Assembly (NCBI RefSeq): GCF_014137995.1
Contig: NZ_JACGWV010000003.1
Span: forward strand, 744,001-808,000
DNA from: Promicromonospora sukumoe
GTDB taxonomy: Bacteria; Actinomycetota; Actinomycetes; Actinomycetales; Cellulomonadaceae
Direction of reading: 5' to 3'
Length of the DNA: 64,000 nucleotides
The notes under the pieces were generated by a model, which did not search any database, was not told the origin of the DNA, and saw only the letters and a list, made by a program, of their open reading frames with translations. Below are positions 1-64,000 of the stretch, in pieces. Position numbers and translations under genes: made by a program. The first letter of the stretch is position 1; every line of letters starts with the position of its first letter.

Positions 1-2
1 CG

Positions 3-140
3 TGGCTCGTGGCGCGCGGCGCCCGCAAGATCCAGCTCATGGTGCGGACGACGAACACGGACGTGCTGGGGTTCTACCAGGAGCTCGGCTACGCCGACCA
101 GGAGTGCACGGTGCTCGGCCGCTGGGTCGAGTCGAACTAG
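3..140 (+). CDS. GNAT acetyltransferase, C-terminal fragment
   Basis: The last 45 codons of a gene whose start lies before the window. The peptide shows the end of a GNAT fold: a basic stretch followed by KIQLMVRTTNTDVLGFYQELGY, in which an N-x-x-x-x-x-F/Y-Y-x-x-x-G-Y pattern typical of GNAT motif B is visible. Such enzymes move an acetyl group from acetyl-CoA to an amine. The substrate cannot be judged from this remnant. It ends in TAG about 110 bases before the aldehyde dehydrogenase start and shares its strand, but the leaderless-type promoter in front of that gene suggests separate transcription. Confidence 0.7.
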   Translation, partial: WLVARGARKIQLMVRTTNTDVLGFYQELGYADQECTVLGRWVESN

Positions 141-251
141 CACCTGCGGCGGTCCCGTGCGAGGTCAGAGCCCTGCGGCTACCCGCTATGAAAGCCAGTT
201 TCACACATCTATCAATACGTGGTGCAGGGTTTTGCGCGTAGGGTGGCCGCC

Positions 252-1886
252 ATGATCGACGACACAGCAGCCGACGCGGCCGCGAGCGGCGCCGTCGGCG
301 GGGTGCTCGACCCCGAGCACCCGCAGGGAACCTTCGTTCTCGAACCTGGCGTGATGGCACCGCTCGTGGCCCGGATCGCGACCTCCGAGGGGTCGGGTAC
401 GCACCGCTCGATGTGCCCGTTCACGGGCGCGCCGCTGGTGACCTTCCCGGTCTCCTCGGCCGACGACGTGGCGGCCAGTGTCGTCAGAGCCCGCGTCGCC
501 CAACGCACCTGGGCGCGGCTCCCGGTGCGCGACCGCGCCGGTGTGCTCCAGCGGCTCGGCCGGATCGTCCTGGAGCGCCAGTCCGAGGCGCTCGACCTGA
601 TCCAGCTCGAGACCGGCAAGTCGCGCCGCGCGGCGTTCGAGGAGATCGCGGACATCGCGCAGGTCGCCCGCCACTACGCCGTCCGCGGCGAGCGCTACCT
701 GGCGTCGCGCCGGGTCGGGGGCATGGTCCCGCTGCTCGCGGGCGTGCAGGTGCACCGCCGGCCCGTCGGCGTCGTCGGTGCGATCTCGCCCTGGAACTAC
801 CCGCTGGTGCTCGCGCTCTCGGAGGCGCTGCCCGCTCTCCTGGCCGGTAACGCCGTGGTGCTCAAGCCGGACCCGCAGACCACGCTGACCGCCCTGTGGG
901 CGGCGGAGGCCCTGGACGACGCCGGCCTGCCCGCCGGTCTGTTCCAGGTGGTCGCCGGCGGGCCCGACGCGGGGGAGGCGCTGATCGAGCACGTCGACCA
1001 CGTCGCGTTCACCGGGTCGACCGCCACCGGCCGCAAGGTCGCGGCCCGCGCCGGCGAGCGGCTCATCGGGGCCACGCTGGAGCTGGGCGGCAAGAACGCG
1101 CTGTACGTGGCGGAGGACGTCGACGTCGACGCCGTCGTGCCCGGCATCGTTCGGGCCTGCTTCTCGAACGCGGGCCAGCTGTGCGTCTCCGTCGAACGGC
1201 TCGTGGTGCACGAGGCGATCGCGGACGAGTTCGTGGCGAAGTTCGTGCGCGCCGTCCGGAACCTGCGGCTCAGCCCGGCCCTGGACTACTCGGCCGACAT
1301 CGGCTCGCTCACCTCCGCCGCGCAGCTCGACAAGGTGACCGCCCACGTCGACGACGCCCTGGCGCGGGGCGCCCGCGTGCTCGCCGGCGGTGTGCACCGT
1401 GCCGACGTCGGCCCCTACTTCTACGCCCCGACCGTGCTCGACGACGTCCCGGCGCAGGCCGTCGTGGCGCGCGAGGAGACGTTCGGGCCGGTCGTCACGA
1501 TCACGCGGGTCGACTGCGACGAGGACGCCGTCACCGTCATCAACGACACCCCGTACGGGCTGCACGCCGCCGTCTGGTCCCGCGACGTCCCCCGGGCGCG
1601 GCGCGTGGCCGCGCGCATCGAGACCGGGTCGGTCGCGATCAACGACGGGTACACGATGACCTGGGGCTCCGTCTCCGCGCCGATCGGCGGCTGGAAGGCC
1701 TCGGGGCTCGGCGGGCGGCACGGGGCGGCGTCGATCACGGGGCTCACGCGGCAGCAGACCGTGGTCACGTCGCGCGGCACCCGGATCGGGGCCACGCTCG
1801 ACAACCTGTACGGCCTGGGCGGGGACACCCCGAGCAGGGTGCTCACGACGGCGCTGGGGGTCATGCGCAAGCTGCGCATGTCGTGA
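252..1886 (+). CDS. Succinate-semialdehyde dehydrogenase (GabD2-like)
   Basis: NAD(P)-dependent aldehyde dehydrogenase of 544 residues, longer at the N terminus than classic ALDHs, as in the actinobacterial GabD2 succinate-semialdehyde dehydrogenase group. Visible signatures are the cofactor-binding segment ISPWNYPLVLALSEALPALLAGNAVVLKPD, the FTGST loop, the general-base ELGGKN motif and the catalytic Cys in GQLCVSVERL. It would oxidise succinic semialdehyde or a similar aldehyde to the acid in the cytoplasm. I chose the ATG at 252 because a TAGGGT -10 box lies at 239-244, seven bases upstream, the spacing of a leaderless transcript; an in-frame GTG at 219 would add 11 residues. No GABA transaminase is nearby, so the exact substrate is uncertain. 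Confidence 0.85.
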   Translation: MIDDTAADAAASGAVGGVLDPEHPQGTFVLEPGVMAPLVARIATSEGSGTHRSMCPFTGAPLVTFPVSSADDVAASVVRARVAQRTWARLPVRDRAGVLQRLGRIVLERQSEALDLIQLETGKSRRAAFEEIADIAQVARHYAVRGERYLASRRVGGMVPLLAGVQVHRRPVGVVGAISPWNYPLVLALSEALPALLAGNAVVLKPDPQTTLTALWAAEALDDAGLPAGLFQVVAGGPDAGEALIEHVDHVAFTGSTATGRKVAARAGERLIGATLELGGKNALYVAEDVDVDAVVPGIVRACFSNAGQLCVSVERLVVHEAIADEFVAKFVRAVRNLRLSPALDYSADIGSLTSAAQLDKVTAHVDDALARGARVLAGGVHRADVGPYFYAPTVLDDVPAQAVVAREETFGPVVTITRVDCDEDAVTVINDTPYGLHAAVWSRDVPRARRVAARIETGSVAINDGYTMTWGSVSAPIGGWKASGLGGRHGAASITGLTRQQTVVTSRGTRIGATLDNLYGLGGDTPSRVLTTALGVMRKLRMS

Positions 1887-1956
1887 GGCCGGCGCGGTGG
1901 CCGTACGGTCGTCGAAGGAGTGAACGGCCGTCACCGGGGCGAGTACGCTCACCCGC

Positions 1957-2439
1957 ATGACGACGCAGCTCCACGCCTTCTGGAAGTCCGCCAACTCGCT
2001 CCCGGTGATCGGCGGGCTGCTCGGCAAGCGGATCTTCAGCGTGGCCTACAGCCTCAAGGCGCCGTACTTCGGCACCATCGCGCCGCGCGTGGTGGACATG
2101 CGCCCCAACTACGGCGAGGTGGTCGTGCCCAACCGGTGGCGCAACCGCAACCACATCGGCACGGTGCACGCGATCGCCGTCTGCAACGGGCTGGAGATGG
2201 CGATGGGCTCGCTCGCCGAGGCCAGCGTGCCCGACGACAAGCGCTGGCTGCCCAAGGGCATGGAGGTGTCCTACCTCGCCAAGTCGACCGGCGACGTCAC
2301 CTGCGTGGCCGAGACGGACCAGGCGCAGTGGGACGGCGACGACAAGGACCTGCCCGTGCGGGTACGCGGGGTGCTGGCGGACGGGACCGTGGTGGTCGAG
2401 GGCACGATCCACCTGTGGGTCACGCCGAAGAAGCGCTGA
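1957..2439 (+). CDS. DUF4442 hotdog-fold protein
   Basis: A 160-residue cytoplasmic protein of the DUF4442 family, which has the hotdog fold of thioesterases. The segment PNRWRNRNHIGTVHAIAVCNGLEMAMG is the family hallmark: the N-H-x-G-T-x-H stretch and the following helix correspond to the hotdog central helix where PaaI-like thioesterases place their catalytic residue. Function is unproven; acyl-CoA hydrolysis is a reasonable inference. A TACGCT -10 box at 1944-1949 sits seven bases before the ATG, so the mRNA is probably leaderless. It converges on the ydcF-like gene, with a palindromic hairpin between them. Confidence 0.75.
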   Translation: MTTQLHAFWKSANSLPVIGGLLGKRIFSVAYSLKAPYFGTIAPRVVDMRPNYGEVVVPNRWRNRNHIGTVHAIAVCNGLEMAMGSLAEASVPDDKRWLPKGMEVSYLAKSTGDVTCVAETDQAQWDGDDKDLPVRVRGVLADGTVVVEGTIHLWVTPKKR

Positions 2440-2458
2440 CCTGTCAGACGGTCCCGCA

Positions 2459-2504
2459 CGTGTCAGACCCACAGGTCCCTTGGGTGACCTGTACGTCTGA
2501 CACG
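2459..2504. repeat. Palindromic hairpin, family A, copy 1
   Basis: A 46-nt imperfect palindrome whose arms carry GTGTCAGAC...ACAGGTC and its reverse complement, lying between two convergent genes. A second copy occurs at 44005-44050. There is no T-run, so it is not a classical intrinsic terminator, although it could end transcription from both sides. An extra GTGTCTGACAGGTCAG half-copy follows immediately and runs into the stop codon of the next gene. Confidence 0.85.
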
Positions 2505-2523
2505 TCGCTGAGTGTCTGACAGG

Positions 2524-3147
2524 TCAGGAGGGGCGGCGTCGCGCGACGGAGCGGACGGCGGCCTTCCAGCTCGCGGGCAGCTCGCGCACATGCCACCAGG
2601 CCCACTGCGCCGGCCGGGCGCTGGCGGCGCTGACGCCGACGCCGACGGCGTCGAGCCCGGCCTCCACACAGGAGTAGAGGGTGCGGCGCAGGTGGTAGTC
2701 CTGCGTGACGACGACGGCGGTGCGGACGTCGTACAGGTCGTACGCGCGGCGGCAGGTGGCCGTGGTGTTGAAGCCCTCGCGGTCCAGCACGATCGCGTCG
2801 TCGGGGACGCCGAGGTCGTTGTCCAGGAGCCAGGCGCGCATCGAGCCGGGCTCGTCGTAGCGGGTGCCGTCGGGGTTGTCGTGGGCGTCGCCGCTCAGGA
2901 TCACCGTGGGCGCGACGCCGGCGCGGTACAGCTCGGCGCCGCCCTCGACGCGGCGGCGCAGGTAGGTCGACGGCGTGCCGTCGGTGCGGAGGCCGGCGCC
3001 GAGCACGATGACGGCGTCGGCCTTCTCGATCTCGCTGGCGTCGCCGCGGACCCGGGCGTTCCCGGTGGCCTGGACGGCGACGACGGGGACGGTGAAGGCG
3101 ACGGCGAGCACGCCCGCGACGATCGCGGCGACCTTGAGGGGAGTCAC
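2524..3147 (-). CDS. YdcF/SanA-like DUF218 membrane protein
   Basis: A 207-residue protein with one N-terminal membrane segment (about residues 4-22, rich in Ala/Val) followed by a DUF218 domain. The domain opens with ADAVIVLGAG and contains the acidic/arginine-rich core EPGSMRAWLLDNDLG and TQDYHLRRTLYSC, as in the SanA (vancomycin high-temperature exclusion) and YdcF families. These are thought to act at the cell envelope, but no reaction is firmly established. The GTG start is supported by a TACCGT -10 box at 3155-3160, seven bases upstream. The gene is read towards the DUF4442 gene. Confidence 0.78.
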   Translation of the reverse strand: MTPLKVAAIVAGVLAVAFTVPVVAVQATGNARVRGDASEIEKADAVIVLGAGLRTDGTPSTYLRRRVEGGAELYRAGVAPTVILSGDAHDNPDGTRYDEPGSMRAWLLDNDLGVPDDAIVLDREGFNTTATCRRAYDLYDVRTAVVVTQDYHLRRTLYSCVEAGLDAVGVGVSAASARPAQWAWWHVRELPASWKAAVRSVARRRPS

Positions 3148-3208
3148 GACGGGAACGGTACCTGGTCCGGCGGGGGTGCTGGCGCGGGTTGGCTTCGCCT
3201 GTTGGTGA

Positions 3209-3274
3209 GTGGTCGGCAGAATGTCAGGTGGTCGGCACCCCGGACTACCGATCACCTGACATTCTGCCGACCAC
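3209..3274. repeat. Palindromic hairpin, family B
   Basis: Two perfect 22-nt inverted arms (3209-3230 and 3253-3274), beginning GTGGTCGGCAGAATGTCAGG, with a 22-nt centre that also pairs partly. It lies between two genes read in the same direction. Only one copy was found in this window, but its architecture matches the other palindrome families. Confidence 0.85.
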
Positions 3275-3302
3275 CCTGATCCGCCCTCCCGCAGCAGAAC
3301 GG

Positions 3303-4214
3303 TCAGGGGGTCAGCAGGGTCAGTTCTGTGCGGAGGTTGGACTCGGCCGCCGTCTGCCAGCGAGTGGTGCCCGCGGCGGTGCGGAACAGGGGGCCGCCGG
3401 ACAGGAGGGTGCGGAGCACCTCGGAGCGGCCGGCGCGGAACAGCGGGTCGGGCACGTCGCAGTACTCGGCCCTGACCTGGTGCGTGTACCGCGTGTAGAC
3501 GACGGGGCTGCCGCCCAGCACGGCCAGGTCGGCGTCGCTGACCAGGCCGCCGACGACGTCGTCGGGCGCCGGGTCGTGATCGGCGGTGACCATGACGAGG
3601 CGTGCCGTCTCGTCGATGTCCTCGCTGGTGACGCCGGCCCCGGAGAGCGGCCCGAGCAGCTCCCCGACGAGCTCCGCGGACCGCTCCTCGTCCTGCTGCG
3701 CCACGCCGTCGTGCACCGCGTCGTGGAACCAGAGCGCGAGGCGCGCGCGCCAGAGCTCGCGCTCGGCGACGCCGCTCTCGCCCGCGACGACGTCGAACGC
3801 GTCCAGGGCCGCCGCCAGGTGGAACGTCGTGTGGTAGACCCGGTGCGGCTCGCGCCAGCGGTCGACCAGGTCCTCGCCAGCGCCGCGAGCCGCGATCGGG
3901 TCGGCCCATAGCGTGTCCCAGCCGGTCAGGAGCGCGGCGCGCTTGGCGCGGTTCCGCTCGGCGCCCGAGACGCGCAGACCGGAGCCGGCCAGCCGCCGGG
4001 CCAGGTTGCCGCCGTCGACGGGCACCGCGCCCGCTGCCACGAGGTCGTCGTACCGCTCGGCAGGGACGTCGTAGTGGTCGAGGTCGAGCGCGCGGTCGGG
4101 CACGCCGGCCGCGCGGGCGAAGAGGCGGAGCTCCTGCAGCGACCCGTCCGAGACCAGGTGGGAGAAGAGCGTCCCGTGCGCGGGCCAGGCCGGCGGGTCG
4201 ATGAAGAGGGTCAC
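3303..4214 (-). CDS. DUF4031-HD domain fusion protein
   Basis: A 303-residue protein in two parts. Residues about 1-85 match DUF4031: it opens with the family's IDPPAWPAHGTLFSHLVSD signature and includes DHYDVPAERYDDLVAAGA. Residues about 95-295 form an HD-superfamily phosphohydrolase-like domain with HTTFHLAAALDAF and the metal-binding ALWFHDAVHD motif. HD proteins of this type are predicted metal-dependent phosphohydrolases; the substrate is unknown. The GTG start has a TAGCCT -10 box at 4221-4226, six bases upstream. The linkage of the two domains suggests they act on one ligand, which is my inference. Confidence 0.8.
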   Translation of the reverse strand: MTLFIDPPAWPAHGTLFSHLVSDGSLQELRLFARAAGVPDRALDLDHYDVPAERYDDLVAAGAVPVDGGNLARRLAGSGLRVSGAERNRAKRAALLTGWDTLWADPIAARGAGEDLVDRWREPHRVYHTTFHLAAALDAFDVVAGESGVAERELWRARLALWFHDAVHDGVAQQDEERSAELVGELLGPLSGAGVTSEDIDETARLVMVTADHDPAPDDVVGGLVSDADLAVLGGSPVVYTRYTHQVRAEYCDVPDPLFRAGRSEVLRTLLSGGPLFRTAAGTTRWQTAAESNLRTELTLLTP

Positions 4215-4402
4215 GGGGTGAGGCTAGCGCTCCTTGGAGGGCGGGACGGTCCACGGGCGCAGCGGCTGATGCGGGTGATCTTCTGGGGGAAGGCCCGCTA
4301 GACGGCCGATCTGGTGATCGTCATGCCTGTCGACCCCTTATGGTCCTCCAGGCCAGTGCTGGCCCGCGACATCCACACCCACATCCACGACAAGGAACCA
4401 CT

Positions 4403-4837
4403 GTGTCTGACGAAATCGTCGGCGTTGTCATCATCGTTCTCATGATCGCTCTCGCCGGTGTCGTGACGCAGTGGATCTTCAGGCGGCAGGCGGCGAGGCG
4501 CGCAGGCTCGGGAACCGTGGAGATCGTCGTCTGGGCGCGCTCCGGGAAGGTTCCCGGGCTGGCGCGGCAGAAGAAGTGGGTCAAGGCCAAGGTCAGCGCC
4601 GACGAGTCCGGCCGTCTGGTGTGGGTCAAGCCAGCGGGCGAGCCGCTGGCCCTGACCCTGCGCAGCCGCGAGTCCCGCCCGCGCAACAAGACCGACCTCT
4701 TCTTCCTGGACCCGGGTACTCCCGTCTGGGAGGCCGTCACGGCCGACGGCCAGGAGCTCGGCATCGTGATCCCGCACGCCCGCGAGCACGCGTTCGTCGA
4801 GCAGCTTCCGGTCGCGGAGCCCGCGCCTCAGCCGTAG
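4403..4837 (+). CDS. Small single-pass membrane protein, unknown function
   Basis: I do not recognise a named family. The 144-residue product has one N-terminal membrane helix (IVGVVIIVLMIALAGVVTQW, residues about 4-23), then Arg/Lys-rich residues at the membrane face and a soluble beta-rich domain with many basic residues, ending in a short Pro/Ala tail. The topology recalls DUF2550-type actinobacterial proteins but I cannot confirm homology. I chose GTG 4403 because AAGGA stands at 4392-4396; an upstream in-frame ATG at 4340 would add a His/Pro-rich stretch unlike a protein. It converges on the DUF2252 gene. Confidence 0.6.
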   Translation: MSDEIVGVVIIVLMIALAGVVTQWIFRRQAARRAGSGTVEIVVWARSGKVPGLARQKKWVKAKVSADESGRLVWVKPAGEPLALTLRSRESRPRNKTDLFFLDPGTPVWEAVTADGQELGIVIPHAREHAFVEQLPVAEPAPQP

Positions 4838-4853
4838 CCGAGGCGCAGGGCAC

Positions 4854-6290
4854 CTACCAGCCCCGCTCGGCCGCCTCCACCTCGCCGTCGGCAACAGCCG
4901 CGACCAGGTCCGCGTGGTCCGCACTTGTCTGGGCCGCGTACGCCCGGGCGTAGCCGAGGATGCCGGCCGCGAACGCCTCGCCCTTGCCGATGTACGCGGC
5001 GATGGCCTCGGGGTCACCGCTGCGCGCGTGCGACTTGGCCAGCGCGTGCCCGCACACCGCGGCGAACTGGGGCAGGTACCCCGCGATCTCGGTGCCGCTC
5101 GGGATGATCTTCATGTCGCGGTACTGGCGCACGTAGTAGTCCGTGCCGTCGACGCGCGTGTAGCCCAGGAAGATGTCGCTCGCCGACTGCATCAGGCGCT
5201 GCCCGACGACGACACGCTCGCCGTGGTTCTCGAACTCGCTCGGGCCGAGGAACTCCTCGTACACCGACGCCGTCGCCTGCTTGATCTGCGAGAACACCGG
5301 CTGCTGACCGCTGTCGCCCTCCAGCAGGTGCAGCCAGACGCGCATGCCGACGCTGCCCACGCCGACGATCTGCCGTACCGAGTCGACCCGCGTGAACCGC
5401 TCGACGAGCCGCCGCAGGTGCGCGGGGATCGACGCGAGGTACGTGTCGTACACCTGCTCGTAGGCGCGGATGCGCTCCTCGTGGCTCATGCCCTCGTCGA
5501 CGCGCTTCATCGGGTCGAGGGTGATGCGGCGCACGCCGTCCTGCTCGGAGACGAGCCGCTGCGCGACGCCGTGGTGCGTGCGCTTCCGCGCCTGCTTCTC
5601 GATCGTGCGGGCGGCCGCCTCCGCGAACTCCGACGTGAGGTCGCGGAGCGGCACGTCGGAGGTGATCCGGTCGTACCAGACGTCCAGCTCGCCCATCTCG
5701 GCATAGCGCCGCATCGCGTCGCGGTACCCCGCCACCGCAGCCGCTGCCGCGTCCTGGGCGCACGCGTCGCCGAGCCGCTCCGTACCGGCGAGCACGTTGA
5801 TGCTGGTCGCGAGCCGCTTCAGGTCCCACTCGAAGGGGCCCGGCAGCGTCTCGTCGAAGTCGCGCACGTCGAACAGGAACTGACGCTCCGGGGAGGCCCA
5901 CAGCCCGAAGTTGAGCACGTGCGCGTCACCGCACATCTGCACGGTCAGCCCCGAGTGCGGCGCCGCCGCGAGATCGGCCGCCATGACGGCGGCAGCGCCG
6001 CGCAGGTACGCCCACGGCGACGACGCCATGCGGGCGTACCGCAGCGGCAGCAGCGCCTGGTCACGCACGGGCTCCTGCGCGCGCAGGCGGTCGAGCGCCC
6101 GCACCTCGCGCGCCTCGGCGCTCCAGTGCGCTGCGGCCCGGCGCGGTGCGCGCCGGCGGGCCCAGCGGCCGTCGTCGGCGTTCGCACTGACCCGGCCCGA
6201 CGCGCGGACGCGCGGGCCCGTCGGTTCAAGGGCCGACGGCGAAGCCTCGTCCGGGCGGGACTCGACCGTGTCCGCGGAGACGTCGCTCAT
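4854..6290 (-). CDS. DUF2252 family protein
   Basis: A 478-residue cytoplasmic protein of the DUF2252 family. The conserved core is MCGDAHVLNFGLW followed after a short gap by FLFDVRDFDET and EWDLKRLATS. These resemble the catalytic loop (H-G-D-x-H-x-x-N) and metal-binding D of aminoglycoside-kinase-like folds, so a kinase-like activity is conceivable, but no substrate is known. The ATG at 6290 is preceded by GGGAGG. It is the last gene of a four-gene unit with the LLM oxidoreductase, the NADP-binding oxidoreductase and a GNAT protein. Confidence 0.75.
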   Translation of the reverse strand: MSDVSADTVESRPDEASPSALEPTGPRVRASGRVSANADDGRWARRRAPRRAAAHWSAEAREVRALDRLRAQEPVRDQALLPLRYARMASSPWAYLRGAAAVMAADLAAAPHSGLTVQMCGDAHVLNFGLWASPERQFLFDVRDFDETLPGPFEWDLKRLATSINVLAGTERLGDACAQDAAAAAVAGYRDAMRRYAEMGELDVWYDRITSDVPLRDLTSEFAEAAARTIEKQARKRTHHGVAQRLVSEQDGVRRITLDPMKRVDEGMSHEERIRAYEQVYDTYLASIPAHLRRLVERFTRVDSVRQIVGVGSVGMRVWLHLLEGDSGQQPVFSQIKQATASVYEEFLGPSEFENHGERVVVGQRLMQSASDIFLGYTRVDGTDYYVRQYRDMKIIPSGTEIAGYLPQFAAVCGHALAKSHARSGDPEAIAAYIGKGEAFAAGILGYARAYAAQTSADHADLVAAVADGEVEAAERGW

Positions 6291-6301
6291 CGCCGCCTCC
6301 C

Positions 6302-6772
6302 TCACTCGCTCGCCCGGTTCGCCCGGCGAGCCTCCCTCGCCGCCGCGCGCTGCTCCTTCACGGCCTGGGTGACCTGTGCGATGTCGTCCCTGGCGGGCTG
6401 CCGGAACACGCCGCCCGCCGCCACGTACTCGTCGCCGTGCTTCTCCAGGTGCGCCGCGAACAGCGGGCACACCGGGACGACGACGATGTTCTTGCGGATG
6501 CTGTCGGCGAGGGCCTCGCGCACCAGGATGCCCGCGAGGCCGCGCCCGCCGTACTCCTCGTCGACCTCGGTGTGGAAGAAGACCCGGTCGCCGCCGGCCT
6601 CGCCGGCACCGCCGCCTCCGGCGGCGCCGTCGTCCCCGGAACCACCCGCGGCCCCGTCCACGAAGTCGGCCCGACCGACCACGGGCCCGTCGTCGACCTG
6701 CACGGCGTACGCGCCGATCGGACCACCCGTGTTCAGCGTGACGGTGACGGGGGCACCGGTCCTGTCCTTCAT
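6302..6772 (-). CDS. YjdJ-type GNAT N-acetyltransferase
   Basis: A 156-residue protein of the small GNAT subgroup (often called GCN5-related N-acetyltransferase domain, YjdJ/NATD1-like). The diagnostic part is [31 protein letters not shown], which carries the acetyl-CoA-binding R/G-x-x-G-x-A/G loop, followed by [11 protein letters not shown]. Unusually, a Gly/Ala/Asp-rich insert of about 20 residues (near residues 40-62) interrupts the strand pair before this motif, and the C terminus is an Ala/Arg-rich helix. It overlaps the upstream oxidoreductase stop by four bases (ATGA), indicating translational coupling. Confidence 0.78.
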
Positions 6773-7434
6773 GAGGCCTCCAGAACGGTCGTTGTTGCGG
6801 GGGTATCCGTGAGCGTACGCAGTTCGTCCAGGCCGACGTTCGCGCCGAACGCCGGGGTGCCGGGCTCCAGCCGGGCGCCCGCCTCGAGGTCACCAATCAC
6901 GAGCGGGTCGAACCCGAGCGCGTCGATCACGCCGGCAACGACCGAGAGGTCGTCGGGGGAGTCCCCGGCGAGCGCGATGGCCTTGCGCCCGACGGCGCCC
7001 GCGGGGCGGGAACCGTCCTCCAGGTCGTGATAGCCCATGTGGTTGAAGGCCTTCACGACCCGCGCGCCCGGCAGGAGCCGCGCCACGAACTCGCTCGACG
7101 AGAGGTCGCGCGGGACGATCCCGTCGCGCGGGCCGTCGACCTCCCACCAGTGGTTCATGGCGTCGACGACGAGCCTGCCCTCCAGTTCCGCGACCGGCAG
7201 CCCGTCGTGCTTGCCGAGCGGGAGCGCCAGGACGACGACGTCGGCCGCCGCGGCCTCGGCGGGCCACACCGCCGTCGCGCCGGGGGTGAGCACCTCGATG
7301 GTCAGCGCGATCTTCTCGGGATCGCCCGACCCCGAGATCAGCACGCGGTAGCCGGCGGCGACGGCCAGCCGCGCCAGGACGGTGCCGACCTTGCCGGCCC
7401 CGAGAATGCCGATCGTCGTGCCGGCTGGAGCCAT
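6769..7434 (-). CDS. NADP-binding oxidoreductase (F420-dependent reductase-like)
   Basis: A 221-residue Rossmann protein of the 'NADPH-dependent F420 reductase / oxidoreductase coenzyme F420-dependent' type. [21 protein letters not shown] is the dinucleotide-binding G-x-G-x-x-G motif; [16 protein letters not shown] and the downstream VVDAMNHWW and [13 protein letters not shown] segments match this family. It may move hydride between NADP(H) and a cofactor or small substrate; use of F420 itself is not shown. Start ATG 7434 overlaps the TGA of the upstream LLM gene by one base (TGATG); a GTG one codon earlier is also possible. The LLM gene upstream would be the natural redox partner. Confidence 0.78.
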
Positions 7435-8525
7435 CACAACGTCCCGACCGTGCTCGGCTGCTCGGCGAGCAGCTCGCGCACCCGCGGGATGACCTCGGTG
7501 CCGTACAGCTCGACCGAGCGCAGCCGCGCGTCGGCCGACACCGCGCCGGCCGAGGAGTAGATCATGTCGAACCGGCCGACATCCAGGACGCGGATCGCCC
7601 GCGCCATCTTGCGCGCGACCGTCTCGACCGACCCGACGTACAGGGAGCCCTGCTCCACGTCGGCGTCGAACTCGTCCTTGCGCAGGGGAGGCCAGCCGCG
7701 CAGGGCGCCGATGCGGTCGCGGATCTCGCGGTAGCCGGGGTAGAACAGCTCCTTCGCCTCCTCGTCCGTGGCGGCGACGAAGCCCGGGGAGTGCATGCCG
7801 ACCGGCTGCGGCGTGGTGCCGAGCTTCTCGTGCGCCCGCCGGTACAACTCCACGTACTGCGCGAACCGGTCGGGCGGCCCGCCGATGATCGCGAGCATCA
7901 GACCGAACCCGTAGTAGGCGGTGCGGAGCACCGACTGCGGCGTCCCGCCCACGCCCACCCAGGTCTTGAGCCGCCCGGACTCGGTCTTCGGGAAGACGTC
8001 GGCGTTCTGGAGGGACGCGCGCATCGTGCCCTCCCAGGTGACCGGCTTCTCGTCGAGGAGGTGGCTGAAGAGGTCGATCTTCTCCTCGAACAGGGTGTCG
8101 TAGTCCTTCAGGTCGTACCCGAACAGCGGGAACGACTCGGTGAAGGAGCCGCGCCCGAGGATCACCTCGGCGCGTCCGTTCGAGAGCGCGTCGACGGTCG
8201 CGAACCGCTGGAAGACCCGGACCGGGTCGTCCGACGACAGCACCGTCACGCCCGACGCGAGCTTGATGCGCTTCGTCGCCGTGGCGATGCCGGCGAGGAC
8301 CGTCTCCGGGGTGGAGATCGCGTACTCGGGGCGGTGGTGCTCGCCCAGCGCGATGACGTCGATGCCCACCTGATCCGCCAGGACCGCCTCGGCGACGACG
8401 GCCCGGATCGCCTCCGCGTGCGAGACGAGGTCGCCGTCCGCGTTGCGCGGCAGGTCGCCGAAGCTGTCGATACCGAACTCGATCTGCGAGACATCCACCG
8501 TGACCAGCCCCTTCAGGGTGCTCAT
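7434..8525 (-). CDS. LLM-class flavin-dependent oxidoreductase
   Basis: A 363-residue TIM-barrel oxidoreductase of the luciferase-like monooxygenase class. Visible features are [70 protein letters not shown] and the C-terminal [11 protein letters not shown]. Such enzymes use FMNH2 or F420 with an electron-rich substrate. It heads the operon LLM - NADP oxidoreductase - GNAT - DUF2252 and is divergent from a MarR regulator whose twin operator sites fill the 64-base gap. There is no Shine-Dalgarno before the ATG; the deduced promoter would leave a leader of about ten bases. Confidence 0.85.
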
Positions 8526-8529
8526 TTGA

Positions 8530-8569
8530 TTGACACGTGAATCATCTCGCCATATAGTTCACATGTCAA
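8530..8569. promoter_or_regulatory. MarR operator pair with divergent promoters
   Basis: TTGACACGTGAA (8530-8541) and TTCACATGTCAA (8558-8569) are inverted copies differing at one position, and each is itself nearly palindromic. The first contains a perfect -35 TTGACA (8530-8535) which, after 17 bases, meets TATAGT (8553-8558), a near-consensus promoter for the marR gene. On the other strand TTGACA (8569-8564) stands 17 bases from GATGAT, a weaker promoter for the LLM gene. A MarR dimer on either site would block both promoters, so autorepression and repression of the operon are inferred. Confidence 0.8.
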
Positions 8570-8589
8570 CTACTCATGGAGGAGGGTCG

Positions 8590-9111
8590 ATGACGACGTC
8601 GAAGCGCCGCAGGATTCCCACGCGCCGCGAGCTCGACATCTGGCGGGGGCACATCGAGACCTACGACATCCTGCGCAACCGCGTCGAGACGCGCCTGCAC
8701 CGCGACTCGCAGCTCTCCACCGGCGACTACCGGGTGCTGCTCGCGCTGAGCGAGGCGGAGGACCACACACTCCGTTCGTCCACGCTCGCCGCGCACATCG
8801 AGTGGGAGCGCAGCCGGCTGTCCGGCCACCTGGGCCGCATGGAGAAGCGCGGGCTGGTGCGGCGCGAGCCGTGCGCCGAGGACGCCCGTGGGTCGCAGGT
8901 CGTGCTCACCGAGGAGGGCGCGCGCGCGTTCCACGCGAGCACCGTCCCGCACCTCCAGGCGATCAAGGAGATCTTCGTCGACGCGTTCACCGACGAGCAG
9001 CTCGACGTCCTGGGCGAGGCGACGACGGCGCTGCGCGCGCACCTCGGGCTTCCCCCGGTCGTTCCTGGCGGGAAGAGCCCGAGGCCCGAGAACCGGACGA
9101 GCGAGGCCTAG
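8590..9111 (+). CDS. MarR family transcriptional regulator
   Basis: A 173-residue winged-helix regulator. The DNA-binding part is seen in LSTGDYRVLLALSEAEDHTLRSSTLAAHIEWERSRLSGHLGRMEKRGLVRREP, with the wing in EDARGSQVVLTEEGARAF, flanked by dimerisation helices. The ATG at 8590 has a strong GGAGGAGGG site at 8578-8586; an in-frame ATG at 8563 would lie inside the operator. It is divergent from the LLM oxidoreductase operon and most likely represses it and itself in response to a small ligand, perhaps a phenolic or electrophilic compound (inference). Its stop overlaps the ackA stop by four bases on the opposite strand. Confidence 0.88.
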   Translation: MTTSKRRRIPTRRELDIWRGHIETYDILRNRVETRLHRDSQLSTGDYRVLLALSEAEDHTLRSSTLAAHIEWERSRLSGHLGRMEKRGLVRREPCAEDARGSQVVLTEEGARAFHASTVPHLQAIKEIFVDAFTDEQLDVLGEATTALRAHLGLPPVVPGGKSPRPENRTSEA

Positions 9112-10352
9112 TCGGCCGCGACCAGGTCCGCGGCGAACCGCGCGATCGCCAGCTCCTCGTTGGTGGGGACGACCATGACGAGGGGGGTCCCGACTGGCGA
9201 GGTCTCGACAGGCTCGACCAGCGGCGAGGCCGAGATCACCCGCGCCTCGCCCGACGGCGCCTCGTTGGCCGCCGGGTCGATCGCAAGCCCCAGGAACCCC
9301 AGGTCCCGCACCACGCCGGACCGGATGGTGTAGTCGTTCTCGCCGACCCCCGCGGTGAACGTCAGCACGTCGATGCCGCCGAGCACCGCCGCGTACGCGC
9401 CCACGTACTTGCGCAGCCGGTGCAGGTAGACGTCGCGGGCCAGGCGCGCGTCGGCGTCGCCCGCGGCGACGAGCCCGCGCAGCTCGCGCATATCGCTCAC
9501 GCCGGACAGGCCCAGCACGCCGGACTTCTTGTTGAGCAGCGTGTCGACGTCGGCGCCGGACAGCCCGCCGCGCATCAGGTGGAAGACGACGCCGGGGTCG
9601 ACGTCGCCGGAGCGCGTGCCCATGACCAGCCCTTCGAGCGGCGTCAGGCCCATCGAGGTGTCCACGGGCCTCCCGCCCAGGACCGCCGACGCCGACGCGC
9701 CGTTGCCCAGGTGGAGCACCACCTGCCGCAGCGTCTCGGGCCCGCGCCCCTCGGCCGCGAGCTTGGCGACGACGGCGGGGTGCGCGGCGACCGCCGTCGA
9801 CACGAACTGGTGTGACGTGCCGTGGAAGCCGTACCGCCGCACCCCGTGCTCCGCGGCGATCTTGCGGTCCAGCGCGTAGGTCGAGGCGGCGGCCGGAAGC
9901 GATGCGAAGAACGCGGTGTCGAACACCGCGACGTGCGGCACGTGCAGCAGCTCGCGCGCCACCTCGATGCCGGTCACGTTGGCCGGGTTGTGCAGCGGCG
10001 CCAGCGGGATGAGGTCCCGGATGCCGGCCACGACGTCGTCGTCGACCAGGGTGGGCGCCGAGAAGATCTCGCCGCCGTGGACGACGCGATGCCCGACGGC
10101 GATCACGTCGGCGTCCGCGAGCTTGGGGCCCACCTCGTCGAACATGCCCTTGACCACGCGCAGCGCCTCGCCGTGGTCGGGCACGTCGAGGTCGCGGACG
10201 ACCTTCTCGCCGCCCGTCTCGTGCTTGACCGTGCCCGAGGACTGGCCGATCCGGTCGACCATGCCGCCCGCGACGGCGTCGCCCGACTCGGGGTCGACGA
10301 GCTGGTACTTCAGCGACGAGGAACCGGAGTTGAGGACGAGGACGGTGCTCAT
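9108..10352 (-). CDS. ackA: Acetate kinase
   Basis: Cytoplasmic acetate kinase, 414 residues, converting acetyl-phosphate and ADP to acetate and ATP. Diagnostic segments are LVLNSGSSSLKY near the N terminus, VGHRVVHGG, the catalytic region GFHGTSH, LGNGAS, TPLEGLVMGTRSGDVDP and FTAGVGEN. It is the last gene of xfp-pta-ackA; its ATG overlaps the pta stop (ATGA). An oddity is the insertion PLVEPVETS about 35 residues from the C terminus, encoded by a dispersed DNA repeat at 9201-9222, in a region outside the catalytic motifs. Confidence 0.95.
   Translation of the reverse strand: MSTVLVLNSGSSSLKYQLVDPESGDAVAGGMVDRIGQSSGTVKHETGGEKVVRDLDVPDHGEALRVVKGMFDEVGPKLADADVIAVGHRVVHGGEIFSAPTLVDDDVVAGIRDLIPLAPLHNPANVTGIEVARELLHVPHVAVFDTAFFASLPAAASTYALDRKIAAEHGVRRYGFHGTSHQFVSTAVAAHPAVVAKLAAEGRGPETLRQVVLHLGNGASASAVLGGRPVDTSMGLTPLEGLVMGTRSGDVDPGVVFHLMRGGLSGADVDTLLNKKSGVLGLSGVSDMRELRGLVAAGDADARLARDVYLHRLRKYVGAYAAVLGGIDVLTFTAGVGENDYTIRSGVVRDLGFLGLAIDPAANEAPSGEARVISASPLVEPVETSPVGTPLVMVVPTNEELAIARFAADLVAAD
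9201..9222. repeat. Dispersed coding repeat, copy in ackA
   Basis: The sequence GGTCTCGACAGGCTCGACCAGC (22 nt, first 20: GGTCTCGACAGGCTCGACCA). It lies in frame inside ackA, where the opposite strand codes for LVEPVET. Related copies are at 10368-10410, 35338-35435 and 42129-42151, all inside or at the ends of coding sequences. Confidence 0.85.
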
Positions 10353-12502
10353 GCGTTCGGCTCCTTGGTCTCGACAGGCTCGACCCGCGACGCGTCAGGC
10401 TCGACCCGCGAGGACGTCTGCGCCTGGATGGCGGTGATCGCCACGGTGTTCACGATGTCCTGCACCAGCGCCCCGCGCGAGAGGTCGTTGACCGGCTTGT
10501 TCAGGCCCTGCAGCACCGGCCCGACGGCGACCGCGCCCGCCGAGCGCTGCACCGCCTTGTAGGTGTTGTTGCCCGTGTTCAGGTCGGGGAAGACGAACAC
10601 CGTGGCGCGCCCGGCGACGTCGGACCCGGGCAGCTTGGACGCCGCGACCGAGGCGTCGACGGCGGCGTCGTACTGGATGGGGCCCTCGACGTCGAGCTCG
10701 GGCGTGCGCTCGCGGACCAGGCCCGTGGCGGTGCGCACCTTGTCGACGTCGGCGCCCGTGCCGGACTCGCCCGTCGAGTAGGACAGCATCGCGATGCGCG
10801 GCTCGACGCCGAACTGCCGTGCGGTGGCGGCCGAGGAGACGGCGATGTCGGCGAGCTCCTCCGACGTCGGGTCGGGGATGACGGCGCAGTCGCCGTACAC
10901 GAGCACCCGGTCCTCCAGGCACATGAGGAACACCGAGGACACCGATGACGTGCCGGGCTTGGTCTTGATGATCTCGAACGACGGCCGGATGGTGTGCGCC
11001 GTCGAGTGGGCCGCGCCGGAGACCATGCCGTCGGCGAGCCCGAGGTGCACCATCATCGTGCCGAAGTAGGAGACGTCGGTGACGATCTCCCGCGCCCGCT
11101 CGACCGTCATGCCCTTGTGGGCGCGCAGCCGTGCGTACTCGGTGGCGAACTTCTCGACGTACTCGGGGTCGTGCGGCGACAGGACGCGCGCGGCCTCGAT
11201 GTCCAGGCCGAGCTCGGCGGCGCGGGCGCGGATCGGCTCCTCGTCGCCCAGGATCGTCAGGTTCGCGATCTGCCGGGCCAGGACCGTGGAGCCGGCGCGC
11301 AGGATGCGGTCGTCGGTGCCCTCCGGGAGCACGATGTGCCGCCGGTCGGCCCGCGCCCGCTCGATGAGCTGGTACTCGAACATCAGCGGCGTGACCACCT
11401 GCGGTCGCGGCAGGTCGAGGCGCGCGGCGAGCGCGGCGGAGTCGACGTTCCGCTCGAACAGCGCGCGGGCCGTCTCGACCTTGCGCACCGAGTTCTTGTC
11501 CACCCGGCCGCGGGTCGTCGCCGCCGCGCGGGCCGTGCGGTACGTGCCGAGATCGGTGGTGATGATCGGCAGCTTGGGGCGCATCGCCTCCAGGAGCTGC
11601 GCGGGACGGCCCTGCGGGTAGAACCCGCCGTTCAGGATCAGCCCCGCCAGCGACGGGAACGACGGCGTCATGTGCGTCGCGAGCAGGCCGATGAGCAGGT
11701 CGGTGCGGTCGCCCGGCGTGATCACGACGCCGCCGTCGGTCAGCCGCTCCAGCAGGTGCTCGAAGCTCATGGCCCCCACCTGCACGTCCAGCGCCTCGCG
11801 GCCCAGCAGCTCCGGGTCGCCCAGCACGAGCGTGCCGTCCACGGCCTCCAGGAGCTGCCCCACCGTCGGGGCCGTCAGGAACGGCTCCTCGGGGATGGTC
11901 CACACGGGCAGGTCGGGCTGCGCCTCGGTCAGCGTCGTCCGGATCTCGCGCGCGCTGTGCGTGTCCGCGCGGTTGACGACCAGGCCGACCGCCTGCGCGT
12001 GGTGCGCCGCCAGCTCGGCGAGGCTCACGTCCACGAGCGCGCGAATACCGTCCGCGGTGCGCTCGCGGCCCGACACGACCAGCAGGACCGGCGCGCCCAG
12101 GTTCGCGGCGATGCGCGCGTTGAACGAGAGCTCGGTGGGCCCGGCGACGTCGGTGTAGTCGGTGCCGAGGATCACCACCGAGTCGCAGCGCGCCGCCAGG
12201 TCGTGGAACCGGGACACGATGCGGCTCAGCGCGTCCTCGGGGTCGTTGTGCAGGTCGGCGTAGGTCACGCCGACGGCGTCGTCGTACGCGATGTCGACGC
12301 CGTCGTGCTCCAGGAGGAGCTCCAGCACGTGGTCGCGCTCGTCGCCCGATTCCTCGGTGGCGCTCGCGCGCGAGACGGGCCGGTAGACGCCGACCCGCTG
12401 GCCCTTGCGGACCAGCAGGTCGAGGACGCCCAGTGCGACCGTCGACTTTCCGCTCTCGCCCTCCGGGCTCGCGATGACGATGCTGCGGGTTGCGCCGGTC
12501 AC
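10349..12502 (-). CDS. pta: Phosphate acetyltransferase
   Basis: Full-length phosphotransacetylase of 717 residues, interconverting acetyl-CoA plus phosphate and acetyl-phosphate plus CoA. It has the long architecture: an N-terminal P-loop BioD-like domain (ASPEGESGKST), a middle DRTGG domain (about residues 210-320) and the C-terminal catalytic PTA_PTB domain with IVLPEGTDDRILRA, YGDCAVIPDPTSEELADIA, MLSYSTGESGTG and FPDLNTGNNTYKAVQR. GTG 12502 has GGAG nearby; an in-frame GTG at 12520 is possible. The C terminus (SRVEPDASRVEPVETKEPNA) is built from the dispersed repeat at 10368-10410. It sits 34 bases after xfp and overlaps ackA. Confidence 0.95.
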   Translation of the reverse strand: MTGATRSIVIASPEGESGKSTVALGVLDLLVRKGQRVGVYRPVSRASATEESGDERDHVLELLLEHDGVDIAYDDAVGVTYADLHNDPEDALSRIVSRFHDLAARCDSVVILGTDYTDVAGPTELSFNARIAANLGAPVLLVVSGRERTADGIRALVDVSLAELAAHHAQAVGLVVNRADTHSAREIRTTLTEAQPDLPVWTIPEEPFLTAPTVGQLLEAVDGTLVLGDPELLGREALDVQVGAMSFEHLLERLTDGGVVITPGDRTDLLIGLLATHMTPSFPSLAGLILNGGFYPQGRPAQLLEAMRPKLPIITTDLGTYRTARAAATTRGRVDKNSVRKVETARALFERNVDSAALAARLDLPRPQVVTPLMFEYQLIERARADRRHIVLPEGTDDRILRAGSTVLARQIANLTILGDEEPIRARAAELGLDIEAARVLSPHDPEYVEKFATEYARLRAHKGMTVERAREIVTDVSYFGTMMVHLGLADGMVSGAAHSTAHTIRPSFEIIKTKPGTSSVSSVFLMCLEDRVLVYGDCAVIPDPTSEELADIAVSSAATARQFGVEPRIAMLSYSTGESGTGADVDKVRTATGLVRERTPELDVEGPIQYDAAVDASVAASKLPGSDVAGRATVFVFPDLNTGNNTYKAVQRSAGAVAVGPVLQGLNKPVNDLSRGALVQDIVNTVAITAIQAQTSSRVEPDASRVEPVETKEPNA
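10368..10410. repeat. Dispersed coding repeat, pta C terminus
   Basis: One full copy, GGTCTCGACAGGCTCGACCC, followed by a partial copy, CAGGCTCGACCCGCG. They encode the last residues of phosphate acetyltransferase (VEPDASRVEPVET), beyond the conserved catalytic domain, so the repeat has extended the protein tail without breaking the frame. Confidence 0.8.
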
Positions 12503-12536
12503 GTGTCGCTCCGTGTTCACTTCGTGGGATTTGCTG

Positions 12537-15026
12537 CTACTCGTTGTCTCCACCGGTGTCGAGCGTAGCGGCAACCTGACCCTCGTCGGACTGGTCCTGG
12601 GCGTCCGGCCAGACCCAGTCGCGCACTTCGGGGATGTCGTCGCCGTGCTCACGGGTCCATGCACGCGCACGAAGTCGCGCGTCCTGCATGCGCTGGCGCA
12701 GCCCGGCCTGGGCCGTACCGAGCGACGGCACCCGGTCGATGACATCGATCACAAGGTGGTACCGGTCCAGGTCGTTGAGCATGACCATGTCGAACGGCGT
12801 CGTCGTCGTGCCCTCCTCCTTGTACCCGCGCACGTGCCAGTTGACGTGACCCGTGCGGCGGTAGGTGAGGCGGTGGATGAGCCACGGGTAGCCGTGGTAC
12901 GCGAAGACGACGGGCCGGTCGGGCGTGAACAGGCCGTCGAACTCGGAGTCGGTCAGGCCGTGCGGGTGCTCCTTGGCGTCCTGCAGCCGCATGAGGTCCA
13001 CGACGTTGACCACGCGCACCTTCAGGCCGGGCAGCTCCTGGCGCAGGATGTCGGCCGCGGCGAGCACCTCCAGGGTGGGCACGTCGCCCGCGCAGCCCAG
13101 GACGACGTCGGGCTTCTCGCCGGACACCTCCGTGCCCGCCCACTCCCAGATGCCCAGGCCACGCGTGCAGTGCTCGATCGCGGTGGGCATGTCCAGGAAG
13201 TTCGGCGCGGGTTGCTTGCCGGCAACCACCACGTTGACGTACTGCCGGCTGCGCAGGCAGTGGTCGTACGTGGAGAGCAGGGTGTTGGCGTCCGGCGGCA
13301 GGTAGACCCGCACGATCTCGGCCTTCTTGTTCACCACGTGGTCGACGAACCCCGGGTCCTGGTGGCTGAACCCGTTGTGGTCCTGGCGCCACACGTGGCT
13401 CGACAGCAGGTAGTTCAGGGAGGCGATGGGCCGCCGCCACGGGATGTGGTTGGTGACCTTGAGCCACTTGGCGTGCTGGTTGAACATCGAGTCGACGATG
13501 TGGATGAACGCCTCGTAGCTGGTCAGCAGCCCGTGCCGGCCGGTCAGGAGGTAGCCCTCCAGCCAGCCCTGCACCTGGTGCTCGCTCAGCATCTCCATGA
13601 CGCGGCCCGCGCGGGCCATGTGCTCGTCCACTTCGGGGCCGATGTACTCGGCGTTCCACTGCTTGTCCGTCACCTCGTACACGGCCTGCAGGCGGTTCGA
13701 CGCCGTCTCGTCCGGCCCGAAGATGCGGAAGTTGTCGGGGTTCAGCCGGATCACGTCGGTGAGCCACTGGCCCAGCACGCGCGGCGCCTCCGACGTCGAA
13801 CCGCCGGGCACGGGCACGTCCACCGCGTAGTCGCGGAAGTCCGGCAGCCGCAGGTCCTTGAGCAGCAGGCCGCCGTTCGCGTGCGGGTTGGCGCTCATCC
13901 GCAGCGCGCCCTCCGGCGCCAGCGCGGCGACGTCGGCCAGCACGTGGCCCTCGTCGTCGAACAGCTCCTCCGGGCGGTACGACCGCAGCCAGGTCTCCAG
14001 GACCTTGAGGTGCTCGTCGGTGTCGCGGGCGTTCGCGAGCGGCACCTGGTGCGCGCGCCACGACCCCGTCGTCTTCTTGCCGTCGATCTCCGCCGGGCCG
14101 CTCCACCCCTTGGGGGTGCGGAAAACGATCATGGGCCACGCCGGGCGGGTGAGGTCGCCCTGCGCCGCCCGCGCCTTGATCGCGGCGATCTCGTCGAGCA
14201 CCTCGTCCAGCAGCGTCGCGAACCGGCGGTGCGTGTCCAGCGGCGACTCGCTCTCGTCGTACCCGCCGTCGAAGAAGTACGGCTTGTGGCCGTAGCCGAC
14301 CATGAGGTCGTTCAGCTCCTGCTGCGAGATGCGCGCCAGGACCGTCGGGTTGGCGATCTTGTAGCCGTTGAGGTGCAGGATCGGCAGCACGACGCCGTCC
14401 TGGGCCGGGTTGAGGAACTTGTTCGAGTGCCACGACGTGGCCAGCGGGCCGGTCTCGGCCTCGCCGTCGCCCACCACGGCCGCGACCAGCAGGTCCGGGT
14501 TGTCGAAGGCCGCGCCGTACGCGTGGCTCAGGGCGTAGCCGAGCTCACCGCCCTCGTGGATCGACCCCGGTGTCTCCGGCGCGACGTGGCTCGGGATGCC
14601 GCCCGGGAAGGAGAACTGCCGGAACAGGCGCTTGACGCCCTCCGTGTCCTGCGTGATGTCGCTGTAGACCTCGGAGTACGTGCCGTCCAGGTACGCGGAG
14701 GCGACCAGCCCGGGGCCGCCGTGACCGGGGCCCGTGACGTAGACGGTCTGCTGCTCGCGCTCCTTGATGGCGCGGTTCAGGTGCGCGTACAGGAAGTTCA
14801 GCCCCGGTGTGGTGCCCCAGTGGCCCAGCAGACGCGGCTTCACGTGGTCCGCGGTCAGGGGCTCGCGCAGGAGCGGGTTGTCCAGGAGGTAGATCTGGCC
14901 GACCGAGAGGTAGTTGGCGGCTCGCCACCACGCGTCGATCCGCTCCAGGTCGGCGGGGGCCGGGTCGGCGACACCTGTGGTGCGCCAGCCGGTGGTCGGG
15001 GAGTCGGGGACAGTTGTCGTCGTCAT
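12537..15026 (-). CDS. xfp: Xylulose-5-phosphate/fructose-6-phosphate phosphoketolase
   Basis: An 829-residue thiamine-diphosphate enzyme that splits xylulose-5-P or fructose-6-P with phosphate, giving acetyl-phosphate plus glyceraldehyde-3-P or erythrose-4-P. Family signatures include [58 protein letters not shown] and the TPP motif [22 protein letters not shown]. Length matches the family. The ATG at 15026 is preceded by GGAG eight bases upstream. The downstream pta and ackA genes consume its product, so the operon forms a complete phosphoketolase-to-acetate route yielding ATP. Which of the two sugar phosphates is preferred cannot be told. Confidence 0.95.
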
Positions 15027-15130
15027 CGCTCACGCTCCTGCTGGGGATGCCTGTGGAACCGTGCCGGTGCTGCTGCCCGTTCATTCGAACGCACAACCGC
15101 TCTACCCGCGAGACGACCGCGCGGCCCCGT

Positions 15131-15154
15131 GATCTGTGACGCGTCCGACAGATC
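15131..15154. promoter_or_regulatory. Inverted repeat in the xfp-SURF1 divergent gap
   Basis: GATCTGT (15131-15137) and ACAGATC (15148-15154) form a perfect 7-nt inverted repeat with a 10-base spacer, about 105 bases upstream of xfp and 50 bases upstream of the SURF1 gene. It could be an operator for either gene. No family-specific consensus is recognised, and chance occurrence cannot be excluded. Confidence 0.35.
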
Positions 15155-15205
15155 GTGCCGGTGACCTGTGCCGCTGACCCGCCGGCGGCGGTTACCGTTG
15201 AGGCT

Positions 15206-16108
15206 ATGCCCGTCAGTGCCCCCAGCACATCCCCGTCGAAGGTGATCGACGTCGACACCGTCACCGAGCGCCGCAGCTTTCTCCAGGTGGCCAGGCAGCC
15301 CCGGATGATCGGACTGCTGCTCGTGTTCGTGCTGGCGGCGTTCGTGTGCGGGCGGCTGGGTGCCTGGCAGCTCGACCGCGCCTACGAGCGGGCCGCGCTG
15401 GCCGCGCAGCAGGAGGCGGCTGAGGCCGTCGCCGCCGGGCCGGCCTGGCTGGGCGACGTGCTCGTGCCGCAGGAGAGCTTCCCGGGCGAGCTCGTCGGCC
15501 GCGAGGTCCGGGTCACCGGGGCGTTCGAGCCGTCCGGCACGCTCCTGGTCCCCGGCCGCGCCCTGGAGGGGCGCGTCGGCTACCTCGTCCTGACCCCCTT
15601 CCGCGTGTCCGACGACGGGACCGGCGGCGCCTCCTGGGCCGACCTGTCCGGTCCGCCGGTGCTCGCGCTCGTCCAGGGCTGGGTGGCCGACCCCGCCGAC
15701 GCCGACGCGCTGTCCCTGCCCGAGGGCGAGGTCACCGTGACGGGCTGGCTGCAGGCGGGGGAGTCGACGGTGGGCAGCGCCGCCGTGGTGGACGGGCAGA
15801 CCGAGCAGATCGCCCTGAGCGCGCTGGTCAACGAGTGGGGCGGGCCCATCTACACGGGCTACCTCGTCGCGACGTCCGGTCCGGGATCGCCCGAGGAGGG
15901 CGGGGTCGCCGCCCTGCCGCGCCCCACGATCGACGGCGGCACGGGCGCCAACCTGCAGAACATCTTCTACGCGCTGCAGTGGTGGCTGTTCGGCGGCTTC
16001 GCCGTGCTGCTGTGGGTGCGCCTGGTGCGCGACGAGATGGCCGGCGGGCGTCGCGGCGGCGCCCCGACCGACGCCGACACAGGCATCGCGGGGCTCCCGG
16101 CGGCGTGA
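15206..16108 (+). CDS. SURF1 family cytochrome oxidase assembly protein
   Basis: A 300-residue membrane protein of the SURF1/Shy1 family, which helps assemble aa3-type cytochrome c oxidase, probably in haem a insertion. It has two membrane helices at the ends: MIGLLLVFVLAAFVCGRLGAWQLDRA near residue 35 with the family's W-Q-L-x-R signature, and LQNIFYALQWWLFGGFAVLLW near residue 255, with the extracytoplasmic domain between. The ATG has a TACCGT -10 box at 15193-15198, seven bases upstream, so it is probably leaderless. It converges on the YceI gene with only three bases between the stop codons. Confidence 0.88.
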   Translation: MPVSAPSTSPSKVIDVDTVTERRSFLQVARQPRMIGLLLVFVLAAFVCGRLGAWQLDRAYERAALAAQQEAAEAVAAGPAWLGDVLVPQESFPGELVGREVRVTGAFEPSGTLLVPGRALEGRVGYLVLTPFRVSDDGTGGASWADLSGPPVLALVQGWVADPADADALSLPEGEVTVTGWLQAGESTVGSAAVVDGQTEQIALSALVNEWGGPIYTGYLVATSGPGSPEEGGVAALPRPTIDGGTGANLQNIFYALQWWLFGGFAVLLWVRLVRDEMAGGRRGGAPTDADTGIAGLPAA

Positions 16109-16111
16109 CCG

Positions 16112-16792
16112 TCAGTGGGTCAGCGTGAGCTCGGCCTCGACGAAGCCCGTGTCCTCGACGGTGACGAAGCCCAGGTCCGGCGCCTCGACGCCGTAGTCGG
16201 CGAAGGTGACCGGCACGGTCGCGGCGAGCTCGGCGACGACGTCGCCGCCGTCGTCCGCCAGCCGGATCTCCAGGCCGGCCGTGACCTCCTGGGCCACGCC
16301 CTTGATGGTCATCGTGCCGGGGGCGTCCACGCTGACGGTCTCGCCGTCGGCCACGGCCGCGATGTCCACGGGACCGGTGAGCTCGAAGGTCGCCGTGGGG
16401 AAGGTGCGCGTGTCGAGGATGCCCTGGAACTGGCCGTCCCGTGCTGACTCGTCGGTGGTGATGCTGGCGAGGTCGACCTCGATGCCCGCGGCGGTGAGCT
16501 CGCCGTCGGCCACCGTGCCGGTGCCCGTCACCTGCGGGGTGCGGCCGACGACGGTGACGTCCTGCCCGGAGAGCACCTCGTCCACGCGGTAGCCGGCCTC
16601 GGAGCCGTCGGCCCCGGTCCACTCGCCGTCGAGGTCCGCGACGTCGGCGGTCGCGGCGGGCGCGGACGAGCCGACGGCGGGCGCGGGCACGTCGCCGCCC
16701 GTCTGCATCGACGCGTAGATCCGCGTGCTGAGGAAGCCGAGGCCCGCCAGGACGACGAGCACACCTACCACGACGACGATCTTGCGGCCCAT
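16112..16792 (-). CDS. YceI family protein, membrane-anchored
   Basis: A 226-residue protein with an N-terminal signal anchor (KIVVVVGVLVVLAGLGFLST) and a C-terminal YceI beta-barrel domain that in this family binds isoprenoid-type or lipid ligands. Family marks are the GEWTGADGSEAGYRVDE start, VDLASITTDESARDGQFQGILDTRTFPTATFEL and VTIKG-like segment TMTIKGVAQEVTAGLEI. The linker between anchor and barrel is Ala/Pro-rich. The protein is expected outside the cytoplasmic membrane. Its physiological ligand is unknown. It lies just upstream of nothing in its own direction and converges on SURF1. Confidence 0.85.
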   Translation of the reverse strand: MGRKIVVVVGVLVVLAGLGFLSTRIYASMQTGGDVPAPAVGSSAPAATADVADLDGEWTGADGSEAGYRVDEVLSGQDVTVVGRTPQVTGTGTVADGELTAAGIEVDLASITTDESARDGQFQGILDTRTFPTATFELTGPVDIAAVADGETVSVDAPGTMTIKGVAQEVTAGLEIRLADDGGDVVAELAATVPVTFADYGVEAPDLGFVTVEDTGFVEAELTLTH

Positions 16793-16823
16793 GGGTGGTC
16801 GCCCTCTCAGGACAGGTAGCGCG

Positions 16824-17231
16824 TCAGGACAGGTAGCGCGCCTCGAGCGCGGCGAGCTTCGCCTCGGCCTCGCCGTGCACCTTCTTCTCCAGCACGAACG
16901 ACATCACCGGGATGACGCCCGCGATCACCATGGTGACCAGGCGGCCGAAGCCCCAGCGCATCTTGGACCACAGGTCGGCGACCGTGACCAGGTACACCAC
17001 GTAGATCCAGCCGTGGGCGAACGGCACCCACGCGATGAACGGCATGACGCCGTCGACGTCGGTCACCGCGCCGAGGCCGTACTTGATGCCCAGCTCGACG
17101 CAGAGGATCAGCAGCATGACGCCGGTGACCAGGGCCATGAAGCGGTAGCGGGCCATGGCGCCGCGCGCCTTGCGGATCGCGGTGGCCGCCGCCTCGGCGA
17201 TGATCTCGGGGGTGGTCTGAGGGGTGCTCAC
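16824..17231 (-). CDS. DUF3817 integral membrane protein
   Basis: A 135-residue actinobacterial membrane protein with three predicted helices: FMALVTGVMLLILCVELGIKYGLG, FAHGWIYVVYLVTVADLWSK (which carries the DUF3817 signature HGxxYxxY) and LVTMVIAGVIPVMSFVLE. Function is unknown. GTG 17231 is preferred over ATG 17237 because a TATCCT -10 box at 17240-17245 would then stand eight bases upstream, similar to other leaderless genes here; neither start has a Shine-Dalgarno. It is divergent from the ABC exporter genes. Confidence 0.75.
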   Translation of the reverse strand: MSTPQTTPEIIAEAAATAIRKARGAMARYRFMALVTGVMLLILCVELGIKYGLGAVTDVDGVMPFIAWVPFAHGWIYVVYLVTVADLWSKMRWGFGRLVTMVIAGVIPVMSFVLEKKVHGEAEAKLAALEARYLS

Positions 17232-17322
17232 AAGCATCGAGGATATGTCGTCCACGGGGCCTGCCGGGACCCTGTGGATAAAGCGTGGCTCGATGTCAGT
17301 GGTGCTCCGTACGGTGGTTGTC

Positions 17323-19179
17323 GTGCGCCCCCTCCCCTTCGCCGATCCCGGCACACCGCCGCTGCGCGGTCCGCTCACCCTGCTCCTGTGGCTCGCCCGG
17401 AAGCAGATCCGCGTGCTGCTCGTCGCGGTGTTCTTCGGCGTGGTCGGGTTCACCTGCAGCGCGTTCCAGCCGTTCCTGCTGGGAAAGATCATCGACAGCG
17501 CGACCGACTCCGGGCTGGACCGGGAGACGTGGACGTGGGCCGGGGTCATGGTCGCCGTCGGCCTCGTCTGGATCACCGCGAACGCCATCGGCCACCGGTG
17601 GGACATCACCGCCTGGATGCACGCGGCGTTCCGTACCTCACAGCTCGTGACCCGCACCGTGGCCCGGTCGGGGCACAACATCACCAAGGAGCTGCCCACC
17701 GGCGAGGTCGTCTCGTCGGTCGCGAACGACACCATGCGCATCGGCGAGGTCTTCGGCATCGCCGCGCAGACCATCGGCAGCGTCGCCACGTACGGCATCG
17801 TCGTGGTGCTGATGTTCGACCAGTCGCTCCGGCTCGGGCTCGTCATCGCGCTCGGCCTGCCGGTCGTCGCGGCGGTCCTCGCGCTGCTGGTCAAGCCGCT
17901 GCAGAGGCACCAGAAGAACCAGCGCGACGCGCAGGGGCGGCTCACCACCCTCGGCGCGGACACCGTCTCCGGCCTGCGCATCCTGCGCGGGATCGGCGGC
18001 GAGAAGGTCTTCACCGGCCGCTACCAGGTGCAGTCGCAGAAGGTCCGGGAGGCCGGGGTCGCGGTCGCCGGCACGCAGTCGGTGCTGGACGCCCTGCAGA
18101 TCCTGCTGCCCGGGCTGTTCATCGCGCTCGTCGTGTACCTGGGCGCGGCCGAGGCCATCGCCGGGCGGATCACGACCGGCCAGCTCGTCGCGTTCTACGG
18201 GTACGCCTCGTTCCTGTCCTGGCCGGTGCACCTGCTGGTGCAGTCGGTCAACGTGGTCACCAAGGCGCACGTCGCCGCGGGCAAGGTCGTCAAGGTGCTG
18301 CAGGTCGTGCCCGCGACCGGCGCCGAGGGACCGACCGCCGAGATGCCGCCGGCCGGCGTGCCGCTGGTCGACGAGACCACGGGCGTCACGCTCCGCCCCG
18401 GCCGGGTCGTCGCGCTGGTCAGCGCGGACCCGGACGAGTCGGCACAGGTCGCGATCCGGATGGGCCGGTTCGACGACGAGGCGGAGACCGGCACCCCGGT
18501 TACGCTCGGCGGCGTCCGGCTGGCCGACCTCGACAAGCAGGAGCTGCGGGAACGGATCGTGGTCGCCGACGCGACCCCGGCCCTGTTCTCCGGGCGGCTC
18601 GCGGGCGAGCTCGACGTACGGGACTCCGCGAACGCCGAGGCGCTGCTGCGGGCCATGCACGTCGCCGACGCGCACGACGTGCTGGACTCGCTGCCCGACG
18701 GCATCGAGGGCGAGATCCCCGAGAAGGGGCGCTCGCTGTCCGGCGGTCAGCGGCAGCGGGTCGCGCTCGCGCGGGCGCTGCTCACCGACCCTGAGGTGCT
18801 GGTGCTCATCGAGCCGACCTCGGCGGTCGACGCCCACACCGAGGCGCGCATCGCGCAGCGGCTCACGGACTGGCGCCAGGGCCGGGCCACGCTGATCGTC
18901 ACCGCCAGCCCGCTGGTGCTTGACCACGTGGACGACGTGATCTTCCTGGACGGCGGCAGCGTGGTCACCCACGGGACCCACCGCGAGCTGCTGGACCTGC
19001 CCACGAGCGCACCGGGCGGGCGCGAGGCCGCCCGCTACCGCAAGGTCGTGGGCCGCTCGATGGACGAGGACGACCTGGACGCCGAGCTCGACGAGCTGCT
19101 GGGCGCCACCAACGCAGGCAACACGAACGCAGGCACCAACGCAGGCACCACGAACGCAGGGGAAGGAGGCAAGGCATGA
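17323..19179 (+). CDS. ABC exporter half-transporter, degenerate Walker A
   Basis: A 618-residue half-transporter: six membrane helices (residues about 25-310) and a C-terminal nucleotide-binding domain. The domain keeps a canonical signature loop LSGGQRQRVALARALL, but the Walker A region reads RVVALVSADPDESAQVAIR, lacking the G-x-x-G-x-G-K-S/T loop, and the Walker B Asp is replaced (VLVLIEPTSAVD). So it cannot hydrolyse ATP alone and must pair with the next gene. GTG 17323 is supported by a TACGGT box at 17310-17315, seven bases upstream; an ATG at 17293 would add ten residues. The C terminus has an Asn-Ala-Gly-Thr tandem repeat. Confidence 0.85.
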   Translation: MRPLPFADPGTPPLRGPLTLLLWLARKQIRVLLVAVFFGVVGFTCSAFQPFLLGKIIDSATDSGLDRETWTWAGVMVAVGLVWITANAIGHRWDITAWMHAAFRTSQLVTRTVARSGHNITKELPTGEVVSSVANDTMRIGEVFGIAAQTIGSVATYGIVVVLMFDQSLRLGLVIALGLPVVAAVLALLVKPLQRHQKNQRDAQGRLTTLGADTVSGLRILRGIGGEKVFTGRYQVQSQKVREAGVAVAGTQSVLDALQILLPGLFIALVVYLGAAEAIAGRITTGQLVAFYGYASFLSWPVHLLVQSVNVVTKAHVAAGKVVKVLQVVPATGAEGPTAEMPPAGVPLVDETTGVTLRPGRVVALVSADPDESAQVAIRMGRFDDEAETGTPVTLGGVRLADLDKQELRERIVVADATPALFSGRLAGELDVRDSANAEALLRAMHVADAHDVLDSLPDGIEGEIPEKGRSLSGGQRQRVALARALLTDPEVLVLIEPTSAVDAHTEARIAQRLTDWRQGRATLIVTASPLVLDHVDDVIFLDGGSVVTHGTHRELLDLPTSAPGGREAARYRKVVGRSMDEDDLDAELDELLGATNAGNTNAGTNAGTTNAGEGGKA

Positions 19180-20921
19180 GCACGGGAAAGATCCTGCCGA
19201 TCGCCGACGCCGCCGAGACCTGGCGGTACACGCGCACGCTGCTCGGACGGCACCGCAGGCCGCTGATCGTCATCACCGTGGCGAACACGGTGGCTGCCGT
19301 CGCGGGCCTGGTCGGCCCGTTCGTGCTGGGCAGGCTCGTCGACGCCGTGACCGACGGGACCACCCTGGAGGTGGCGCGGAACCTGGTGCTCGTTGCCGTC
19401 GCGGCAGTGCTGGTGCAGTCGCTGATCACCCGGTTCGCGCAGCGCCGCGCCATGGTGTTCGGCGAGACGGTGTTCGCCGACATGCGCGAGGAGTTCGTCG
19501 AGACGGTCACGGCGCTGCCGCTGTCCACGGTCGAGACCGCGGGCACCGGCGACCTCATCGCGCGGACCACGCGCGACGTCAGCCGCATCCAGAACGCCGT
19601 GCGCTTCGGTGTGCCGCGGCTGGTCATCGCGGTGGTCACGCTCGTGCTGACGTCCGTGGCCAGCATCGTGGTCTCGCCGCTGGTGGCGGTCGCGATGTTC
19701 GTGGGCGTGCCGGTGCTCGTGTGGGTCGCGCGCTGGTACCTGAAGCGCGCGACGCCCGCCTACCAGCGGGAGTCCGCGGCGTACGCCCTGCTCGACGGCA
19801 CGGTCACCGAGTCCGTCGAGGGCGCGCGCACGATCGACGCGCTCAAGATCGGCCGCCGTCGTACCTCGCGCGGCGACGACGACCTGCGCGAGGCCTTCGA
19901 GGCCGAGCGCGGGACGCTCAACCTGCGGACCGTGCTGTTCCCGGGCGTGGACTTCGCGTTCATGATCGCGCCGATCTCGGTGCTCGTCTGGGGCGGGTTC
20001 CTGGCCTCCGAGGGCACCGTGACCATCGGCATGGTCGCCACGATCGTCATGTACACGTACCAGCTCCAGGGCCCGGTCTGGGAGCTCATCTTCTGGCTGG
20101 ACGAGATCCAGGTGGCCGCGACGTCCCTGTCGCGCATCATCGGCGTCCGGCTGGTGCCGATGGACCGCACGGCGGGCGACGCCGAGCCCGACGACGAGGA
20201 GGTGCGCGGCACCGACGTCCGGTACGCGTACCGGGCGGGCACGGACGTGCTGCACGGCATCGACCTCGACCTCAAGGTGGGGGAGCGGCTCGCGATCGTG
20301 GGGCCGTCCGGGTCGGGCAAGTCGACGCTCGGCCGCATGCTCGCCGGCATCCACCCGCCCACGGGCGGCTCGGTGCAGGTCGGCGGCGTGCCGCTGGTCG
20401 ACCTGCCGCTGGAGGACCTGCGCAAGCACGTGGCGCTCGTGACCCAGGAGCACCACGTGTTCGTGGGGTCGCTCGCGGACAACCTGCGGCTCGCCAAGGT
20501 CGAGGCCGACGACGCCGAGCTGATGGACGCGCTGCGCGCCGTCGACGCACACGGCTGGGTGGAGGCGCTGGAGGAGGGCCTCGCCACCGAGGTCGGCTCC
20601 GGCGGGTACAAGCTCACGCCGGCGCAGGCGCAGCAGATCGCGCTCGCGCGGCTCGTGCTGCTCGACCCGCACACGCTCGTGCTCGACGAGGCGACCTCGC
20701 TGCTGGACCCGCGCGCGGCCCGGCACCTGGAGCGCTCGCTCAACGCGGTGCTCGACGGGCGCACGGTCGTCGCGATCGCGCACCGGCTGCACACGGCGCA
20801 CGACGCCGATCGCGTGGCCGTGCTCGACGGCGGCCGCATCACGGAGATCGGCCCGCACGACGAGCTGGTCGCGGCGAACGGTGAGTACGCCAGCCTCTGG
20901 CACAGCTGGCAACACGAGTAA
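19176..20921 (+). CDS. ABC exporter half-transporter, degenerate signature loop
   Basis: A 581-residue half-transporter whose ATG overlaps the stop of its partner (ATGA). Six membrane helices are followed by a nucleotide-binding domain with intact Walker A (GPSGSGKST) and Walker B (LVLDEATSLLD), but the signature loop LSGGQ is replaced by LTPAQAQQIALARL. Together the two proteins form one consensus ATP site (Walker A here, signature from the partner) and one dead site, as in asymmetric heterodimeric exporters. Substrate is unknown; drugs, peptides or lipids are typical for this class. A palindromic hairpin follows the gene. Confidence 0.9.
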   Translation: MSTGKILPIADAAETWRYTRTLLGRHRRPLIVITVANTVAAVAGLVGPFVLGRLVDAVTDGTTLEVARNLVLVAVAAVLVQSLITRFAQRRAMVFGETVFADMREEFVETVTALPLSTVETAGTGDLIARTTRDVSRIQNAVRFGVPRLVIAVVTLVLTSVASIVVSPLVAVAMFVGVPVLVWVARWYLKRATPAYQRESAAYALLDGTVTESVEGARTIDALKIGRRRTSRGDDDLREAFEAERGTLNLRTVLFPGVDFAFMIAPISVLVWGGFLASEGTVTIGMVATIVMYTYQLQGPVWELIFWLDEIQVAATSLSRIIGVRLVPMDRTAGDAEPDDEEVRGTDVRYAYRAGTDVLHGIDLDLKVGERLAIVGPSGSGKSTLGRMLAGIHPPTGGSVQVGGVPLVDLPLEDLRKHVALVTQEHHVFVGSLADNLRLAKVEADDAELMDALRAVDAHGWVEALEEGLATEVGSGGYKLTPAQAQQIALARLVLLDPHTLVLDEATSLLDPRAARHLERSLNAVLDGRTVVAIAHRLHTAHDADRVAVLDGGRITEIGPHDELVAANGEYASLWHSWQHE

Positions 20922-20924
20922 CCC

Positions 20925-20995
20925 CCCTCGTTGAGTGCTGGGTATTTGCGCCTTCCGGGCCGCGAAGAGCGCAAATAGCCAGCACTCAACGAGGG
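20925..20995. repeat. Palindromic hairpin, family C, copy 1
   Basis: Arms of 27 nt (20925-20951 and 20969-20995) starting CCCTCGTTGAGTGCTGGGTA, paired with a single mismatch around a 17-nt centre. It lies between convergent genes, and its right arm supplies the last codons and the TGA stop of iclR. A second copy with the same GTTGAGTGCTGGGTATTTG core is at 34542-34604. Confidence 0.9.
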
Positions 20996-21783
20996 CGGTG
21001 GCCTAGGGCGGCCGAGATGCTCGAGGCCGCCTCGCGGACTACCGGGGTCAGGGTCTCCAGGCGTTCCGGGGGCATGTACGGGCGGGTCGCCGTGACGCTG
21101 ATCGCGGCGACGATCGCGCCCGACGTGTCGCGCACCGGCGCCGCGACGCAGAGGATGCCCGGCTCGTTCTCCTCCAGGTCGAAGGCCACCCCGCGGTCCG
21201 CGGACGTCGTCATGACCCGCACGAACTCCTCGGCGGTGAGCACGTCCCGGTCCAGCCCGTGCCCCGCGCCGGCGGGCTGCTCGGCGAGGAACCGCTCGCC
21301 CCAGCGCCCCGGTTCGTCCAGGAGCAGCGCCTTGCCGATGCCCGTCCGGGTCAGCGGCATGCGGTGCCCGATCTGCGAGCGCATCACCGCCCCGCGCGTC
21401 CCCGGGATCTTGTCGAGGTAGAGCACCTGCCCGCGGTCCTCGATCGCGAGGTGCACGGTGTCGTGCACGCGGTCGGCCAGCGCGCGCAGCACGGGGCCGG
21501 CCACCCCGGTCACCGGGTTCTCCTGCAGGGCCTGGTAGCCGAGCTCGATCAGGGCGGGGCCCAGCGCGTAGGCGCCGTCGTCGAGCTGGCGCAGGTAGCC
21601 GGTGGACAGCAGGAGCTGGAGCAGGCGGTGCGTGGTGCTGCGCCCGACCCCGGTCTCCGCCGAGATCTCCCGCAGGCGCGTGTGGCCCCGGGCGACGGCG
21701 TTCACGACGGCGATGCCCCGCGCGAGGGTCTGCGTGCCCGGCGGCGCGGCGTGCGGCGCGGCGGATTCGGGTGCGGCGGTCAT
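20986..21783 (-). CDS. IclR family transcriptional regulator of the dgo genes
   Basis: A 265-residue regulator with an N-terminal winged helix (RLREISAETGVGRSTTHRLLQLLLSTGYLRQL, residues about 38-70) and a C-terminal IclR effector domain (VHLAIEDRGQVLYLDKIPG to AAISVTATRPYM). It is divergent from dgoK-dgoA-dgoD and probably represses them until galactonate or a phosphorylated intermediate is present (inference from position). Its ATG has a TAGCGT -10 box at 21790-21795, six bases upstream, directly abutting an inverted-repeat operator. The final Arg-Pro-Arg and stop are formed by a palindromic repeat. Confidence 0.88.
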   Translation of the reverse strand: MTAAPESAAPHAAPPGTQTLARGIAVVNAVARGHTRLREISAETGVGRSTTHRLLQLLLSTGYLRQLDDGAYALGPALIELGYQALQENPVTGVAGPVLRALADRVHDTVHLAIEDRGQVLYLDKIPGTRGAVMRSQIGHRMPLTRTGIGKALLLDEPGRWGERFLAEQPAGAGHGLDRDVLTAEEFVRVMTTSADRGVAFDLEENEPGILCVAAPVRDTSGAIVAAISVTATRPYMPPERLETLTPVVREAASSISAALGHRPR

Positions 21784-21852
21784 CGGCCCACGCTATCCCG
21801 ATAATAGGGATGGGGTTCGGATTATCGGGACTCTCGATCTAGCGTCCAGGAC
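21784..21852. promoter_or_regulatory. Divergent leaderless promoters and IclR operator
   Basis: TCCCGATAAT (21796-21805) and ATTATCGGGA (21821-21830) form a perfect 10-nt inverted repeat with a 15-base spacer, AT-rich against the GC-rich background. It sits between the TAGCGT -10 box of iclR (21790-21795, minus strand) and the identical TAGCGT box of dgoK (21840-21845). Binding here would touch both promoters, which fits an IclR protein controlling itself and the dgo operon. Confidence 0.8.
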
Positions 21853-22917
21853 ATGGCAGACGACGCACCGCGGCGCGACGCAGCGCTGGTGGCCCTGGAC
21901 TGGGGTACGACGACGTTCCGCGCCTGGCTCCTGGACGGCACCGGTGCGGTCCTGGACGAGGTCCGGTCGGCGGACGGCGCGCTCACGCTGTCGGCGCGGG
22001 CCGACTCCGCCCGCGCCCGGGCCGCCGCGTTCGAGGCGACGTTCGCCCGGCTGTGCCGGTCCTGGCTCGACGAGCACCCCGGCATCCCCGTGCTGTGCTC
22101 CGGGATGGCGGGGTCGAACCTCGGCTGGGCCGACGCCGGCTACCTGGACGTGCCGGCGGAGCTCGGCGGCCTCGCCTACCGGCTGACCGTGGTGCCCGCC
22201 GGCGACTCCGTGGTCCACCTCGTGCCCGGGCTGCGGGCCACCGGCGCCCACCCGGACGTCATACGGGGCGAGGAGGTCCAGCTCGTCGGGGCGCTGGCGG
22301 CGACGTCGACCGGCCGCGACGCGGCCGCGACGTCGGACGAGCGCGACGCGGCAGCGACGTCGGACGAGCGCGACGCGGGCACGGACCGCCGTCGGACCGT
22401 CGTTCTCCCAGGCACCCACTCGAAGTGGGTGCGCCTCGACGGCGGCTGCGTCGCGGGATTCAGCACCGCCATGACCGGCGAGCTCTACGGCCTCCTGCTG
22501 CGGGACAGCATCCTCGGACGGCTCGCGGAGGGCGAGGCCGGCCCGGCGGCGTCGGACACCTTTACCTGGGGGCTGGAGGCCGAGGCCGGGCAGGGCGACG
22601 AGCGCGGCCTGCCGGCGCTGCTGTTCACGGCCCGCACCCTCGTGCTGGCGGACCGCCTCGCGGGTACCCAGGTCGCCGACTACCTGTCCGGGCTGCTGAT
22701 CGGCGCCGAGGTGCGGCACGCGCTGCGCGCCGAGCCGGCCGACGTCGTCACCCTGTGCGGCTCGCCGTCCACCACCGACCGCTACCGCGTCGCGCTGGAA
22801 CGGTCCGGCGTCATGGTCCGCGCCGTCGGCGAGGACGCCGCGGCCCACGGCCTGTGGCGGGTCGCCCTCGACGCCGGACTCGCCTCGCTCGACACCCCTG
22901 AGGAGCAGCTCGCATGA
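21853..22917 (+). CDS. dgoK: 2-Dehydro-3-deoxygalactonokinase
   Basis: A 354-residue sugar-acid kinase that phosphorylates 2-dehydro-3-deoxygalactonate in the De Ley-Doudoroff galactonate route. Family marks are ALDWGTTTFRAWLLDGTG at the N terminus, CSGMAGSNLGWADAGY, VIRGEEVQLVGAL, VVLPGTHSKWVRL and a C-terminal LIGAEV segment. Between residues about 153 and 178 a 24-bp tandem repeat has produced AATSDERDAAATSDERDA, an in-frame expansion in a surface loop. The ATG has a TAGCGT box seven bases upstream. It overlaps dgoA by ATGA. Confidence 0.9.
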   Translation: MADDAPRRDAALVALDWGTTTFRAWLLDGTGAVLDEVRSADGALTLSARADSARARAAAFEATFARLCRSWLDEHPGIPVLCSGMAGSNLGWADAGYLDVPAELGGLAYRLTVVPAGDSVVHLVPGLRATGAHPDVIRGEEVQLVGALAATSTGRDAAATSDERDAAATSDERDAGTDRRRTVVLPGTHSKWVRLDGGCVAGFSTAMTGELYGLLLRDSILGRLAEGEAGPAASDTFTWGLEAEAGQGDERGLPALLFTARTLVLADRLAGTQVADYLSGLLIGAEVRHALRAEPADVVTLCGSPSTTDRYRVALERSGVMVRAVGEDAAAHGLWRVALDAGLASLDTPEEQLA

Positions 22918-23537
22918 ACACCCGACCCACCGGCCCCGGCCTGATCGCCATCCTGCGGGGCGTCACGCCCGACGGCGCCGTCGCCGTCGCGGAGGCCGCC
23001 TTCCAGGCGGGGTTCGACGCCGTCGAGGTGCCGCTCAACTCCCCGGACCCGCTGGAGTCCGTGCGCCGCATCCGCGCGGCCGGGCCGACGGACCGCCGCG
23101 TCGGGGCCGGCACCGTGCTCAGCCCCGACGACGTGCGCCGGGCGGCCGACGCCGGGGCCTCGCTGATCGTCTCGCCGAACACCCGGCCCGACGTGATCGC
23201 CGAGACGGTGCGGCTCGGCCTGGAGAGCTACCCCGGGGCGGCGACGCCCACCGAGGCCTTCGCTGCGCTGGACGCGGGCGCGCAGGCGATCAAGATCTTC
23301 CCCGGCTCCGCCGTCGGCATCGGCGGCATGCGGGCCTGGGCGAGCGTGCTGCCGTCGGGCACCGCGCTGGTCCCGGTGGGCGGCGTCGACGCCGGGAACC
23401 TCGCCGACTGGGCGCGGGCCGGCGCGTCCGGCGCCGGCCTCGGTACCTCGCTGTACCGGCCGGGCGACTCCCCGGAGACGGTCGGGGCGCGGGCCGCCGA
23501 CCTCGTCCGGATCTGGCACGAGAACAGCAACGACTGA
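22914..23537 (+). CDS. dgoA: 2-Dehydro-3-deoxy-6-phosphogalactonate aldolase
   Basis: A 207-residue KDPG/KDPGal-type class I aldolase cleaving the phosphorylated sugar acid to pyruvate and glyceraldehyde-3-phosphate. The catalytic Glu is in [10 protein letters not shown] (proline in this loop is typical of the galacto-specific DgoA branch), the phosphate-binding part in [11 protein letters not shown], and the Schiff-base Lys in AIKIFPGS. It starts inside the dgoK stop (ATGA) and is followed after ten bases by dgoD, so the three enzymes are co-translated. Confidence 0.9.
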
Positions 23538-23547
23538 GAGGCCTGCC

Positions 23548-24696
23548 GTGAAGATCACGTCGATGACGACATTCGTCCTGCCGCCCCGGTGGCTCTTCCT
23601 CAAGATCGAGACCGACGAGGGCATCGTCGGCTGGGGCGAGCCCGTCCTGGAGGGCCGCGCGGCGAGCGTTGCCGCCGCCGTCGAGGAGCTGTCCGACTAC
23701 CTGATCGGCAAGGACCCCCGCCGGATCGAGGAGCACTGGACCGTGCTGTACCGCTCCGGGTTCTACCGCGGCGGCGGCATCCACATGAGCGCCCTGGCCG
23801 GCATCGACCAGGCGCTGTGGGACATCAAGGGCAAGGCGCTCGGCGTGCCGGTGCACGACCTGCTCGGCGGCCGGCTGCGCGACCGGATCAAGGTCTACTC
23901 GTGGATCGGTGGCGACCGGCCCGCCGAGACCGCGGCGCAGGCCAAGGACGCCGTCGAGCGCGGCTTCTCGGCCGTCAAGATGAACGGGCCGGAGGAGCTG
24001 CAGTACGTCGACTCGCGGGACAAGGTCGAGAAGGTCGTCGCGAACGTGGCGGCCGTGCGCGACGCCGTCGGGCCGAACATCGGCATCGGCGTCGACTTCC
24101 ACGGGCGCGTGCACCGGCCGATGGCGCGCGTGCTGCTCGACGCGCTGGCGCCCTATCACCTGATGTTCGTCGAGGAGCCCGTGCTGTCCGAGCACGTGGA
24201 CGGGATCGCCGACGTGCTGCGGAACTCGACCACGCCCATCGCGCTCGGGGAGCGGCTGTACTCCCGGTGGGACTTCAAGAACGTCATCACCACGGGCGTC
24301 GTCGACATCATCCAGCCCGACCTGTCCCACGCCGGCGGCATCACCGAGGTGCGCAAGATCGCCGCCATGGCCGAGGCGTACGACATCGCCGTCGCGCCGC
24401 ACTGCCCGCTCGGCCCGATCGCGCTCGCCGCCTGCCTGCAGCTCGACGCCGTCGCGTACAACGCGGTGATCCAGGAGCAGAGCCTGGGCATCCACTACAA
24501 CAAGGCGAACGACCTGCTGGACTACGTCGTCGACCCGGGCGTCTTCGCCTACGAGGACGGCTCCGTCGCCATCCCGCAAGGGCCCGGCCTGGGCATCGAG
24601 GTGAACGAGGACTACGTGCGGGAGCGCGCGGTCGAGGGGCACCGCTGGCGCAACCCGGTCTGGCGGCACGACGACGGGTCGTTCGCCGAGTGGTGA
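23548..24696 (+). CDS. dgoD: Galactonate dehydratase
   Basis: A 382-residue enolase-superfamily dehydratase converting D-galactonate to 2-dehydro-3-deoxygalactonate, the first step of the pathway. The N-terminal capping domain is followed by a barrel with the expected residues: Asp/His in GVDFHGRVH, metal Glu in MFVEEPV and [11 protein letters not shown], and the base His in [14 protein letters not shown]. Together with dgoK and dgoA it completes galactonate degradation. The start is GTG behind a GAGAGG-like site. No transporter gene is in the operon, so uptake must be encoded elsewhere. Confidence 0.92.
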
Positions 24697-24779
24697 GCGC
24701 GGGGAGCCCGGCGCCCGACGTGCGGGACGTAACTCAACCGTGGGGCGCCGGGGCGCCGTCGGGCACTTAGACTTGCCGC

Positions 24780-26372
24780 GTGTCGTCCACTGCCCCTGAG
24801 AACCAGCCGCAGACCCCCCGCCCGGTCATCGTCGTCGACTTCGGCGCGCAGTACGCCCAGCTGATCGCGCGCCGCGTGCGCGAGGCCAAGGTGTACTCGG
24901 AGATCGTGCCGCACACGTTCACGGTCGAGCAGATGCTCGCCAAGGACCCCGCGGCCATCATCCTGTCCGGCGGGCCCTCCTCCGTGTACGCGGCCGGCGC
25001 CCCGTTCGTGGACCCCAAGCTGTTCGAGGCCGGCGTGCCGGTCATGGGCATCTGCTACGGCTTCCAGGCCATGGCGCAGGCCCTCGGTGGCGAGGTCGCG
25101 CAGACCGGGGTGAGCGAGTTCGGCGGCACCGAGGTCGAGGTCTGCTCCTCGGGCGTGCTGCTCGCCGACACCCCCGAGCACCAGACCGCCTGGATGAGCC
25201 ACGGCGACGCCGTGCACCGCGCCCCGGTCGGCTTCGAGGTGCTCGCGACGTCGGACGGCTCGCCCGTCGCCGCCTTCGAGGACACCCGCCGCCGCCTCTT
25301 CGGCGTGCAGTGGCACCCCGAGGTGCGGCACTCGGCGCACGGCCAGACCGTGCTGGAGCACTTCCTGTACGAGGGCGCCGGGCTCAAGCCCGACTGGACC
25401 CCCGGCAACGTCATCGCCGACCAGGTCGCGGCCATCAAGGCCCAGATCGGCAGCGCCCGCGTGATCTGCGCGCTGTCCGGCGGCGTCGACTCCGCCGTCG
25501 CCGCCGCGCTCGTGCAGCAGGCCGTGGGCGACCAGCTCACCTGCGTGCACGTGGACCACGGCCTCATGCGGGCCGGCGAGGTCGAGCAGATCGAGACCGA
25601 CTTCGTCGCCTCGACCGGCGTCAACCTCGTCATCCGCGACGAGAAGGAGCGCTTCCTGACGGCGCTCGCCGGCGTCAGCGACCCGGAGACCAAGCGCAAG
25701 ATCATCGGCCGCGAGTTCATCCGCGTGTTCGAGGACGCGCAGCGGGACATCGTCGCCGAGGCGGGCGCGCACGGCGAAGAGGTCAAGTTCCTGGTGCAGG
25801 GCACGCTGTACCCCGACGTCGTCGAGTCCGGCGGCGGCGAGGGCGCGGCCAACATCAAGAGCCACCACAACGTGGGCGGCCTGCCCGACGACCTGGACTT
25901 CGAGCTCGTCGAGCCCCTGCGCACCCTGTTCAAGGACGAGGTCCGCGCGGTGGGCCGCGAGCTCGGCGTGCCCGAGGAGATCGTCTCGCGCCAGCCGTTC
26001 CCCGGGCCCGGCCTGGGCATCCGGATCGTCGGCGAGATCACGGCCGAGCGCCTGGAGATCCTGCGCCGCGCCGACGCGATCGCCCGCGAGGAGCTGACCA
26101 AGGCCGGCCTGGACAACGAGATCTGGCAGTGCCCCGTGGTGCTGCTCGCCGACGTCCGCTCGGTGGGCGTCCAGGGCGACGGCCGCACCTACGGCCACCC
26201 GATCGTGCTGCGCCCGGTCTCGTCCGAGGACGCCATGACGGCGGACTGGACGCGCCTGCCGTACGACGTGCTGTCGGTCATCTCGACGCGCATCACCAAC
26301 GAGGTGCGTGAGGTCAACCGCGTGGTGCTCGACGTGACGAGCAAGCCGCCGGGCACCATCGAGTGGGAGTGA
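24780..26372 (+). CDS. guaA: GMP synthase (glutamine-hydrolysing)
   Basis: A 530-residue enzyme that aminates XMP to GMP with ATP and glutamine. The class I amidotransferase domain has the nucleophile in [10 protein letters not shown] and the His-Glu pair in WHPEV; the ATP pyrophosphatase domain has SGGVDSAV; the C-terminal dimerisation domain ends in [11 protein letters not shown]. Length is normal. The GTG start has a TAGACT -10 box at 24768-24773, six bases upstream, suggesting leaderless mRNA, so guaA is not part of the dgo operon despite its strand. A strong terminator follows. Confidence 0.97.
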
Positions 26373-26376
26373 CGTC

Positions 26377-26420
26377 CCGCGGCCCCGTCCCACTCGAGGG
26401 GCGGGGCCGCGGTTCTTTCT
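26377..26420 (+). terminator. Intrinsic terminator of guaA
   Basis: CCGCGGCCCCG (26377-26387) pairs perfectly with CGGGGCCGCGG (26402-26412) and is followed by TTCTTTCT. It starts five bases after the guaA stop and is the clearest classical intrinsic terminator in the window. Confidence 0.9.
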
Positions 26421-26439
26421 GATCGCCTCGCAGGGAAGA

Positions 26440-27003
26440 TCAGGAGATGGCGAACGAGCTCGCCTTGTCGTTGAAGGTGCCGACGTTGTTGTCCCGGTCG
26501 ATGAACCCGGTCGACGCCCCGGTCTTCCCGGTCCCGTCGAAGAGCTTCACGTCGCAGCTGTTGTACGTCTTCACGGAGCTGACCGCGTTCTGGTAGGCGC
26601 CGAGGTTGGCGCCACCCTCGTTGTCACCGGTGCCGCCGCTGCACCCGACGGAGTAGGACGGGTTGAAGACGACGACGCGCCACCCGCCGAAGTCGGCATG
26701 CTGGTAGAGCTCGGCGACCACGAGGCCGGTGCCCGGGGTGCCGGCCCGGCAGCCGAAGGTGCCGTCGGCGACGGCACAGTAGTACGTCGCCGTGACGGCG
26801 GCCGGGGCCGCTGCCAGGTCCTCGACCAGCACGGGCGCCGCGGACGCGACCTGCTGGGTCCGCACCCCCGCGTCGCCCGCGCCGTCGCCGGTCCCTGCCG
26901 CCGCGGGGCCGGCCGCCCCGAGCGCCACCAGCACGATCGCCCCCGAGACGACGGCGGTCAGCCGGGTCCGGAAGCTACGGGTCGCTGCGTCTGCGTACCT
27001 CAT
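26440..27003 (-). CDS. Secreted beta/gamma-crystallin-like protein
   Basis: A 187-residue exported protein: Arg-rich start, hydrophobic core AVVSGAIVLVALGAAGPAAAG and likely cleavage after AAA near residue 36. The mature part has one double Greek-key beta/gamma-crystallin module with LYQHADFGGWRVVVF and LFDGTGKTGASTGFI strands; NDKASS matches the family's calcium-binding (N/D)(N/D)xx(S/T)S motif and QNAVSS is a weaker copy. Three or four Cys could form disulfides. Such proteins bind calcium or inhibit peptidases (I36-like). AGGAG precedes the ATG. The upstream region holds a 16-bp palindrome and a leader hairpin. Confidence 0.75.
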   Translation of the reverse strand: MRYADAATRSFRTRLTAVVSGAIVLVALGAAGPAAAGTGDGAGDAGVRTQQVASAAPVLVEDLAAAPAAVTATYYCAVADGTFGCRAGTPGTGLVVAELYQHADFGGWRVVVFNPSYSVGCSGGTGDNEGGANLGAYQNAVSSVKTYNSCDVKLFDGTGKTGASTGFIDRDNNVGTFNDKASSFAIS

Positions 27004-27021
27004 GAGTGCTCCTCATGTCTG

Positions 27022-27043
27022 CCGGCGACGCTGTTGTCGCCGG
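27022..27043 (-). promoter_or_regulatory. Hairpin in the crystallin-gene leader
   Basis: CCGGCGAC (27022-27029) pairs perfectly with GTCGCCGG (27036-27043) over a six-base loop. It ends a few bases upstream of the GAGGAG ribosome site and just after a TATGTA-like -10 element, so it would form at the very 5' end of the messenger. It may stabilise the RNA or shield the ribosome site; no ligand-binding riboswitch is recognised. Confidence 0.55.
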
Positions 27044-27081
27044 TCATACATAGGCGAGGATTTCACCCGGTCGCTGATACC

Positions 27082-27097
27082 TGAAAACTAGTTTTCA
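27082..27097. promoter_or_regulatory. Perfect 16-bp palindrome upstream of the crystallin gene
   Basis: TGAAAACTAGTTTTCA is fully self-complementary and only 25% GC, in a sequence that is otherwise above 70%. It lies about 35 bases upstream of the presumed -10 region of the secreted crystallin gene, a position suited to an activator or repressor dimer. The regulator is not identifiable from here. Confidence 0.75.
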
Positions 27098-27177
27098 TCG
27101 CGTGATCGACCGGTTATGGGGTCTTATTCGTGGAAACGGCTTTTGGGGTCGCTTAATGGCATGAAGGCGGATGTGGA

Positions 27178-27801
27178 TTAGCCGGCGAGGCGCGCCCAGG
27201 TCAGCCCGATCGCGGTGCCGAGCAGCATGTACGGGCCGAACGCGATGCCCGTCTTCCACCCCGCGCGCCGACCGAGCACCAGGACCACGGCCACGAGGCC
27301 GGCCACCAGATGCGTGGCGAACACGCCGATCAGGAGCGTGGTCCACGAGTGCCACGTGAGGAAGGCGCCCAGGCTCAGGGAGAGCTTGACGTCCCCGTAC
27401 CCGATCCCGCCGCGCGGCGACACCAGGTACAGCACCTGGTAGAAGGCGAAGAACGCGAGCCCGCCCAGCGCCGCCCGGCCCAGGTCTGCCCACGAGCTCG
27501 TGCCGAGGGCGGCGACCACGAGCAGCACGCCCGTCGCCCAGGTCAGGGGGAAGACCAGCGCGTTCGGCAGCCGGTGCGTGTGCGCGTCGATCACGCCGAG
27601 CGCCGCGCCGACGACGGCGAGCACCAGGTACGCGGGCGTGAGCCAGCCCGGTCCGCTCGCCCAGACGCCCCACACCGCCGCGAGCACGGCCACGATGCCG
27701 ATGGTCCGCGCGTAGGGCGTCACCTCGGCACGCGCACGCCGGAGGTGCCGGACGGCGAAGGGCTCGACCGGGCTGGTCGCGGCCGGTTCGGTGGGGCTCA
27801 C
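27178..27801 (-). CDS. A24 family prepilin peptidase
   Basis: A 207-residue polytopic membrane aspartic protease that removes leader peptides from type IV/Tad pilins. The two catalytic Asp motifs are visible in ALGVIDAHTHRLPN and GGIGYGDVKL, and the family's FGPYMLLG stands near the end. It lacks the N-terminal methyltransferase domain of classic PilD, as is usual for actinobacterial versions. No pilin or Tad secretion genes are in the window. The GTG start has a TAGCCT -10 box at 27808-27813, six bases upstream. Confidence 0.88.
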   Translation of the reverse strand: MSPTEPAATSPVEPFAVRHLRRARAEVTPYARTIGIVAVLAAVWGVWASGPGWLTPAYLVLAVVGAALGVIDAHTHRLPNALVFPLTWATGVLLVVAALGTSSWADLGRAALGGLAFFAFYQVLYLVSPRGGIGYGDVKLSLSLGAFLTWHSWTTLLIGVFATHLVAGLVAVVLVLGRRAGWKTGIAFGPYMLLGTAIGLTWARLAG

Positions 27802-27933
27802 CCGGGGAGGCTATCGGCGGGCCGGTGCGGCCGCACCCCCTCTCGGGCTGCGGACGGCCGTGCCGTCGTCGGGCCGTCGTCGGATCGCGGTCCAAGCGGG
27901 CCCCGGACTCGCCGCAGTGGCCCCGGGGGTTCT

Positions 27934-27997
27934 CCTTTGAGACCTAAGTTTCTTCGCTTTGGGGCGCTCCAAAGCGAAGAAACTTAGGTCTCGAAGG
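27934..27997. repeat. Palindromic hairpin, family D, copy 1
   Basis: Arms of 29 nt (27934-27962 and 27969-27997) with one mismatch around a six-base loop. The arm core is GAGACCTAAGTTTCTTCGCT. Further copies are at 28042-28107, 39040-39103 and 54987-55054. Confidence 0.9.
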
Positions 27998-28041
27998 GGA
28001 TCGGGCGGACGGCGGTGCGGAGTCGCGCGGTCGGCGGGTTC

Positions 28042-28107
28042 TCTTCGAGACCCGACTTTTCTCGTCTTTGAGCCGCCCCAAAGCGAAGAAACTTAGGTCT
28101 CAAAGGA
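28042..28107. repeat. Palindromic hairpin, family D, copy 2 (decayed)
   Basis: The right arm (AAGCGAAGAAACTTAGGTCT) is intact, while the left arm has several substitutions (GAGACCCGACTTTTCTCGTC), so pairing is weakened. This copy shows the element losing one arm by mutation next to an intact copy 45 bases away. Confidence 0.85.
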
Positions 28108-28157
28108 GAAGAGAGGGATCCGGGATTCGGCGTCCAGCGGTTCGGGCCGGGCGCCGG

Positions 28158-29315
28158 TCAGCGGCTCGGGAGGGTTGCCGCCTCCGTGTAGGCGGCGTGC
28201 GTCGTCTTCAGGACCTCCGGCCAGTCCATGCCCGACGGCGGCGTCGTGGCGGCGGCCAGCAGGCCGTCGAGCAGTCCCGGCTCGGTCGCGAGCCGCACGA
28301 GGGCGGCGGTCAATGCGGCGTCGTCGGGCACGAGGAGGCCGGTCGCACCGTCGACCACCCGCTCGGCGACGCCCGACCGGGAGTGGGCGATCACGGTCAG
28401 CCCGGCGGCCTGGGCCTCCAGCGCCGCGATGCCGAAGGCCTCGTCGGAGGAGGGCGCCGCGAACACGTCGGCGCGCGCGTAGAGCCGCTTGAGCTCGGTC
28501 GCGGTGAGACGTCCGGGCAGGGAGACGACGTCGCCCAGGCCGTGCTCGGCGACGAACCGGCGGGCCGCGGCGCGCTCGGGGCCGTCGCCGGCGAGCGTGA
28601 CGAACAGGGCGCCGTCGGGCAGGGCGCGCACCGCGGAGGCGACGGCGGCGAGCAGCGGCAGCATGCGCTTGCGGGGCGCGAACCGCGCGGCCGCCACCAC
28701 GTGGACGGCGGAGCCCTCGGGCCGGTCGGCGCGCTCCGTGCGCGGCACGCGCCAGGCGTCGAGGTCGAGCCCGTTGGGCAGGATCGCCACGTCGGTGCGC
28801 ACGAGCCGGCGCAGCGGCGCCGCCGTCAGCTCGCTGACCGCCGACCAGCGCACGGGCCAGCGGGACCAGCGGGCCACGGCGTCGGCGGCGGCGAACAGAC
28901 GCGACGCCCCGCCCCAGACGCTGTGCACGGTCAGCACGGCGGGCAGCCCCAGCCGGGTCACCGGCCGCAGCGCGGCCTGCACGGTCGGGGCGAGCACCCC
29001 CATGTGCAGGTGCACGACGTCGGGCCGCTCGCCCCGGGCGATCGCCGCCCGCAGGCGGGCGGTCACGTGGGCGGTGGAGCGCGGGTGGACCGGCCAGCCG
29101 CCGGGGACGCGCGCCGCGACCCGGTGCACGACGACGCCGTCCTCGACGGCGGTGCTCACCCCGTGGGCGCCGGGGGCGGCGGGCGTCGTCGTGATGACCT
29201 CGACGTCGTGCCCGGCCGCGACCTGCTGGGCGGCCAGGCGGCTCACCTGGGCCTCGATCCCGCCGAGGAGCGGAAGGTAGGTGTCGGACACGTGGGTGAT
29301 GCGCACGCCCGTCAT
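28158..29315 (-). CDS. GT4 family glycosyltransferase
   Basis: A 385-residue GT-B glycosyltransferase. The N-terminal half opens with ITHVSDTYLPLLGGIEAQVSRLA, typical of the GT4 acceptor domain; the C-terminal donor domain has VVAAARFAPRKRMLPLLAA, LAGDGPERAAARRF and the E-x7-E motif in SSDEAFGIAALEAQAAGLTVIA. It transfers a sugar from an activated donor to an unknown acceptor (phosphatidylinositol mannoside or cell-surface glycan synthesis are possible). It stands alone, bounded by palindromic repeats downstream. GAGG precedes the ATG. Confidence 0.88.
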   Translation of the reverse strand: MTGVRITHVSDTYLPLLGGIEAQVSRLAAQQVAAGHDVEVITTTPAAPGAHGVSTAVEDGVVVHRVAARVPGGWPVHPRSTAHVTARLRAAIARGERPDVVHLHMGVLAPTVQAALRPVTRLGLPAVLTVHSVWGGASRLFAAADAVARWSRWPVRWSAVSELTAAPLRRLVRTDVAILPNGLDLDAWRVPRTERADRPEGSAVHVVAAARFAPRKRMLPLLAAVASAVRALPDGALFVTLAGDGPERAAARRFVAEHGLGDVVSLPGRLTATELKRLYARADVFAAPSSDEAFGIAALEAQAAGLTVIAHSRSGVAERVVDGATGLLVPDDAALTAALVRLATEPGLLDGLLAAATTPPSGMDWPEVLKTTHAAYTEAATLPSR

Positions 29316-29386
29316 CCTCGCACCGAGGGGTGCCCTGCCCGGTGCTCCGCCGCGCGCACCGGGCGAGCCGTACCTAGCGTTGCAGC

Positions 29387-29830
29387 ATGAGCAGCTACAC
29401 GAACGTCCCTGCCAGAGGCGTCAAGGGTGCTGGCGTGTTCGTGATCGTCGCGGGGATCGTCATGATCCTGGCGGGGATCGCCGTGTGGATCCTCGTCGCG
29501 ACCCAGCTCTCGGCGGAGAAGATCACAGTCTCGGACGACTCCACGTTCATGGGAGGCGTCTTTGCAGGTCAGCAGGTTCAGGGCCCGTTCACGGCCTACG
29601 CGCAGGCCGACATCATCAACCACCACGCCCTCGAGGCCTCCGGCGGTGCGACCTACGCCGAGCTGGCACAGGACGACCCCGTCCGCGACACCGTGATGGA
29701 CGCGTCGTTCCTGCGCGCGTCGCTGTTCACCTCGGTGGTCGCGTTCGGGGTCTGTGCCCTTGTGATCGGGCTCGGGATCGTCCTGGGCGTGATCGGGGGA
29801 GCACTACGCCGGCTGGCCCGGACCCCCTAG
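29387..29830 (+). CDS. Two-helix membrane protein, unknown function
   Basis: A 147-residue protein with membrane helices at each end (GVFVIVAGIVMILAGIAVWILVATQL and VVAFGVCALVIGLGIVLGVIGGAL) and an extracytoplasmic loop of about 70 residues between them. Homologues in actinobacteria are commonly seen, sometimes misnamed 'LigA'; I know of no function. TAGCGT at 29375-29380 lies six bases before the ATG, so it is probably leaderless. Its stop overlaps that of the convergent membrane-protein gene. Confidence 0.7.
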   Translation: MSSYTNVPARGVKGAGVFVIVAGIVMILAGIAVWILVATQLSAEKITVSDDSTFMGGVFAGQQVQGPFTAYAQADIINHHALEASGGATYAELAQDDPVRDTVMDASFLRASLFTSVVAFGVCALVIGLGIVLGVIGGALRRLARTP

Positions 29831-30486
29831 CGCCGTCGGACGCTGGAGATCACGGAGCCCGCCACCAGGATGACGCCCGCGGCGCCGAGCAGGACGATCA
29901 GGGCCACGCCCAGGTCGAACACCACGCCCGCGGCGACCGCGAGGATGCCCAGCCCGACCGCGATCACGACCAGGCCCCACACCGCCGTCCCCACCCGCGG
30001 GCCGCGCTTGGGAGCGGCCTGGGCCGGCGGCGCCGGCTGGACGGCCTGGCCCGGCTGGCCCGGCTGACCCGGCACGGGCTGGGCCGGGGCCGGGCTGCCC
30101 GACGCCGGGGCCTCGGGCGCGGACGACGTCGACCGCGCCGGCTCCCGCAGCGCCGCGAGCGGGTCGGAGTCGTCGTGCACGGGGGCGTCGTGGACCTCGG
30201 CCGAACGGGCCTCGGCCGCGCGGGCCTCCGCCTCGACCCGGGCCGCGGCGACGCCGTAGGCGGGGTGCACCTCGCCCTCCGGTGCGGAGGCAGCGGGCAC
30301 CTGCTGGGTCTGCTGGAGGTCGCCCAGCACGATCTGCTGCGTCGGCGGGGTCGCCTGCGCCGGGAGCACCTCGGTGGTGTCCGGGTCCTGCGGTGTCTTC
30401 TCGCTCATGTTCTCGCTCGTGTCCTGGCCCTCGGGCCCGCCGGGGATCTCGCTCGGGTTCTTCCGGTCGTTCGTCTGGTCGGTCAT
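29827..30486 (-). CDS. Proline-rich membrane protein linked to PspC
   Basis: A 219-residue protein with a long hydrophilic N-terminal region rich in Pro, Ala, Gln and acidic residues (about 1-160) and two C-terminal membrane helices (VGTAVWGLVVIAVGLGILAVAAGVVF and VALIVLLGAAGVILVAGSVISS), ending RRR. No named domain is recognised. The ATG at 30486 has GGGAG upstream and lies 12 bases after the PspC gene, so the two are co-transcribed, suggesting a partner role in the same envelope-stress system. Confidence 0.72.
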   Translation of the reverse strand: MTDQTNDRKNPSEIPGGPEGQDTSENMSEKTPQDPDTTEVLPAQATPPTQQIVLGDLQQTQQVPAASAPEGEVHPAYGVAAARVEAEARAAEARSAEVHDAPVHDDSDPLAALREPARSTSSAPEAPASGSPAPAQPVPGQPGQPGQAVQPAPPAQAAPKRGPRVGTAVWGLVVIAVGLGILAVAAGVVFDLGVALIVLLGAAGVILVAGSVISSVRRR

Positions 30487-30497
30487 GGCGTGCTCCC

Positions 30498-32225
30498 TCA
30501 GTTGCTCTCGGTGACGATGACCTCGCCCGCGCCGGCCTCGATCTGGAGGCTGAGCACGGCGCCCTCGTCGCCGACCTCGTCGCTCGCGAAGTAGTTGGTC
30601 GAGCCGACGCCGCTCGTCGAGCGGTCCTGGTCGTCGACCGTCCACCGGACGACGCCGGCGGCGACGTAGGCGTCCGCCTCGACGGCGGCGTCCTGCGGCA
30701 CGACCACGACCGTCTGGCCGGCGCCGAGCTGGATCGGCACCACGACCGGGTCGCCGGGCTCGGTGCGGGACAGGTCGAGCTCGGAGAGGTCGATCGTCGG
30801 GTCGCCCCACTGCACGTAGAAGCCGTTCTCCGCCTCGCGCACCGTCTGGACGGCGATGGTGCCCTCGGTGATGGTGGCGGCGTCCGGGTTGTTGTTCTCG
30901 TTCACGAGACCTTCGATCTGGCGGCCGCTCACGACGGCGTCGTCGACCCAGCGCGGGCCCGCCGTACCGGCGATGCCCACGTACCCGACCCCGAACACGA
31001 GGGCGACGATCGCGAAGAAGCCCAGCCAGCCGCTGGTGCGCCCGCGCAGACCCGAGACGAGGATCGCGACGCCGAGCGCCACGGTGCCGATGCCCAGCCA
31101 GGCGGCCAGGAACGTCGCGCCGCCGTCGAGCAGGTAGCTGGGCTCGCCCAGGCGGTGGGCCGCCAGGAGCAGCGCGCCCGCCAGCAGGATCACGCCGAGC
31201 GTGATGCCGACCGCGGCGCCGCCCGGACCGCGCGACGTGCGCACCCGGGGTGCGGCGTAGACCGGCTGCGGCGGGAGCGTCGCGGTCGGGGCCGGGCGGT
31301 ACTGGGACTGGAGCGGCTGGCCCTGGTGCCGGGGTCCGGCGCCCGTCGCGTAGACGAGGCCCCCGTTGCGGCGGTAGTCGACCTGCGGCGCCGGGGTGAA
31401 GTGCGCGCTCGTACCCGTCCCGGGGCCCGACGGCGCACCCGGGGTGGGCGTGCCGGTGGACGTGCCGGGCGCGCCAGGCGTACCCGTGGGGGCACCGGGC
31501 GTACCCGGGTTGCCGGGGTTGCCCGGGGTGCCGACCGGGCCGGGCACGTAGCCCTGGCCGCGGGCCACGTTGTTGTCCCGGGCGCGCTGCACGCCCTGGA
31601 CGATCAGGTACAGCGTCACGCCCAGGACAGCCAGCCAGAAGAGGACGACGAGCCAGTGCCAGCCGCCGTCGTCCCACCAGCCGAGCGGGCCGCCCCAGGA
31701 GAAGCCGATCAGGAACACGGCCACCGCGCCGAGCATGGCGACGTCGAAGTTGCCGCGGATCGCCTCCTGCAGGTGGATGCGGCCGTCACGCTCGGGCAGG
31801 AGCGCCCAGCCCAGGCCGTACAGGATGAGGCCGAGGCCGCCCAGGAAAAAGCTGACGATCAGCAGGCCGCGCACCAGCAGCGGGTCCCAGCCGATGCGCT
31901 CGGCGAGGCCGCCGGCGACACCGCCCACCCAGCGCTGGTCGGAGCGCGGGAAGAGGCCGCGGCGGATCGAGGCGAAGAAGCCGGTCTCCGGGTAGGGCTT
32001 GGGGCCGGGCGCGGCGGGGGCGCCGGGCGCTCCCGGTGCTCCGGACGTGGGGCCGGTGCCAGGGGCGCCGGGGCCGGCGGGTGCAGGGCCGGGATTCGGG
32101 CCGGCGGCCGCGTCAGGTGCGGCGTGGGCGGCGGGCTGTACGGGGTCGGGGCCGAACGAGCCGGCGTCGGCCGGGCCACCCGGTTCTCTCGTGGCGTCCT
32201 CGGGACGCGTCTCGTCGGTGCTCAT
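30498..32225 (-). CDS. PspC domain membrane protein
   Basis: A 575-residue protein. After an acidic, Pro/Gly-rich N-terminal stretch of about 70 residues comes a PspC domain (RGLFPRSDQRWVGGVAGGLAERIGWDPLLVRGLLIVSFFLGG), then four or more further membrane helices separated by a Gly/Thr/Pro-rich cytoplasmic loop, and a C-terminal extracytoplasmic beta domain resembling the 'toastrack' region found with such proteins (VQWGDPTIDLSEL). PspC proteins sense or buffer membrane stress. ATG 32225 is chosen; ATG 32234 is also in frame. It is divergent from a kinase that itself carries a PspC domain. Confidence 0.82.
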   Translation of the reverse strand: MSTDETRPEDATREPGGPADAGSFGPDPVQPAAHAAPDAAAGPNPGPAPAGPGAPGTGPTSGAPGAPGAPAAPGPKPYPETGFFASIRRGLFPRSDQRWVGGVAGGLAERIGWDPLLVRGLLIVSFFLGGLGLILYGLGWALLPERDGRIHLQEAIRGNFDVAMLGAVAVFLIGFSWGGPLGWWDDGGWHWLVVLFWLAVLGVTLYLIVQGVQRARDNNVARGQGYVPGPVGTPGNPGNPGTPGAPTGTPGAPGTSTGTPTPGAPSGPGTGTSAHFTPAPQVDYRRNGGLVYATGAGPRHQGQPLQSQYRPAPTATLPPQPVYAAPRVRTSRGPGGAAVGITLGVILLAGALLLAAHRLGEPSYLLDGGATFLAAWLGIGTVALGVAILVSGLRGRTSGWLGFFAIVALVFGVGYVGIAGTAGPRWVDDAVVSGRQIEGLVNENNNPDAATITEGTIAVQTVREAENGFYVQWGDPTIDLSELDLSRTEPGDPVVVPIQLGAGQTVVVVPQDAAVEADAYVAAGVVRWTVDDQDRSTSGVGSTNYFASDEVGDEGAVLSLQIEAGAGEVIVTESN

Positions 32226-32361
32226 GACAACCATGCTTGTCGACCGGCGGCGCTTCCGGCATCGGGACCTGCCCTGAACCGACCCTGGTTACCCCCGCGC
32301 GGGACCCTGAGATCCCGGCCCAGCCGTGTTCAGGGGGCCCCGGACATGTGACGATCAGGGT
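32226..32361. promoter_or_regulatory. Divergent PspC regulatory region with TCAGGG repeats
   Basis: The hexamer TCAGGG occurs four times in this 136-base gap: as CCCTGA at 32272-32277 and 32305-32310, and as TCAGGG at 32330-32335 and 32355-32360. The two inner copies form an inverted repeat with a 19-base spacer; the last abuts the kinase start codon. They are candidates for binding sites of the LuxR-type regulator encoded downstream, which would then control both the kinase operon and the PspC operon. Confidence 0.5.
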
Positions 32362-33843
32362 GTGAACCAAAGACTCACCCTCCGCAGACCCGGCAAGGCC
32401 GGGCCCGGGTACAGCGGCCGCTGGGTGGCCGGCGTGGCCGCCGGCCTGGCGGCGCACACCGGCCTGCCGGTGTGGCTGGTCCGGCTCGCGTTCGTCGTGC
32501 TGACCGGGTTCGCCGGGGCCGGGGTGGTCGCCTACGTCTTCTGGTGGGTGACCGTCCCCGCGGGCGTGCCCACCGTGCCCGTCGCCGCGGTACCCACCGA
32601 CCGTGCCCGGCTCGCGCCCCGCCTCACCACCGACGCGGACGCCGACGCCGGCTCGCAGGAACGCAACGCCGCCTCCCTCGCCGAGCGCATGCGGCTGTCC
32701 GGACCCGTGTCGCGGCTCGCCGCCCGGGACATCTGGCTCGGCGTCGCCCTGCTGTCGGGCGCGGCGCTGCTCGTCGCGTACCGCGCGGGCTGGGACCCCG
32801 TCGCCTCCTGGGTGCTGCCCGCCCTCATCGGGCTCGGCGGCGTGGCCCTGGCCTGGAGCCAGATCGACGCGACCGACCGGGACCGCTGGGTGGGCGGGTC
32901 GGGAACCGGCTCGCTCCTGCGCTCGCGGACGGCGCTGCTGCGGCTCGCCGGCGGCGTGGTGCTGACGATGCTCGGCGTGCTGATGCTCGTGGGCCAGGAC
33001 ACGCCACTGACGGTGCTGATGCAGGCCACCGTCGCGTCCCTCGCGATGGTGGCGGGTCTCGTGCTCGTCTCGGTGCCCTGGTGGATCCGGCTCGTACGGC
33101 AGCTCGGCGACGAGCGCGCCGCCCGCGCGCGGGAGTCCGAGCGCGCCGACATCGCCGCCCACCTGCACGACTCCGTGCTCCAGACCCTCGCCCTCATCCG
33201 GGCGCAGGCGAACGACCCCGAGGCGGTCTCCCGCATGGCCCGGGCCCAGGAGCGCGAGCTGCGCGGCTGGCTCTACGACGACCGGCAGGAGCCCGGCACG
33301 TCCGTGGCCGCCGAGCTGAAGGACCTGGTCGCCGAGATCGAGGACGCCGTCGCGCCGCTCACCGTCGAGACCGTCGTCGTGGGCGACTGCCCGCCCACCG
33401 AGTGCACCGCCGCGCTGCTCCAGGCCGCGCGCGAGGCCATGCTCAACGCGTTCAAGCACGGCAAGCCGCCGGTCTCGGTGTACCTGGAGGTCACCGACTC
33501 CGTGGCCGAGGTGTTCGTCCGCGACCGCGGCGAGGGGTTCGACCTCGACGAGATCGCCGTCGACCGGTTCGGCGTCCGGGAGTCGATCCTCGGCCGGGTG
33601 CGTCGGCGCGGCGGCACCGCCGAGGTCGTCAGTCGGGCAGGCTGGGGCACCGAGGTCCGGCTGCGGATGCCGCTGGACAAGCCCGCGAACGGCGACCGGA
33701 AGCCCGCCAACGGTGACCGCAAGCCCGGCAACGGTGAGAAGAAGCCGGCGAACGGCGAGAAGAAGACCGAGAAGAACGGCAGGGCGCGGGCCGCGACGGC
33801 CCCCGACTCCGTGCCCACCACGGCGGAAGGTGCGACGAGATGA
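32362..33843 (+). CDS. PspC-domain sensor histidine kinase
   Basis: A 493-residue NarL-type histidine kinase. Residues about 15-65 form a PspC domain (YSGRWVAGVAAGLAAHTGLPVWLVRLAFV), followed by more membrane helices, then the H-box AHLHDSVLQTLALI with the phospho-accepting His, and a HATPase domain (AAREAMLNAFKHG, VFVRDRGEGFDLDEI). The C terminus carries Lys-Pro-Ala-Asn-Gly-rich tandem repeats (KPANGDRKPANGD), an expansion outside the fold. GTG 32362 is used; AGGG precedes it. It overlaps the response regulator by ATGA. It likely senses envelope stress. Confidence 0.87.
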   Translation: MNQRLTLRRPGKAGPGYSGRWVAGVAAGLAAHTGLPVWLVRLAFVVLTGFAGAGVVAYVFWWVTVPAGVPTVPVAAVPTDRARLAPRLTTDADADAGSQERNAASLAERMRLSGPVSRLAARDIWLGVALLSGAALLVAYRAGWDPVASWVLPALIGLGGVALAWSQIDATDRDRWVGGSGTGSLLRSRTALLRLAGGVVLTMLGVLMLVGQDTPLTVLMQATVASLAMVAGLVLVSVPWWIRLVRQLGDERAARARESERADIAAHLHDSVLQTLALIRAQANDPEAVSRMARAQERELRGWLYDDRQEPGTSVAAELKDLVAEIEDAVAPLTVETVVVGDCPPTECTAALLQAAREAMLNAFKHGKPPVSVYLEVTDSVAEVFVRDRGEGFDLDEIAVDRFGVRESILGRVRRRGGTAEVVSRAGWGTEVRLRMPLDKPANGDRKPANGDRKPGNGEKKPANGEKKTEKNGRARAATAPDSVPTTAEGATR

Positions 33844-34535
33844 CAACCCAGGCGACGGCGTCGGGCGGCGGGCTGGTGCCGCTCCCGGTACCGGTGGTGC
33901 TCGTGGACGACCACCACCTGTTCCGGACGGGCGTACGCGCCTCCCTCGACCACCGCGTGACCGTGGTGGGCGAGGCCTCCGACGTCGATACCGCGGTGGC
34001 GCAGGTGCACGAGCACCGCCCGCCCGTGGTGCTGCTCGACGTGCACCTGCCCGGCGGCAACGGCGGCGGTGGCGCCGAGGTCGTGCAGCGCTGCGCCGAC
34101 CTGCTGACCGAGGGCGTGCGGTTCCTGGCGCTGTCCGTGTCCGACGCCGCGGAGGACGTCGTCTCCGTCATCCGCGCGGGTGCCCGCGGCTACGTCACCA
34201 AGAACATCGCGCCGTCCGAGCTGTCGTCCGCGGTGGTGCAGGTGGCGGGCGGCGACGCCGTGTTCTCGCCGCGGCTGGCCGGCTTCGTGCTGGACGCGTT
34301 CGGCGCCTCCGCGAACGACATCGCCGTGGCCGACGACGAGCTCGACCGCCTCTCGAAGCGCGAGCAGGAGGTCATGCGGCTCATCGCGCGCGGGTACTCG
34401 TACCGCGAGGTGGCGAGCGAGCTGTTCATCTCGATCAAGACGGTCGAGACGCACGTGAGCGCGGTGCTCCGCAAGCTCCAGCTCAGTTCGCGCTACGAGC
34501 TGACGCGCTGGGCGGTGGCCCGCCGCCTGCTCTAG
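33840..34535 (+). CDS. LuxR/NarL-type response regulator
   Basis: A 231-residue response regulator. The receiver domain has the acidic pair in VLVDDHHLF and the phosphorylated Asp in PVVLLDVHLPGG; a Gly-rich loop (GGNGGGGAE) is slightly expanded next to it. The LuxR helix-turn-helix is LSKREQEVMRLIARGYSYREVASELFISIKTVETHVSAVLRKLQL. It is the partner of the PspC-domain kinase and probably binds the divergent region upstream of that gene. A palindromic hairpin separates it from the convergent cysG. Confidence 0.92.
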   Translation: MTTQATASGGGLVPLPVPVVLVDDHHLFRTGVRASLDHRVTVVGEASDVDTAVAQVHEHRPPVVLLDVHLPGGNGGGGAEVVQRCADLLTEGVRFLALSVSDAAEDVVSVIRAGARGYVTKNIAPSELSSAVVQVAGGDAVFSPRLAGFVLDAFGASANDIAVADDELDRLSKREQEVMRLIARGYSYREVASELFISIKTVETHVSAVLRKLQLSSRYELTRWAVARRLL

Positions 34536-34541
34536 TAGTTC

Positions 34542-34604
34542 CGTTGAGTGCTGGGTATTTGCGGGTTGATGGCCTTCGCGCCGACAAATACCCAGCACTC
34601 AACG
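34542..34604. repeat. Palindromic hairpin, family C, copy 2
   Basis: Perfect 20-nt arms (34542-34561 and 34585-34604), CGTTGAGTGCTGGGTATTTG and its complement, around a 23-nt centre, between convergent genes. It shares its core with the copy at 20925-20995, while the centres differ. Confidence 0.9.
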
Positions 34605-34608
34605 AGCT

Positions 34609-36009
34609 TTAGGTGGGCCAGGCCGGGGAGAGGCGGACGACGTCGCCGATCACGATGATGGCCGGGGGTTTGACGCCCGCCGCCGCGGCGCGGGCCGCGA
34701 TCGTGGACAGCGTGCCGACCGTGACGCGCTGGCGCGGGCCGTAGCCGTCCTCGACGACGGCGGCCGGGGTGTCCGCCGGGCGGTCGTCGGTGATCAGCGC
34801 CGCCGCGGTGTCGGCCAGGTGGGTCACGCCCATGAGCAGCACGAGGGTGTGGTCGGGGCCGCCTGGGACGTTCGCCGCGCCGTCGTGCCCGGTCAGCACG
34901 CTGAAGCCGCGTGCGACGCCGCGGTGCGTCACCGGGATGCCGACCGCCGCGGGAACCGACACGGCCGACGTCACGCCCGGCACCACCTCGACCTCGACGC
35001 CCGCGTCGCGGCACGCCGCGAGCTCCTCGCCGCCCCGGCCGAACACGTACGGGTCGCCGCCCTTGAGCCGCACGACGTCGTGCCCCGCCAGCGCGTGCTG
35101 CACCAGCAGCGCGTTGATCTCGTGCTGCGGCACGGGGTGGTTGCCGCTCGTCTTGCCGACGTCGATCACCTCGACCTCGGGGGCGAGCTCCTCCAGCAGG
35201 GCGCGGGGGCCGAGCCGGTCCACGACGACGACGTCGGCCTGCGCCAGAACCGATCGACCGCGGGCCGTGATGAGGCCCGTGTCGCCGGGGCCGCCGCCGA
35301 CGAGCCAGACGCGGCCCGCGCGGGTTGAGCCGGCGCGGGTTGAGCCTGTCGAAACCTGGGTCTCGACAGGCTCGACCAGCGGGGCGGTCTCGACAGGCTC
35401 GACCAGCGGGGCGGTCTCGACAGGCTCGACCAGCGATTCCTTGCGCGGCCGGCGCCGGCGCAGCGGCAGGGTGCCCGAGGCGAGCTGGCCCGCGACCGCG
35501 TCCCGGATCGCCCGCGCACGCCGCGGGTCCCGGCCGGCGGTCACCGCGACGGTCACCTCGGCGTCGTCGGTCAGGGTGGTACGGGCGACGGCGGGGACCC
35601 ACGCGCTGCCCACAGACGCGTCGCCCGCGGTGACGCAGAAGATCCGGGCGCGCTCGGCGTCGTCGGCCACCTGGCGGTCCGTCGCGGCGGAACCCGTCGC
35701 GGTGTGCGCGAGCCACGCCCCGTCGAGGTCGCCCGTGCGGTACTCGCGCCGGACCCACTCGATCGTGCCCGGCTGCGGTTCGCCCGCGGGCCCGCTCAAA
35801 GGTTCGAGCGTCTCCGCCGCGACCGGGATCTCCTGCTCCCCGAGCACGGCGTGCGGCGCGACGACGCGCACGCGCGCCCCGGCGTCGACGAGCGAGTGGA
35901 CCCGGCGCGCGGCGACGGGTCCGCCGCCCACCACGACGACGAGCCGGCCCGCGACCTGGAGGCCCAGCGGATAGATCTGCGCGGCGTCGGACTGTGCGGC
36001 GTCAGACAT
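34609..36009 (-). CDS. cysG: Siroheme synthase, precorrin-2 dehydrogenase/uroporphyrinogen methyltransferase fusion
   Basis: A 466-residue fusion making siroheme for the sulfite reductase of the same operon. Residues about 1-190 are the CysG N-terminal part (GLQVAGRLVVVVGGGPVAARRVHSLVDAGARV; NAD-binding dehydrogenase/ferrochelatase). Residues about 232-466 are the SAM-dependent methyltransferase (VWLVGGGPGDTGLITARG, VVDRLG, RLKGGDPYVFGRGGEE, VPGVTS). The linker (about 191-230) is made of LVEPVETAP repeated three times plus VSTGSTRAGSTRAG, encoded by a dispersed DNA repeat. Its start overlaps the cysH stop by eight bases. Confidence 0.9.
   Translation of the reverse strand: MSDAAQSDAAQIYPLGLQVAGRLVVVVGGGPVAARRVHSLVDAGARVRVVAPHAVLGEQEIPVAAETLEPLSGPAGEPQPGTIEWVRREYRTGDLDGAWLAHTATGSAATDRQVADDAERARIFCVTAGDASVGSAWVPAVARTTLTDDAEVTVAVTAGRDPRRARAIRDAVAGQLASGTLPLRRRRPRKESLVEPVETAPLVEPVETAPLVEPVETQVSTGSTRAGSTRAGRVWLVGGGPGDTGLITARGRSVLAQADVVVVDRLGPRALLEELAPEVEVIDVGKTSGNHPVPQHEINALLVQHALAGHDVVRLKGGDPYVFGRGGEELAACRDAGVEVEVVPGVTSAVSVPAAVGIPVTHRGVARGFSVLTGHDGAANVPGGPDHTLVLLMGVTHLADTAAALITDDRPADTPAAVVEDGYGPRQRVTVGTLSTIAARAAAAGVKPPAIIVIGDVVRLSPAWPT
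35338..35435. repeat. Array of the dispersed coding repeat in cysG
   Basis: One inverted copy (GGTTGAGCCTGTCGAAACC, 35338-35356) is followed by three direct copies of GTCTCGACAGGCTCGACCAG at 35360, 35387 and 35414, an exact 27-bp period. As 27 is nine codons, the frame of cysG is kept and the interdomain linker reads LVEPVETAP in series. Confidence 0.92.
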
Positions 36010-36862
36010 GGAGACCGCACTCGTCCTTGTCGCGCCCGGCCCAGCGCCCGGAGCGCGCGTCCTGCCCCGGCAGCGGGCGCGCGGTGCAGGGCTCGCAGCC
36101 GACCGACGGGTAGCCGTCGGCCAGGAGCGGGTTGACCACGAGGCCGTGCCGGGCGGCGTAGTCGGCGACCTGCTCGTCGGACCAGGCGGCGATCGGGTTG
36201 ATCTTGACCACGCCGTTGCGCTCGTCCCAGGTGATGAGCGGCGCGTTGGCGCGGGCCGCCGTCTCGCTGCGGCGCACGCCCGTGGCCCACGCCTCGTAGC
36301 CCTGCAGGGCCTGCTTCATCGGCGCGACCTTGCGCATCGCGCAGCACGCCTCCGGGTCGCGGTCGTGCAGCCTCGGCCCGTACGCGGCGTCCTGCTCGGC
36401 GACGGTGAGCTCGGGGCGCACGTCCACGACGTTCACGTCCAGCTCGATGTCGACGGCGCCGCGCGTGCCGAGCGTCTCCGCGAAGTGGTAGCCCGTGTCG
36501 CCGAACAGCACGTCGACGAACGGGAGCTGCTGCGCCACGAGGTGCGACAGCACGGTGTCCTGCATCGAGGAGGCCACGGCCAGCCACGGGCCGAACTCGC
36601 GGACGGCCCAGGCGATGACGGCCTCGGCGTCCGCCTCGGGGCTGCCGGCCGAGGCGTGGAGCTGGGCCTGCCCGCGCTCCACGACGGCCCGCAGCTCCTC
36701 CGGCGTCCGACGGCGGCGCGTGGCCCGGGCGTCCCGGCGCGCGTCATGGATGCTCTCGCGGGCCGCCGCCCGGGCGCGGACCCGCGCGAGGCGCGGGTTC
36801 TCGCCCGGGACGAGCCCGGAGAGCCGGAGAGAGGAGGTCGGCGCCTCGTTGAGGGCCGTCAT
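36002..36862 (-). CDS. cysH: Adenylylsulfate (APS) reductase, assimilatory
   Basis: A 286-residue thioredoxin-dependent reductase of the PAPS/APS type. It has the ATP-pyrophosphatase-like fold (VASSMQDTVLSHLV, VLFGDTGYHF), the paired cysteines EACCAMRKV and CEPCTARPL that hold a [4Fe-4S] cluster, diagnostic of the APS-using bacterial form, and the catalytic Cys in the C-terminal DECGLHV. It produces sulfite for the upstream-encoded Sir. The ATG overlaps the sir stop (ATGA), and its own last codons overlap cysG. An Arg/Ala-rich N-terminal extension of about 50 residues is slightly longer than usual. Confidence 0.92.
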   Translation of the reverse strand: MTALNEAPTSSLRLSGLVPGENPRLARVRARAAARESIHDARRDARATRRRRTPEELRAVVERGQAQLHASAGSPEADAEAVIAWAVREFGPWLAVASSMQDTVLSHLVAQQLPFVDVLFGDTGYHFAETLGTRGAVDIELDVNVVDVRPELTVAEQDAAYGPRLHDRDPEACCAMRKVAPMKQALQGYEAWATGVRRSETAARANAPLITWDERNGVVKINPIAAWSDEQVADYAARHGLVVNPLLADGYPSVGCEPCTARPLPGQDARSGRWAGRDKDECGLHV

Positions 36863-38604
36863 CGGAGGGCCTCCTCGTCGGCGCGGTGCGCCCACTGGGC
36901 GAACGACTCCTCGCCGTCGTGGTCGGCGTCGTACCGGCGCACGACCCGCTCCACGTAGTCGCCGATGCCGTCGGCGGTCACCTTGAGCCCGCGCACGGTG
37001 CGCCCGAGCCCGGCGTCGTCCCGCTCCTCCGAGGTCAGGCCGCCGCCCAGGTGTACCTGGAAGCCGGGCACCTGGTTGCCGTCGTCGTCCATGACGAGCT
37101 GGCCCTTGAGGCCGATGTCGGCGGTCTGGATGCGGGCGCACGAGTTGGGGCAGCCGTTGACGTGCAGGCTCAGGGGCTTCAGGTTCGACAGGTCCCCGAG
37201 GCGCTCCTCGAGCTGCGTGATCGCAGCCGCCGACGTCGCCTTGGTCTCGACGATCGCGAGCTTGCAGTACTCGATGCCCGTGCAGGCGATGGTGTTGCGG
37301 CGGAAGGGGCTCGGCCGGGCCTGCAGGCCGAGCTCGGCCAGGCCCGTGATCAGGGGCTCGACCTGCTCCTGCTCGACGTCGAGCACCAGCAGCTTCTGGT
37401 GCGGCGTCAGGCGGACGCGGCTGCTGCCGTGCGCCTCGACGAGGTCGGCCAGCCGGGTCAGGGCCTCGCCCGAGACCCGCCCGACGGTCGGCGCGGCGCC
37501 GACGTAGAACCGGCCGTCGTGCTGCTCGTGCACGCCCACGTGGTCGCCGCGGTCGTCCAGCCCCAGGGAGGCGGGCGACGGCGGGGCGACGCCGTCGGGC
37601 AGCTCGTAGCCCAGGTACTCGTCCTGCAGCACCTGGCGGAACTTCTCCGTGCCCCAGTCGGCGAGCAGGAACTTCAGACGGGCCTTGTTGCGCAGCCGGC
37701 GGTAGCCGTAGTCGCGGAAGATCCGGATGACGCCGTGCCAGACGTCGGGCGCCTCCTGCTCCGTGACGAACACGCCCAGCCGCTCGGCGAGGCGCGGCGC
37801 CGTCGACAGGCCGCCGCCCACCCACAGGTCGTAGCCGATGCCGAGCTCCGGGTGGTCGACGGCGACGAAGGAGATGTCGTTGATCTCGTGCACGACGTCG
37901 AGGCTCGGGTGGCCGGTGATCGCCGACTTGAACTTGCGCGGCAGGTTGGCCAGGGCGGGATCGCCGATGAAGCGCTCCTGGATCTGCTCGATCACGGGCG
38001 TCGGGTCGATCAGCTCGTCCTTCGCGACGCCGGCGACCGGGCTGCCGAGGATGACGCGCGGCACGTCGCCGCAGGCCTCCGTGGTGCTCAGCCCCACGGC
38101 CTCCAGACGGCGCCAGATCTCCGGCACCGACTCGACCTCGATCCAGTGGAGCTGCAGGTTCTGCCGGTCGGTGATGTCCGCCGACCCGCGGCCGAACTCC
38201 GTGCTGATGCCCGCGATGGTGCGCAGCTGCTCGGTGGTCAGCGCGCCGCCGTCGATCCGGACGCGCAGCATGAAGAACTTGTCCTCGAGCTCGTGCGGCT
38301 CCAGCGTGGCCGTCTTGCCGCCGTCGATCCCGGGCTTGCGCTGCGTGTACAGGCCCCACCAGCGGAACCGGCCGTGCAGGTCGTCGCCGGGGATCGAGTC
38401 GAAGCCGTCCTTGGCGTAGACCTGTTCGATGCGGTCGCGGACCGCCAGCGGGTCCGACTCCTGCTTGAACTCCTCGTTGTGGTTCAGCGGTGCGGTGCCG
38501 TCGACCTTCCACTGGCCGTTCGGGCGGGCGGGGCGCTTCGACGTCGTGGGCGTGCGCCGTGCAGGGGTGCGGGTCTCGGGCGGGGTGGGGGCCGTGTTCA
38601 CCAT
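36859..38604 (-). CDS. sir: Ferredoxin-dependent sulfite reductase (NirA/Sir type)
   Basis: A 581-residue siroheme enzyme reducing sulfite to sulfide. The repeated ferrodoxin-like halves are visible (MLRVRIDGGALTTEQLRTIAG, GRFYVGAAPTVGRVSGEALTRLADL), with the siroheme/[4Fe-4S] cysteines in TIACTGIEYCKLA and NGCPNSCARIQ. This arrangement matches mycobacterial NirA-type sulfite reductases rather than nitrite reductases, and the cysH-cysG neighbours support sulfite as substrate. AGGA stands upstream of the ATG. A 156-base leader with hairpins lies between it and a Cys-rich upstream peptide, suggesting attenuation by cysteine supply. Confidence 0.92.
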   Translation of the reverse strand: MVNTAPTPPETRTPARRTPTTSKRPARPNGQWKVDGTAPLNHNEEFKQESDPLAVRDRIEQVYAKDGFDSIPGDDLHGRFRWWGLYTQRKPGIDGGKTATLEPHELEDKFFMLRVRIDGGALTTEQLRTIAGISTEFGRGSADITDRQNLQLHWIEVESVPEIWRRLEAVGLSTTEACGDVPRVILGSPVAGVAKDELIDPTPVIEQIQERFIGDPALANLPRKFKSAITGHPSLDVVHEINDISFVAVDHPELGIGYDLWVGGGLSTAPRLAERLGVFVTEQEAPDVWHGVIRIFRDYGYRRLRNKARLKFLLADWGTEKFRQVLQDEYLGYELPDGVAPPSPASLGLDDRGDHVGVHEQHDGRFYVGAAPTVGRVSGEALTRLADLVEAHGSSRVRLTPHQKLLVLDVEQEQVEPLITGLAELGLQARPSPFRRNTIACTGIEYCKLAIVETKATSAAAITQLEERLGDLSNLKPLSLHVNGCPNSCARIQTADIGLKGQLVMDDDGNQVPGFQVHLGGGLTSEERDDAGLGRTVRGLKVTADGIGDYVERVVRRYDADHDGEESFAQWAHRADEEALR

Positions 38605-38708
38605 GTGCGGGGTCCTGTTCGTGCGGGGCGCGCGGGCGTGGAACGTGCTGGGGGAGTGGTGCGCGACGTACGGGCACAGGAGGCCGTTTCCCGGGGATGA
38701 CCAGGGAC

Positions 38709-38738
38709 TCAGCGCTGCGGGCCGGCGGCGCGCGCTGA
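38709..38738 (-). promoter_or_regulatory. Hairpin between the leader peptide and sir
   Basis: TCAGCGC (38709-38715) pairs with GCGCTGA (38732-38738) around a GC-rich 16-base loop that can itself fold (GGCCGGC). It lies 23 bases after the stop codon of the Cys-rich leader peptide, a suitable place for a translation-dependent attenuator. No T-run follows, so any termination would be factor-dependent, or the effect could be on translation. Confidence 0.45.
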
Positions 38739-38760
38739 CCTTGCGGGTGCGAGGGGCGCG

Positions 38761-38865
38761 TCAGGGCTGACAGCTGCGACAGCGGTCGCAGGCACAGGTC
38801 GGCATGGCACACATGGGCATCTCGTGACGCCGTGTCACGAGGGAGATGCGCGCTGCCTTGGTCAT
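38761..38865 (-). CDS. Cysteine-rich leader peptide of the sir-cysH-cysG operon
   Basis: A 34-codon reading frame too short for usual gene callers. It translates as MTKAARISLVTRRHEMPMCA followed by MPTCACDRCRSCQP, with five Cys among 14 residues near the end. Actinobacteria commonly carry such 'putative leader peptides' with an LVxRRH core and clustered Cys before sulfur-assimilation genes, where ribosome stalling at Cys codons is thought to couple expression to cysteine supply. Position (156 bases before sir, same strand), the VTRRH core and the Cys cluster all fit. There is no clear Shine-Dalgarno; an internal GTG could also start it. Confidence 0.8.
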   Translation of the reverse strand: MTKAARISLVTRRHEMPMCAMPTCACDRCRSCQP

Positions 38866-38903
38866 GGCGAAGACGGTAACCGCGGCTCAGAACGGACGGA
38901 AGA

Positions 38904-38940
38904 CCATGTCCATATAGTGGATGTCTATTGGGTGCATCAA
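38904..38940 (-). promoter_or_regulatory. Probable promoter of the sir operon
   Basis: On the minus strand TTGATG (38940-38935) is followed after 18 bases by TATATG (38916-38911), giving a start near 38904 and a leader of about 40 bases before the Cys-rich peptide. The -10 area overlaps an inverted repeat, TCCA-N5-TGGA (TCCACTATATGGA), possibly an operator. The region is clearly AT-rich relative to its surroundings. Confidence 0.5.
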
Positions 38941-39039
38941 TGTTGCCTATGTATTTCCCTACCTAAAGGGTCGGGAATTCGGGCTGGTGGCCGTCGTCGC
39001 CTGGAGGCGGGGCGGCGCGGGTCGGCGGTTGGCGGGTCC

Positions 39040-39103
39040 CCTTCGAGACCTAGGTTTGTTCGCTTTGCGGCGCTCCAAAGCGAAGAAACCTAGGTCTCGA
39101 AGG
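39040..39103. repeat. Palindromic hairpin, family D, copy 3
   Basis: Arms of 28 nt (39040-39067 and 39076-39103), starting CCTTCGAGACCTAGGTTTGT, with one mismatch and an eight-base loop. Unlike the other copies it lies between divergent genes, so it is unlikely to serve only as a terminator. Confidence 0.9.
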
Positions 39104-39234
39104 AGGGTGTGGCCGGGCGGTTGCGAGGGGCGTGCGACGGCGGCCGGCGGGTGGGCTCGTGAAAATTGTCACTAACGTCCCGGGGGCGCGGTTTACGGCC
39201 GTTTCGAACCCCTGCCGCGGATAGGCTGACCAGC

Positions 39235-39588
39235 ATGGAGTTCCTTTACAACGTCTTCGTGTTCCTGCACTTCGCGAGCTGGGCCCTGGTCTTCGGCGGG
39301 TCGATCGCGTCGCTGCGCACCAAGGCCCTCTACAAGGGGGTCTCGCACGGCGCCATGGGTGCCGTCGTGGCGGGCGTCATCATGGTCGGCATCGCGGAGA
39401 TGGCCGGCCTCTGGGACGACGGCGGTCCGTCGATGGCGAAGATCGGCGTGAAGCTGATCATCGCGCTCGCCGTCGCCGTGGTCGCCGTGATCGCGGTCCG
39501 CAAGGGCGAGAACGTCTCGCAGGGCCTCAAGGGCTCCGTGCTCGGGCTCACCCTGGTGAACATCGCGGTCGCGGTGTTCTGGAACTGA
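39235..39588 (+). CDS. Small polytopic membrane protein, unknown function
   Basis: A 117-residue protein with four predicted helices (FLYNVFVFLHFASWALVFGGS, HGAMGAVVAGVIMVGIAEMAG, IGVKLIIALAVAVVAVIAVRKG and SVLGLTLVNIAVAVFW). The pattern of small residues in helices two and four is common in actinobacterial proteins of unknown role; I do not recognise a family with a function. TAGGCT (39222-39227) stands seven bases before the ATG, supporting this start and a leaderless mRNA. It converges on the arylamine acetyltransferase with a 25-base gap. Confidence 0.72.
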   Translation: MEFLYNVFVFLHFASWALVFGGSIASLRTKALYKGVSHGAMGAVVAGVIMVGIAEMAGLWDDGGPSMAKIGVKLIIALAVAVVAVIAVRKGENVSQGLKGSVLGLTLVNIAVAVFWN

Positions 39589-39613
39589 CCTTCTTCAGCC
39601 GGGAAGCAGACCG

Positions 39614-40456
39614 CTAGCGGCTCGCCACCCAGGCGTGGTGCGCCGTGAGGCTGCGGTCGAACAGGCCGCGCAAGGCGTCGTCGTCGATGCCGTCCAGTGC
39701 GATGCCGAGCGACCGCAGCCCGTCCCGCCAGTCGTCGTACGTCGTCAGCTCGACCCGCTCGGGCCGCGCGCCGGTCCGGATGAACAGGCAGCCGCGCAAC
39801 GTCTCCGCGGCGTCGGGCAGACGGCGTTGCACCACCAGCGTGCGGGCGTACGCCCCGCCGTCGGGCGCGGTCAGCCGGCGGTGGGCGGCGTCCGCGCGCT
39901 CCGGCGTGAGCACCTCGTCGAAGAGGTCGACGGCGCCGAAGCTGCCCTGGGCGTCGTGGTGGAACGTCCAGCCGCCGTCGCGCACCTCCAGCCGGTAGGT
40001 GAACGGGCCCTGCCGGTACTTGCCCGCGACGAGGGGGAGCGGCTCGTGCAGGCCGTCGCCGCAGCCGACGTCGGGCCACCAGACGCCGCCCGGGTTGTCC
40101 TCGGTCGGCAGGCCGCGCACCGACAGCGCCAGGTGCCCGACGTACGGGTCCCGGCGCTCGGCCTCGGAGTCCCAGTTGTGGCCCCACGCAGGGACGACGT
40201 CGTACCCGAGCGCCCGCAGCGCCGCCGTCAGGATGCCGTTGTGGTGGAAGCAGTACCCCGCGTTGCCGCCCGCCGCGACGCGCGCCAGGGTCGACGTCGC
40301 GTCGATGGCGGGCGGGTCGCCGAGCATGGTGTGCAGGTTCTCGTAAGGGATGCGCTCGGCGTGCCGCCGGTGGATCTCGGCCAGCGTGCCGGCCGTCGCG
40401 GGCGGCCGCTCGTCCAGGCCCAGCCGGGTCAGGTAGCCGGCCGCCTCGTGCGTCAT
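39614..40456 (-). CDS. Arylamine N-acetyltransferase
   Basis: A 280-residue NAT enzyme transferring acetyl or other acyl groups from CoA to aromatic amines. The catalytic triad is visible: Cys in GGNAGYCFHHNG, His in PYVGHLALSV, Asp in PDVGCGDGLHEPL. The N-terminal helical part includes AERIPYENLHTMLGDPP. In actinobacteria such enzymes act on drugs or in lipid and natural-product pathways; no clue here. TATCCT at 40464-40469 on the minus strand stands seven bases before the ATG, indicating a leaderless mRNA. It is divergent from the DUF456 gene across 60 bases. Confidence 0.9.
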   Translation of the reverse strand: MTHEAAGYLTRLGLDERPPATAGTLAEIHRRHAERIPYENLHTMLGDPPAIDATSTLARVAAGGNAGYCFHHNGILTAALRALGYDVVPAWGHNWDSEAERRDPYVGHLALSVRGLPTEDNPGGVWWPDVGCGDGLHEPLPLVAGKYRQGPFTYRLEVRDGGWTFHHDAQGSFGAVDLFDEVLTPERADAAHRRLTAPDGGAYARTLVVQRRLPDAAETLRGCLFIRTGARPERVELTTYDDWRDGLRSLGIALDGIDDDALRGLFDRSLTAHHAWVASR

Positions 40457-40516
40457 GCCGAGCAGGATATACACCCGCTTTGTGTCCGATTTGCTCCAGC
40501 AGGCTAGTGTGCGGCC

Positions 40517-40999
40517 GTGGACGTTTGGGCAGAGGTACTCGTCGGTGTGGCAATCCTGGTCGGACTCATCGGCATCGTGGTCCAGGTGCTGCCCGGGGCG
40601 GTGCTCGTGCTCGGCGGCATCCTGGTGTGGGCCATCTTCACCGGCGGCGTCGAGGCGTGGGTCGTGTTCGGCATCGCCGCCGCCGCCATCGCGATCGCCG
40701 AGGTCGCGCAGTGGCTCATCGCGGGCAAGCACCTGCGCAAGGCGAACGTGCCGTGGCTGACCCTGGCCGTGGGCGGCATCGCGGGCATCATCGGCTTCTT
40801 CGTGATCCCGGTGCTCGGCCTGTTCCTGTTCTTCGTCGGCGCGATCTTCCTGATGGAGTGGGCGCGGCACCGCGAGGTCCCGGCGGCGTGGGCCTCCACC
40901 AAGGCCGCCGTCCAGGCCACGCTGATCACGATCGGCGTGCAGCTCGTCGGCTCGCTGGTCGCGGCGGGCACGTGGGTCGTGGGCCTCTTCTTCACCTGA
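40517..40999 (+). CDS. DUF456 membrane protein
   Basis: A 160-residue protein made almost entirely of membrane helices, matching DUF456: paired Gly-rich hairpin helices with IGIVVQVLPGAVLVLGGILVWAI and AGIIGFFVIPVLGLFLFFVGAIFLMEW, the P-G and P-x-x-G breaks being typical. Role unknown. The GTG start has TAGTGT at 40505-40510, six bases upstream. Downstream lie two copies of a 73-nt palindrome before the convergent thioesterase gene. Confidence 0.8.
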   Translation: MDVWAEVLVGVAILVGLIGIVVQVLPGAVLVLGGILVWAIFTGGVEAWVVFGIAAAAIAIAEVAQWLIAGKHLRKANVPWLTLAVGGIAGIIGFFVIPVLGLFLFFVGAIFLMEWARHREVPAAWASTKAAVQATLITIGVQLVGSLVAAGTWVVGLFFT

Positions 41000-41072
41000 C
41001 GACGCCGGGCTGCCGCGGCGCTTGGGCCGACGACGCCGGGCTGGTCGAGGCGTCGCCGTCGGCCGCCGCGAG

Positions 41073-41145
41073 AGTGCGCTTCTACCCCGTCATTGCGCCC
41101 GGAAACAGCGTGATTCCGGGCCCAATGGCTGGGTAGAAGCGCACT
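41073..41145. repeat. Palindromic hairpin, family E, copy 1
   Basis: A 73-nt near-perfect palindrome. The outer arms AGTGCGCTTCTACCC and complement pair over 15 bases; after a small bulge the inner arms (CATTGCGCCCGGAA) pair over 14 bases with one mismatch, leaving a nine-base loop. Confidence 0.9.
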
Positions 41146-41244
41146 GTTGCGTTGCGGCGGCGCGGGCTGGTGCGGGCCGGCGCGCGCTCCGCGGGCCGAT
41201 GACGCCGGGCTGGTCGCGGCCGCCCTGGCCAGGTCGCGGCGACG

Positions 41245-41317
41245 GTGCGCTTCTACCCAGTCATTGCGCCCCGAAACAGTGTGATTCCGGGCCTAATGGC
41301 GGGGTAGAAGCGCACCT
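41245..41317. repeat. Palindromic hairpin, family E, copy 2
   Basis: Same length and structure as copy 1, 172 bases downstream, with outer arms GGTGCGCTTCTACCC and complement. A few substitutions in the inner stem reduce pairing. Confidence 0.9.
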
Positions 41318-41388
41318 TTGCGTTGGGGGCGGGCCGGGGCGCGGCGGGGCCAGCCGGCGCGGGCGCGCTCCGGGGGCCGACGACGGCG

Positions 41389-41964
41389 TCAGGCCTGCGG
41401 CGTCGGCGTCGGGAGGTCGAAGATCAGCAGGGTGCTCGACGCCGTTGCGACCACCGCGCCCGTCGCGTCCCGGACCACGCCCTCGGTGAAGCCGACGCGG
41501 GAGCCTGCCTTGACCACGGTGCCCTCGGCGCTGAGCGGCCCGCCGCCGCCGCGCACGGCCTTGACGTAGCTGACCTTGATCTCGATCGAGGTGTAGCCCT
41601 TGCCCTGCGGCAGCACCGACTGGATGGCGCAGCCGCACACCGTGTCGAGCAGCGTGCAGAGCACGCCGCCGTGGATGGTGCCGATCGGGTTGTAGCCGGA
41701 CTCGTCGGGCGTGCACCGGAAGGTCACGCGCCCCTCCTCGACCTCGTCGATGTCGAGGCCGAAGTGCGAGGCGATGGGCGGCGGCGGGATGAGGCCGTCG
41801 CGCATCCGGCGCAGGAACTCGACGCCGGACATCAGCGGCGCCTGTGCCGCGGTCTGGATCGGGTCGTACCAGGTCAGGTCGCGGCTGCGCGGTGCGCCCC
41901 AGGCCTCGTGCGCGCTGGTGGCCTCGTGAGCGTCGGGCGCGTCGGTCTGCTGTGTTTCGGACAT
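41389..41964 (-). CDS. PaaI-like hotdog thioesterase
   Basis: A 191-residue protein of the PaaI/YdiI acyl-CoA thioesterase family. The hotdog helix and catalytic region are in YNPIGTIHGGVLCTLLDTVCGCAIQS (HGG motif and Asp), followed by YTSIEIKVSYVKAV. An N-terminal acidic tail of about 35 residues precedes the fold. It hydrolyses acyl- or aryl-CoA thioesters; the specific substrate is not evident. TACCCT at 41977-41972 stands seven bases before the ATG, and this box overlaps the -10 box of the divergent peptidase. Confidence 0.85.
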   Translation of the reverse strand: MSETQQTDAPDAHEATSAHEAWGAPRSRDLTWYDPIQTAAQAPLMSGVEFLRRMRDGLIPPPPIASHFGLDIDEVEEGRVTFRCTPDESGYNPIGTIHGGVLCTLLDTVCGCAIQSVLPQGKGYTSIEIKVSYVKAVRGGGGPLSAEGTVVKAGSRVGFTEGVVRDATGAVVATASSTLLIFDLPTPTPQA

Positions 41965-41988
41965 GTTCGCAAGGGTAATGTCCGGGTC
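41965..41988. promoter_or_regulatory. Overlapping divergent -10 boxes
   Basis: The two start codons are only 24 bases apart. AGGGTA (41972-41977), read on the minus strand as TACCCT, serves the thioesterase; TAATGT (41976-41981) serves the S9 peptidase. The boxes share two base pairs, and each lies seven bases from its start codon, so the two leaderless promoters should compete for RNA polymerase. Confidence 0.75.
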
Positions 41989-44001
41989 ATGCAGGCAGCC
42001 GACCTTCCCCTGATCCGTACCGTCTCCCGGCCCGCCGTCCACCCGGACGGTACGTGGGCCGTCGTGTCGGTGACCCGCCCCGACCTGGAGGCGGACGCCG
42101 TCGTCGGGCAGCTCTGGCGGGTGCCCCTGGTCTCGACAAGCTCGACCAGCGAAGCGACGCCCACCCGCCTCACCCGCGGCTTCCGCGACACCGAGCCGCG
42201 CTTCTCGCCCGACGGCGCCCTGGTCGCCTTCCTGCGCGCCGCGCCGCAGGCCGCCCCGCAGCTCTGGGTGCTCCCGGTCGCGGGCGGCGAGGCCGTGCAG
42301 GTCACGGACCGCACGCTCGGCGTCAGCGGCTTCCGCTGGTCGCCCGACGGCAAGCGTCTGGCGTTCCTGAGCCGCGAGCCCGAGGCGGGCCGCTACGGCT
42401 CCGTCGAGGGCATCGCGCCCGCCGCCGAGGGCCCCCGCCGCATCACGGAGTGGAGCTGGACGCGCAACGGCCTGGGCTACCACCGCGACCGCCCGCAGCA
42501 CGTCTATCTCGTCGACGTGCCCGACGTCGCGGCCGAGCCCGTGGTCCAGCCCGTCGCGACCGCGCAGGGCCCGGCCGAGCCCCGTCCCACCGTGCGCGAG
42601 CCGCGCCGCCTGACCACGGACGACGTCGACCACAGCGGGATCGCCTTCACGCCCGACGGCGCTTCGATCGCCGTGCTCGCCGAACGCGAGCAGGGCGCGG
42701 GCCAGGTGGGCCGCAGCATCCTTCGGGTGCTGCCCCTGGCCGCCGGGGCGGCGGGCGGCGGCTCCGAGGTCGAGCTCGGCACGCTCGGACCGCAGGCGGT
42801 CGCGTTCGGCCCGGGCGGCGAGCTGTACGTGCTCGCCCAGGACCACGGCCCCGACGGCAAGGACTTCGTGGCCCGCAACGCCGCGCTCTACGTGCTGTCC
42901 GCGTGGGCCGACCCGGCACCCCGTCGTCTGACCGACCCCGAGACGCAGGAGCTCGGCCACGAGCCCGTCCCGCTGGCCGACGGCGGCGTGCTGCTCGTGC
43001 TCGCGAGCCGCGGCACCCAGCAGGTGGTCCACGTCGCCGACGACGGCGTCACAACCCAGCTGACCAGCGGAGACGTGGTCGTCACGGACATCGGCGTCGG
43101 CGTCGGCGCCGGCGGCGGGACGATCGCCGTCTCGTACGGAGACCCGGGCAGTTACGGCGAGGTGGGCGTCGTCGCCGACGGCGCGATCCGGCGTCGGACG
43201 GACTTCTCCGCGCCGCTGCGCGCGGCCGGCGTCGTCACCCCCACGGAGCTGACGGTCACGGGCCGCGACGGGTACCCGGTGCACGGCTGGGTCGCGGTGC
43301 CCGAGGGGACCGGCACCCACCCGACCCTGCTGATGATCCACGGCGGCCCGTACTCGTCGTACGGCGTCGGGCTGTTCGACGAGACGCAGGTGCTGGTCGA
43401 CGCCGGGTACGCCGTCGTCTACTGCAACCCGCGCGGCTCCGCGGGCTACGGGCAGGCGCACGGCCGCACGATCAAGCAGGCCATGGGCACCGTGGACCTG
43501 CACGACGTGCTCGACTTCCTGGACGGGGCGGTCGCCGCGGACGGGCGCCTGGACGGGTCGCGCGTGGGGGTGCTGGGCGGCTCGTACGGCGGGTACCTCA
43601 CGGCCTGGACCATCGCGCACGACCACCGGTTCGCCGGGGCGGTCGTGGAGCGCGGGTTCCTCGACCCGGAGACGTTCTTCGGCACCAGCGACATCGGCTC
43701 GTTCTTCGGCCTGGAGTACGTGGGCGAGAAGCCCGAGCAGGTGGCCGCGCAGTCGCCGCAGGCCGTCGCCGGCCAGGTGACGACGCCCACGCTCGTGCTG
43801 CACTCCGAGCTGGACCTGCGCTGCCCGCTGTCTCAGGCGGAGCGCTACTACTCGACGCTCAAGGGGCACGGCGTGGAGACGGAGCTGGTGGTCTTCCCCG
43901 GGGAGAACCACGAGCTGTCCCGCTCCGGGCGCCCGCGCCACCGGCAGCAGCGGTTCGAGATCCTCCTCGACTGGTGGAAGCGGTACCTCCCGGTCGCCTA
44001 A
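41989..44001 (+). CDS. S9 family (prolyl oligopeptidase-like) peptidase
   Basis: A 670-residue cytoplasmic serine peptidase with an N-terminal beta-propeller (repeats such as FSPDGALVAFL, WSPDGKRLAFLS, FTPDGASIAVLA; residues about 1-390) and a C-terminal alpha/beta hydrolase domain. The nucleophile is in GGSYGGYLTAW, the acid in SELDLRCPLSQAE and the His in GENHELSRSG. It resembles acylaminoacyl peptidases and probably trims small peptides. The sequence LVSTSSTSEA near residue 48 derives from the dispersed coding repeat at 42129-42151. The ATG has TAATGT seven bases upstream. Confidence 0.9.
   Translation: MQAADLPLIRTVSRPAVHPDGTWAVVSVTRPDLEADAVVGQLWRVPLVSTSSTSEATPTRLTRGFRDTEPRFSPDGALVAFLRAAPQAAPQLWVLPVAGGEAVQVTDRTLGVSGFRWSPDGKRLAFLSREPEAGRYGSVEGIAPAAEGPRRITEWSWTRNGLGYHRDRPQHVYLVDVPDVAAEPVVQPVATAQGPAEPRPTVREPRRLTTDDVDHSGIAFTPDGASIAVLAEREQGAGQVGRSILRVLPLAAGAAGGGSEVELGTLGPQAVAFGPGGELYVLAQDHGPDGKDFVARNAALYVLSAWADPAPRRLTDPETQELGHEPVPLADGGVLLVLASRGTQQVVHVADDGVTTQLTSGDVVVTDIGVGVGAGGGTIAVSYGDPGSYGEVGVVADGAIRRRTDFSAPLRAAGVVTPTELTVTGRDGYPVHGWVAVPEGTGTHPTLLMIHGGPYSSYGVGLFDETQVLVDAGYAVVYCNPRGSAGYGQAHGRTIKQAMGTVDLHDVLDFLDGAVAADGRLDGSRVGVLGGSYGGYLTAWTIAHDHRFAGAVVERGFLDPETFFGTSDIGSFFGLEYVGEKPEQVAAQSPQAVAGQVTTPTLVLHSELDLRCPLSQAERYYSTLKGHGVETELVVFPGENHELSRSGRPRHRQQRFEILLDWWKRYLPVA
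42129..42151. repeat. Dispersed coding repeat, copy in the S9 peptidase gene
   Basis: GGTCTCGACAAGCTCGACCA plus GCG, in the opposite orientation relative to the gene compared with the copies in ackA and cysG, so it encodes LVSTSSTS instead of LVEPVET. It lies in a loop between strands of the first propeller blade. Confidence 0.85.
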
Positions 44002-44004
44002 CGA

Positions 44005-44050
44005 CGTGTCAGACGTACAGGTCCCTCGGGTGACCTGTATGTCTGACACG
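44005..44050. repeat. Palindromic hairpin, family A, copy 2
   Basis: A 46-nt palindrome beginning four bases after the peptidase stop, with arms CGTGTCAGACGTACAGGTC and the complement, nearly perfect. It is the second copy of the element at 2459-2504 and stands between two genes on the same strand, where it may separate their transcripts. Confidence 0.88.
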
Positions 44051-44080
44051 GGAGGGGCTTGGGCGTGCGAGGATCGATGC

Positions 44081-44563
44081 GTGCAGATCATCACCGCCCC
44101 GCTCGCCCAGCTCGACGTCGTCATCGCCTACGGGGTCTGGAAGCTGCGCCAGGACGTCTTCGTCGTCGAGCAGGACTGCCCGTACCACGACCTCGACGGG
44201 CGCGACGTCGAGCCGGGCGCCGTGCAGGTGGTCCTGCTGGCCGAGGCCGCACCCGACTCCGTGTCCGACGGCGGCACCCGCGTGCTCGGCACGGCCCGCG
44301 TGCTCGACGACGGCGACGTGTGGCGCATCGGCCGGGTCGCGCTGGCCAAGGAGGCGCGCGGCAAGGGCCTCTCCGACGAGGTCATGCGCGCCGCCCTGGC
44401 GTACATCGCCGACGCCGACGACACCCGGGACATCGTGCTGGACGCGCAGTCGCCCCTGACGGGCTGGTACGGCAAGCACGGGTTCGTGGCCGACGGCGCC
44501 GACTTCCTCGACGACGGCATCCCGCACACGCCGATGCGCCGCACGGTGCGCGCCACGGCCTGA
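44081..44563 (+). CDS. ElaA-like GNAT acetyltransferase
   Basis: A 160-residue GNAT protein of the ElaA type. Signature segments are YGVWKLRQDVFVVEQDCPYHDLDGRDVEPGAVQV near the N terminus, which is highly typical, RIGRVALAKEARGKGLSDEVM with the acetyl-CoA loop, and the C-terminal LDAQSPLTGWYGKHGFVADGADFLDDGIPHTPMRR. Substrate is unknown. I chose GTG 44081, which gives the family's usual N terminus; a weak GAGGAT -10 box is six bases upstream. Confidence 0.85.
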   Translation: MQIITAPLAQLDVVIAYGVWKLRQDVFVVEQDCPYHDLDGRDVEPGAVQVVLLAEAAPDSVSDGGTRVLGTARVLDDGDVWRIGRVALAKEARGKGLSDEVMRAALAYIADADDTRDIVLDAQSPLTGWYGKHGFVADGADFLDDGIPHTPMRRTVRATA

Positions 44564-44615
44564 GCCTCGGAAAAGAGGGTGAGCCGACGCCGCCGTCGGG
44601 CATAGCGTCGGGCGC

Positions 44616-45437
44616 GTGACCGACGACGCACACACCACGGACCTGCGTGCCCACCACCCCGGCGACGACCCCGCCGACGGCCAGTTCCCCGAGAGCGTGG
44701 CCGCCGGCTACGACGGCCCGGGCGGCGCGAACGACCCGGCGGTCGTGACGCCCGCCGTGGACCTGCTGGAACGGCTCGCGGACGGCGGGCCCGTGCTGGA
44801 GCTCGCCGTCGGCACCGGGCGGATCGCGGCGCCGCTGGCCGCCCGCGGCCTCCAGGTGGGCGGCATCGAGCTGAGCCGGGCCATGGCCGCGCGGATCGCC
44901 GGCAAGCCCGGCGGGGCCGACGTCGCCGTCACGGTCGGCGACATGACGTCCACCCGGTTCGACGGGTTCGACGGCGCCGTCGGGCCGGGGGACTTCTCGC
45001 TGGCCTACCTCGTGTTCAACACGATCAGCAACGTCACGTCCCAGGACGGGCAGGTCGACGTCTTCCGCAACGCCGCGGCGCACCTGCGGCCCGGCGGGCT
45101 GTTCCTGGTCGAGGTCGGCGTGCCCGGCCTGCGCCGGCTCCCGCCCGGGCAGGACACCGTGCCGTTCACCGTCGCGCCGGAGGCGGGGGACAGCGGCTAC
45201 GTGGGCTTCGACCGGTACGACGTCGTCACGCAGCTCTTCACGTCGAACCACGTGACCGTGCGGCCCGACGGCACCGGCCAGTTCCGGGTGGCCCCGTTCC
45301 GGTACGCCTGGCCCGCCGAGATGGACCTCATGGCCCGGATCGCCGGGCTCCGCCTCCGGGACCGGTGGGCGGACTGGGACCGGTCGCCGTTCACCGCCGA
45401 CTCCGAGAAGCACGTCTCCGTGTGGGAGAAGGCCTGA
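44616..45437 (+). CDS. Class I SAM-dependent methyltransferase
   Basis: A 273-residue methyltransferase. The SAM-binding motif I is in VLELAVGTGRIAAPLAARGLQVGGIELS, motif II/III follows at MTSTRFDGFDGAVGPGDFSLAYLVFNTISN and LRPGGLFLVEVGVPGL. The N terminus is acidic and starts with a typical YDGPG segment. Acceptor unknown. The GTG start has a TAGCGT -10 box at 44603-44608, seven bases upstream. A long GC-rich hairpin separates it from the convergent polysaccharide gene. Confidence 0.88.
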   Translation: MTDDAHTTDLRAHHPGDDPADGQFPESVAAGYDGPGGANDPAVVTPAVDLLERLADGGPVLELAVGTGRIAAPLAARGLQVGGIELSRAMAARIAGKPGGADVAVTVGDMTSTRFDGFDGAVGPGDFSLAYLVFNTISNVTSQDGQVDVFRNAAAHLRPGGLFLVEVGVPGLRRLPPGQDTVPFTVAPEAGDSGYVGFDRYDVVTQLFTSNHVTVRPDGTGQFRVAPFRYAWPAEMDLMARIAGLRLRDRWADWDRSPFTADSEKHVSVWEKA

Positions 45438-45481
45438 GGGCGGGCGGACCGGGCCGGGTAGGCGGCCGGGCCCGCCCGCCC
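45438..45481. terminator. Bidirectional GC-rich hairpin
   Basis: GGGCGGGCGGACCGGGCC (45438-45455) pairs with GGCCGGGCCCGCCCGCCC (45464-45481) with two mismatches around an eight-base loop. It fills the gap between two convergent genes. It lacks T-runs but is very stable and probably ends transcription from both sides. Confidence 0.7.
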
Positions 45482-45485
45482 GGTC

Positions 45486-47066
45486 TCAGTAGGCCCCGCG
45501 GCCCGACACGACGGCGCGGGCCGTCTGCCCGAGGATGGCGAGGTCCTGCAGCGGCGTCCAGTTCTCCGCGTAGTACACGTCGAGCCGGACGGCCTCCTCC
45601 CAGGGCAGGTCGGAGCGGCCGGAGACCTGCCACATGCCCGTCATCCCGGGCTTGACCAGCAGGCGCCGCCGCATGCGCTCCTCGTACGCCGCCACCTCGT
45701 GCGGCAGGGCCGGCCGGGGGCCCACGAGGCTCATGTGGCCGCCGAGGACGTTGAGGAGCTGGGGCAGCTCGTCGAGCGAGTACCGCCGCAGCACGCGGCC
45801 CACGCGGGTGATGCGCGGGTCGGTGCGCATCTTGAACAGGGGTCCGGCCCCGTCGTTGTCCTCGGTCAGCGCCTTCACCTCACGGTCGGCGCCGACCCGC
45901 ATGGTGCGGAACTTGAACATCCGGAAGATCTTGCCGTCCCGGCCCACCCGCTCCGACAGGTAGAACAGCGGGCCCTGGCTGGTCAGCGCGACCGCCAGCC
46001 CCACGCCGAGCAGCACCGGCGACGCGAGCAGGGTCAGCACGGCGGCCAGCACCCAGTCCATGGCCTGCTTCACGCGGAACTTGCTCCCCCGGAACCGGGG
46101 CGCGGCCACGTGCAGCAGCGAGAGACCCGCCGCGGGGGCGACGCTGACGCGCGCCGGGGCGACGTCGGCCAGCTCCGTGGTGAGCATCAGGTCGACGCCG
46201 ACCCGCTCGAGCTGCCAGCCGAGCTGGCGCACGACCTCCGTCGTGATGCTGCCGGACGCGCTCACCGCCACGGCGCTCGCGCGGACCAGGGCCGCTGCCT
46301 CGCCCACCCGGGACAGGTCGCCGAGCACGGGCACGCCGCCCACCTCGTCGCCGGGCAGACCGTCCAGCGGCGGGGTCTCGCCGGGGGCGGTCTCGCCCGC
46401 CGGCGTCTCGTCGGACGGCAGGCAGGCGCCCACCACCACGAACCCCCGGTACGGGGCGTCGTTGAGCCGGCGGATGACCCGCTCGGCGTGCTCGCGGTGC
46501 CCGGCCACCAGGACCGGCGTCATGCAGCCCGTGCCGCGCCGCCGCGTGCGCGCCACCCACTGGCGCCAGGCGTACCGCGAGCCGATCAGCCCGACGAGCC
46601 CGAGCGGCAGCGCGACGGCCAGCGCGAGAACGTCGCGTGGCCCGACGGACGCGGTGAGCCAGGCCACCACGACGAGGAGGCTCATCGACGTCCAGGTGGC
46701 GCCGACGATGCGCCGGTACTCCGTGTGGTCGCGGCCCACGACGCGCAGGTCGTAGGAGCTGCGCGCGGTCAGCGCCGCGATCCAGACCACCGCGACCAGC
46801 GCCGGCGCGACGGCCGACCAGAGCGGTCCGGGATGGCCGGGGGTGCCGGCCAGCAGGGTCGCGTCGAGCACGTACGCGAGGACCGCCGAGGCGATCACGA
46901 CGGCCGTGTCGGTGAAGCGCAGCCGGGCGCGGTAACGCACCTGCCACTCAGGATGAGCGCGCCTCGCGCGGACGTCGTGAAAACCACGCGACGCCGCATT
47001 CTTCACCCGTCTCTCGGGGGTTCGAGGGCGAATTTCGAAACCGCCACCTATTGTCTGGCTCGCCAC
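45486..47066 (-). CDS. Polyprenyl-phosphate sugar-1-phosphate transferase (initiating EPS enzyme)
   Basis: A 526-residue membrane enzyme that loads the first sugar phosphate onto undecaprenyl phosphate. It has four N-terminal helices (from about residue 50), a Rossmann-like middle part (TPVLVAGHREHAERVIRRLNDAPYRG), a fifth helix (MDWVLAAVLTLLASPVLLGVGLAVAL) and the catalytic bacterial sugar transferase domain with MFKFRTMRVGAD, SLDELPQLLNVLGGHMSLVGPRPALPHEV and the final LDVYYAENWTPLQDLAILGQT. GTG 47066 has AAGGAAGG upstream. A Thr/Glu/Pro-rich insert (ETPAGETAPGETPP) interrupts the middle part. Confidence 0.92.
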   Translation of the reverse strand: MASQTIGGGFEIRPRTPERRVKNAASRGFHDVRARRAHPEWQVRYRARLRFTDTAVVIASAVLAYVLDATLLAGTPGHPGPLWSAVAPALVAVVWIAALTARSSYDLRVVGRDHTEYRRIVGATWTSMSLLVVVAWLTASVGPRDVLALAVALPLGLVGLIGSRYAWRQWVARTRRRGTGCMTPVLVAGHREHAERVIRRLNDAPYRGFVVVGACLPSDETPAGETAPGETPPLDGLPGDEVGGVPVLGDLSRVGEAAALVRASAVAVSASGSITTEVVRQLGWQLERVGVDLMLTTELADVAPARVSVAPAAGLSLLHVAAPRFRGSKFRVKQAMDWVLAAVLTLLASPVLLGVGLAVALTSQGPLFYLSERVGRDGKIFRMFKFRTMRVGADREVKALTEDNDGAGPLFKMRTDPRITRVGRVLRRYSLDELPQLLNVLGGHMSLVGPRPALPHEVAAYEERMRRRLLVKPGMTGMWQVSGRSDLPWEEAVRLDVYYAENWTPLQDLAILGQTARAVVSGRGAY

Positions 47067-47366
47067 GTCGAATCCTTCCTTACCTCTTGCCAAGGATGAG
47101 TTTTCGGGCGCATTCGATCGTGACGCGTCGACGCGCTCTGGTGGAGCCGGGGGTGGTGGTCCGGGCCTTGCTACAGCAGCCACGGGGCGTTGTGTGTGCC
47201 CGGTTCTCGGTGCTATTTCCTCAACTCGATAATATGAGGAGCGATGCTTTCTGTCGTGCGCCGGGTGCCCCTTTCACCCAAGCCTTCACCCGCGACCTCA
47301 CCCTTCTCAAGGAATGGGTGAGGAAAAGCGGACGGCGCGCGTCGGAAAGAAATAACGGAACGTGGT
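47067..47366. promoter_or_regulatory. Control region upstream of the sugar transferase with phased TTCACCC boxes
   Basis: A 300-base gap of lower GC with no convincing gene. TTCACCC at 47273-47279 and 47285-47291 and CTCACCC at 47297-47303 are spaced exactly 12 bases apart; GGGTGAG follows inverted at 47316-47322. Nearer the gene, ACGACA (47257-47252) and TATTAT (47234-47229), 17 bases apart on the minus strand, make a promoter. The boxes therefore lie just upstream of its -35, an activator-like position. Confidence 0.6.
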
Positions 47367-47999
47367 TCAGCGAGGAAAAGACGCGTTCGACGCGGCCTCG
47401 GTGAGCACGCCGTCCGCCTCGGTGAACTCGTCACCGGTGACCGGACATCGCCAGCCGTCGCCCTCGGTCCGCTCCAGCGGGACGCCGGCCCGGCCGACCC
47501 AGCGGATGCGCCGGGCCGGGACGCCGGCGACGAGCGCGAAGTCCGGCACGTCGGCGGTCACGACGGCGCCCGCCGCGACGGTCGCCCACCGGCCGATCGT
47601 CACCGGGGCCACGCAGACCGCCCGGGCGCCGACGGCGGCACCGGTGCGGATCGTGACGCCCACGGCCTCCCAGTCGTCGCCGGTCTTGACGGTCCCGTCC
47701 GGGGTCACCGCGCGCGGGTAGAGATCGTTGGTGAGCACGGCGGCGGGGCCGACGAAGACACCGTCCTCCAGCACCGCCGGCTCGTAGACCAGGGCGTAGT
47801 TCTGCAGCTTGCAGCCGTCACCCAGGTGTACGCCGGGCCCGACGTAGGCGCCCCGTCCCACGATGCAGCCGGACCCCACGACGGCGTCCTCGCGCACCTG
47901 GGCCAGGTGCCAGATGGTGGTGCCGTCGCCGATCGTCGCGCGCTCGTCGACGTCCGCGGAGTCCAGGACCCGCGCCGCCCCCTGCTCACCGGTGCTCAT
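47367..47999 (-). CDS. Left-handed beta-helix (hexapeptide) N-acyltransferase
   Basis: A 210-residue trimeric-type acyltransferase with hexapeptide repeats (ATIGDGTTIWHLAQVREDAVVGSGCIVGRGAYVGPGV). It resembles WbpD/WlbB enzymes that acetylate the 3-amino group of a UDP-diamino-glucuronate (LVAGVPARRIRWVG is the common C-terminal coil), and a Zn-binding-like CPVTGDEF stretch follows. The DegT-type aminotransferase at the end of the window could supply the amine. It begins ten bases after an acyl carrier protein, so an ACP-bound acyl donor, as used by LpxA/LpxD, is an attractive inference. Acetyl-CoA remains the default alternative. Confidence 0.85.
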   Translation of the reverse strand: MSTGEQGAARVLDSADVDERATIGDGTTIWHLAQVREDAVVGSGCIVGRGAYVGPGVHLGDGCKLQNYALVYEPAVLEDGVFVGPAAVLTNDLYPRAVTPDGTVKTGDDWEAVGVTIRTGAAVGARAVCVAPVTIGRWATVAAGAVVTADVPDFALVAGVPARRIRWVGRAGVPLERTEGDGWRCPVTGDEFTEADGVLTEAASNASFPR

Positions 48000-48009
48000 G
48001 GTGTCCCCG

Positions 48010-48303
48010 TCACCGAGCCCGCTCGCTGACGAACGCGTGCAGGCTGCCCGCGGTCTCCAGCAGGCCGCCGGCGAGCTCGTCGTCCTCGACCGTGATGCCG
48101 AACCGGTCCTCGAGGGCGGTCACGAGCTCCAGGACGGCGAGCGAGTCGAGCTCGGGCACGTCGCCGAAGAGGGGGGTGGCGGCGTCGAACGTGCGCACCC
48201 GGTCCTCGATGCCGAGCACCCTGCCGAGCACCTCGAGCACGTCGGCGAGGGCCACGCCGCTCGTGGTGGTGCCCGCGGGGCTGTCTGTCACGTCGCTGGT
48301 CAT
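48010..48303 (-). CDS. Acyl carrier protein of the EPS locus
   Basis: A 97-residue acyl carrier protein. The phosphopantetheine attachment Ser is in PELDSLAVLELVTALEDRFGI, and the helix order is normal: VLEVLGRVLGI before, DDELAGGLLETAGSLHAFV after. An N-terminal tail of about 20 residues, rich in Thr/Ser, precedes the fold. The ATG at 48303 has AGGAG upstream. Its neighbours are an AMP-forming ligase, a PLP decarboxylase and an acyltransferase rather than fatty acid synthase genes, so it probably carries a dedicated small acyl or amino-acyl group. Confidence 0.9.
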   Translation of the reverse strand: MTSDVTDSPAGTTTSGVALADVLEVLGRVLGIEDRVRTFDAATPLFGDVPELDSLAVLELVTALEDRFGITVEDDELAGGLLETAGSLHAFVSERAR

Positions 48304-48412
48304 GAGGGTCTCCTGTCGTGGCTTCACACTGTGTCTTTGTGGTGTGAGACTGCGGTTCCGCTACGGGCGGGTGCCTCGTTCCTCGGCCCCCACCCTTCGC
48401 TGCACCTCCGCC
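48304..48412 (-). promoter_or_regulatory. Leader with hairpin between decarboxylase and ACP genes
   Basis: A 109-base gap inside the cassette. TCACAC and GTGTGA (about 48325-48347) can pair around a 12-base loop, shortly upstream of the ACP ribosome site. It may be a processing site or a weak attenuator that sets different levels of ACP relative to the enzymes encoded upstream. This is inference from pairing only. Confidence 0.35.
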
Positions 48413-49723
48413 TCACACCAGTACTTCGGCGGGCGCCGGGTGGCCCAGGAAGGCGGTCGGGCTGGCCGTGAGGCCGTAGGCCCCCGCCTGCAGCACGACC
48501 ACCAGGTCGTCGGGCTCGGCCCGGGGCAGGGGCACGTCGTCGGCCAGCAGGTCGAGCGGGGTGCAGAGGCAGCCGACGACGGTCGCCTGCTCGACGTCGG
48601 ACGACGCCATCCGGTTGCCGACGAGCACCGGGTAGTTGCGCCGGATCACCTGGCCGAGGTTCCCGGAGGCGGCGAGCTGGTGGTGCATGCCGCCGTCGAC
48701 CACCAGGTAGGTGCGGCCGCGGGAGACCTTGCGGTCGATGACGCGGGTCACGTAGCTGCCCGCCTCGCCGACGAGGTAGCGGCCCAGCTCGATGTGCACG
48801 TCGGCCTCGGGCAGCGCCGGGGCGATCTGGTCGGCGACGACGGCCGCGAGGCTCTCGCCGACGCGGGCCAGGTCCACCGGCCGGTCCTTGGGGAAGTACG
48901 GGATGCCCAGGCCGCCGCCCAGGTTCACGTACCGCACCGGGGCGGGCGCGTGCTCGGCGAGCGCGACGACGAGGTCGGCCGTGGCGCGCTGCGCGCCCGC
49001 GATCAGCTCCGCGTCGAGGTTCTGCGAGCCGGCGAAGATGTGGAACCCGGTCACGTCCGCGCCCGTGGTGCCCAGGTAGGACAGCAGGTCGGGGACCTGC
49101 TCGGCGTCGACGCCGAACTGCTGCGGGCCGCCGGACATGCGCATGCCCGAGCCGCGCACTGCGAAGTCCGGGTTGACGCGGATCGCCACGCGCGGGACGA
49201 CGCCGAGTGCCTCGCCGGCCGCGACGACGCGGCGGGCCTCGGTGTACGACTCGAGCTCGATCAGCACGCCTGCGGCGACCGCCGACCGGATCTCCGCCGG
49301 CGTCTTGCCGGGGCCGGCGAAGCTGATCCGGCCCGGGTCCGTCCCGGTGTCCAGGGCGGTGTGCATCTCGTGCGCGGAGGCGACGTCGAGCGCGTCCACC
49401 AGCCCGGACAGGTGCTGCACGACGGCGGGCATCGGGTTGGCCTTGACGGCGTACCCGAGCCGGACGGCGTCACCGAGCGCGGCCTTGACCTCGCGGACCC
49501 GGTCGGTGATGCGCTGCCGGTCGTAGGCGAAGAAGGGCGTGGACCCCACGCGGGCGGCGAGGCGCTCGAGCGGGACGCCGCCCACGAGGATCTCGTCGCC
49601 GGACACGGGCATCGCGGCGACGGCCGGGTGCGGGGTGGGTGTTGCCGGGGCGGGGGCCGCGGGGCTCGCCGGGGCGGGCGCCGTGGCGCCGACGGGGGCC
49701 TCGGCCAGGGGCTGGGCGGTCAC
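48413..49723 (-). CDS. Group IV PLP-dependent decarboxylase (exosortase A-associated type)
   Basis: A 436-residue alanine-racemase-fold decarboxylase of the ornithine/diaminopimelate decarboxylase class. The PLP lysine is in LGYAVKANPMPAVV; others are FAGPGKTPAEI, HIFAGSQN, LGGGLGIPY, ELGRYLVGEAGSYV and the active-site Cys in VGCLCTPLDLL. It resembles the subgroup called 'exosortase A system-associated' and the butirosin enzyme BtrK, which decarboxylates a glutamyl group bound to a carrier protein. An Ala/Pro-rich N-terminal tail of about 40 residues is unusual. GTG 49723 overlaps the ligase stop (GTGA), so the two are co-translated. Confidence 0.88.
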   Translation of the reverse strand: MTAQPLAEAPVGATAPAPASPAAPAPATPTPHPAVAAMPVSGDEILVGGVPLERLAARVGSTPFFAYDRQRITDRVREVKAALGDAVRLGYAVKANPMPAVVQHLSGLVDALDVASAHEMHTALDTGTDPGRISFAGPGKTPAEIRSAVAAGVLIELESYTEARRVVAAGEALGVVPRVAIRVNPDFAVRGSGMRMSGGPQQFGVDAEQVPDLLSYLGTTGADVTGFHIFAGSQNLDAELIAGAQRATADLVVALAEHAPAPVRYVNLGGGLGIPYFPKDRPVDLARVGESLAAVVADQIAPALPEADVHIELGRYLVGEAGSYVTRVIDRKVSRGRTYLVVDGGMHHQLAASGNLGQVIRRNYPVLVGNRMASSDVEQATVVGCLCTPLDLLADDVPLPRAEPDDLVVVLQAGAYGLTASPTAFLGHPAPAEVLV

Positions 49724-51345
49724 TGGGACACCTCCGCGACCAGCTCCGCGCGGATGGCGGGGCGGTCGAGCTTTCCGTTGGGGTTGCGGGGGAACGCGGC
49801 GGCGACGTGGACCTGTGCCGGCAGCATGAAGGTGGGCAGGGTCTGCCGCATCTCCTTGAGCAGCCGGTCGGTGTCGACCGCCTCGGGGGCCAGGACGGCG
49901 AGCTCGATCCGCTGCCCCAGGCGCTCGTCCGGCACGCCGATCGCGACGGCCTCGCGCACCAGGCCGGAGGCCAGGGCGGCCTCCTCCACCTCGGTGGGGC
50001 TGACGCGGTACCCGGAGGTCTTGATCATCTCGTCCTCGCGGCCCACGAAGTACAGGTAGCCGTCGGCGTCGCGCACCACGGTGTCGCCCGACCACACGGC
50101 GGGCTCCGGCACGGCACGCCACGGCTCGTCGTAGCCCGGCACGGGGCGGAACCGTGCCGCCGTCCGCTCCGGGTCGTTCCAGTAGCCGAGCGCGACGAGG
50201 CTGCCGCGGTGCACCAGCTCGCCGGGCTCGTCGGGCGCGCACGGGGTGCCGTCCGGGCGCAGCACCAGCACCTCGGCGTTCGGGATCGCCCTGCCGATCG
50301 AGCCGGGGCGCGCGTCCACCTGCGCGGGGTCCAGGTAGGTGGACCGGAACGACTCGGTCAGCCCGTACATCAGGTACGGCGCGGCCGTGGGGAACAGCTC
50401 GCGCAGCTCGCCCAGGAGCGCGCCCGACATGCGGCCGCCGGTGTTGGCGAAGTACCGCAGCGCGAACCGGGCGCCGGACGGCCACTCGACCGAGGCGAGC
50501 TGGGTCCACAGCGGCGGCACACCCGTGATGCCGGTGACGCCGTACTTCTCGCACGCGGCGGTGACGTTCCGGGGGAGCAGGTAGTCGAGCAGCACCGCGT
50601 GGGCGCCGACGGCGAACGCGGTGGTGAGCTGGCTCAGCCCGGCGTCGAAGCTCAGCGGCAGGACCGCCAGGAGCACGTCGTCGGCCGTGTTGTGCAGGTA
50701 GCCCGAGACGCTCGTGGCGCCCACGACCAGGTTGCGGTGCGACAGGACGACGCCCTTCGGGGCGCCGGTGCTGCCGGACGTGTACAGGATCGCGGCGATG
50801 TCGGTGTCGGGGCCGTCGTGCAGCTCGGGGGCGGCCGCCGGGGCCTCGTCGTCGGACGCCGTGCCGCCGGGCGCCTCGCCGTCGGCGACGTCGTTCCAGC
50901 GCCGCACCTCCAGGCCGGGTACCTGGGGCAGGTCGTCCGCGGCGCCGCCGTCGGGCTGGTCGACGAGCAGCACCGTGACCAGCCCGGTGTCGCCGAGGTG
51001 GTCGCGGACGGCGCTCAGCCGACCCGTGGAGGTGACCAGCACGCGCGCGCCGGAGTCGCGCACGACGTGGGCGACCTGCTTGCCCTTCAGCAGCGGGTTG
51101 ACGGGGACGAAGACGCCGCCGGCCACGGAGGTGCCCCACAGGGCCTCGACCGTCTCGAACCGCTTCTCCAGGAAGACCGCCACCCGGTCGTGCCGCGCCA
51201 CGCCGAGCCCGGCGAGGCGGACGCCGGCCCGCCGCACGGCGCGCCACAGCTCCGCGTACGTCAGGGTCGCGTCGCGGGCCGACAGCGCGGGGGCGTCCGG
51301 CCGCAGGCGCGCCTGATGCTCCAGATGCTGATGGATGGTGGTCAC
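49720..51345 (-). CDS. AMP-forming acyl/aminoacyl ligase (exosortase A-associated type)
   Basis: A 541-residue adenylate-forming ligase. Core motifs are LYTSGSTGAPKGVVLSHRN, MYGLTESFRSTYLDP, GELVHRGSLVALGYWNDPE, the hinge GREDEMIKTSGYRVSPTEVE and the catalytic Lys in NPNGKLDRPAI. It closely fits the 'acyl-CoA ligase, exosortase A system-associated' group. With an ACP and a PLP decarboxylase in the same cassette, loading of an amino acid or acid onto the ACP is inferred. GTG 51345 is chosen because TACCGT (51358-51353) stands seven bases upstream; ATG 51351 would overlap that box. Confidence 0.88.
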   Translation of the reverse strand: MTTIHQHLEHQARLRPDAPALSARDATLTYAELWRAVRRAGVRLAGLGVARHDRVAVFLEKRFETVEALWGTSVAGGVFVPVNPLLKGKQVAHVVRDSGARVLVTSTGRLSAVRDHLGDTGLVTVLLVDQPDGGAADDLPQVPGLEVRRWNDVADGEAPGGTASDDEAPAAAPELHDGPDTDIAAILYTSGSTGAPKGVVLSHRNLVVGATSVSGYLHNTADDVLLAVLPLSFDAGLSQLTTAFAVGAHAVLLDYLLPRNVTAACEKYGVTGITGVPPLWTQLASVEWPSGARFALRYFANTGGRMSGALLGELRELFPTAAPYLMYGLTESFRSTYLDPAQVDARPGSIGRAIPNAEVLVLRPDGTPCAPDEPGELVHRGSLVALGYWNDPERTAARFRPVPGYDEPWRAVPEPAVWSGDTVVRDADGYLYFVGREDEMIKTSGYRVSPTEVEEAALASGLVREAVAIGVPDERLGQRIELAVLAPEAVDTDRLLKEMRQTLPTFMLPAQVHVAAAFPRNPNGKLDRPAIRAELVAEVSQ

Positions 51346-51603
51346 GAACATCACGGTAAAGCGCGCACGATCATTTTCGGCAGGCCAGGCGAGGGTGAAT
51401 AGGGCCGAAAAGCGGGTGAACCGCGGGAGAGGTGAAAAAGGCGAGGTCACAACGCGTGTGCAGTGTTATGTCAATCACATCCACGAGGCGCAGGAGGTGA
51501 ATTACCGTGCATGGACCCGATGTCATCCCCTGTTCAAGGAAAGCAAATGGTGAATTAGGCCCCGCCGTGCCCTTTTCACCTCGCGGGATTCACCCGGCCG
51601 GAT
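51346..51603. promoter_or_regulatory. Control region upstream of the ligase cassette with GGTGAA boxes
   Basis: A low-GC gap of 258 bases. GGGTGAA at 51393-51399 and 51414-51420 and AGGTGAA at 51430-51436 lie 35-80 bases upstream of the -10 box of the ligase gene. AGGTGAA recurs at 51495 and TGGTGAA at 51548; TTCACCT (51575), TTCACCC (51589) and TTCACCA (51603) follow at an exact 14-base step. A possible 38-codon frame from GTG 51507 with AGGAGG upstream is noted but unproven. Confidence 0.55.
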
Positions 51604-52458
51604 TCACCACGGCACCTGGGTGAGCTCGCTGTAGAGGTAGGACACCGTCTCCGGCGGCTCGCCGGTCCGGCTCAGGTACATCGTCGGCCGCTGCGCCGGC
51701 AGGGGCACCGAGTGCCACGGCCGGGGGCCGCTGACGCGGGTCTGCAGCAGGGTGAACGGCAGCCCGTGGGCGAGCAGCACGTGCCGGTAGACCGCGGGCG
51801 CGGCGGCGCGGAACAGGTCGCGGTCGCTCACGTGCAGCACCGAGGCGAACAGCCGCACCCGCTTGCGGCGCACGGCGCGGAACACCACCCAGCACGGCCG
51901 CCCGTCGACGACCGCGACGACGTGCCGGGCGGCGGCGGAGTCGGCGTGGTCCCGGTAAGCGGCCAGGTCAGCGCCGCTGAGCACGGCCTCGATGTCGGCG
52001 CGCCCGGTCAGCAGGCGTACGCCCGGCGTGGGCAGCGGGAGGTTCGCCACCAGGGCGCCCGAGGTGTCGAGGTGGTGGAACCCGAGCCGCTCGTTCAGGG
52101 GGATCACGGTGCCGCTCGGGGACAGGTCGGTGAGCTCCCGGTCGCGCTGGGCGAGCATCGCGCGCAGCAGCCGGAGCGAGTGGTGCCGGAACTCGTCGAG
52201 CACGCACCACGCCGCGACGTTGCACACGGCGCGCCCCTCGGTCTCCGAGTACAGGGCGGCGTAGACGCCCACGACGGTGCCCTCGGACTCCAGCAGGAAC
52301 CCGTGGTCGGGATGGCTCGTGGTCCACGTGGGGCGCAGCGAGCGCGCCCATTGCCCGGGCGTCAGGGTGCTGTCCAGGTGCACGCTGAGAAATTCGCCCA
52401 CACGCGGCAGGTCACCTGTCGTGACGGGGGCGAGACTGACCTCTTTCGAATGTGCCAC
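51604..52458 (-). CDS. GNAT family acetyltransferase of the EPS locus
   Basis: A 284-residue protein with an N-terminal GNAT-like domain: HPDHGFLLESEGTVVGVYAALYSE followed by AAWCVLDEFRHHSLRLLRAMLAQRD, where the R-H-H-S-L-R-L-L replaces the usual acetyl-CoA loop. The C-terminal half, with VAVVDGRPCWVVFRAVRRKRVRLFASVLHVSD, looks like a second degenerate GNAT-type fold. It may acylate a sugar or lipid intermediate of the glycan. GTG 52458 has CATACT seven bases upstream. It sits between the ligase cassette and a divergent glycosyltransferase. Confidence in the family is moderate. Confidence 0.65.
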   Translation of the reverse strand: MAHSKEVSLAPVTTGDLPRVGEFLSVHLDSTLTPGQWARSLRPTWTTSHPDHGFLLESEGTVVGVYAALYSETEGRAVCNVAAWCVLDEFRHHSLRLLRAMLAQRDRELTDLSPSGTVIPLNERLGFHHLDTSGALVANLPLPTPGVRLLTGRADIEAVLSGADLAAYRDHADSAAARHVVAVVDGRPCWVVFRAVRRKRVRLFASVLHVSDRDLFRAAAPAVYRHVLLAHGLPFTLLQTRVSGPRPWHSVPLPAQRPTMYLSRTGEPPETVSYLYSELTQVPW

Positions 52459-52632
52459 GTCGGTGAGTATGACCCCGGAAATAGTCGCCGTCCGGGGTGG
52501 GGCGGGGTGAAAGGAACAACGCGCGTCAATTTCATCCGGTGATTTGCGTAAGCGTGCCGCGAGGCATTTATCACCCCAGCGTTCACCCGGGAGGCGCGTG
52601 CTTCTGCGGACGCCAGCCGTCACTATCGGGGT
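52459..52632. promoter_or_regulatory. Divergent EPS control region with phased boxes
   Basis: A 174-base AT-richer gap between the GNAT gene and a glycosyltransferase gene. ATCACCC (52570-52576) and TTCACCC (52582-52588) are 12 bases apart, the same step as upstream of the sugar transferase, and GGGTGAA occurs at 52505-52511. They lie about 45-65 bases before the glycosyltransferase start. Confidence 0.5.
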
Positions 52633-53898
52633 GTGGTCGTCTTTGATGGAGCCGGGTCCGCCCGCAGGGCCCACGTGCTGCTCGTCGCACCCGCGTGCGA
52701 CGGCAACGACGTGGGCGAGTCGTGGCTCGCACACCAGTGGGCGGAGCGCCTGTCGCGGCGGTTCGAGGTGACCCTGCTGTCCACCTGGAAGAAGGGCCAC
52801 GTGCCGCCGTCCCGGCAGCTGCCCGGGGTGCGGGTCGTGGAGTGGCCCGAGCCGCCGCTCGTGCACCGCGCCGAGCGGCTGAACAGCCTGCTCCAGCCGG
52901 CGTACGTCCCGTTCTACGCGCGGGCCCGGCGGTGGGTCCGCGCGCGCCTCGCGGAGGGCGAGCGGTTCGACGTCGCGCACCAGGCGACGCCCGTGGCGCT
53001 GCGCTACCCGTCGCCCGTCGTCGGCCTGGGCATCCCGCTCGTGATCGGTCCGGTGGGCGGCAGCCTGGAGTCGCCGCCCGCGTTCGCCGCCGAGGAGGCG
53101 GCCACGCCCTGGTACCAGCAGCTCCGCCGGCTCGACCGGGTGCGGCTGCGGCGCGACCCGTTGCTGCGCTCCACCTACGAGCAGGCCGACTGCGTGGTGG
53201 GCATCGCGCCCTACGTGCGCGAGCTCCTGGGCGACCTGCGGCTGCGCCGGTTCGAGACGATCGGCGACGTGTCCGTCGACGCCGTGCGGCCCGCCGTCGA
53301 CCGCACGGGGCGTCCCGGGCCGGTCCGGCTGCTGCACGTCGGGCGGCTGGTGCGCACCAAGGGCGCCCGGGACGCGATCCGCGCCATGGCCGAGCTGCGC
53401 GACCTGCCCGTGGTGCTCGACGTCGTCGGCGACGGCAACGACCGCCAGGCCTGCGACGACCTCGTGCGCGAGCTCGGGCTCGCCGACCGGGTGACGGTGC
53501 ACGGCGCCGTGCCGCGCGCCGAGGTCGACGGGTTCTACGAGCGCGCCGACGTCTTCGTCTTCCCCAGCTACCGGGAGCCGGGCGGCGCCGTCGTGCTGGA
53601 GGCGATGGCGTACGGGCTGCCGCTCGTCGTCTGCGATCGGGGCGGCCCGGGCGCCAACGTGTCGGACGAGTGCGCCGTCCGGGTGCCCGCACTGTCCCCG
53701 GACCAGCTCGCCCGCGACGTGGCCGCGGCGGTCCGCCGCCTGGTCACCGCCCCGGACCAGCGCCTCAAGATGGGGGAGGCCGCGCGCGAGCACGTGGCCG
53801 CCACCCACCTGTGGGAGCGCAAGGTCGACCGCATGGTGGAGCTGTACGAGCAGGTCGCGGCGACGCGGCTCACCTCGGGATCACAGGCGTCCGGATGA
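52633..53898 (+). CDS. GT4 family glycosyltransferase
   Basis: A 421-residue GT-B enzyme. The N-terminal domain opens with VLLVAPACDGNDVGESWLAHQWAERL, a segment typical of a GT4 subgroup in capsular loci; PLVIGPVGGS follows. The donor domain has RLLHVGRLVRTKGARDAIRAM, DVVGDGND and the E-x7-E pattern in FPSYREPGGAVVLEAMAYGLPLVV. It adds a sugar to the growing lipid-linked glycan. GTG 52633 is the start used; a weak CACTAT box is six bases upstream. It overlaps the next gene by ATGA. Confidence 0.88.
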   Translation: MVVFDGAGSARRAHVLLVAPACDGNDVGESWLAHQWAERLSRRFEVTLLSTWKKGHVPPSRQLPGVRVVEWPEPPLVHRAERLNSLLQPAYVPFYARARRWVRARLAEGERFDVAHQATPVALRYPSPVVGLGIPLVIGPVGGSLESPPAFAAEEAATPWYQQLRRLDRVRLRRDPLLRSTYEQADCVVGIAPYVRELLGDLRLRRFETIGDVSVDAVRPAVDRTGRPGPVRLLHVGRLVRTKGARDAIRAMAELRDLPVVLDVVGDGNDRQACDDLVRELGLADRVTVHGAVPRAEVDGFYERADVFVFPSYREPGGAVVLEAMAYGLPLVVCDRGGPGANVSDECAVRVPALSPDQLARDVAAAVRRLVTAPDQRLKMGEAAREHVAATHLWERKVDRMVELYEQVAATRLTSGSQASG

Positions 53899-54911
53899 GC
53901 GAGAACGACCGGCGTGTGAGGATGACCGGCATGGGCACCTCGTCGTGGCGGTCACCGCTCCGCTGGGCCGTCGGCGCGCTGTTCGCCGCCGCGCTGACCA
54001 CCGTCGCCACCACCGCTCCGGGCACCGACCCGGCCGGCTCGGGCGCCTCCGCGCCCGCCGAGAGCCCGGTGTCCACCGAGGCGCCGTCGCCGCCCGCGAG
54101 CGTGGTCGAGAAGGGCGAGGCCCTGGAGTTCCCGACGCCGGCGACCGCGGGCCTGCCCGAGGGCTGGAAGCCCAAGGAGACCCACACTGGCGACCTGTTC
54201 ATCCGCGAGGCCGGGACCGTCGTCAGCGACCTGCGGATCACGGACGGCGTCATCTACGTCGAGGCCGACAACGTGACGCTGCGTCGCGTCCAGGCCCTCG
54301 GGTCGCGGGTCGTCAACGACGCGACCCCGGGGGTGTGCGGGTCCGGGATGGTGGTCGAGCAGTCCGAGTTCCTGCGCAGCTCGGTGCAGACCCGCGACAC
54401 CGACCAGCCGATCATCGGGAACGGCGGGTTCACCGTGCGCGACGTGGTGATCGACGAGCTGCCCGAGGGCATCCGGGTCGGCGCCAAGGAGTGCGGCGAC
54501 GTCGTCGTCGAGGACACGTACGTCAAGATCGTCCCGCCCGACGTGTGCGAGGACTGGCACGGCGACGGCATCCAGGGCTACGGCGGTGGCAGCGTGACCG
54601 TCCGGAACGTCCGGATCATCATGGAGGAGGCCCCCGACTGCTACGGGACCGCGCCGTTCTTCTACCCGAGCGGCCAGGGCAACACGTCGCTGACCGTCGA
54701 CGGGCTGCTGGTCGAGGGCGGCGGCTACGCGTTCCGCGCGGGCACCCCGGGCAGCGTGCGCAACCTCCAGATCGTGCAGGACGCCTGGGGCTACGGCCCG
54801 GTCGACGTCCTGTGCGGGGCCCTCACCGAGTGGCAGGCGAACACCGTGACGGTCGGCAGCAGCGGCACGCGGCCGGGCGACCCGATCGAGTGCGCGGGCA
54901 GCGGCAACTGA
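53895..54911 (+). CDS. Secreted parallel beta-helix protein
   Basis: A 338-residue exported protein: signal peptide or anchor near residues 20-42 (SPLRWAVGALFAAALTTVATTAPG), a Pro/Ser/Thr-rich linker of about 40 residues, then a domain of repeating short strands (DLRITDGVIYVEADNVTLRRVQAL, GFTVRDVVIDELPEGIRVGAKECG, SVTVRNVRIIMEEAPDC) as in right-handed beta-helices of polysaccharide lyases and hydrolases. DWHGDGIQGYGGGSV is a common feature of such folds. It may trim or bind the exported polysaccharide. It is co-translated with the preceding glycosyltransferase. Confidence 0.78.
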   Translation: MSENDRRVRMTGMGTSSWRSPLRWAVGALFAAALTTVATTAPGTDPAGSGASAPAESPVSTEAPSPPASVVEKGEALEFPTPATAGLPEGWKPKETHTGDLFIREAGTVVSDLRITDGVIYVEADNVTLRRVQALGSRVVNDATPGVCGSGMVVEQSEFLRSSVQTRDTDQPIIGNGGFTVRDVVIDELPEGIRVGAKECGDVVVEDTYVKIVPPDVCEDWHGDGIQGYGGGSVTVRNVRIIMEEAPDCYGTAPFFYPSGQGNTSLTVDGLLVEGGGYAFRAGTPGSVRNLQIVQDAWGYGPVDVLCGALTEWQANTVTVGSSGTRPGDPIECAGSGN

Positions 54912-54986
54912 CGTCCGCTGATCGAGGCCTGCCGTACGGCGTCGTCCGCTCTGCCCCGATCTGTCCCCAACGCCCTGGGTGACGAT

Positions 54987-55054
54987 CTCCTTCGAGGCCT
55001 AAGTTTCTTCGCTTTGGGCCGCCCCAAAGCGAAGAAACTTAGGTCTCAAAGGAG
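54987..55054. repeat. Palindromic hairpin, family D, copy 4
   Basis: Arms of 32 nt (54987-55018 and 55023-55054) with two mismatches around a four-base loop, starting CTCCTTCGAGGCCTAAGTTT. It lies between convergent genes, the longest-armed copy of the family in this window. Confidence 0.9.
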
Positions 55055-55131
55055 AGGGCGGCAGCCGCCCTGAGGCGTGCAGCGGAGGGCGGCAGTCGGC
55101 CTCAGGCGCGAGGGGACCAGGCAGCCGCCCC

Positions 55132-55968
55132 TCACGCCCGCGAGCTGGCGTCGCGTTCCCAGGTCGTGAAGTCGCCCGCGCGCACCGCGGCGCGCGAGCG
55201 CAGCCGCCCCGCGAGCACGACGCCGGCGAACACCGGCACCTTGGGCGCCAGCGCCGGGCGCTCCCGGACGACCCGCCAGAGGTCGCCGAGCGACGTCCGC
55301 GCCTCCGCCCCGCGCAGGCCCGCGCGGTCGGCCTGGACGTTGCCGGTCGTCACGCGCGCCCGGCGCCGGACGAGGTCGCCCAGGGTGCGGGCGGGGTGCA
55401 CGACGACGGCGACGTCCGGCACGACGACGCGCTCGGCGGGGGCGAACGCCTCCGAGAGCACGAGGTCGTCCGCCATCACCGGCGGCAGGGCGGCGACCCG
55501 CGCGGCGGCGTCCCGCGACACGGCCAGCACCCCGCGCCCGAACAGCCCGGACCGCACGGTCGGCAGCGCCTCCCACACGTCGTAGTACCAGCGGGCGAGC
55601 GGCGTCACCCCGGTACGGGGCAGGGTGCGCGACGGCGCCGCCACGGCGGCATCCCCTGGCCCGACGGCGGCCGCGAGCCGGGCCACGCCGTCGGCGGAGA
55701 TCTCGACGTCGGCGTCCAGGTACACGCGGGGGAACGTCACGGCCACGTCGTCTGCGGCGCGCAGCGCGCGGGCCTTGGACGGCTCGGGCAGGTCCAGGAC
55801 CGTCACGGGGTACCGCGCGGCCACGGCCGCCGTCCCGTCCGTGCACCCGTTGCACGCGACCACGACCTCCAGCAGCCCGGGGGTGGCGCACAGCGCGTCG
55901 AGCAGGCGGCCGATCGTGCGCTCCTCGTCGTGCGCGGGCACGACGACGGACGCGACGGGCCCGCTCAT
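55132..55968 (-). CDS. GT2 family glycosyltransferase
   Basis: A 278-residue GT-A enzyme. It opens with VASVVVPAHDEERTIGRLLDAL, has the nucleotide-sugar region VVVACNGCTDGTAAVAARY and the metal-binding VYLDADVEI, then a C-terminal helical part with WERD near the end. No membrane helix is evident. The acceptor is presumably the lipid-linked EPS repeat unit. The ATG overlaps the stop of the upstream GT2 gene (ATGA), placing it last in the run deacetylase - GT2 - GT2. Confidence 0.86.
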   Translation of the reverse strand: MSGPVASVVVPAHDEERTIGRLLDALCATPGLLEVVVACNGCTDGTAAVAARYPVTVLDLPEPSKARALRAADDVAVTFPRVYLDADVEISADGVARLAAAVGPGDAAVAAPSRTLPRTGVTPLARWYYDVWEALPTVRSGLFGRGVLAVSRDAAARVAALPPVMADDLVLSEAFAPAERVVVPDVAVVVHPARTLGDLVRRRARVTTGNVQADRAGLRGAEARTSLGDLWRVVRERPALAPKVPVFAGVVLAGRLRSRAAVRAGDFTTWERDASSRA

Positions 55969-56864
55969 CGGGGCAGCACCGCGTCGCTCGCGCCGAGCGC
56001 CGCCGGCCGCAGGGAGGGCCGGACCAGCGCCCGCAGGGTGGGCCACGACGCGCGGTGCCCCAGGAGGGCCCGCCGGAGCTCCACGAGCAGGGTCACGCCG
56101 TAGTACGTCCAGGCCGCCGGGGTGCCGCGGCGGCGCCGGATCAGGCGCACGCGGTTGAGCATCTGCATGGTGTGCGTCGCGTGGCTGGTGCCCGACCCGC
56201 CGCCCACGTGCATGCCGCCGGCGTCCGGCGCGTACACCGACAGCCAGCCGCGGTCCCGGGCGCGCAGCGCGAAGTCCGTCTCCTCGGAGTAGAGGAAGTA
56301 CGTCTCGTCGAACCCGCCGAGCGCGTCGAAGCACTCCCGGTCCACGAGCCAGATGGCGCCGACGGCCCAGTCCACCGGGTGCTCCGTGACGTAGGCGCGC
56401 GGGTCCTCGATCCGCTCCGCGAGCAGCGGCAGGCCCGTGAAGCTCAGGCCGCCGGCCCGGGCCAGGGTCGGCTCCCGGCGCAGCGTCGGGGACAGGCTCC
56501 CGTCGGCCTCGCGGGTGCGCGGCGCCACGATGCCGACCCCCGGCCGGCGCAGCACCGACAGCATCCGCGGCACCGACTCGGCGTCGAGCTCCACGTCCGG
56601 GTTGAGCACCAGGATCTCCGCGGCCTCCGGGGAGTGCCGCACCGCCCGGTTCATCCCCGCGCCGTAGCCGTCGTTCACGCTCTCCACGACGGTGCAGTCG
56701 CCGCGCCGGCGCAGCAGCGCCAGCGTGTCGTCCGTGGACCCGTTGTCCACCACCACGGTCGTGTACGGCACGTCGCCGAAGGCCGCGGGCAGGCTGTCCA
56801 GGAGGGCGTCGACGTGCTGGGCGCTGTTGTAGGTCACGACGACCGCCGCCACCTCGGCCCCCAT
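55965..56864 (-). CDS. GT2 family glycosyltransferase (rhamnosyltransferase-like)
   Basis: A 299-residue GT-A enzyme resembling bacterial rhamnosyltransferases: AAVVVTYNSAQHVDALLDSL at the start, VVVDNGSTDDTLALLRRRG, the ILVLNPDVELD metal site, GAIWLVDRECFDALGGFDETYFLYSEETDFALRARDRGW near the middle and a basic helix (MLNRVRLIRRRRG). The donor is not certain. It is coupled to genes on both sides: its ATG overlaps the deacetylase stop by one base and its stop overlaps the next ATG by four. Confidence 0.88.
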   Translation of the reverse strand: MGAEVAAVVVTYNSAQHVDALLDSLPAAFGDVPYTTVVVDNGSTDDTLALLRRRGDCTVVESVNDGYGAGMNRAVRHSPEAAEILVLNPDVELDAESVPRMLSVLRRPGVGIVAPRTREADGSLSPTLRREPTLARAGGLSFTGLPLLAERIEDPRAYVTEHPVDWAVGAIWLVDRECFDALGGFDETYFLYSEETDFALRARDRGWLSVYAPDAGGMHVGGGSGTSHATHTMQMLNRVRLIRRRRGTPAAWTYYGVTLLVELRRALLGHRASWPTLRALVRPSLRPAALGASDAVLPR

Positions 56865-57517
56865 CAGCGCAGCCCCTTGACGAAGGTCCGGGCCCGGTCC
56901 GCGGCGCGCACCGTGTAGCGGTCGCCGTGCCGGAGCCAGACGGCGACGTCGTCGGCCGTGTCGTTCGCGCGGAGGCTGAACCGGGCCTGCCGCCAGGAGT
57001 CCGGCCGGGCCAGCGCGCGGTCGCTGGTGTAGACACGCGTGTAGCGCAGCCTGCGCAGCGCGGCCAGGGTGGTCCGGTCGTAGCGGCCCAGCGGGCACGC
57101 GGCGGTGGTCACCGGCTCGTCCAGCACCTCCTCCAGCCGCTCCCGCGCCTCGACGAGCTCTTCGTGCACCTGGTCCGGGGTCAGCCGGCGCCACACCCGG
57201 TGGTGCATGCCGTGCGACCCGACGCCCATCCCCGACCGGCGCAGCGCGCGCACGTCGCCGGCGGACAGCGAGCCCGGCTGCCCGAGCCGGCCGGCGATCA
57301 CGAAGAAGTCGGCGGCGCGCCCGCGCTCGACCAGCTCGGGGAGCGCCACCGTCAGGTCGGATGTGTTGCCGTCGTCGAAGCTGAGCCGCACGTCCGGCCG
57401 GACGGCCACCAGGTCGAGGACGCGCCGGAACGTGTCGGCGTCGACCCAGTAGGCGGCCTCCTCGGCCGGGACGTCGTCCGGCGGCGTCCCGATGCCGTGA
57501 AAGCAGAGATTGATCAT
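56864..57517 (-). CDS. NodB-type polysaccharide deacetylase
   Basis: A 217-residue carbohydrate esterase family 4 protein without a signal peptide. The first Asp-containing motif is RLSFDDGN and the metal-binding His motif is VGSHGMHHRVW; a third segment CPLGRYDRTTLAALR follows. It would remove N-acetyl groups from an amino sugar, perhaps on the cytoplasmic side given the lack of signal. It heads the run deacetylase - GT2 - GT2. Direct GGGTGAT repeats with 12-base spacing lie just upstream of its promoter. Confidence 0.87.
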   Translation of the reverse strand: MINLCFHGIGTPPDDVPAEEAAYWVDADTFRRVLDLVAVRPDVRLSFDDGNTSDLTVALPELVERGRAADFFVIAGRLGQPGSLSAGDVRALRRSGMGVGSHGMHHRVWRRLTPDQVHEELVEARERLEEVLDEPVTTAACPLGRYDRTTLAALRRLRYTRVYTSDRALARPDSWRQARFSLRANDTADDVAVWLRHGDRYTVRAADRARTFVKGLR

Positions 57518-57601
57518 TTGTTTATCGTGAACGACGGGCCGGGGCCGTGGAATGTATTACCGGGTGATTCTCCGGGTGATTCTCGGGACATAGCGGCAGG
57601 C
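57518..57601 (-). promoter_or_regulatory. Deacetylase promoter with GGGTGAT pair
   Basis: GGGTGAT at 57562-57568 and 57574-57580 are 12 bases apart. On the minus strand they read ATCACCC, and the nearer one ends two bases before TAATAC, a possible -10 box. The boxes would cover the -35 area, the position used by activators that replace a weak -35. Confidence 0.5.
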
Positions 57602-58918
57602 CTATGCCCGGGTGCGCAGCGAGCCCGCGACACCGACCAGGAGAAAGAGCGCGCCCATCGTCATCGGGAACGCGAAGGCGTCGAAGAAGAACAGGCTGAC
57701 GAACCCGACGAGCACCGCTGCCATGAGGGCCAGGGCCAGGTCGTAGGTGCGGGCGTCGGTGTCCGCGCTGCGCTTGCGCACCCGCACGAGCACCCGGACG
57801 GTCGCCACGCAGATGCCGAGGAACAGCACCGTGCCCACCAGGCCGACGGTCACCAGCAGCAGGAGGTACTGGTTGTCGAAGATCCGGTAGGTGGGCAGGA
57901 ACGTGCCCAGCCCGCGCCCGAACAGGGGGTCGCGCGCGATGAACTCGCCCGCCAGCTCGAAGGAGCCGGTCCGGGAGGTGACGCTCGGGTCCTCCGAGGC
58001 GCCGGTGAACAGGCCGAGGATCGAGGACAGCATGTTGGGCGCGACCACGATGCCCGCCACGGCCCCGACGGCGGTGACGCCGAGCATGACCCGGCGCCGC
58101 GCGCCCCTCCAGCCGACCAGCATGACGATCAGGGCGACGGCGGCGCCCACGTAGGCGGACCGCGAACCCGTCGCGGGGACCAGGACGAGCGCCGCCGCGG
58201 CGGGCGCCCAGCGGACCACCGCCCTGCGCTCGGTGTGCTCGAAGCCGACGTGCAGCGTCAGCGGCAGCAGCATCGTGACGAGCACGCCGTACTCGATCGG
58301 GTGGGTCGCGGTGCCCTGCGGGCGGAACAGGCCGTTGCGCTGGCCCAGCTCGTACGGCGACGTGAGGGTCAGCCCCGGCAGGGTCAGCCGGTCCACGAAG
58401 AGCTCGCCGAAGGCGAACTGCGCCAGCCCGAGCACGGCCAGCGCGCCGCCGGCGAGGGCCAGCCGCCAGACGAGCTGGTCGCGCCGGGCGGCCGACGTGA
58501 TGCCGTCGTGCGCCAGCAGGAGCACCCCGGACCAGGCGAGCAGCGCCAGGATCGCGACGTCGGCGGGGCTCACCTCGTTCGACACGACGGGCCGCGACAT
58601 CGCCAGGACGTAGGTGACGCCGACGCTGAACAGGAACACGGAGAGCGAGACGCGGATCAGCCGCGGCCCGCTCAGCGTGGGCCGCGCCGCCCCGACGCCC
58701 ATGAGCACCCACAGCAGCAGGCTCGCGAGGCCCACCACCATCGAGGGTGCGCCCGCGCTGCCGAGCGGCCCGATCACCAGCTTGGAGGGGATGGCGAACA
58801 GGAGGAGCAGGTAGATCGAGAGCCAGGTGACGACGTCGAACCGCACCGCCCCCCGCCGCAGCAGCGGCCGCGCCGGGGCGGCGTGCCGCTGGACGGCGAC
58901 GGGCCGGGCCTGGGTCAC
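57602..58918 (-). CDS. O-antigen polymerase/ligase-like membrane protein
   Basis: A 438-residue protein with about ten membrane helices and a large periplasmic-type loop (SPYELGQRNGLFRPQGTATHPIEYGVLVTMLLPLTL), the pattern of Wzy polymerases and WaaL ligases; the later loop has SFELAGEFIARDPLFGRGLGTFLPTYRIFDNQYLLLLV. It would polymerise repeat units or attach the glycan outside the membrane. Start GTG 58918 overlaps the stop of the Wzz-like gene (GTGA), so chain-length control and polymerisation are co-expressed. Confidence 0.86.
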   Translation of the reverse strand: MTQARPVAVQRHAAPARPLLRRGAVRFDVVTWLSIYLLLLFAIPSKLVIGPLGSAGAPSMVVGLASLLLWVLMGVGAARPTLSGPRLIRVSLSVFLFSVGVTYVLAMSRPVVSNEVSPADVAILALLAWSGVLLLAHDGITSAARRDQLVWRLALAGGALAVLGLAQFAFGELFVDRLTLPGLTLTSPYELGQRNGLFRPQGTATHPIEYGVLVTMLLPLTLHVGFEHTERRAVVRWAPAAAALVLVPATGSRSAYVGAAVALIVMLVGWRGARRRVMLGVTAVGAVAGIVVAPNMLSSILGLFTGASEDPSVTSRTGSFELAGEFIARDPLFGRGLGTFLPTYRIFDNQYLLLLVTVGLVGTVLFLGICVATVRVLVRVRKRSADTDARTYDLALALMAAVLVGFVSLFFFDAFAFPMTMGALFLLVGVAGSLRTRA

Positions 58919-59928
58919 CGGGACTCCGCGGAGGACGCCCGGGCGGCGGCCTCGTCGCGGCGTCGCTCACGGGACTCCAGCGGGGGGTTGTGCCAGGGTG
59001 GGAGGGACCGGTCGTCCGGGGCGGCGCCGCCCTGCGGCTGCACCGACGGCGGGCGGAGGGTGGGCAGCTTGACGGTCGGCGGCTTGGCGACGAACGGCTT
59101 CACGGTCTGCGCCCCGGCGTCGGCCGTGCTCGGCTCCGCCTGCTGCGCGGCGGCCTGCTCCGGGTCCGTCTTCTGCGGGGCCTCCGCCTTCGATCCGGCC
59201 GGTTTCGGCTCGGCCACCTTCGCGCCCGTCGCCTTCGCGCCGGACGTCGCGTCCGGCGCCTCCGGGTCGCCGTCGGACGGGTCCTTCGGCTCCGGCTTCG
59301 GCTTCGCCGGGCTTACCCGCTTGCGGCCCCGCATCCGGCTGCGCGCCATCCCGTCCACCGCCACGGCGCCGACGACGGTCACCACGAGCCCGACGCCGGC
59401 CGCGGCGATGATCATGCGCACCGTGCCGCTGTTGTCGGCCTCCGCCTCCTCGTCCTTGGCGAGGACCAGCGTCGAGACGATGGCGTTCTCGGGCGCGTCG
59501 ACCTCCTCCTGGAGGCGGCGCAGCTCCACGGGCACCGACGTCGTGAGCTCCTCCAGCGTCGCGAGCGCGCCCTCGGGGCTGCTGTCGGTCACGTCGACAG
59601 AGATGACCGGGCCGCGCGTCGACTCCTCGATGGCCACGACGTACTCGGAGTCGGCCGAGCCGGAGGTGAACCGCGCCTTGGCGACGTCGCTCTCGTAGTA
59701 CGCGACCACCACGCGGGCGGGCAGGTCGAGCCCGCCGAGGGCCAGGAACGGGTTGCCGCCCTTGCCGACCATCTGCTGGGACGGCACGAGCAGGACGAGG
59801 CCGCGCGCGGTGTACACCGGCGGCTCCAGCGTGCTCGCGCCGAGGAGCAGGGCGACCGTGGCGAACAGGCCCGCGACGGTCACGTACCACCGGCGGCCCA
59901 AGGCTGCTATCACGTCGAGGAATGACAT
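58915..59928 (-). CDS. Wzz/YveK-like chain-length protein with Pro-rich tail
   Basis: A 337-residue protein. Two membrane helices (WYVTVAGLFATVALLLGASTL near residue 15 and IIAAAGVGLVVTVVGAVAV near residue 180) flank an extracytoplasmic domain, as in Wzz proteins. After the second helix comes a cytoplasmic tail of about 130 residues rich in Lys, Pro, Ala and Glu (KPKPEPKDPSDGDPEAPD). The usual tyrosine kinase domain is absent. It sets polymer length with the downstream polymerase. The gene is divergent from a second Wzz-like gene. Confidence 0.82.
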   Translation of the reverse strand: MSFLDVIAALGRRWYVTVAGLFATVALLLGASTLEPPVYTARGLVLLVPSQQMVGKGGNPFLALGGLDLPARVVVAYYESDVAKARFTSGSADSEYVVAIEESTRGPVISVDVTDSSPEGALATLEELTTSVPVELRRLQEEVDAPENAIVSTLVLAKDEEAEADNSGTVRMIIAAAGVGLVVTVVGAVAVDGMARSRMRGRKRVSPAKPKPEPKDPSDGDPEAPDATSGAKATGAKVAEPKPAGSKAEAPQKTDPEQAAAQQAEPSTADAGAQTVKPFVAKPPTVKLPTLRPPSVQPQGGAAPDDRSLPPWHNPPLESRERRRDEAAARASSAESR

Positions 59929-60053
59929 TTGTTCACCCTTTCCGGGCGTATCACGCCGCGCTCGACAAAGGTATCGTGCCGAGGGCGGGCAAAGGAACGA
60001 GTCGCGGAACTCCGACGGGAATTTCGCCCGCTCCGAGAAATTGCGGGGAATCG
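59929..60053. promoter_or_regulatory. Divergent promoter region between two Wzz-like genes
   Basis: A 125-base gap of lower GC. TTCACCC at 59932-59938 lies just upstream of the minus-strand gene, and GTATCACG (59949-59956) resembles a weaker box. No clear -10/-35 pair could be assigned with confidence. Confidence 0.4.
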
Positions 60054-60797
60054 ATGACGGTGTGGGACCTGATACGTGCGGCGGTACGGCGGTGGCCCGT
60101 CCTGCTGGCCGGTGCCGTCGCCTCCCTGGGGCTCGTGTACACGACCACGCTGGACGACGGCGTCTACTGGAGCCGTACCCAGGTGGTCTTCCTGGCGCCC
60201 GCGAGCAAGGCCTACCCGAACGCCCTGCGCACCACCTCCGAGGACCTGATCATCACGGCCGGCGTGGTCGCGAAGGCCGTCTCCGGGCCCGCCGCGGTCA
60301 CCAAGTACGCGTCGCCCGACGCGACCCTGGTCGGCGAGGGCATCCGCGACGGCTGGTCGGTCCGCCTGCCCGACACCGGCGGCCAGTGGGCCCCCAACTT
60401 CGCCCAGCAGGTGCTGTACGTCGAGGTCGTCGGCGCCACGGCCGAGCAGGTCGGCGCGCGGCAGGAGGAGATCATCGACCAGATCGAGCACGAGCTGGAC
60501 CGCCTGCAGCGCGACGCCGGCGTGGCGCCCGTCAACGACATCACCGTGACGGTCGCCCCCGAGTCCACCGTGGTGCACCAGGTGGGCGGATCGAGCATGC
60601 GGGCCGCCGGCATGGCGGGCCTGCTCGGCGCGAGCGCGACGTTCACGCTCATCGCCGTGCTGGAGACCCGCGCCCGCCGGCGCGACGCCGCGGGGCGCGC
60701 CGCCGAGGCCGCAGCCGAGCCGGCCCCGGCGGAGCCCGCCGAGCCCGTCCCGGCAGAGCAGGTCCCCGCGGAGCCGGAACCGGCCGCCGCGCGCTGA
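60054..60797 (+). CDS. Second Wzz-like membrane protein
   Basis: A 247-residue protein of the same layout: an N-terminal helix (WPVLLAGAVASLGLVYTTTL), an extracytoplasmic part with EIIDQIEHELDRLQRDAG as coiled-coil-like segment, a second helix (MAGLLGASATFTLIAVLET) and a Glu/Pro/Ala-rich cytoplasmic tail. It is shorter than its divergent neighbour and only distantly similar. ATG 60054 with GGGGAA upstream is used. Two different Wzz-like proteins may form a mixed oligomer or serve two polymers. Confidence 0.75.
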   Translation: MTVWDLIRAAVRRWPVLLAGAVASLGLVYTTTLDDGVYWSRTQVVFLAPASKAYPNALRTTSEDLIITAGVVAKAVSGPAAVTKYASPDATLVGEGIRDGWSVRLPDTGGQWAPNFAQQVLYVEVVGATAEQVGARQEEIIDQIEHELDRLQRDAGVAPVNDITVTVAPESTVVHQVGGSSMRAAGMAGLLGASATFTLIAVLETRARRRDAAGRAAEAAAEPAPAEPAEPVPAEQVPAEPEPAAAR

Positions 60798-60806
60798 CCC
60801 GGGCCG

Positions 60807-60855
60807 CCGGCTGACGGCCGTGCCCCGGTCGTCAGCCACGCCCCGGCCGTCAGCC
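60807..60855. terminator. Hairpin between convergent genes
   Basis: GGCTGACGGCC (60807-60817) and GGCCGTCAGCC (60845-60855) are perfect 11-nt inverted repeats; a further CGTCAGCC at 60828-60835 offers an alternative pairing. It spans the end of the Wzz-like gene and the stop of the convergent glycosyltransferase gene. Confidence 0.65.
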
Positions 60856-62067
60856 GTGCGCGGCGCCACGGACCTCGTCCTCCACGATGCGGGCGACCGA
60901 CTCCTGCGCCGGGGCCCAGGACCGGCCCAGGACGCTCGCGGCGGCCTTGGCCGCGTACGCGGCGCCGTCGGGCCGCTCGACGGCGGCGGCGAGCTGCGCC
61001 GCGATCCCGGCGGCGGTCGGCTCGGCCCACCCGACGTACGGGTTGGGCAGGTCGGCGCGCGCCAGCGGCGAGTCGTTGACCACGGGCACGACGCCGGCGG
61101 CCAGCATCTCCTCGGCCACGAGCGAGATGTTGGTGAACGACATCGCCAGGCCCGCCACGACGCGCCCGTACAGGTCGTTGAGCTCCGCGGGCGTCAGGCG
61201 GCCGTGGTAGGTGACCGGGATCGTCAGGTCCGCCGGGCGCGAGCCGTAGACGTGGATCTCCTGCTCGGGGTGCGCGCGGTGGAAGCGTTCCAGGGCGAGC
61301 CGGGCCAGCAGGTAGCCCCGGCGGCCGACGTCGGGCTTCGCGTAGAGCACCACCCCGGACCGCGGCTTCTCGACCTCGGGCAGGTGGTACGTGTCGGTGT
61401 CGCAGCCGAACGGGACGACGTCGCTGCCCTGCCCCAGCTCGGAGGTGAGGCAGCCGGCCACCATGTCGCCGAGCGCGATGCGCCGGAACGGGAACCGGTA
61501 GGTCATCGCCGCCAGCTCGTACTCGGACCCGCGCGGGTAGAAGTACGGCTCGTAGTCCTGGATGAAGTAGAGGCGGTGCACGGGCCGGGCCGCGTTCGCC
61601 ACGATGACGTGCGCGGACTCCCACGACGACGCGACGACGGCGTCCATCCCGGTGATGCCGGCGCGCGCGTCCCGTACCTCGGCGCGCACCCCGGGCCAGC
61701 CCGCCCGCAGCTCGGCGGTCCGCTGGGCGACGTCCAGGCCGTGCCGGTCGTAGAGGAACACGACGCACTTGTGCCCGCGGGCCTCCAGGCCCTCGACCAT
61801 GCGGAACAGGGTGGTGTGGCCGCCGGAGCCCGCGGCGGGCGGCGACGTCACCCAGCCCACGGTCAGCGGCCGGTCGCCGAGCACAGGCTCCGGCGTCGGC
61901 AGCGCATCGGGCACGTCCTCGGCGATGTCGGCGGCGTCGAGCTGGAAGCCGAGCGAGGCGGCGTCCGTCGTCCGGTAGGCGCGGGCGGCGGCGCGCTGCG
62001 CCAGCCCGCGCGCGCCCACGCGGCGCAGGCGCCGGAGCTTCGCGGTGGCCTTGGTCAGCCGGTTCAT
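60850..62067 (-). CDS. Glycosyltransferase, WsaF/GT4-like
   Basis: A 405-residue protein with an Arg-rich N terminus and a GT-B fold: VGWVTSPPAAGSGGHTTLFRMVEGLEARGH, then FIQDYEPYFYPRGSEYELAAMTY and the donor-side VVLYAKPDVGRRGYLLARLALERF and FTNISLVAEEMLAAGVVPVV. The FIQDYEPYFYP segment is characteristic of rhamnan-type transferases such as WsaF. The donor is probably a deoxyhexose nucleotide, an inference from the resemblance. It lies 52 bases after the GT2 gene on the same strand. Confidence 0.82.
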   Translation of the reverse strand: MNRLTKATAKLRRLRRVGARGLAQRAAARAYRTTDAASLGFQLDAADIAEDVPDALPTPEPVLGDRPLTVGWVTSPPAAGSGGHTTLFRMVEGLEARGHKCVVFLYDRHGLDVAQRTAELRAGWPGVRAEVRDARAGITGMDAVVASSWESAHVIVANAARPVHRLYFIQDYEPYFYPRGSEYELAAMTYRFPFRRIALGDMVAGCLTSELGQGSDVVPFGCDTDTYHLPEVEKPRSGVVLYAKPDVGRRGYLLARLALERFHRAHPEQEIHVYGSRPADLTIPVTYHGRLTPAELNDLYGRVVAGLAMSFTNISLVAEEMLAAGVVPVVNDSPLARADLPNPYVGWAEPTAAGIAAQLAAAVERPDGAAYAAKAAASVLGRSWAPAQESVARIVEDEVRGAAHG

Positions 62068-62119
62068 CGGTAGGTCCCCTCGTTCACGGGCTCGTTCGGT
62101 GGCGCGGTCTCGGGCGGCG

Positions 62120-63319
62120 TCACAGGCCGGACGTCGCCCAGCGCAGGTACATCAGCTCGGCCCGGGCGCGGCGGGCGACCTTGCGGACGACGGCGCCGGA
62201 CCCGGCCCGGCCCGTCCGCTCGGCGCGGACCGCCCGGCGGCCGATCCGCGCGGTCGAGGGCCAGGACGCCGACGCCGGCCAGACCTCGGCCGCGAGCTCC
62301 AGGTAGGGCGCGGGCGGCTCCGACCGGTCGGCGGCCGCCGCGGCGTACCGCAGGGCGTCCCGGGCCAGCGCCGACCGGGCGCGGTCGTGCAGCCCGCGCG
62401 CGCCGGTGATCCGGTCCCCGACGTTGGCGAACAGCCGGTCGTACGCGTCCACGCGGGCGCGCAGGTCCAGGAGCGCGCCCGAGCCCTCGTTCACGCTCAG
62501 GCTGCCCGCGTGCTCGCGGTGCAGCGCCTGGTCGGCGCCGCCCACGTAGGCGACGTCGCCGACGGCGGCCAGCCGCAGCCACATCTCGACGTCCATCGTG
62601 AACTTGAGGTGCGGGTCCAGCGGTCCGACGTCCTTGAGCAGGTCGGCGCGCATGACCACCTCGGGCGAGGTGATGGAGCTGACGCCCGTGCGGCACCGCT
62701 CGGACAGCCACGCGCGCCCGTCCCAGACGGTCCAGGACAGCTCGTGCAGCGCCCCGACGGGCGGCGTGCCGTCCTCGAAGTGCTGCGGGTGGCCGTAGAC
62801 CAGCCCGACCCGCGGGTACTGCTCCATGACCGCCGTCGCCCGCGCGAGCGCGCCGGGCGGCAGCATGTCGTCGGCGTCCAGCCGCACGACGAACTCGCCC
62901 GTGCTCTGCTCCCAGCCGCGGTTGAACGACCCGACCTGGCCCAGGTTGTGCTCGTTCGCCAGCACCGTCACCGCCGGGTGCTCGGCCGCCAGGGCCCGCG
63001 CGACGGCGAGGCTGTCGTCGGTGGACGTGTCGTCGACGACGATCACCTCGACGTCGACCCCCTCCTGGGTCACCAGGCTGCCCACCGTCTGCGGCAGGAA
63101 CCGGCCGTAGTTGTAGCAGGGCACCACCACGGAGACCTTCGGGCGCAGCTGCGGGGCGGCCGCGGGACGACGTCGGAAGGACTGCGCCGCGAGCGGCGAC
63201 CGGACCCACGACCCGAGCGTCCGGACCACACGGGCGCCCGGACCCTGCCCGCCCGTGGCGTGCCGGTCCACCCACCCGCGCCAGGCGTTCGCCGCCCGGT
63301 CGAGCGTCCCGGCGCTCAT
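62120..63319 (-). CDS. GT2 family glycosyltransferase
   Basis: A 399-residue protein. After about 60 basic residues, the GT-A domain begins VSVVVPCYNYGRFLPQTVGSLVTQEG, with VIVVDDTSTDDSLAVARAL, the metal-binding FVVRLDADDMLPPG and a helical C-terminal part (residues about 260-399) of unknown role. MDVEMWLRLAAVGDVAYVGG resembles the acceptor-site region of GT2 enzymes. The ATG overlaps the aminotransferase stop (ATGA), so both are translated together. Confidence 0.86.
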   Translation of the reverse strand: MSAGTLDRAANAWRGWVDRHATGGQGPGARVVRTLGSWVRSPLAAQSFRRRPAAAPQLRPKVSVVVPCYNYGRFLPQTVGSLVTQEGVDVEVIVVDDTSTDDSLAVARALAAEHPAVTVLANEHNLGQVGSFNRGWEQSTGEFVVRLDADDMLPPGALARATAVMEQYPRVGLVYGHPQHFEDGTPPVGALHELSWTVWDGRAWLSERCRTGVSSITSPEVVMRADLLKDVGPLDPHLKFTMDVEMWLRLAAVGDVAYVGGADQALHREHAGSLSVNEGSGALLDLRARVDAYDRLFANVGDRITGARGLHDRARSALARDALRYAAAAADRSEPPAPYLELAAEVWPASASWPSTARIGRRAVRAERTGRAGSGAVVRKVARRARAELMYLRWATSGL

Positions 63320-64000
63320 CGCGGCACCCGCCTGGTGACGGCGTCGTGCAGCGTGCGCACCACGTGCTCCTGCTGGTCGGCGGTGATCCCCGGGAACATC
63401 GGCAGCGAGAGGATCTGGTCGGCGTGCGCCTCGGCGCGTGGCGCGGTGCCGGGGCGGAAGCCCAGGTGCTCGGTCGCGGGCAGCAGGTGCACGGGGGCCG
63501 GGTAGTGGATGCCGTGCCCGATCCCGGCGGCCGACAGCGCCGCGGACACCGCGGGCCGGTCCGGCGTCCGGACCACGTACAGGTGCCACACGTGCGTGGC
63601 GCCCGGCAGCTCGCGCGGCGCGACGAGCTCCGGCACGTCCGCGAACGCCTCGGCGATGAGCGCCCCGTACCGGGTCGCGGCCTCCGACCGCTGCTGGTTC
63701 CAGGCGTCCAGCCGGGTCAGCTTCGCGGACAGGACGGCGGCCTGCAGGGAGTCCAGGCGCGAGTTGGCGCCCACCTCCAGGTGCTCGTACCGGTTGATGC
63801 CGCCGTGGTTGCGCAGGCGGCGCGCCCGCTCGGCCACGTCGTCCGACGGCGTCATGACCGCGCCGCCGTCGCCGAACGCGCCCAGGTTCTTGCCCGGGTA
63901 GAAGCTCGTGGCGGCCACGTCGCCCGCCCCGCCCGAGCGGGCGCCGTCGCGGCTCGCGCCCTGCGACTGGGCGGCGTCCTCGACCACGAGGACGTCGGGG
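63316..64000 (-). CDS. DegT/DnrJ/EryC1/StrS aminotransferase, 5' end beyond window
   Basis: The C-terminal 228 residues of a sugar aminotransferase; the start lies past base 64000. The PLP lysine is in SFYPGKNLGAFGDGGAV, and VVEDAAQSQGA, RNHGGINRYEHLEVGANSRLDSLQAAVL and GIGHGIHYPAPVHL are typical of WbpE/WlbC-like enzymes that make a 3-amino sugar nucleotide. The hexapeptide acyltransferase at 47367-47999 resembles WbpD/WlbB, the next enzyme of that route, so both probably build one N-acylated amino sugar for the glycan. Confidence 0.9.
   Translation of the reverse strand, partial: PDVLVVEDAAQSQGASRDGARSGGAGDVAATSFYPGKNLGAFGDGGAVMTPSDDVAERARRLRNHGGINRYEHLEVGANSRLDSLQAAVLSAKLTRLDAWNQQRSEAATRYGALIAEAFADVPELVAPRELPGATHVWHLYVVRTPDRPAVSAALSAAGIGHGIHYPAPVHLLPATEHLGFRPGTAPRAEAHADQILSLPMFPGITADQQEHVVRTLHDAVTRRVPR

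Follow-up and report, generated by a model that had tools for sequence, protein, structure and literature searches.

Gene content of the locus

Within a glycan locus of the 64,000-nucleotide stretch of Promicromonospora sukumoe DNA analysed here (the window), genes for a ligase, a decarboxylase, an acyl carrier protein (ACP) and a hexapeptide protein lie consecutively on the minus strand. All four open reading frames of the initial annotation are confirmed, and its GTGA overlap of the ligase and decarboxylase genes and its ten-base spacing between the ACP and hexapeptide genes are exact. It overlooked a conserved fifth gene immediately upstream of the ligase, which encodes a protein with a tandem-GNAT fold. 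The main features are:

45486..47183, minus strand: polyprenyl-phosphate sugar-1-phosphate transferase (TIGR03025, 368 bits; PF02397), called start 46940
47367..47999, minus strand: hexapeptide protein (Hexapep), predicted left-handed beta-helix sugar N-acetyltransferase, WlbB-like
48010..48303, minus strand: ACP (PF00550, PP-binding) with ELDS phosphopantetheine site
48413..49723, minus strand: PLP decarboxylase (TIGR03099), BtrK-like
49720..51345, minus strand: AMP-forming ligase (TIGR03098), GTG start, in-frame ATG alternative at 51351
51604..52473, minus strand: tandem-GNAT-fold protein, 289 aa, shorter start possible at 52401
55965..56864, minus strand: glycosyltransferase family 2 (PF00535), a conserved neighbour in 49 of the best 80 of 185 related loci
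56864..57517, minus strand: polysaccharide deacetylase subfamily protein (PF01522), without signal or membrane segment
57602..58918, minus strand: Wzy-type polymerase/ligase (PF04932), in 48 of the same best 80 of 185 loci
63316..63987, minus strand: DegT aminotransferase (PF01041, 333 bits), truncated by the window end

The sugar-1-phosphate transferase is predicted to start the glycan. The DegT gene is complete at L112:1316–2530. A promoter scan gave nothing of use.

Patterns from the window protein retrieved 185 relatives, and the best 80 of these make up the related loci used here. Genes in the fetched loci were called with our own script, which performed poorly in several of them (for example, L143, L147 and L154–L156), so that counts for Pseudomonadota loci are lower bounds; the genome-wide searches for exosortase, GNAT, deacetylase and PEP-CTERM were independent of that script. 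One genome-wide search drew on 50 of the 80 loci, of which 49 were searched. Alignments took in 47 GNAT, 24 deacetylase, 33 ligase and 34 decarboxylase sequences.

Among these best 80 loci, the ligase is directly upstream of the decarboxylase in 78 and, by called starts, overlaps it in 73, and the ACP is directly downstream of the decarboxylase in 72, a linkage that exceeds chance. The ligase–decarboxylase–ACP adjacency is kept across phyla. In four relatives that have no GNAT gene (L089, L092, L107 and L110), ketosynthase or polyketide synthase genes adjoin it, a setting in which a building block would be needed on a carrier. L092 also carries a second decarboxylase gene (L092:597–1898), distinct from the one that adjoins the ligase.

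A probable carrier-bound amino acid

Both enzymes score above the cut-offs of the families that the initial annotation had linked to exosortase A systems (ligase, 703 bits against 592 for TIGR03098; decarboxylase, 580 bits against 478 for TIGR03099). The two models are typed 'hypoth_equivalog' and named solely by their exosortase company. In the literature on these families, sections of PMC2907700 and PMC8776678 give no account of the ligase–decarboxylase set.

Over the region of the ligase pocket, the best PDB match is VinN, in which, according to sections of PMC7756342, Asp230 contacts the alpha-amino group and Ser299 and Arg331 contact the alpha-carboxyl group. The aligned ligase residues D234 and R334 are kept in 33/33 sequences, and T302, at the position of Ser299, is threonine in 27 and serine in 6. 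We propose from this alignment a ligase that joins the side-chain carboxyl of Asp or Glu to the ACP, the pocket residues fitting both amino acids without telling them apart. The nearest PDB match of the decarboxylase is BtrK (236 bits), followed by 6knh (147 bits; presumably SbnH) and then LysA, and the motif CTPLD is present in 34/34 decarboxylases, with CESGD instead in the 4 LysA paralogues read. The ACP that accompanies this BtrK-like enzyme is free-standing and shares its ELDS site with all members of its cluster (74/74). Because the decarboxylase is BtrK-like and the ligase carries VinN-type residues, it is likely that Asp or Glu is decarboxylated while bound to the carrier. The conversion of a carrier-bound amino acid to an omega-aminoacyl group, as the initial annotation had it, is thus supported, also by the polyketide-adjoining relatives.

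Two other readings of these enzymes fit less well. The ligase also matches fatty-acyl ligase models and FadD-type structures, which would suit a pathway to an N-acyl amine or N-acyl amino acid in which the ligase loads a fatty acid, the GNAT protein transfers it and the decarboxylase makes an amine from a free amino acid; the amino-acid pocket with its invariant D234 and R334, the VinN match there and the BtrK-like decarboxylase make this very improbable. We find it scarcely credible that the decarboxylase acts on a free amino acid in LysA/ODC-like fashion while the ligase forms a CoA ester, their adjacency being metabolic bookkeeping only. The LysA model TIGR01048 does match the decarboxylase, but at 227 bits, under its cut-off of 298, and the adjacency with ligase and ACP across phyla and beside polyketide genes also speaks against such a role, as does a separate CESGD-type LysA paralogue in the same genome. 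The decarboxylase as sole LysA of the genome was rejected on the presence of this paralogue.

Candidate transferases and the exosortase link

The initial annotation assigned the transfer of the omega-aminoacyl group off the ACP to the hexapeptide protein, with an amino sugar made by the DegT aminotransferase offering the acceptor amine. Its gene starts ten bases after the ACP gene and adjoins it in 9/9 Promicromonospora loci among the best 80 of 185 (in one, the gene is broken by masked bases), and hexapeptide enzymes of the LpxA/LpxD type use acyl-ACP. However, no hexapeptide gene lies beside the ACP in any of the other 71 of these loci (0/71) or in G023, from another genus of the family. The closest solved relative, 3mqg, is an acetyltransferase (135 bits, 2e-38, residues 11–199 of 210, C-terminal cysteine tail included), which we take to be WlbB. 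Furthermore, among six further genes of the hexapeptide cluster, spread over five other loci of the best 80, four, in three loci, lie at most two genes from a GFO/IDH gene, and in one of those three loci the gene is also at most two genes from a DegT gene. Because the hexapeptide protein has an acetyltransferase as closest solved relative, and its gene adjoins that of the ACP in Promicromonospora only among the best 80 loci, it is probably not the acyltransferase of the module; we rejected it as such on these two grounds, and transfer by it appears quite unlikely. From its sequence we take it as a separate acetyltransferase, a genus-specific passenger of the cassette. Weaker hexapeptide-like matches, at roughly 32–38% identity, occur for example in L049, L066, L068 and L094, and in L106 masked bases merge the hexapeptide gene with the following gene.

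The conserved partner of the ligase, decarboxylase and ACP is instead the tandem-GNAT gene. It is present in 65 of the best 80 of 185 loci. Where the fetched locus is without it, 14 genomes were searched, and 7 of them have the gene elsewhere. Over loci and genomes examined together, it is absent from 7/79 (L049 excluded), four of the seven being of polyketide type and one having an exosortase. Promicromonospora genomes with the decarboxylase all have it (8/8) and those without the decarboxylase do not (0/3); in the rest of the family it is found in G023 (1/1) and in 0/19 other genomes. The gap to the ligase gene is some 210–330 bases in Promicromonospora and about 250 in the window, so a shared transcript is not necessary. 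The most frequent neighbours in the best 80 loci include no further acyltransferase family.

Pfam and NCBIfam each gave 0 matches for the window protein, and its sequence profile matched no PDB sequence. Its AlphaFold model (pLDDT 93.1) has 92 Foldseek matches in the PDB at E ≤ 0.001, the top ones tandem GNATs; they include the glucosamine N-acetyltransferases 5kf1 and 4zm6 and Eis with bound acetyl-CoA, and TMq values of 0.33–0.56 among the 50 matches listed fit a shared fold only. The usual acetyl-CoA loop of GNATs is Q/RxxGxG/A. At the corresponding site, none of the 47 aligned sequences has this motif: all of them (47/47) end it with R or K, and the fourth residue is S (24), G (22) or T (1). 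In 12/47 a matching string occurs somewhere, at scattered positions. Such an altered loop would fit a carrier instead of CoA, and we propose the protein, with its modelled fold, as a candidate omega-aminoacyl-ACP N-acyltransferase. It might instead cap the carrier-bound group, acetylating or aminoacylating the free amine of omega-aminoacyl-ACP against cyclisation and leaving transfer of the capped group to another enzyme. Tandem GNATs such as Eis, matched here with its ligand, use acetyl-CoA, and sections of PMC11284099 describe capping of carrier-bound omega-amino acids in a related pathway, where VinM attaches an amino acid to 3AIB-VinL. We consider capping unlikely, given the altered loop, the lack of another acyltransferase family among the most frequent neighbours and the four polyketide-type relatives without the gene.

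The deacetylase gene is present in 52 of the best 80 of 185 loci and missing, within about 10 kb, from the other 28. Residues D48, D49, H102 and H106 are kept in 52/52 sequences, and no hydrophobic segment was found in these 52. At E ≤ 1e-25 it occurs in 8/8 Promicromonospora genomes with the decarboxylase, 0/3 without it and 0/11 exosortase genomes, and is present in the exosortase-free Pseudomonadota genome G671; G023 has the decarboxylase and GNAT genes and no deacetylase. We propose that it is cytoplasmic and frees the acceptor amine. It is a tandem GNAT that travels with the module, together with a deacetylase as possible source of the amine, and the DegT product as acceptor is not supported.

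The initial annotation saw no exosortase or PEP-CTERM protein in the locus, and the whole genome agrees: PF09721 (exosortase) has 0 matches, the PEP-CTERM signal TIGR02595 matches 0/8 Promicromonospora genomes, this one included (4/5 exosortase genomes match), and the best score for TIGR03100 (exosortase-associated hydrolase 1) is 40.5 bits against a cut-off of 168. On these three results we rejected an exosortase system outside the window, which the initial annotation had named as contrary evidence. The hydrolases TIGR03100 and TIGR03101 are also absent from the best 80 loci (0/80 for TIGR03100, searched with a home-made profile). Exosortase is present in 28/30 Pseudomonadota with the decarboxylase above cut-off, and full-length exosortase in 0/21 Actinomycetota searched the same way. 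GNAT and exosortase are not fully mutually exclusive: G666 has both (GNAT at 229 bits, 200 kb from the decarboxylase gene), and G578, with an exosortase and a decarboxylase below cut-off, has GNAT matches of 187 bits elsewhere and 84 bits about 1.5 kb from the decarboxylase gene. G960 has the decarboxylase above cut-off and neither of the two. In a quickly built decarboxylase tree, which included three of the four true LysA rows and carried a warning on the long LysA and subfam350 branches, the exosortase-free clade is nested within the exosortase-associated one. Judged from these sequences, the locus belongs to a branch of an unexplained module that does without an exosortase and brings a new candidate transferase.

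A proposed glycan-decoration module and known systems

The analysis demonstrates which genes are present, their families and folds, the conservation of active-site residues and the co-occurrence of the genes, and on these we build a model of an exosortase-free glycan-decoration module made up of GNAT, ligase, decarboxylase, ACP and deacetylase. The ligase would adenylate aspartate or glutamate at the side-chain carboxyl and load it on holo-ACP, and the decarboxylase would remove the alpha-carboxyl group on the carrier to give beta-alanyl- or 4-aminobutyryl-ACP. In the cytoplasm, the deacetylase would take an N-acetyl group off an amino sugar linked to a nucleotide or a lipid, and the amine thus exposed would receive the omega-aminoacyl group of the ACP through the tandem GNAT. 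Wzx/Wzy would then flip and polymerise the glycan, which would bear a primary amine. We infer every reaction here, most of all GNAT-catalysed transfer and what the deacetylase does, and put the chances of the model as a whole explanation at about even. The initial annotation's interpretation is, overall, partly supported.

The broader suggestion is a widespread, undescribed primary-amine decoration of bacterial polysaccharides that combines an omega-amino acid made by decarboxylation on a carrier, a new ACP-dependent tandem-GNAT family and a dedicated cytoplasmic deacetylase, with the ligase–decarboxylase–ACP core shared with exosortase and polyketide loci that use other hand-over enzymes. We offer it tentatively, somewhat short of an even chance. 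If true, TIGR03098 and TIGR03099 would gain a function, the surface glycans of Rhizobiales and of many families of actinobacteria would be linked to antibiotic-type carrier chemistry, and cationic beta-alanyl or 4-aminobutyryl substituents would be predicted on those glycans. To our knowledge, on-carrier amino-acid trimming and hand-over are so far known from a few antibiotics, and exosortase-free loci with a linked transferase make a smaller system for testing the chemistry.

Several known systems share parts of the locus. The hexapeptide protein matches 3mqg, presumably of the WlbB/WbpD type of UDP-3-amino-sugar N-acetyltransferases, along its length, whereas it sits behind an ACP, in one genus only among the loci seen. 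XrtA/PEP-CTERM exopolysaccharide loci have homologous ligase, decarboxylase and ACP genes side by side or nearly so; the locus here differs in its GNAT, a different deacetylase, and the lack of a full-length exosortase, PEP-CTERM and TIGR03100/TIGR03101. In the vicenistatin (VinN–VinL–VinO) and bolagladin (BolO–BolC–BolN) pathways, an amino dicarboxylate is adenylated and passed to an ACP and the thioester is then decarboxylated, according to sections of PMC11284099 and PMC7756342. The ligase shares the pocket residues of VinN, but those pathways feed assembly lines, whereas here the genes stand in a Wzx/Wzy glycan cluster (four relatives adjoin polyketide genes). Butirosin BtrI–BtrJ–BtrK, which decarboxylates glutamyl-ACP on the carrier, likewise comprises a stand-alone ligase, an ACP and a group IV PLP decarboxylase; the decarboxylase here has the CTPxD motif, and BtrK is its nearest solved structure. 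The butirosin genes lie in an aminoglycoside locus, whereas these lie in a polysaccharide locus and the decarboxylase belongs to TIGR03099; the tandem GNAT presumably takes the place that BtrH holds there.

The conserved gene set and its surroundings

The ligase, decarboxylase, ACP and hexapeptide genes were placed correctly in the initial annotation and are listed here with other genes of the locus:

47367–47999, minus strand, hexapeptide protein
48010–48303, minus strand, ACP
48413–49723, minus strand, PLP decarboxylase
49720–51345, minus strand, ligase
51604–52473, minus strand, tandem-GNAT-fold protein (GNAT)
53931–54911, plus strand, strand-rich predicted protein (pLDDT 83, no Pfam match)
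56864–57517, minus strand, polysaccharide deacetylase (PDA)

The conserved unit seen among relatives differs from the four-gene cassette described there. Genes were called and clustered in the best 80 of 185 related loci from GTDB genomes; the named loci nearest to the window, whose genome spans 6.5 Mb, are from Promicromonospora. Across these 80 loci, the ligase is found in 79, the ACP in 75, the GNAT, which had gone unlisted, in 65, a polysaccharide deacetylase in 52 and one GT2 in 49. In 42 loci the GNAT gene directly precedes the ligase and shares its strand; in 11 it comes right after the ACP and lies on the opposite strand. The ACP has a hexapeptide gene behind it in 9 loci (8 plus L106, in which masked bases conceal the end of that gene), all from Promicromonospora. 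G023, a genome from another genus of the family, has the ligase, decarboxylase and ACP, and the 4.2 kb retrieved around these genes contains no hexapeptide match.

The surroundings of the four genes look like a Wzx/Wzy-type glycan cluster. Toward the window end lie the deacetylase, GT2 enzymes, a Wzy-type protein and additional glycosyltransferases; past it, the fetched locus (L112) continues with a flippase, a GFO/IDH oxidoreductase, an epimerase, a NeuD-type acetyltransferase and two DegT aminotransferases, one of them cut by that end. An initiating sugar-phosphate transferase occupies the opposite flank of the four-gene set. The protein at 53931–54911 may act on the same glycan. Its cluster has members in 47 of the best 80 loci, one relative read carries DUF4082, and its Foldseek matches are weak, with polysaccharide lyases among them and none at E ≤ 0.001.

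TTCACC/GGTGAA hexamers, possibly binding sites of a regulator, are concentrated between the genes of the glycan locus (47002–47290, 51394–51608, 52506 and 52582), with 14 in 1,695 intergenic bases after position 45400 versus 2 in 4,969 before. The GNAT–ligase gap holds eight in the window, and the equivalent gap of five relatives holds 4–6.

Candidate roles of the proteins

We propose that the ligase would load Asp or Glu onto the ACP through the side chain, that the decarboxylase would act on it while ACP-bound, and that the GNAT would pass the omega-aminoacyl group on to an amine that the PDA may have freed. The scheme as a whole stands at about even chances, and its parts differ.

Loading and on-carrier decarboxylation are quite probable, judging from close relatives and residues. 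The best PDB match for the ligase pocket region is VinN (3wv4), in which, according to PMC7756342, Asp230 serves the alpha-amino group and Ser299/Arg331 the alpha-carboxyl group. These residues align with ligase D234, T302 and R334; in an alignment of 33 ligases, drawn from Actinomycetota, Rhizobiales and those Pseudomonadota that have an exosortase, D234 and R334 are kept in all 33 and position 302 is always T or S. Because the VinN pocket residues, as described there, are kept, the predicted ligase substrate is an amino dicarboxylate. The decarboxylase is nearest to BtrK (236 bits versus 147 for the next family), and CTPLD occurs in 34 of 34 decarboxylases, with CESGD in the four LysA paralogues read.

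Linkage and predicted fold lean towards a transferase role for the GNAT. The window protein has no match in Pfam or NCBIfam searches, and Acetyltransf_1 is touched by 11 of 47 aligned members (best E 0.00038). Its AlphaFold model (pLDDT 93.1, pTM 0.89) resembles tandem GNAT structures, including the clavulanic acid tandem GNAT, Eis, VipF and glucosamine N-acetyltransferases (TMq 0.33–0.56 among the matches listed). The CoA loop is non-canonical, with R or K at its last position in 47/47, and the invariant residues of the alignment include C84, N85, C90, D116, D175, H176, R199, R246 and Y281-S282-E283.

Release of the acceptor amine by the PDA, suggested by linkage only, is the weakest part of the proposal and is put forward tentatively. 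The D-D-H-H site is present in 52/52 deacetylases and a hydrophobic segment in none, so the protein should be cytoplasmic. The hexapeptide protein aligns with 3mqg across almost its full length; since the locus encodes a pair of DegT enzymes and a single NeuD-type acetyltransferase, its simplest role is that of acetyltransferase for a second amino sugar.

Exosortase and the distribution of GNAT and PDA

The exosortase A-associated decarboxylase family, TIGR03099, is found above cut-off in 30 of 398 Pseudomonadota, in 2 of 396 evenly drawn Actinomycetota (the window's genome being one) and, within the window's family, in 9 of 121 genomes, one of them again the window's own. A full-length exosortase accompanies it in 28 of the 30 Pseudomonadota (exceptions, G671 and G960), and in 3 of 9 with a weaker decarboxylase. 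None of 21 Actinomycetota searched (9 with a decarboxylase above cut-off, 12 with a weaker one) has a full-length exosortase. Behind the named loci, 1 of 49 genomes has one, the Rhodospirillales MAG of L101. PEP-CTERM matches number 0/8 in Promicromonospora genomes versus 4/5 in exosortase genomes. Three Promicromonospora genomes (G077, G105 and G516, the last that of L032) give short partial exosortase-family matches of ~30 bits to the model's last third, away from the locus.

The GNAT stands in place of something else. In the three exosortase loci scanned, hydrolases come after the ACP: exosortase-associated hydrolases 2 and 1 (TIGR03101 and TIGR03100) in two and TIGR03100 in one; neither profile matches in the best 80 of 185 loci (0/80), and on a separate set of 40 loci hydrolase 1 matches in 18 and hydrolase 2 in 6. 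Of the 28 exosortase genomes with a decarboxylase above cut-off, one (G666) has the GNAT, 200 kb from the decarboxylase. The GNAT is present in 8/8 Promicromonospora with the decarboxylase, 0/3 without it, G023 and 0/19 other family members. A counterexample to a clean split is G578, with an exosortase, a decarboxylase below cut-off and GNAT matches of 187 bits elsewhere in the genome and 84 bits ~1.5 kb from the decarboxylase. G960, whose decarboxylase exceeds the TIGR03099 cut-off, has neither exosortase nor GNAT.

Fifteen loci lack the GNAT. Among 14 of their genomes searched, 7 carry it outside the fetched stretch; the other 7 are L101 (exosortase), L089, L092, L107 and L110 (adjoining polyketide genes), and L085 and L041 (metagenome draft assemblies). 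The PDA subfamily (E ≤ 1e-25) shows a similar distribution to the GNAT and occurs in 8/8 Promicromonospora with the decarboxylase, 0/3 without, 0/16 family members and 0/11 exosortase genomes; it is present in G671 and absent from G023, although G023 has the GNAT.

Decarboxylase history and known systems

A quick tree of 83 rows, for which four LysA sequences served as outgroup, included 38 exosortase-free decarboxylases, GNAT-type and polyketide-type. All 38 group in a single clade (SH-aLRT 98) nested within the exosortase-type sequences, beside the Rhodospirillales one (96). Because of this nesting, the tree would fit a single escape from the exosortase setting, with polyketide-cluster use later; the opposite direction, toward that setting, appears less likely on these 83 rows.

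Two sister decarboxylase subfamilies occur in other Actinomycetota (L011–L020 and L172–L175); against TIGR03099 they reach ~350 and ~420 bits, short of its cut-off. Ligase and ACP stand alongside in the four loci read (L172–L175), and none of six genomes searched has the GNAT. The second decarboxylase of L092 (L092:597-1898) is of the first sister kind, with 57–60% identity to L011–L020.

The open literature, searched by family names and by exosortase with decarboxylase or ACP, yielded no description of the ligase–decarboxylase–ACP set; subscription papers fall mostly outside it and absence is unproven. The decarboxylase homologues of L107, L089, L092 and L110 adjoin polyketide synthase genes, with a ligase and a small ACP-sized gene beside them in the first three, and likely make omega-amino starter units. 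Besides polyketide genes, L107 encodes a condensation domain and acyl-CoA dehydrogenases, the latter shared with bolagladin, where they are reported to be used for dehydro-beta-alanine (PMC11284099 / PMC7756342).
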